Origin: a virus
Direction: 5' to 3' (one strand)
DNA length: 20,329 nt
Virus record (IMG/VR): IMGVR_UViG_3300048557_000106
Coordinates: 1 to 20,329 of that record
In this document: in pieces, positions 1 through 20,329 of the stretch
Layout: the number at the start of each line of letters is the position of its first letter
Position numbering within the stretch: the first letter of the stretch is position 1
The notes under the pieces: generated by a model
Databases searched by the model: none
What the model saw: the letters and a program-made list of their open reading frames with translations, nothing else
What the model was told of the DNA's origin: nothing
Program-made: the position numbers and the translations under genes

Positions 1-2328
1 AATAGATAATTTTTGTTTTCTAGCTTCAACAAGCTCTTTACCTTTTAGTTTACCACTTTTTATACTTTCTTCTAAACTTATTAATTCTTTAACAAAATCT
101 TGATTAGAATCAACTTCACTTTTTATTCTAAACTCATTTTTTAAAATATTATTAATATTACCTCCAGCTTTAGGGGCAAATATACCTAATGAAGTTACAG
201 CGGTGTTAGCAAAAAATTCTTTATCAACACCTTCAATTAAACTTTTGTTTTCATCTAAAACAATAACATCCAAAGCGTTGTGACCGACCTGTGTTAAAGT
301 TTCTTCTAATATTTCTACAGGCATTGCTTTTGTTACTATAGGTGATAATCCAGATAATGTTTTTTTAGTAACATTTACTCCAAAATTAAAAGGAGTATTA
401 TAAAATTCTTTTTTAAATTCCTGTTTACCCATTTTTTTAACAAGACTTCTCGCACCTGTTAAATAAGGTAATGTACCTAATGTTTCTGCAACCGTGGCAA
501 CAGTCCCATAACCGTAAGATGTAAAAGCTTTTTGAGTAAAACTATAGCTACTAACTCTTTCTAATTCTTCTATTTCTGTTTTAAGTTCTTCTTGTCTATT
601 AAGATCTGTAGTTATAGACAACTGTTCTTTTAATTTAGGCAACTGCTTTTTAGCACTACTTTCTGTTAATTCTATTTCTCCAAACTTACCACCAGTTTCT
701 CCAGTAAAAAATATACCCTGAGCAGTTCTCATACCTAAAGTATTAAAGTATTTTTGTTTATTTAAAGCTTGTTTTACAATATTAGAAGTTTTCATTGTTT
801 GAGCTAAAGTTTTAGCTCTAGACACGCCTAAAGCACCTCTAGCAGCTAAACCTCCAGGTATAAATGCAGTGGCTATTGATGGTGAATTGTTTGCAAACGA
901 TTCAGAAAACCAATCGAAAAAACCTACTTTATTATTTCCTATATCATCTAAAGTAATGTTTTGTGGTATAGTTGTTTCTCTTTTTTCAGCAATACGTCTA
1001 TTGTAATCAACCGTGTTTTGTTTAACAACGTTTAACATCTGATCTACAGCTTCAGTATCGTCTAAAGAGATTTTTTGTATAGTTTTTAAATAACCTTGAG
1101 CAGCTAAAGAACCAAAGTTTACAGCACCTTGAACAAAAAATTCTTCCATTGCCATAGCTGTTCTTGCTCCTAGCGTGTAATCTAGACTTAAATTTTGCTC
1201 TAATATATTAGAATCAACAATATTTTCATAATTTTTTTGAAAGTCTTGTTTTAATAAATTATTTTTATTGTTAGCTTTTATTAATTGTGAATATTTTTGA
1301 TCAAAACTTTGTAAAGTATACTCTTCTACTAAACTATTGTTTTTTTCTATTAATTCATTATAAGCTTGTTGCTGTTCTGGCAATGCTAAATTAACGTCTC
1401 CATTAGGCGAGTTTTGAATTATGTTAGTTACACTAGCTTGTATATTATTAAAAGCATCTTCGTATTTTTTAGTTTCTGCTTGATATTGAATTTCTAACTG
1501 TTTTATTCTATTGTCTTCGTTTTGCACGTATTTTATAGTAGAATCAATGTATTTTTTTTGATCTTCTTGTGTTTTAAACTTTTCACCCTCTCCAAACAGT
1601 GTCATTTTATTTTTAACATCTGTTGGGACATCTCGTAATAATTGTTGTTGAACTTTATTTTTAGTAGCTATTTCAGTTTGCTGTTGTAATTCATCTAACT
1701 GCTGTTGATTGTCTTCATTATAACCTATTAATTCTCCAGTTTCATTATAACTTTTATATTGAGAAAATTTTTCAGGACCTAAATATTCTTCAATACTTTG
1801 ACCAGGAAAAACCCTAAAGTCTTCATCTCTACCTCCTCTTCTACCTTTAGGTATATTGTCTAAATTAAAATAAGCATCAGCTAATTCTTTTGTATATTGT
1901 TCTTTAGGTATATTTGCTGTAGCATTTAAAATTTCATCTTCATATCTTTCAGCTTTATCTAAATTTCTAAGCCTTCTTAATTCTCCTAACAAACCAGATG
2001 GTGTAGAACTTTTAGTTTTGTATTTTTTATCTGTTTCTATTTTTAAATCAATGTAGTTTAAACCCTTAGGATTAAACTTAGCTGTCATTTTTTCAGATTT
2101 TGTTTTAGGATCTGTAGAAACCGAAGAACCAGAATCCGAAAGTAATGCCGTATCGGATGCTATCTCTTCTCCTGCAACCGCATCCGGAACCACAGGTGTT
2201 GTCTTTGCTTTTTTATAATCTGCTTTCTTAGCATCAAGCTGTACTTGAATTTCTTCGTTAGAAAGCCCCTTGCTTTTTAATTCTTTAGCCAACGCTTTTA
2301 ACTCAGCTATAAATTGTTCTTTTTCCAT
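1..2328 (-). CDS. Large internal virion (ejection/cargo-type) protein, 3' end beyond window
   Basis: An open frame begins at the ATG at 2328 and runs to base 1 with no stop: 776 residues, C-terminus outside the window. I read all codons and found no tta, cta or tca in frame. The N-terminus (residues 1-42, MEKEQFIAELKALAKELKSK...) is a charged amphipathic helix pair. A Pro/Ser/Thr-rich linker follows to about 75. A Gln-rich probable coiled coil spans about 205-300. Small-residue and hydrophobic stretches lie near 385-415, 477-505 and 597-630 and could contact membrane. No catalytic motif is visible in this part. It is the last of three genes after the tail proteins, starting 13 bases past the stop of the 507-residue gene, and the leader has no Shine-Dalgarno. 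By position and size it is comparable to T7 gp16 or to the large cargo proteins of crAss-like phages. That role is inferred; a tail-associated protein is also possible. Confidence 0.75.
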   Translation of the reverse strand, partial: MEKEQFIAELKALAKELKSKGLSNEEIQVQLDAKKADYKKAKTTPVVPDAVAGEEIASDTALLSDSGSSVSTDPKTKSEKMTAKFNPKGLNYIDLKIETDKKYKTKSSTPSGLLGELRRLRNLDKAERYEDEILNATANIPKEQYTKELADAYFNLDNIPKGRRGGRDEDFRVFPGQSIEEYLGPEKFSQYKSYNETGELIGYNEDNQQQLDELQQQTEIATKNKVQQQLLRDVPTDVKNKMTLFGEGEKFKTQEDQKKYIDSTIKYVQNEDNRIKQLEIQYQAETKKYEDAFNNIQASVTNIIQNSPNGDVNLALPEQQQAYNELIEKNNSLVEEYTLQSFDQKYSQLIKANNKNNLLKQDFQKNYENIVDSNILEQNLSLDYTLGARTAMAMEEFFVQGAVNFGSLAAQGYLKTIQKISLDDTEAVDQMLNVVKQNTVDYNRRIAEKRETTIPQNITLDDIGNNKVGFFDWFSESFANNSPSIATAFIPGGLAARGALGVSRAKTLAQTMKTSNIVKQALNKQKYFNTLGMRTAQGIFFTGETGGKFGEIELTESSAKKQLPKLKEQLSITTDLNRQEELKTEIEELERVSSYSFTQKAFTSYGYGTVATVAETLGTLPYLTGARSLVKKMGKQEFKKEFYNTPFNFGVNVTKKTLSGLSPIVTKAMPVEILEETLTQVGHNALDVIVLDENKSLIEGVDKEFFANTAVTSLGIFAPKAGGNINNILKNEFRIKSEVDSNQDFVKELISLEESIKSGKLKGKELVEARKQKLSI

Positions 2329-2341
2329 AATTTAATTTAAC

Positions 2342-3865
2342 TTAGTCTTCTATAGTAAAATCTAAACCTTCAAAATTTTCTTCTTCTTTAGCAGGTTTAA
2401 AACTTTTACCTGTTTCTAAATACTTTAATTGAGCTCTTATTTCTTTTGGAGTTGAATTATCAAAAATAGTAATTTGTCTATCTTGACCTTCTACTGTTTT
2501 AGATATAGTTCTAGACTCTCTTCCACCTATAGTTTCTGCTTTTTTAACTAAAAAATTTCCTGGTGGTTTAGCAAGTTCCATTTCTAGTTCGTTAAAATTA
2601 ATCATTTTTCTATCTTTTGCTTCACCCGGTCCTACATCAGAAACTATATTAATTTTCATATTATCTATATATGAAGTATCTTGGATTTTTTTCTTGTCAT
2701 CTTTATCTGTCGATGTTTTGGTAGTTTGTATAGGCATGTTATTTTGAACATAGTCAACTTCTCTTTGTGTAAGCTTATCAACCATTGAATCAAAAGATTC
2801 TTTAGTAATAGGTATGTTTTGACCATTTAAAACAAAACTACCGTTTTCATCAAGTGTCTCGTTGTCTGTTAAAACATTTTGATATAGCAAATTAGCGCTT
2901 TGGACACCTTGAGCAGGTCCATCACCAGCTGTTAACAAACCAATAACTTCTGCTTCAATTTCTTTTTTTATAACACTTTTACCAAGATCATTAAAAGTAA
3001 ACTGTGTTATTATATTACCATTATCAAGTTTTGTTTCAGTTACTTTTTCATCATAATATTTAGCAGGCACTTGATTTTTTGCATTATAAACACCTATATT
3101 TTGTAAAGTACTGGGTAGTTTTTCGCCGGTTTTACTTTTGCCATTAGATTTTCTTAAATTAACTTCTGGTATAATAGGTAATTCACTTGATTGATTACCT
3201 TTTAAACTAACTTTATAAACTCCATCTTTAACGCCTGGGCCCGTATAAAGATCTTCACCACTTTCATCTTTACCAGATAAAACTAAAACAATATCTCCAC
3301 TATCTACATCAAATTCAAAATCTAAATTTCCAGGATTTGTGTTGTTAGCCATGTATTGTAATAAAGTTCCGTAGTTTGAATCCATGTATTTACTTATACC
3401 ACCTTCATTACCAGCATTGTTTTGAACTTTCTTATACATTTCAACATCAGCCATTAAATCATCCATTTCACTTCCAAAAGATTTTTTAAAGAACGAATCC
3501 ATTTTAAATATTTTATTACCTAATTCTTTTGATTTTGCAGGATCATTTTCAAACTCATAAGCTGATTTAGCTAAAGCATATTCATCTATAATATTACCCA
3601 TACCTTTTCTAAAACTTTCGTTTTCAGAAAAATCTAAAGTTTTTAAAGCGTCATTAACATTAGATTGAGTTTCTAATTGATATTTTTTAAACCGTTGTTG
3701 TCTTTTTTCGTTTCTTAATTTATTTTCCTCATCTTCTTTTCTTCGTCTTTCTGTCTCATCTGTAATAAGCTTAGCACCTACTTGTCCAATTTGAGATATG
3801 GCCCCGGCGTAATATTTAGCTGACTCAGTGTCGACGTATGTTATTGGATTTTCGTATGCTCCCAT
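2342..3865 (-). CDS. Putative internal virion / cargo protein (507 aa)
   Basis: This is a complete gene from the ATG at 3865 to a TAA at 2342. I do not recognise a catalytic domain. The N-terminus (MGAYENPITYVDTESAKYYAG) leads into a strongly charged helix at about residues 35-65, rich in Arg, Lys and Glu. A helical region continues to about 170, followed by mixed alpha/beta sequence. The C-terminus is acidic (EEENFEGLDFTIED). There is no signal peptide or membrane segment. It sits between a small glycine-zipper protein and a very large protein, matching the place of gp15 in the T7 internal core set, so an ejected inner-core role is plausible but inferred only from position and composition. 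Its ATG lies 14 bases after the stop of the proposed frameshifted tail of the preceding gene. The leader is A-rich without a Shine-Dalgarno sequence. Confidence 0.7.
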   Translation of the reverse strand: MGAYENPITYVDTESAKYYAGAISQIGQVGAKLITDETERRRKEDEENKLRNEKRQQRFKKYQLETQSNVNDALKTLDFSENESFRKGMGNIIDEYALAKSAYEFENDPAKSKELGNKIFKMDSFFKKSFGSEMDDLMADVEMYKKVQNNAGNEGGISKYMDSNYGTLLQYMANNTNPGNLDFEFDVDSGDIVLVLSGKDESGEDLYTGPGVKDGVYKVSLKGNQSSELPIIPEVNLRKSNGKSKTGEKLPSTLQNIGVYNAKNQVPAKYYDEKVTETKLDNGNIITQFTFNDLGKSVIKKEIEAEVIGLLTAGDGPAQGVQSANLLYQNVLTDNETLDENGSFVLNGQNIPITKESFDSMVDKLTQREVDYVQNNMPIQTTKTSTDKDDKKKIQDTSYIDNMKINIVSDVGPGEAKDRKMINFNELEMELAKPPGNFLVKKAETIGGRESRTISKTVEGQDRQITIFDNSTPKEIRAQLKYLETGKSFKPAKEEENFEGLDFTIED

Positions 3866-3879
3866 ATTTATATTTTTTA

Positions 3880-3978
3880 TTATCCTATTGGATTTACCAC
3901 TTTAAAAATGTCTGATAATTCAGAATTTGAATAAGTTGGTGTTGAAGTATTTGAACCGCTTCCGGTGTTTACTTTCCC
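3880..3978 (-). other. Candidate programmed -1 frameshift site and 30-residue trans-frame tail
   Basis: On the minus strand the last zero-frame codons are TTG GGA AAG TAA. The bases at 3978-3972 read G_GGA_AAG, which fits the X_XXY_YYZ rule for -1 slippage and lies directly before the stop. After slippage the ribosome reads GTA at 3972-3970 and then 29 more sense codons to a TAA at 3882-3880. The tail contains NTGSGSNTSTPTYSNS and ends FKVVNPIG. Its codons look like those of neighbouring genes. It has no ATG, so it is unlikely to be a separate gene. A small ACCG-GAAG-CGGT hairpin starts 5 bases after the heptamer. The new stop lies 14 bases before the next ATG, a spacing usual for this genome, whereas the zero-frame gap is 103 bases. 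Stop readthrough (the zero frame stays open about 25 codons beyond TAA) and a sequencing indel are the alternatives. Confidence 0.5.
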
Positions 3979-4703
3979 AAACCCCCAACATAAGCCCCAC
4001 CAATGCTTCCTAAAGCTCCAAGCATACTACTAGTCATACTTGCTCCAGCTTGTTGAGCAGCAACTTGCTGTTGTTGTGCACCTGATATTTGAGCTGAAAC
4101 TCTATTTAATTGTTGCATCTCTCTATCTTCTTTTGTTCTAAACATAAACTCTTTACCAGCCGCTCCAGCTTGTTGTATTCTTTGTGCTTCACTCATTTGC
4201 ACGCCTTGTATTCTCTGAGCTTCTTGCATTTTTAATTGCTCTAATTGAGATTGACCTTGTGCTTTTAATTTTTCGTTTTGCGCTTCTTGTGCTTCAATGC
4301 TTGCGCTAACACCTTTTTTACTTTGTAAAGCAGCTTGTGCTAAAGCAGTTGCTCCACCTGCACTAGCTCCAGTCGCTCTAAGCGTATCTAATGTATTTGC
4401 TAAAGCTATATCTGCTTCTTCTACTTGCATTTCAGCAGCTTGAGTTGCTACACCTAAATTAGCATATGGATTTGAAACCATACCACTTAAATCTGAGGCT
4501 AATGATGATATATCTTTAAAATCTTGATAAGGATTTGTAATAGCTTGTCTACTATTTTCTAGCGCTGTAAGTTTTCCCTCTAATCTTTTCTTTTCTCTAG
4601 CAGCAGCTCTAGCTCTTTTTCTAGCTGCTCCTCCACCAAAAAGACCACCTATTAGTGATACTGCTCCTCCTATAAGCGCGCCTGTTACTGGATCTAATGC
4701 CAT
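3969..4703 (-). CDS. Small internal virion protein, T7 gp14-like by composition and position (244 aa, zero frame)
   Basis: The gene runs from the ATG at 4703 to a TAA at 3969. Residues 8-25 (GALIGGAVSLIGGLFGGG) and 226-243 are hydrophobic glycine-zipper-like segments. A basic stretch (RKRARAAAREKKR, 28-40) follows the first. The centre is Ala/Gln/Glu-rich and helical, with two copies of the motif EAQRIQ at 161-166 and 172-177. This plan, hydrophobic glycine-rich ends around an Ala/Gln helix, is typical of small phage internal or ejection proteins such as T7 gp14, which form a channel in the outer membrane. That assignment is by analogy, not by recognised homology. The zero frame ends GGLGK-stop inside a G_GGA_AAG heptamer context. 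A -1 shift would add 30 residues, giving a 274-residue form (see the separate entry at 3880-3978). The next upstream gene stops 17 bases before this start. Confidence 0.75.
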   Translation of the reverse strand: MALDPVTGALIGGAVSLIGGLFGGGAARKRARAAAREKKRLEGKLTALENSRQAITNPYQDFKDISSLASDLSGMVSNPYANLGVATQAAEMQVEEADIALANTLDTLRATGASAGGATALAQAALQSKKGVSASIEAQEAQNEKLKAQGQSQLEQLKMQEAQRIQGVQMSEAQRIQQAGAAGKEFMFRTKEDREMQQLNRVSAQISGAQQQQVAAQQAGASMTSSMLGALGSIGGAYVGGLGK

Positions 4704-4720
4704 AATTTTTGTTTTATTAT

Positions 4721-6250
4721 TTAGTATGATGATTCTACTACGTCTGATGACACAGAGAATAATTCTTTTTTAATTGCTGATGTATCAAATTGTGTTATAG
4801 CTGATATACTCATTTTTACAGTTGAATAAAAACCTTTTATACCAGACATGTCTGCACCATATAATATTTCACCATTAACAGCAGGCGAATTATTTATAAG
4901 ATTTGCAAAGTATTTATCTTCTTTTTTCTTAAATGTATTAGACCATATCTGTGTTTCTAAGCTAGCTAAATTATCTTGAAATACATATTTACCTATTGGT
5001 AAAGTTTTATCATTAGAACTAGCTACCATGTTCTCTAATTCCCAACCTGGTCCTCCTTCGTAGTTAATTGTTTTAAAGTTTTTAACTACAGATGGGTTAG
5101 AGTTTAAAACTACAGTAACATCAGATGGATAAGTTACTCCGTAAAACCTAGCGTAAGGTCCTAAATAATGTTGATAAAGTTTACCACTATTAAATGTATA
5201 AAACACATTACTTAAACTAAAAGAATAATTAGGTTTGTAACTAGAAAAAGTTGTCCAACCTAAAACGCCTTCATCAAAGGTTATTGTATTGTAATTAGAA
5301 TCGTTTTGTATAGATAAAATATAATCTTTAGAATGAGAGTTCCAGCCACCAACAATTTTAGTTGCATTAGCAAGTTCGTCTCTAAAAAAGTCATGCATAC
5401 CATAAGATGATATTTCAGTTATACCATCAGCTGATAATCTTAGCACACAACCTCTTTTTTTATCTGTAAAGTATTTTCTATAACCATACACGGCAAAACT
5501 TTCTGGGTTTGTACTTATACCATATTCGCCTGCGTAAGCTACTATTTGACCAATAACTAAATTACTAGACGTTACACTCCCACCTCCTTCAGCTGAATAT
5601 ATAGCGTCTTTATCTATTAGCGCTCTACTAACTTTATCTTCTTGAAATATAATTAAGTTCGTGTCTTCTGCGTATAGTTTTTGTATAGAACCATTAACAG
5701 GATCTGCGGATTTAGTTATGTCTTCACCAACAGAAAATTGATTTGTATTGTTTACACCAGTTCTAGAGTTAAATATACCAGAGTATATAAGCGAACTAAT
5801 TCTATGTTGTTGTTTAAATGTATCTTCTACTATATAGGCTTTAACACCAAAGTCAACAGATGTGTTGTTATAACCACCTCGTATTCTAGCTTCTTCTATA
5901 TACCAATCGTTAGCGTCTACAGCTTCAAAAGCCTCAGGTATATAAACATCGCCTGCTCTACCTGTAAAAGCTATAACATTATTATTAGTCACTGGCTGTG
6001 CTGAATCAATTGTTATATCTTGATTATTAGCAGCTACAGATAACACGGTTACAACAGGGTTTCCTGGAAAAGGTGTTGTTGTATTAGTAACTATTTGACC
6101 AGCACCTACGTTTATATTAGCCGCTTTTAAAGTAATAGTAGTACCAGTGCTAGCATTAGCAGTGCCAGTAGTATCTTTAACCTCTACAATACTGTTGATT
6201 TTTTTCAACCAGAATGTGCTAAAATAGTTTACTTCTAAAGTCGCTGCCAT
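4721..6250 (-). CDS. Tail muzzle/nozzle protein, distal part (509 aa)
   Basis: This is a complete gene from the ATG at 6250 to a TAA at 4721. Residues about 24-96 form a small Thr/Val-rich beta module also seen in neighbouring structural proteins. Residues about 168-310 carry a run of motifs (NQFSVGEDITKSADP, GSIQKL, EDKVSRAL, GEYGISTNPESFAVYG, YFTDKKRGCVLRLS, ADGITEIS) that I associate with the tail muzzle or 'stabilization' proteins of crAss-like and marine podoviruses. The later motifs, GWTTFSSYKP (331-340) and NFKTINYEGG (391-400), belong to the same family. The alternation of short strands suggests a propeller-like beta fold at the distal tail, comparable in role to T7 gp12. The gene directly follows the 1445-residue protein that carries the proximal half of the same architecture. 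In relatives I recall, these blocks occur in one polypeptide, so this looks like a split. Recognition is from memory. Confidence 0.75.
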   Translation of the reverse strand: MAATLEVNYFSTFWLKKINSIVEVKDTTGTANASTGTTITLKAANINVGAGQIVTNTTTPFPGNPVVTVLSVAANNQDITIDSAQPVTNNNVIAFTGRAGDVYIPEAFEAVDANDWYIEEARIRGGYNNTSVDFGVKAYIVEDTFKQQHRISSLIYSGIFNSRTGVNNTNQFSVGEDITKSADPVNGSIQKLYAEDTNLIIFQEDKVSRALIDKDAIYSAEGGGSVTSSNLVIGQIVAYAGEYGISTNPESFAVYGYRKYFTDKKRGCVLRLSADGITEISSYGMHDFFRDELANATKIVGGWNSHSKDYILSIQNDSNYNTITFDEGVLGWTTFSSYKPNYSFSLSNVFYTFNSGKLYQHYLGPYARFYGVTYPSDVTVVLNSNPSVVKNFKTINYEGGPGWELENMVASSNDKTLPIGKYVFQDNLASLETQIWSNTFKKKEDKYFANLINNSPAVNGEILYGADMSGIKGFYSTVKMSISAITQFDTSAIKKELFSVSSDVVESSY

Positions 6251-6282
6251 AATTTATTATCACTTATTTTTAAACATTATTA

Positions 6283-9200
6283 CTAGTAAGGATATTCCAT
6301 TTGTAAAACCGTACAAGTAGATGTTGCCGCCGCTGTGTTACCACAATTTTCTATATAACATTGAGTCCAAGGGTTTGGTTTATAAACTTTACCGTCTGCT
6401 GTTGTAAACCTAGTTGAAAAACTATATCTATAACTAGATGGATCATCAAAAGGAGAACTTCCTTGTGTTTTAAAAGCTAAATAACCACTTATACCACCAC
6501 CAGCATCAGCAAAAGAATAAGGTGTTGATAATGTAGATGAATTAAAAAACTGGGGAACATATTGACCATAAGGTACGTTTGACCAAGCTGGTGAAGTTCC
6601 ATAAGAGCAATTATAACCTGATCCAGGATTTGTACTCATACCATACTCATAACTCACCCTAGCTGTACCACCAGTTATGTTTGTACCATCTTCTATAACA
6701 CAAGTACTATAATTTAAATCGTTAGAGTTGACCCAACATGTTAAAGCTTGGCTTTGCTGAGCAGCTGTACTACTTTCTGCATCTATAGCTGCAATACAAT
6801 ATTCGCCCGTTTGTCCAAAACCTAATATTATTTGATTATAAAAATTATCAAAACTACCGGTGTTGGCGGTGTTAAGAGCAACTGGTATTGATACGCCGGA
6901 TGGATTTATACTTTTATTGTTTAAATCCGTAATATGAGCCCAAGCTGAGCTACTACTTGATCTATGCCAAACTTTCCAACCAACTGAAGCCATTAATCCA
7001 GCAGGTGGTGGGGTATTTGCCCACGTAAAGCCACTATTTAATGATAAAACTATTTGACCTTGAGTTAAAGCCCCTGTACCTAATCTAAATAATGTGTTGC
7101 TTATTGAAGTTGAAGCACTAGGTGTTACGGGTATATCTGAATTAACCGTACCACTAGTATATCCAGGTTGTAAAGCTGCGGCTGCAATATACCAAACTCC
7201 AGTTATATTAGTTCCATCAAAATTTGTTATTAAAGCATTGCTATTTGGTATACCAGTATTTGCATCTATAGGACCAGTTACACAAGTAGATTTAATTTCG
7301 TTATTCGCAGGCTCAGGTCCTATAAATATGTTTTGAGTTGCAGTGGCTGATAAAGAACCGTCTGCAACATCTCCATTAGCATCTTCTATTTTTAATACTA
7401 TAGCGTGTTGTCCATTAGGTGTGTTATTAGCTCTTTGTGTTAATTGACCAACGGTAGAATCTAATATTTCAAAAGAAGGTTGACCGTCTAATCCAGTTGG
7501 GTTTCCAGATAAAATTGACCATTTTAACTGTTCAACTTTTTCAGTTCCAACATAAGAAGAACCATTAACAGCGCTAATATCTTGATTTGGCAAAACAGTT
7601 TCGTCTACAGTTGCTACTATATCAGGTAATGGATTGTTTGCGAAAGAAGGTGCTACGTTACTTAAAGCTCCATTTACTATTATTGTATTAACTTCGCCAG
7701 GTGCCAATGAAGACGACGAGTCTACAGTAACTGTAATACTAAATTGATATACATCTTGTGTTATACTATCATCTAAATAAACAAAATTACCAACAGTTTT
7801 CAATCTATACGCTTTATATGTTGGGCTAGCCGCGTTAGTATCTTGCTCTAATATAAATTTATTGTCATCACCTGTTCTCGGTGATGTGTAAGTCATTGTT
7901 GCTGTTGTAGGATAAGCTGCGTCAAACTGTGTTCCTTCATTTGATATAGGATAAAACCAATCTGTTATTGGATCTCCTGATGCTTTACTTTCTGGCTGTG
8001 AATAATTTAAAGCTGTAAAAGCACTTGGACCATCATAACCAGTTAAAATATCTGCGTTTAAATCTGATATTAAACCAACAGTTCCAGTTTCCCAGAATAT
8101 ATCTAATAAAGATTCTTGTGGATCTGTTTCATATATAGCTAACACAGGAAAGTTTGCGTTACCAGCTTGAGTATCTTGTTGACCTATTGCTTGTCTATCT
8201 GTAGAAATTCTTATTAAAGAAGGATCTGTTTGGTTTTGATATATACTAGGGTGTTGACTCAATGTTCCTCCACCTGCTAAAATAGACTCTACACCTATCG
8301 CATCAACACTGTGGTATGGATTTAAAGAACCAGGAAAATATTGAGCATTAAATGGGGTTGTTGCAAAATCTACATTAGTAACTCTACCAGATAATAAAAC
8401 ACTACTTCTATATTGTTTTTGATTAGGACCAAGTTCTGATAAATCTCTAGGTATTTTATTTATATTGTCTCCAAACAAAGTAGAGAAAGCTGTTTGATTA
8501 ACTTCATCGCCAAAATATTCAGTATGACCAAAGTAACCGTTTACTATACCAGGAAGATACGCGTTATAATACTCTTGCTCTGTTTGTTTTACAACTATTT
8601 TATAAGAATACCAACCAACTGGATTTAATGTGTAAGCAAAGTTTAAATCAGCTGATGTTCCTGATAAAGTTGTGTTATTTAAATAACTAGAATTTACTCT
8701 TCCATTAGTTGTTATTATATAATCAGGTGCGCTAGTGTTATTTACGTTTGTAACTTTTACATAATCTATGTATTCTCCTCTTAAATAATCACCTTCAACC
8801 GGAATAGTTATGTTCTGTGGATATGCTGTGCTATCTAAAGTAAACGTATATAAAGTATCTGTTATTGTTGCAACAGGTGTTTGTTTTACTGCAAAACCGT
8901 TATCACTTGTTGCTATAGCGTAAAGACCTGGTTCACCTGTGCTAAAATTAGGTAAACTATTTATTCCAGACGATATACCTTGCGTAACACTAAGTTGTAA
9001 AGTATTACCAAACCAAGCTTTCATATTAGAAGCGCTTGTGTTATATGAATTAAATATAGTAGATCCTAAAAAATTATTAGCAGCGTTAGAGCTAACCGGC
9101 GAAAGTATTACTGGTGATTGTCTACCATACTTATCTGAAAGTATGAAACCAACTTGGTAATTTCTATTTTGTTTTAAAGAATTATTGGGATATTCTATCC

Positions 9201-10620
9201 AACTTGTTCCATTAGAAATAGAACCTTTGTCTATCACTTTAACATCATAATTTATAACGTCAGGAGCAGAATGCGTGTTTCTAAAATTACCATATATTAT
9301 TCTGTTACCTGCAGTTTCTTGTGCTAAAGCTCTAACAGGAACTTTATCATAAACTCTTATAGTTTGGTCGGATGGTAGCGTTTTATAAGGTTTTCTTGAT
9401 TGATATTCGTAAGTATATATATTGTTTACAGAATCATTGCTTATATCACTAACAGGGATAGTTTCTAAAACTTTAACGCTTGTTTGATCTGATTCTTTAT
9501 ATAGTATGTCTAATGATTTTATTTTAAAATCAGAAGAAAGTTTAGATCCTTTAGAAGGTAGCGTTACGAGAAGTTCAATATTGTTAACACTGTTTTCCAT
9601 CCAAGCGACGATAGTGCTTCTAAAAGCATTATCTTCATCTTCGTTTTTAAAATAACCTTTTTGCTTAGGTATATAAGCTATTTGTGTAAATGGTGCAAAT
9701 ATAGAGTATTCACCGTCATCAAATCTATATCTATAGCTAAATCTAACATATCTACCCTCTAAATAATCAGGATCACCAGGCCAATTAGGATCACTAGATT
9801 TATTTGTCATAGTTGAAATTAAAAACGTAAAAATATCTCCAGCCAAAGGAGTTGTAATAGCTTTTGACAATGTAACTGTTGTTTTTCCAGCTGCAGTTGT
9901 AGCTGTTGTTACTGTAACAAAATCAGCTGGAGCTACTTTAACAACGCCAGATGAACTTGTGCTAACAGCCGTCATGCCTGTCAAAATACCTGTGTTTTCA
10001 TTAACCACAAAAGTTGTTGTTGTTGGAGCAGGACTAGCCTCTACTATTCCAGTGGTTTTTTTAAGTAAAGAAATAGGTAAATAAGGATTATATTTTGCTA
10101 CAGACAATTGAACTTCGTCTGTATAATAACCAGAAGTTTCGTTTATATTAACTTTTCTAGGTTGATTTCTATTATCAGTAAAAAATAATAAATTTTCAAT
10201 TAAACTAGCTTGTATTGGATTTGTTGTAGAAAAATTTAAAAATACACCGTCAGCTATAACTTGAGCTGTAGCAGGATTTTTAGGTGACCAAGAATATATT
10301 ATACATCTTTTACCAGATGGTGCATACGTAGGTGTAACATCAGGGTTTGAATCAGTATAGTTAGTTGCAAAAATAAATATAGTTTGACTATATTCATCTG
10401 TTAAATAACCTATAGTTTGTATATCACTAGGTAATGCTGGAGTTATAGTGAATGTTTTTTCAGTATTACCTAAAATAGTTTCTAAAGCACCTATATCGTC
10501 ATCTTCTGACTTTCCTACAGATATGTTCTGTGCATCTCTATATTCACCATTAGGTATTAATCTATCATCCAAGTCTTTATTCATCTTGGATCTTAGAAAA
10601 CTGTTTTTAATTTCTGCCAT
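6283..10620 (-). CDS. Giant muzzle/tail protein with Ig-like and Cys-rich C-terminal extension (1445 aa)
   Basis: The gene runs from the ATG at 10620 to a TAG at 6283, the only TAG stop in the window. The N-terminus (MAEIKNSFLRSKMNKDLDDR, then LIPNGEYRDAQNISVG) and blocks near 290-310 (YVRFSYRYRFDDGEYSIFAP), 366-376 (DILYKE), 403-446 (PYKTLPSDQTIRVYDKVPVR, ALAQETAGNRIIYGNF) and 478-502 (LKQNRNYQVGFILSDKYGRQ) match the crAss-like tail muzzle/stabilization family as I recall it. Residues 196-268 hold an inserted Thr/Val beta module. Residues 838-855 contain IFWETGTVGLISDLN. About 985-1100 resembles a cadherin/Ig-like (He_PIG-type) domain, with APSFANNPLPDI at the start and VLKIEDANGDVADG near the end. 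The last 335 residues hold eight cysteines against a single one (C106) before. The N-terminal part should attach to the tail ring; the C-terminal extension may contact the host, which is inference. Confidence 0.75.
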   Translation of the reverse strand: MAEIKNSFLRSKMNKDLDDRLIPNGEYRDAQNISVGKSEDDDIGALETILGNTEKTFTITPALPSDIQTIGYLTDEYSQTIFIFATNYTDSNPDVTPTYAPSGKRCIIYSWSPKNPATAQVIADGVFLNFSTTNPIQASLIENLLFFTDNRNQPRKVNINETSGYYTDEVQLSVAKYNPYLPISLLKKTTGIVEASPAPTTTTFVVNENTGILTGMTAVSTSSSGVVKVAPADFVTVTTATTAAGKTTVTLSKAITTPLAGDIFTFLISTMTNKSSDPNWPGDPDYLEGRYVRFSYRYRFDDGEYSIFAPFTQIAYIPKQKGYFKNEDEDNAFRSTIVAWMENSVNNIELLVTLPSKGSKLSSDFKIKSLDILYKESDQTSVKVLETIPVSDISNDSVNNIYTYEYQSRKPYKTLPSDQTIRVYDKVPVRALAQETAGNRIIYGNFRNTHSAPDVINYDVKVIDKGSISNGTSWIEYPNNSLKQNRNYQVGFILSDKYGRQSPVILSPVSSNAANNFLGSTIFNSYNTSASNMKAWFGNTLQLSVTQGISSGINSLPNFSTGEPGLYAIATSDNGFAVKQTPVATITDTLYTFTLDSTAYPQNITIPVEGDYLRGEYIDYVKVTNVNNTSAPDYIITTNGRVNSSYLNNTTLSGTSADLNFAYTLNPVGWYSYKIVVKQTEQEYYNAYLPGIVNGYFGHTEYFGDEVNQTAFSTLFGDNINKIPRDLSELGPNQKQYRSSVLLSGRVTNVDFATTPFNAQYFPGSLNPYHSVDAIGVESILAGGGTLSQHPSIYQNQTDPSLIRISTDRQAIGQQDTQAGNANFPVLAIYETDPQESLLDIFWETGTVGLISDLNADILTGYDGPSAFTALNYSQPESKASGDPITDWFYPISNEGTQFDAAYPTTATMTYTSPRTGDDNKFILEQDTNAASPTYKAYRLKTVGNFVYLDDSITQDVYQFSITVTVDSSSSLAPGEVNTIIVNGALSNVAPSFANNPLPDIVATVDETVLPNQDISAVNGSSYVGTEKVEQLKWSILSGNPTGLDGQPSFEILDSTVGQLTQRANNTPNGQHAIVLKIEDANGDVADGSLSATATQNIFIGPEPANNEIKSTCVTGPIDANTGIPNSNALITNFDGTNITGVWYIAAAALQPGYTSGTVNSDIPVTPSASTSISNTLFRLGTGALTQGQIVLSLNSGFTWANTPPPAGLMASVGWKVWHRSSSSSAWAHITDLNNKSINPSGVSIPVALNTANTGSFDNFYNQIILGFGQTGEYCIAAIDAESSTAAQQSQALTCWVNSNDLNYSTCVIEDGTNITGGTARVSYEYGMSTNPGSGYNCSYGTSPAWSNVPYGQYVPQFFNSSTLSTPYSFADAGGGISGYLAFKTQGSSPFDDPSSYRYSFSTRFTTADGKVYKPNPWTQCYIENCGNTAAATSTCTVLQMEYPY

Positions 10621-10625
10621 GTTTG

Positions 10626-12020
10626 TTATTTAATCCATTTAGATTGTCCTCTCATAACTTGAATCACTTGATCAAGCTTAAGATTAGATAATCTTATTTT
10701 AGCATTTCTTAATTTAGCGCTAGCTTCTTTTTTAAACCTACGAACAACATACTCTTGAATATTAGCTGATGTAGATAATATAGCATGCATTATATAAGCG
10801 TATAAAGCTTCTTCAGCTAGTTTTGGTATTTTAATATCAATGTCATAAGCATTACCATCTGATATATATTCAAATATTATTAGTTTATCTTTTAAATTAC
10901 TGCTAAAAGATATTTTTCCTTCTCTTTCGTTTATTGTAAACCACCCGTTTTTTTGACTAGTTTGTGGTTGTAAACCATATCTTTGACCTAGTATTCCATC
11001 ATTATAGTTGTGATCTATTGTATTAATATTACTTAAGTTTTCACTAAGTGCTTCATTTGTATTAGTAGACCAAGCTTCTTCAGTTTGCGATGTACCTTGA
11101 ATATTTGAATCAAAATTATCTTGAGTAGGCGTTCCAGTGTTATCCTGAACAGGATTAGCATAAGGGTTGGTTGTTAATTCATTAGCTGGATATATAGTGT
11201 GTTGAATACCTAATTTATCAACCCATGAAAACCTAACATAATTAACATAGTCTTGCGGTATAATAACATTCAAAGCACTACTTATAGAAAGCTCTTGTGA
11301 TTTAATACTTTTTAATGTATCATAACTAAACTCTTGTAAACCACGTCTTGCGTGAAATATAACATCTGTTCTTTTTACACTAGGTATAAGCTTACCAGCT
11401 CCTACATATGCAATTAAAAAATTATCAATCACATCAGTTAATTTAGTGTAAGAATAGTTATTATAGTTTTCTTCTATAGCCGATTCTATTAATTGTATTT
11501 TTATATAAGAATTAGCTGCTAAATAAGATTTTATTGTTATAATATTATTAGCTTCTGTAAAAGGTTCTATAAATTTAAAAACTAAATCAACATTTGCTGG
11601 TATTTGAATAGTTACAGTGCATACGAAAGTTGTTGTGGTTAATACTTGTTTTACGGTTCCGTAAATTTGTGTTCCAGCAGTATTTTGTATTGTCATACCA
11701 GCCGCGATATTTACATTAGCCGATGTAATAGTTAGTGTTTGTTCACCTGTAGAAACATTAGAATTAATGTTTACTGCTGTTGTTTTAGAGTTATTAGGCG
11801 TGAGCTCTAACCAATTAAGTCCATCTACACTAGAATATATTTTAAAATTATTTAAACCATATTGTGTATTAGCATTATCTGAACTACCAAATATTAAATC
11901 AGTATTAAAAGTGCTAGTAAATGTTTTACCTGCACCCGCTGTATCTATATAAAACTGCTGAGCTCCAGCGTAGTATTGTCTATTAGTTTCGGTTATTAAA
12001 CCACCATTAGGTATAGGCAT
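10626..12020 (-). CDS. Tail ring / tail tubular-type structural protein (464 aa)
   Basis: The gene starts at the ATG at 12020, only 3 bases after the stop of the preceding connector gene, so translational coupling is likely. It stops with a TAA at 10626. The N-terminus (MPIPNGGLITETNRQYYAGA) and three blocks are characteristic of a ring protein that I recall from crAss-like and other marine podoviruses: VIFHARRGLQEFSYDTLKSI (220-239) with IIPQDYVNYVRFSWVD (253-268); EYISDGNAYDIDIKIPKLAE (384-403); and LRNAKIRLSNLKLDQVIQVM (437-456) with RGQSKWIK at the end. Residues 82-150 are an inserted Thr/Val beta module that interrupts the family core. The protein probably stacks below the connector as part of the short tail tube, between the connector and the muzzle. 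Its exact ring number cannot be given from sequence alone. Confidence 0.75.
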   Translation of the reverse strand: MPIPNGGLITETNRQYYAGAQQFYIDTAGAGKTFTSTFNTDLIFGSSDNANTQYGLNNFKIYSSVDGLNWLELTPNNSKTTAVNINSNVSTGEQTLTITSANVNIAAGMTIQNTAGTQIYGTVKQVLTTTTFVCTVTIQIPANVDLVFKFIEPFTEANNIITIKSYLAANSYIKIQLIESAIEENYNNYSYTKLTDVIDNFLIAYVGAGKLIPSVKRTDVIFHARRGLQEFSYDTLKSIKSQELSISSALNVIIPQDYVNYVRFSWVDKLGIQHTIYPANELTTNPYANPVQDNTGTPTQDNFDSNIQGTSQTEEAWSTNTNEALSENLSNINTIDHNYNDGILGQRYGLQPQTSQKNGWFTINEREGKISFSSNLKDKLIIFEYISDGNAYDIDIKIPKLAEEALYAYIMHAILSTSANIQEYVVRRFKKEASAKLRNAKIRLSNLKLDQVIQVMRGQSKWIK

Positions 12021-12023
12021 AGT

Positions 12024-12941
12024 TTAGCTTTTTTGATTTTGTTGTTCTTGTGCTACTTGTTGAGCTGCAACTTGTATTATTGTAGGATCTTTTACCACTA
12101 CTCCAGCGTATAATAAAACTTTTAAAACTATTTCAGTTTGTTCAGCATCATGAAGTTCAAAATTTATAGATGTATCTGGATTATAAACATAAGCATTTCC
12201 AGAAAGAGTAAAATTCCAAACTGGATCCATAGGTTTTCGTATATAAGTAGCTTCAATACCTGATTGAATTGTTTGTGGATATACAAAAAGTTTTTGTCTT
12301 TCATAAACATATATAGGATATGTAGTTGTAGGCGCTGTTAATTTAGAACTTAACAAATGATACAATTCACCTCTATCAACTCTTTCAAGCTCTTGAGTTG
12401 GTAAAGCTCCAGCGCTATAAATAACTGTTCCTAGTCTGTAAAAATCATCTTGTGTTGTAACTATAAAAATATCTACACCAGCAGCTGGCGCAGCATTTAA
12501 AGTCAGTGTAGTTCCACTTATACTGTAAGCTGTGCTAGCAATCCCGTCTAAATAAACAATTGTAGTTCCGCTAGCTAATTGATTAGCTGTTATAGTTGTT
12601 ATTGTGTACGCTTGCTGATTTAATATAGTTACAGTTGTAAAAGTAGCCTGTGAAGACCCTGACTCTGCAGGTAGGCTGAAAGCGCCATTGGCGTATGTAG
12701 TATTACCAATAGTTTTAAATATAGAGATTTTTTCATCAAGATTTACGACTCTATCTGCATAATCTGTATCTGTTTGTGGAACACGTATTTGCTGATTTAG
12801 ATCCTCAAAATATCTCTCAAATATTTCTAATTGAACCTGAGTACCTATTTTATTAAACTCAACAGGTGTCATGTAACCTCTCTGTTCTTTATTAAGTATT
12901 AATAAAACGGTTTGATATACAGTGTTTACGTTTATTGCCAT
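12024..12941 (-). CDS. Head-tail connector / first ring protein (305 aa)
   Basis: This is a complete gene from the ATG at 12941 to a TAA at 12024. The N-terminal third (MAINVNTVYQTVLLILNKEQ, GYMTPVEFNKIGTQVQLEIF, ERYFEDLNQ) is a helical block that I recall from connector or ring proteins of crAss-like phages, lying next to the portal in the neck. Residues about 95-162 are an inserted beta module with YLDGIASTAYSISGTTLTL and APAAGVDIFIV, the pattern common in phage tail fibre and neck proteins. The C-terminal part (IRKPMDPVWNF, DAEQTEIVLKVLLYAGVVV) is again family-like. It is first in the tail group, follows a strong hairpin at 12958-12993, and leads with a 3-base gap into the ring protein. 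The leader TTAACTAAAATATTAAA shows no Shine-Dalgarno. Confidence 0.75.
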   Translation of the reverse strand: MAINVNTVYQTVLLILNKEQRGYMTPVEFNKIGTQVQLEIFERYFEDLNQQIRVPQTDTDYADRVVNLDEKISIFKTIGNTTYANGAFSLPAESGSSQATFTTVTILNQQAYTITTITANQLASGTTIVYLDGIASTAYSISGTTLTLNAAPAAGVDIFIVTTQDDFYRLGTVIYSAGALPTQELERVDRGELYHLLSSKLTAPTTTYPIYVYERQKLFVYPQTIQSGIEATYIRKPMDPVWNFTLSGNAYVYNPDTSINFELHDAEQTEIVLKVLLYAGVVVKDPTIIQVAAQQVAQEQQNQKS

Positions 12942-12957
12942 TTTAATATTTTAGTTA

Positions 12958-12993
12958 ATAGTGATTAGGGCCACCAAAGTGACCCTTCACTAT
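12958..12993 (-). terminator. Strong hairpin after the 254-aa gene, terminator or processing site
   Basis: On the minus strand the RNA can form an inner stem AGGGUCAC-UUUG-GUGGCCCU (8 pairs with one G-U) extended by an outer stem AUAGUGA/UCACUAU (7 pairs), separated by a two-base bulge on the 3' side. It lies 15 bases after the stop of the upstream gene and 16 bases before the next ATG. No U-tract follows on the minus strand (UAACUAAAAUAUUAAA), so it is not a classic intrinsic terminator. Transcript end, RNA processing or a pause are possible. The structure is seen in the sequence; the function is inferred. Confidence 0.5.
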
Positions 12994-13008
12994 AATTATA
13001 GTCACATA

Positions 13009-13773
13009 TTATTGTAACTTTTTCTTGATTGTTTTAAAAACTTCAACACCTTCATCAGTTTTAAACCAAGCGGCTAGCGCTGAATAAGGGTTTTCATCAA
13101 AAGGTATAGTCATTAGTTTTCTATCATTAGATCCCCAATGGAACGTTCTTTGATCTTGAGCTAGTTTTATTATATGTTGTTCGGTAGCTCTTATACCTAT
13201 ATTTCTTAAACCTACGTTTTCATCACTTGCTACAGATAAAAATGCTGATGGATTTCTTCTTGCCATAAGTAGTAAATCTCTTCTTAGCTCTTTAGAACTT
13301 AACGTAGAAACTTTAGATCCTAGTTCAACTCTTAATACAGCTTCAGCATGATCTATGTCCATTTCTTTAGCCGCAATCATTGCATCTAGCTCTACATTAA
13401 TATCTTCAAGCTCATCTTCAGCAACCACCTCAGCTTCCCATTCAGAATATATAATACCTTTTTTAGGGTGATATAGTGATAATAGTTTTTGTAAGTTTTG
13501 TTTTTGTTTTGGAACAGCTAAAACACCATCTTCAAACACAATATGTCCTAGCGTTACTTCTCCTTTTTGTTCATTTACAAATGGAGAATTTTGATTTGTA
13601 GCATATCTTAATTCTTTTTGTTCACCTGATTTTTCATCAAACCATAATAATGGATGTCTGCTGGTGTTTTTAGAATTTAAAGTATATGTTAATGGTTCTT
13701 TATCGTGTAATAGAAAATATCTTCTATCTTTAATCTCCCATTTAGGGGCTATTGTTTCTTTTGTTTTTGACAT
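13009..13773 (-). CDS. Conserved phage protein of unknown function (254 aa)
   Basis: I take the ATG at 13773 as the start. The frame is open 54 bases further to a TTG at 13827, but those codons lie across the terminator hairpin at 13809-13826 and give a hydrophobic run (LFLLIILYYI) unlike the rest, so the longer form is rejected. The protein is soluble. Residues 33-100 contain SKNTSRHPLLWFDEKSG, ELRYATNQNSPFV and VFEDGVLAVPK, blocks I recall from unnamed proteins of marine phages. An acidic helix follows (EDELEDINVELDAMIAAKEM, 119-138). A basic helical region (ELRRDLLLMARRNPSAFL, 162-179) and an aromatic C-terminal part complete it. It sits alone between two hairpins, between the capsid and connector genes, so a minor head or neck role is plausible but inferred. 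The leader repeats a TATAT-type A/T motif also found before the scaffold gene. Confidence 0.75.
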   Translation of the reverse strand: MSKTKETIAPKWEIKDRRYFLLHDKEPLTYTLNSKNTSRHPLLWFDEKSGEQKELRYATNQNSPFVNEQKGEVTLGHIVFEDGVLAVPKQKQNLQKLLSLYHPKKGIIYSEWEAEVVAEDELEDINVELDAMIAAKEMDIDHAEAVLRVELGSKVSTLSSKELRRDLLLMARRNPSAFLSVASDENVGLRNIGIRATEQHIIKLAQDQRTFHWGSNDRKLMTIPFDENPYSALAAWFKTDEGVEVFKTIKKKLQ

Positions 13774-13804
13774 GATATAATATAATATAATTAATAAAAA
13801 TAAA
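13774..13804 (-). promoter_or_regulatory. A/T-repeat leader before the 254-aa gene
   Basis: Just upstream of the ATG, the minus strand reads TTATTAATTATATTATATTA and then TATC before ATG, a period-five A/T repeat. Almost the same string precedes the scaffold-like gene. There is no Shine-Dalgarno. An unstructured A/T leader helping ribosome entry, as in Bacteroidota, is the simplest reading; a promoter -10 element cannot be excluded because it lies right behind a terminator. Confidence 0.3.
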
Positions 13805-13826
13805 GGGCTGGGTGCCGAAGCACCCA
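13793..13826 (-). terminator. Intrinsic terminator downstream of the major capsid gene
   Basis: The minus strand reads TGGGTGC-TTCG-GCACCCA (13826-13809), a perfect seven-pair stem closed by the very stable C(UUCG)G tetraloop. It is followed by GCCCTTTATTTTTATT, a U-rich tail. It lies 16 bases after the stop of the capsid gene. This position resembles the terminator behind T7 gene 10, where partial termination raises capsid mRNA relative to downstream genes. The leaky behaviour is inferred because no obvious strong promoter for the downstream genes is visible. Confidence 0.85.
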
Positions 13827-13842
13827 ACTCTTTAAAGCAATC

Positions 13843-15321
13843 TTATTGTTGGAATAATACGAAATTATTCGCAGCTTGAGTAACCAAACATCTTTCAGAT
13901 AACCAGTTAACTTGCATCGCATCAATGTTAGTAGTGTAAGCACCACCAGCAGATCCTGTGATCCAGTTTTTGTATCTTCTGTCTTCTGTTTGTGAAGCTC
14001 TATATCTAACGTGTAAGAATGGTCTTCTTATGTTAGTACCTAATTGTTGGTCATACACAGTTGATGTTCCAGCAGGTATTAATACACCTTCTATTCCACT
14101 TACTGCAACTCCACCTCTTGTAGAAGCGTCGTTTAAGTATTTCCAGCTAGTTTTATAGAAGTCATAAGAACCTCTTCTAAAACCAGAGAAACCTAAATTA
14201 AGTGCCATGTCTTCAGAGTTTTCAAATAAACCGTAAGCAGTTCCACCTACAGCTCCACCTGAAATTTGTCCTAACATGTCATCAAAATCTAAATCAAGTC
14301 CTCTGTTTAAGAAAAGCATGTTTTCTTCAATAGCTCCTTGAGTATCTAGATTTTTAAGTACTTGATCAAAGTCAGAAATTCCAGTACCAGCTGAGAATCC
14401 AGACATTACATTACCTCTTGCTTGGATAGCAGAGAAAAGACCTTGAGATCCATAAGCGTTGATACCGCCTCCAAATCCTTGGACATTAGCTTGTTGTGCA
14501 GCAAAACTTACACCACCAGCTCCAGTTGATAATTCACCTTCAACCATTGCCATTTCTAAGTAATCGTCGAAACGTAATCTTGTTTCAGACTCAGACTTTA
14601 AATACCATAAGTATCCTGATGTTCCATCTTCTGTAGCAACTTCTACCCATCCAATTTGAGCCATATCAGAACCATTAATTTGGAATGAATCTTTTATGAT
14701 AATTGGGTTGTTAGAATATTGTGTAAATGAAGGTTGGATAGACTTGTAAGACCCAGCACCTAAGCCGTTATCTACTGGTCCAACAGTTCCTTTAGCAAAA
14801 ATAGAACCGTATACAAATAGTTTAAGATTTGTAGCTCCAACTCCTAAAGCATCCCAGTTAGCAGCTGTAAAAGGGTAAGCAATAACTTGCTGTCCTATAC
14901 CACCTGGTAAACTTGTTTTTACCACACCTTTTAATGTAACACCTGTAGTAGGGTTCATTACAACTATAGTGTCATTTGGAAAAATAGCATTTGATACAGC
15001 TGGGTTTCCACCTAGAGCGAACTCTAATGTAGCAGAACCTGCACCACCTGTTTGTGCTACGTTTACATAAGAAACATGTAGTCTGTTTTGTTCAGACCAA
15101 ATTACTTGATCAGACGTCATTGGCATTTCAGCGCCAACCATTCTAAGGAAACCGTTTAATGTTCTGTTTCCATATCTTTCTACCTCAGCTTCATAAACTT
15201 CAGGTAGGTATTGCTGAGCAAAGTCATTAGCTCCAGCGTTAAACGCTAGATAATTGTTTTGCAAAGCTAATTGTTGTTGAGAAGGTACAATACTTCCAAA
15301 CACAGGATTAATTTGTCCCAT
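13843..15321 (-). CDS. Major capsid protein (492 aa)
   Basis: This is a complete gene from the ATG at 15321 to a TAA at 13843. The protein has the composition and order expected of a crAss-like HK97-fold major capsid protein. It has an N-terminal arm rich in Gln, Asn and Ala (1-40), EVYEAEVERYGNRTLNGFLR (41-60), a beta insertion at about 94-172, KSESETRLRFDDYLEMAMVE (242-261), a Gly-rich flexible segment (263-315), and a conserved C-terminus (DAMQVNWLSERCLVTQAANN, then FVLF; 467-490) that I recall from these phages. The length is close to what I recall for the group. The gene follows the scaffold-like gene by 17 bases and precedes a strong terminator, fitting a highly expressed product. I see no protease cleavage signal and no separate maturation protease in the window. 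Low use of Lys and high Gly/Ala distinguish it from its Lys/Glu-rich neighbour. Confidence 0.85.
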   Translation of the reverse strand: MGQINPVFGSIVPSQQQLALQNNYLAFNAGANDFAQQYLPEVYEAEVERYGNRTLNGFLRMVGAEMPMTSDQVIWSEQNRLHVSYVNVAQTGGAGSATLEFALGGNPAVSNAIFPNDTIVVMNPTTGVTLKGVVKTSLPGGIGQQVIAYPFTAANWDALGVGATNLKLFVYGSIFAKGTVGPVDNGLGAGSYKSIQPSFTQYSNNPIIIKDSFQINGSDMAQIGWVEVATEDGTSGYLWYLKSESETRLRFDDYLEMAMVEGELSTGAGGVSFAAQQANVQGFGGGINAYGSQGLFSAIQARGNVMSGFSAGTGISDFDQVLKNLDTQGAIEENMLFLNRGLDLDFDDMLGQISGGAVGGTAYGLFENSEDMALNLGFSGFRRGSYDFYKTSWKYLNDASTRGGVAVSGIEGVLIPAGTSTVYDQQLGTNIRRPFLHVRYRASQTEDRRYKNWITGSAGGAYTTNIDAMQVNWLSERCLVTQAANNFVLFQQ

Positions 15322-15338
15322 AATAATTAATTTTGTTT

Positions 15339-16502
15339 TTAGTTAAATTTTCTTGTTTTAATCTTCAGTTTTGAAGAATCAAGACCGCTTATAGCTTTAA
15401 CTTTTAATCCACCAACAAATACGTCTCCGGTAGGCGCGGGCCTAACATCCTCGGATATGTTTTTAGACTTAGCAACAAGATCTTTAGTAGCATCGGATTT
15501 ACCTTGCTCATAAAAATGTTGCGCTATTTTGTCAACGTTTTCAGCGGCATACATAGCTTTGTGATAACCTTTAACATCTTTTACATTACCTTTATCATCT
15601 AAGAACTTCTTAATTGTGTTTGTAATATTCGATTGTTTAGTTGCAACTTCATTAGGGTTTTTAACTCCGTATCTAAATTTTTTTTCACCAACTTGAAAAT
15701 CAAAACCTTTGAATTCATTAGTAAAATAGTTTTTAGTATTAGACTTAAAGTCCTCATGTTGTTGTTGAGCTGTGTTTTGCTCTTCATTGTAGCGATTGAA
15801 AAAGTCCATTGCTTTTTGTTGGTCTTGTGTCGTACCAGGTCTCAACTTGATTTCCTCGTAATATTGACTTTTTAAACCATCTAAATGCTTTCGGGCTTTT
15901 GCAACCTCTTCTTTATACGCAAGTTTCTTTTTACGAATCTCGCGCTCCTCGTCCACTTCTTCATCATATGAAAAATTATCTTCAATTAAAAAGTTAATTT
16001 CACTTGAATCTAAGTGTGATTTGGCTTGTTTGTAATACTCTCTTAAAAGAGTGTCGTTGTCTACATTAGAATAATCAGCGTTCAATCTTACATAATCTTC
16101 TAATGTTCCACCTGTTTCTTTCATAAAGTCTACGACTTTTTCGATGTTCTCAGGTAATTTAGCTACTTCTCTTACTTCTTCAGGAGTAGGAGTAACAACT
16201 TTTTGTTCAATTTTTTCACCTATTTCTTGTATTTCTTCTTCAACTTTTTCTTCAATAGGTTTTACTTCTTCTTCTTCTTTAATTTCAGAAACTGGGCTGG
16301 GCTCTGGTACTTGTTCGTCCACTTTAGGGCTATCTCCGGTTTGTTCTTCCACAACCACCTTCTTTGTTTCTCCGACTTGAATGGCATCTGTTTCTTCTGT
16401 TTTAGGTTTTGATAAATCGACTTTAATAACATCGTCTTTTACCAATTGTTTAGGCTTACGTTTAATTTTAAACGTGCCTTCTTCTTTTACTTGTTCTGAC
16501 AT
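15339..16502 (-). CDS. Putative head scaffolding protein (387 aa)
   Basis: The gene lies between portal and capsid, the normal place for a scaffold. It runs from the ATG at 16502 to a TAA at 15339. Residues about 35-110 are extremely acidic and Pro/Val/Glu-rich (for example EEEEVKPIEEKVEEEIQEIG, 76-95) and probably disordered. Residues 115-260 are helical, with DYVRLNADYSN, FSYDEEVDEEREIRKKKLAY and KARKHLDGLK. This is the pattern I recall from proteins between portal and capsid in marine and crAss-like phages. Both ends carry a short basic strand: TFKIKRKPKQ (10-19) and SKLKIKTRKF (377-386). Scaffolds often bind the capsid through a basic terminus. No protease motif is visible. The role rests on position, acidity and predicted helices, not on a recognised family. 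Confidence 0.7.
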   Translation of the reverse strand: MSEQVKEEGTFKIKRKPKQLVKDDVIKVDLSKPKTEETDAIQVGETKKVVVEEQTGDSPKVDEQVPEPSPVSEIKEEEEVKPIEEKVEEEIQEIGEKIEQKVVTPTPEEVREVAKLPENIEKVVDFMKETGGTLEDYVRLNADYSNVDNDTLLREYYKQAKSHLDSSEINFLIEDNFSYDEEVDEEREIRKKKLAYKEEVAKARKHLDGLKSQYYEEIKLRPGTTQDQQKAMDFFNRYNEEQNTAQQQHEDFKSNTKNYFTNEFKGFDFQVGEKKFRYGVKNPNEVATKQSNITNTIKKFLDDKGNVKDVKGYHKAMYAAENVDKIAQHFYEQGKSDATKDLVAKSKNISEDVRPAPTGDVFVGGLKVKAISGLDSSKLKIKTRKFN

Positions 16503-16529
16503 AATATAATATAATAAAAATTAATAAAT
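16503..16529 (-). promoter_or_regulatory. A/T-repeat leader before the scaffold-like gene
   Basis: The minus strand before the ATG reads TTATTAATTTTTATTATATT and then ATATT. Its TATTAATT and TATATTATATTA parts match the leader of the 254-aa gene. There is no Shine-Dalgarno. It may be a ribosome-entry leader of the Bacteroidota type; transcription function is not shown. Confidence 0.3.
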
Positions 16530-16532
16530 AGT

Positions 16533-18938
16533 TTATTGCGGTTCAAACTGCTCTAAACCAAATCCGCCTAAATTATCCATACCCGCTGATTCAAAATCTG
16601 TAGGTAACAAATCATTTTGACGTTGCTCAATCATTTTAGATTGTTGCGTTGCTTGTATTTTAGTTCTTTTATCTTTACGATCTTCTATAAATTGTTCTTT
16701 TTCTCTATCAGTGTTAATTTTAGCTTGTGCTAATTGTAACTGATAATTAAATTCTTCAGCCATTAATTGTTTTTTAATTAATGCTTCTTGTTCCATTCTT
16801 TGTATTTCAAACTGAGACTTAGCTTGTTCTATTTGTATTTCAGTATTAGCTAAAGCCTCTTGTTTTTGAACTTCATTTAAAGCGGCTTGCTCAGACTGCT
16901 GCATGTTAGCTTGAGTTTGAACTTGTATTTGTTTTTCTTGAGCAGCTTGATCTTGTTTTTGTTTTTGTATTCTTCTATATTTTAATATTTGATTAGCTAA
17001 AGTTATATTTTTAACTTCTCTAATATCAATAGCATCTTCTAAATATATTTGACCTGATTGTAAAGCTACTTGTATGTTTTGTTCTAACATAGCTTTTTCT
17101 TCATCATCAGGTTCAAGCTCAAGATAAATACCAAAATCATATAAATGAAGATTTTTTAATTCTTCTAAGTTTTGAGTATTAGTTAAAGATATACTTTGCA
17201 TTAATGCTTGTTTGGTTAAATCAAACTCTAATGCATCAGCTATTCTTAACGAAATATTTTCACAAGTTCTTAATGTTAAATATAAACTAGCATCAACAAT
17301 ATGTTTAGTAGCAATATTTGAAGCATTGGCAGCCATTTTTTGCAATCCCACTAACGCGTCTTTGTCTGGTAAACTGCCATCTCGTGCTTCGTTGAGACCT
17401 GTTACGTCTCTTATCATTTGTAAATAATACTGGTATGTATTTATAAGTGATGCTATTTTTCCGTTTGAACTAGATGTTTGTAATTCTTGAATAGGTACTT
17501 TACCTCTGTTAGGATCACCATCTTGCGTTAAGCTTCTACCAACTATACTACCAGTTTGAAAATACATATTTAATGCTTCCTGTGGATTATAATTAGTACC
17601 ATTACCTAAATCAACTTCTGCTAAACCATCAACATCTACGAATACTCCATCTGGGACCATACGTTGAATTACTTGTTGTAATTTTAACGATGTTAATTGT
17701 ATCATGTCTGCAAAACTAGTAACACGACTTACTAAAGATTCTATACGTCCTTGATACAAATTAGGTGCACATATAACGTAATTCATTTTAACTTTAGTTA
17801 AATCACTGTTAGGTCTTGTCATATTCTCAGCAAGTTTCCATTCAAGCATTTGTGGAACACCCATTACTTTAGCGCCACTAAATAAAACTTCTATAGACCT
17901 TGATACTCTATCAAAATTATCACTTTCAGGTGGGTTGAATGTATCAGGCTTTTCTAATGTTTTTTCTAAACCTGTGTCTGTTTTTTTGATTTTAAAAACT
18001 TGATCAATAAATGTTTTATATTCAAAAAATAATATTTGAACTAAATCGTTATCATAATTAGGATTTGTTATATAACCGTCGCGACCAGGATACCTAACCA
18101 TTTGCTCTAATTCTTTATCTGTAAGATATGGAAATCTTTTCTTTATTTCGGCTAAAGTCATAGACTTTATTTCACCAACGTAATATATATCTTCAAAATT
18201 AGGATCATTAGAATATGAATAAACTAAATTAGCTGGATCAACATAATCAATTACAACGCCTTCTGATTTATTAAAAGTTGTTTTAACAGCTCCAATACCT
18301 ATAGTGACAATATCTTCAATTAATCTTTTGTTTGTTAATTGGTATTTATTAAACGCTAATGTATTGTTAATAGCTTCTTCTTCAGCAATTTCTACAGACT
18401 GTTTATAGCTTAATTGCATATGTATTTCTAACTCTTCTTTTGATTGAGGAAGGTTTTCTGGATCTGTTGTGTTAAAAAGATTTAATCCAGTTTGCTGTTG
18501 TATTTGTAATATCTGCTCTTTGGCCATCATATCTCTGTAGATAGCACTTACATAATCTGTTCTTTGTTTTAAAGAAAAAGGATCTTGAGCGTAAGCTTTT
18601 AAATCATAATCTTTAGCGGCAATACCATTTACTACAATATCTACAAATTTAGGTATAATAGGTACTGGTTTCCAGTCTAAATTTAAATAAGATAAATCAC
18701 CATTTATAGACAATTCATCTTTATATTTTTGTACGTTTTGTTCTCCTCTAGCATATAATCTAAGGTTGTGAAAATTTTGGTAACCTGTATTCCATCTACT
18801 TCCATTAACTCTACCACCTCTAAACCATTCATATTCAATAGCTTGCCCAACTAATAATCCATATTCTAACGTTTTCTTTTCCTGTTCAGATACCATCTGA
18901 TCTGGAAACGCACTATTAATACCAGTGTTTAATTTCAT
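16533..18938 (-). CDS. Portal protein (801 aa)
   Basis: The ATG at 18938 overlaps the terminase stop as ATGA, so translation is probably coupled. The gene ends with a TAA at 16533. The N-terminus (FPDQMVSEQEKKTLEYGLLV, then GQAIEYEW; residues 11-38) and YLNLDWKPVPIIPKFVDIVV (84-103) match the crAss-like portal family as I recall it. The wing/stem region includes YVDPANLVYSYSNDP and MIQLTSLKLQQVIQRM. A helical stretch with GLNEARDGSLPD resembles the conserved portal clip/crown segment (VTGLNEAR). The C-terminal part, from about 655 to 770, is a long Gln/Glu/Lys-rich coiled coil, consistent with a barrel inside the capsid. The portal forms the dodecameric DNA channel at one capsid vertex and docks the terminase. 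Length near 800 residues fits the group. No part appears broken. Confidence 0.85.
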   Translation of the reverse strand: MKLNTGINSAFPDQMVSEQEKKTLEYGLLVGQAIEYEWFRGGRVNGSRWNTGYQNFHNLRLYARGEQNVQKYKDELSINGDLSYLNLDWKPVPIIPKFVDIVVNGIAAKDYDLKAYAQDPFSLKQRTDYVSAIYRDMMAKEQILQIQQQTGLNLFNTTDPENLPQSKEELEIHMQLSYKQSVEIAEEEAINNTLAFNKYQLTNKRLIEDIVTIGIGAVKTTFNKSEGVVIDYVDPANLVYSYSNDPNFEDIYYVGEIKSMTLAEIKKRFPYLTDKELEQMVRYPGRDGYITNPNYDNDLVQILFFEYKTFIDQVFKIKKTDTGLEKTLEKPDTFNPPESDNFDRVSRSIEVLFSGAKVMGVPQMLEWKLAENMTRPNSDLTKVKMNYVICAPNLYQGRIESLVSRVTSFADMIQLTSLKLQQVIQRMVPDGVFVDVDGLAEVDLGNGTNYNPQEALNMYFQTGSIVGRSLTQDGDPNRGKVPIQELQTSSSNGKIASLINTYQYYLQMIRDVTGLNEARDGSLPDKDALVGLQKMAANASNIATKHIVDASLYLTLRTCENISLRIADALEFDLTKQALMQSISLTNTQNLEELKNLHLYDFGIYLELEPDDEEKAMLEQNIQVALQSGQIYLEDAIDIREVKNITLANQILKYRRIQKQKQDQAAQEKQIQVQTQANMQQSEQAALNEVQKQEALANTEIQIEQAKSQFEIQRMEQEALIKKQLMAEEFNYQLQLAQAKINTDREKEQFIEDRKDKRTKIQATQQSKMIEQRQNDLLPTDFESAGMDNLGGFGLEQFEPQ

Positions 18939-20329
18939 CTATTAATTATTTTTGATTCATTGCCTCTATTGTCATACTTAGAAAAGTTTAAATTTACAGG
19001 TTGTTTTATAACCTCAGCAACGGGTCTATATTTGTTTTTATTGCAAGCCATAATCGCTAGACCAGAGCTTATTGATGCATCATGTTTTGTTCTATTGTTT
19101 ATATCAAAAGCAGCCCAATCTTCTAACGTACGTTGAAAATACATTGTTCCATACTGTTCATTGTTATACCCAATAAACATTTCTATATAAGCTTCAATAG
19201 CAGCAGCATGTGCTTGTTTAACGTCTTCACTTGAATTAGGTATACCACCTATTTCTTTTTCTGTTACAGATAATTTATGTATTGTTTTATCCGGTCTGTT
19301 CATAGAATAACCTCTATAACCTCTTCGTTTAAAATGATATAATAATCTAGGTTTGTTATTCTCTGCAAGTATAGGCATACCATAAAATACACAAGCCATA
19401 AGTACATCTTCAAAAAATATTTCAGCAGTTTGAGGTCTAGCTATATATTCTAAAAAAAATAAATTAGGTGGAGCATCTTCCATGCTAAACTTAGTTAATC
19501 CATGTAGTGATCCTTTTGATCCTCTTCCGTCAACAGTTCCAGATATATCGTAACTATCACATCCAAAAGCCCCCATGTGTTCATTACCAGGAAACTTTCT
19601 ACCATTTTTAATAAGAACTCTATTTTGTTGATCTTTATTTGGAACCCATGAAACATAAAATCTACCTTGATTACTTGGAACAAATATAACGCTTGTATCT
19701 TTAATCCCACCTTCCCATTGAAAATTACCCTGCGTAACAACGTTAGAGTGTTTTAAATCTTCATTGTAATCTATTTGTTCATAGATTTTTGTAAGATTAA
19801 ATAATGATTGTTTTGTCTCATCTCTGAACGCGTGTTTTTCAGTACGTGGAAACTGTCTATATAATTCATTAAGTGCATCAGGATCATCCTTAAGACCTTC
19901 TACTTCATTCTCCCAGTGTTCTATTACACCTATTTCAATCGGGAAGCCATCAGGTCCCGTCTTTTTTTCTTTGGGTGTCTCAAAGACAGGTAATCCATAA
20001 GAATCAATGTATCCTTCGTAATTCCACTCCATAGGAATGAACAGGCTATATAATCCCGAGCTAGTCTGTCCGTTGCGGTTTCTTCTGGTAACGTCTGAAT
20101 CATCATATATTTTTTTATAATTTCTACCCCCTTTGTCTAAAGCATTTGACGTTGATCCCATCATACACTTACCTATAATTCTAGAACCTAACCGTAAACA
20201 AGTTTTTGTAACCCTCCAGTTGTTTAATATATTGTCAGGTTTTTCCCATTTACCAGATTCATCGTGTACAAGTAGTTTTAATTTTTCACCATCATAACTG
20301 TTATCCCCTGTGTTTTTCCAGTCAATAGT
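18935..20329 (-). CDS. terL: Terminase large subunit, C-terminal 464 residues (N-terminus beyond window)
   Basis: The frame stays open from the TGA at 18935 to the window edge, giving 464 residues. The Met codons at 20164 are internal, not the start. The visible part begins late in the ATPase domain: the Walker B motif LKLLVHDES with the D-E pair at residues 23-24 (20258-20263), then the coupling motif MMGSTSN (56-62). Walker A is outside the window. The sequence that follows (NALDKGGRNYKKIYDDSD, SSGLYSLFIPMEWNYEGYID) is typical of crAss-like terminases as I recall it. The RNase H-like nuclease shows its three expected acidic positions: Asp in GCDSYD (258), Glu in ILAENN (323) and Asp in KHDASIS (417). 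The enzyme pumps DNA into the head through the portal and cuts concatemers. Its stop overlaps the portal start as ATGA. Confidence 0.9.
   Translation of the reverse strand, partial: TIDWKNTGDNSYDGEKLKLLVHDESGKWEKPDNILNNWRVTKTCLRLGSRIIGKCMMGSTSNALDKGGRNYKKIYDDSDVTRRNRNGQTSSGLYSLFIPMEWNYEGYIDSYGLPVFETPKEKKTGPDGFPIEIGVIEHWENEVEGLKDDPDALNELYRQFPRTEKHAFRDETKQSLFNLTKIYEQIDYNEDLKHSNVVTQGNFQWEGGIKDTSVIFVPSNQGRFYVSWVPNKDQQNRVLIKNGRKFPGNEHMGAFGCDSYDISGTVDGRGSKGSLHGLTKFSMEDAPPNLFFLEYIARPQTAEIFFEDVLMACVFYGMPILAENNKPRLLYHFKRRGYRGYSMNRPDKTIHKLSVTEKEIGGIPNSSEDVKQAHAAAIEAYIEMFIGYNNEQYGTMYFQRTLEDWAAFDINNRTKHDASISSGLAIMACNKNKYRPVAEVIKQPVNLNFSKYDNRGNESKIINR

Follow-up and report, generated by a model that had tools for sequence, protein, structure and literature searches.

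Does the 244-aa gene in this viral operon simply end at its stop codon, or do some of the ribosomes that reach this point shift into the -1 frame and add a C-terminal tail? The window (the whole stretch of DNA analysed here, 20,329 bases, virus record IMGVR_UViG_3300048557_000106) is a single minus-strand operon. It runs from a terminase gene, cut by the contig end, through genes for a portal, a 387-aa protein, a major capsid-type protein and several head and tail proteins, to a gene with a crassvirus muzzle domain, the gene in question, a 507-aa gene and a gene of at least 776 aa (Table 1). We consider it very probable that the 3' end of the 244-aa gene is a programmed -1 ribosomal frameshift site giving two forms of the protein. 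This conclusion is drawn from sequence, without expression data: the signal and its spacing are established at that level, whereas the production of both forms, and their ratio, is inferred.

The earlier note had placed a slippery heptamer, G_GGA_AAG, at 3978-3972, immediately before the stop of a gp14-like gene, and had described a 30-codon tail in the -1 frame ending at 3880. The minus strand, which reads GGT TTG GGA AAG TAA at the end of the gene, bears out the heptamer to the base, and -1 translation gives the same tail, with codons 3972-3883 encoding VNTGSGSNTSTPTYSNSELSDIFKVVNPIG and a TAA stop at 3882-3880. Slippage would yield a long form of 274 aa (the 244-aa short form plus 30). With the next ATG at 3865, the gap to the following gene is 103 nt from the zero-frame stop and 14 nt after the tail, just as the note had calculated, and its remark that almost all gaps are under 35 nt also holds, the remaining gaps of the contig ranging from -4 to 32 nt with one exception of 67 nt. 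That exception, at 12942-13008, is the only other gap in the window longer than 35 nt. The small hairpin described 5 bases past the heptamer is present at 3966-3955 (ACCG at 3966-3963 pairing with CGGT at 3958-3955), with a short stem of 4 bp and, taken alone, a fold z of -1.55. Stop-codon readthrough was ruled out as the source of the tail, being in the wrong frame, and so, for the window, was independent initiation of the tail: the tail frame has no ATG, as had been pointed out, and its sole GTG lies near its end. By itself, the arrangement in the window would be weak evidence, because 7 of 136 relatives with small gaps have a chance heptamer in their last four codons and because of the modest hairpin z; across relatives, the pattern goes far beyond chance.

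Table 1. Features of the putative frameshift locus and of its neighbours, in window coordinates
Feature	Coordinates	Strand	Basis
Upstream gene with crassvirus muzzle C-terminal domain	4721..6250	-	PF25729, E 7.6e-10
Zero-frame short-form gene, 244 aa, gp14-like internal/ejection candidate	3969..4703	-	ORF, family, model, profile match
Slippery heptamer G_GGA_AAG, final two sense codons	3972..3978	-	sequence; same position in relatives
Zero-frame stop TAA abutting the heptamer	3969..3971	-	sequence
Candidate stimulatory hairpin ACCG-GAAG-CGGT, 5-nt spacer	3955..3966	-	fold; spacer common to loci with unrelated stems
Putative -1 frame tail, 30 codons (VNTGSGSNTSTPTYSNSELSDIFKVVNPIG) plus stop	3880..3972	-	translation, tail homologues, -1-only codon bias
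Next gene, 507 aa, gp15-like position	2342..3865	-	ORF; synteny with phi38:1 gp100
Following gene, at least 776 aa, gp16-like position, cut by contig end	1..2328	-	open-ended ORF; synteny with phi38:1 gp101

Scans of IMG/VR and GTDB genomes provided a first set of 158 distinct loci and a second of 62 further distinct loci, and 218 distinct relatives were compared overall. The pattern was suggested by two loci, L019 (GGGAAAG TAG) and L008 (GGGAAAC TAA), and every other locus served as a test. We counted a heptamer when a sequence of the form X_XXY_YYZ lay within the last four codons, and a tail when the -1 frame continued past the stop and ended before the next gene; L046 and L027, in which the -1 frame of the heptamer runs into or through the next gene, were not counted. 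In the first set, the gap after the zero-frame stop is bimodal (at most 60 nt in 136 loci, at least 75 nt in 17), and a heptamer with a -1 tail occurs in 15 of the 17 loci with long gaps and in none of the 136 with smaller ones. When the window, L008 and L019 are set aside, the heptamer alone is found in 12/14 long-gap versus 7/136 short-gap loci (p = 2e-11). The independent second set gives 11/13 versus 3/48 (p = 6e-8), and, taken together, the two sets have a zero-frame slippery heptamer ahead of the stop in 26 of 30 long-gap loci. Loci of one collection are not fully independent, and a tree-based pair test addresses this kinship in part: the heptamer and the long gap coincide in 9-10 of 11 independent pairs (median p 0.002).

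The -1 frameshift with short and long forms that the earlier note had put forward is thus supported, in the absence of protein data, by a slippery site at the stop together with a -1 tail in 29 of the 218 distinct loci, most of them with a hairpin at a fixed spacing. Comparison of homologues had been suggested there as a check, and it came out in favour of the proposal: relatives without the tail lack the heptamer too, and long-gap relatives have both. The note's caveat that the zero frame stays open after the stop stands for the window, where it is open for 24 codons past TAA, but not for the frameshift loci as a set, in which the zero frame has 1 to 5 stops across the tail, the first included. 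The recurrence of the arrangement in loci from many metagenomes also weighs against the explanation that an indel, whether an error or real decay, broke an in-frame tail and left the short form as the sole product. Apparent assembly or sequencing errors do break the frame in this material, in the body of L002 and in the gene following L329 (both loci were excluded as likely errors, and L329 is uninformative), but the heptamer of the window, GGGAAAG, is not a long homopolymer. We give this explanation almost no credence.

A few of the exceptions may reach a tail by other routes. L170 has a long gap and no standard heptamer; its slippery site is non-standard (G_GGG_GAA GAC TAG), its hairpin (GCGCCG/CGGCGC) is strong, and its -1 tail is akin to the one in L188. 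L339 ends GCT TTT TAG, without a full heptamer, and its -1 tail is 75% identical to that of L134; slippage here would be of the P-site tRNA at the stop codon. In L131, the tail NSASSITPASNSLVGQYSSSLPQGTIYQSGSLNPSTYFN lies in the +1 frame after CC TTT GGG TAA C (zero-frame stop near locus position 2706), possibly a +1 frameshift variant of the same arrangement, or else an indel.

Among the heptamers, recorded at 28 loci, GGGAAAG occurs 12 times, GGGAAAT five, GGGAAAC three, GGGAAAA three, AAAAAAG three, and AAAAAAC and TTTGGGG once each. This composition bears on whether the long form could come from slippage of the RNA polymerase rather than of the ribosome. A few A-rich sites would be compatible with it (A_AAA_AAG in L139, L216 and L255, A_AAA_AAC in L168), but 23 of the 28 heptamers are GGGAAAN, whose homopolymers are too short to make a polymerase slip, and a hairpin 5-6 nt away is of the kind that stimulates ribosomes to shift; we see hardly any chance that polymerase slippage is responsible. 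Eight loci have heptamers ending in an Asn codon, AAC or AAT (L008, L077, L188, L129, L177, L192, L291 and L363). GGGAAAT and GGGAAAC require the Asn tRNA to slip, which it does poorly in E. coli. Slippage at such sites may come more easily to the ribosomes or the tRNA-Asn of Bacteroidota.

Stems were scored with a simple rule: uninterrupted Watson-Crick pairing over 4 bp or more, closed by a loop of 4-8 nt and starting 4-6 nt past the heptamer. Such a stem is present in 13 of 17 loci (at exactly 5 nt in 11 of them), compared with a mean of 1.2 at other positions and 0.8 in shuffles. It recurs in 6 of the 11 new loci versus 0.58 expected, a count never reached in 3000 shuffles; the remaining five (L216, L255, L291, L325 and L363) have no perfect stem at offset 4-6. 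This fixed spacing is a further point against an indel. The stem sequences are unrelated between clades (ACCG/CGGT, GCCC/GGGC, GCTG/CAGC, AACCCC/GGGGTT), and therefore position and pairing have been kept while the bases changed. Fold energies agree, with a mean z of -1.2 past the site versus -0.1 inside the same genes. In known systems the stimulator of -1 shifting usually lies at a spacer of 5-9 nt, and E. coli ribosomes shift very readily on G_GGA_AAG (PMC5009743).

If ribosomes do enter the -1 frame, the tails should read as protein in that frame. For 18 of 18 tails, the codon usage log-odds exceed zero in the -1 frame and drop below the -1 value in each of the two others (p = 4e-6 each), with means of 0.34 in the -1 frame and -0.41 and -0.59 in the other two. 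Differences between aligned tails number 63, 57 and 98 at codon positions 1, 2 and 3. In the best pair, L102/L287, 86% of tail residues are in common, and 9 synonymous against 5 nonsynonymous differences give a pN/pS of 0.16; the sum of eight pairs gives 0.48, and the tails of L216 and L255, with few changes between them, give no sign of purifying selection. As judged from codon usage and substitutions, selection acts on the -1 reading frame in relatives; decay of a broken tail predicts no such constraint. The tail of the window has its own family (L124, L129, L291 and L363, with a core like TYtrsELxdiF), and some -1 tails have homologues that are translated in frame. The tail of L040 matches the in-frame C-terminus of L039 (81% over 16 residues), whose protein is 83% identical; that of L168 matches the in-frame C-terminus of L162 (86% over 22), and that of L188 matches, more weakly, the in-frame C-terminus of L166. 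Between L162 and L168 the frame differs after a long A run, and for that pair a sequencing indel cannot be excluded.

These comparisons also bear on the possibility that the frameshift is real but serves translation only, bringing ribosomes near the next start and coupling the gp15-like gene, with the tail peptide itself unimportant. The -1 stop does mostly lie 3-31 nt ahead of the next gene, which is the ordinary operon gap size, as coupling would have it; but tail peptides are conserved between diverged phages, with the low pN/pS of the best pair, the homologous peptide is translated in frame in L039 and L162, and tail-less relatives simply have short gaps. We therefore regard coupling alone as a very unlikely account, and a frameshift that makes a tailed form of the protein remains our reading.

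The frameshift state is scattered on the protein tree, requiring at least 16 changes, and near neighbours differ in state (L019/L024, L039/L040, L170/L174, L178/L188). Neighbours of frameshift loci that have no tail include L178 (of L188), L068 (of L102) and L125 (of L124). The ends of the first two are not slippery: L178 reads TTA GGT CAA TAA where L188 has TTG GGA AAC TAA, and L068 reads TTA GGT AAT TAA where L102 has GCG GGA AAG TAG. The zero-frame end of the frameshift loci corresponds to the natural end of tail-less relatives, at a median of 44 residues past a conserved Arg, and 99 of 189 other loci end within 50 residues past this Arg. With the tail, the median becomes 77 residues, within the range of relatives extended in frame. 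About half of the relatives end at the same place without a tail, and many others have an in-frame one; since so many do without it, the protein family does not depend on a long form. The sequence evidence for programmed -1 frameshifting is strong, and the arrangement has been gained and lost repeatedly. A broader proposal, which we hold to be evenly poised between right and wrong, is that in short-tailed phages of Bacteroidota the gp14-like ejection protein carries an exchangeable C-terminal peptide cassette, read in frame in some, in -1 in many, possibly in +1 or with the assistance of the stop in a few, and absent in others, with frameshifting setting the proportion in which tailed and untailed subunits enter the ejection channel.

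What the carrier protein is can be approached only indirectly. After the muzzle-domain gene, the sizes rise from 244 aa through 507 aa to at least 776 aa, the small to large order of gp14-gp15-gp16. The AlphaFold2 model of the 244-aa protein has three long helices (pLDDT 80.5), and its best Foldseek match in BFVD comes from an uncultured virus and bears the name 'Internal virion protein' (E 0.011, prob 1.00). Where a gp14-type protein would be expected to show several membrane helices, hydropathy picks out only two mildly hydrophobic Gly-rich segments, residues 1-25 and 217-241. A remote profile match links the carrier family to gp99 of Cellulophaga phage phi38:1, in the same region (prob 94). 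PF24072 (T7_gp14) is matched weakly by 2 of 82 members (best E 0.0095), not including the window protein, phrog_598 ('DNA ejection') weakly by 2 of 82 (best 5.7e-5) and phrog_805 by one. Foldseek against PDB gave nothing significant for the model of the window protein, and the profile search found no solved relative. A second look with VIA gave Z of up to 8.0 against unrelated long-helix proteins, values that are not meaningful for a helical model. Profile comparison with the gene in the same place in an elemo phage was negative (prob 7). Neither the window protein nor L196 matched any annotated phage by tblastn, and therefore no carrier in culture is known. The identity given in the earlier note, a gp14-like, pore-forming ejection protein, is plausible in view of gene order, size, the gp99 profile match, the Foldseek hit and the weak PF24072 and PHROG matches of a few members, but it is not proven: 'gp14-like by position and architecture' is a fair statement of evidence that is not decisive. 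We infer, with moderate support, a small internal or ejection protein, from a short-tailed phage of Bacteroidota with crassviruses and phi38:1 among its relatives, its packaging and ejection being themselves inferences.

Phi38:1 gp99, annotated as a virion structural protein (PHROG 13764), likewise lies past a muzzle-domain gene and directly before gp100 and gp101. Unlike the window protein, it has 200 aa and abuts gp100 without a gap, leaving no tail and no room for a frameshift tail, and a small gene, gp98, separates it from the muzzle gene. In order and size, the genes of the window agree with the gp14-gp15-gp16 operon known from short-tailed phages (PMC8954989). T7 gp14 and P22 gp7 resemble the window protein in size (181-240 versus 244 aa), in the small-medium-large order, in being helical and in their hydrophobic Gly-rich end segments, although the window protein has no significant sequence match to them. 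Crassvirus phi-crAss001 keeps cargo proteins in its capsid and tail, and these are thought to form the ejection channel (PMC10172136).

Frameshifting of this kind is already known from other structural genes. The slippery site of lambda itself is of the G_GGA_AAG type. As proposed for the window, lambda gpG/gpGT and other tail assembly chaperones use a -1 slip near the 3' end of a small gene of the structural module, with the short form major and the long form minor (PMC5009743). Here, by contrast, the gene stands between the muzzle-domain gene and the gp15/gp16-like genes of a short-tailed phage, and the extension is of about 30 residues, not a separate domain. The position of the gene does not fit a tail assembly chaperone, for it is not between a major tail protein and a tape measure; its neighbours are the muzzle-domain, 507-aa and >776-aa genes. 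T7/T3 gene 10, Lactobacillus phage A2 and the head and tail proteins of Listeria phages provide a second parallel: there too a virion protein exists with or without added C-terminal residues, which may be read after a -1 shift, after a +1 shift or with no shift at all, and this is explained by modules landing in any frame (PMC5009743). The tail pattern of the window family resembles, by analogy, this frame-indifferent acquisition of Ig-like C-terminal modules (PMC5009743), with the difference that the carrier is of internal or ejection type rather than capsid or tail tube, and that the extension is a short, probably disordered peptide and not an Ig-like domain. In the open-access literature, we found no report linking frameshifting to ejection proteins, internal virion proteins or crAss-like phages, and no description of it in gp14, there or in the passages of PMC8954989 consulted; it is for this protein class, not for recoding as such, that no report was found.

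In the mechanism that we propose, most ribosomes would read GGA AAG, meet the stop and release the 244-aa short form, and a fraction would pause at G_GGA_AAG, aided by the adjacent stop codon and by the small hairpin that begins 5 nt further on. By moving back a single base, this fraction would extend the chain by 30 residues, yielding the 274-aa long form. The tail is hydrophilic and rich in Ser, Thr, Gly and Asn (across tails, 12% Thr, 12% Gly, 11% Ser and 9% Asn), and it might act as a flexible linker ending in a short docking peptide. The minority of tailed subunits could then dock on a partner (the portal, the tail barrel or the next ejection protein) and thereby set the stoichiometry or the order of the ejection complex. 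This docking role is speculative and weakly supported, and we doubt it more than we believe it; its only basis is composition and predicted disorder, the model of the in-frame long form of L039 being of low confidence, with a tail mostly below pLDDT 50 that we take as disordered.

If the reading is right, recoding of structural genes (tail chaperones, capsid, tail tube) extends to an internal or ejection protein of crassvirus-related phages, a large group that is mostly uncultured, and ordinary annotation misses a C-terminus of 24-45 residues in approximately 13% of the family members examined. The need for a minority long form of an ejection protein would become directly testable. The natural sites, with their varied heptamers, stops and hairpins, constitute a panel for the rules of -1 slippage on Bacteroidota ribosomes, one that covers the Asn-codon sites (GGGAAAC/T) that are weak in E. 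coli. The host of the window phage is probably a member of the Bacteroidota, an inference made because the nearest annotated phages of its muzzle gene (tblastn) are Cellulophaga phi38:1, Flavobacterium elemo phages, Maribacter Panino and Bacteroides crassviruses. Some phage contigs of the family (L365, L368, L369 and L371) were binned into MAGs named Aliivibrio, Ilumatobacteraceae and Woesearchaeota, and their presence in these unrelated bacterial and archaeal genomes is probably contamination.
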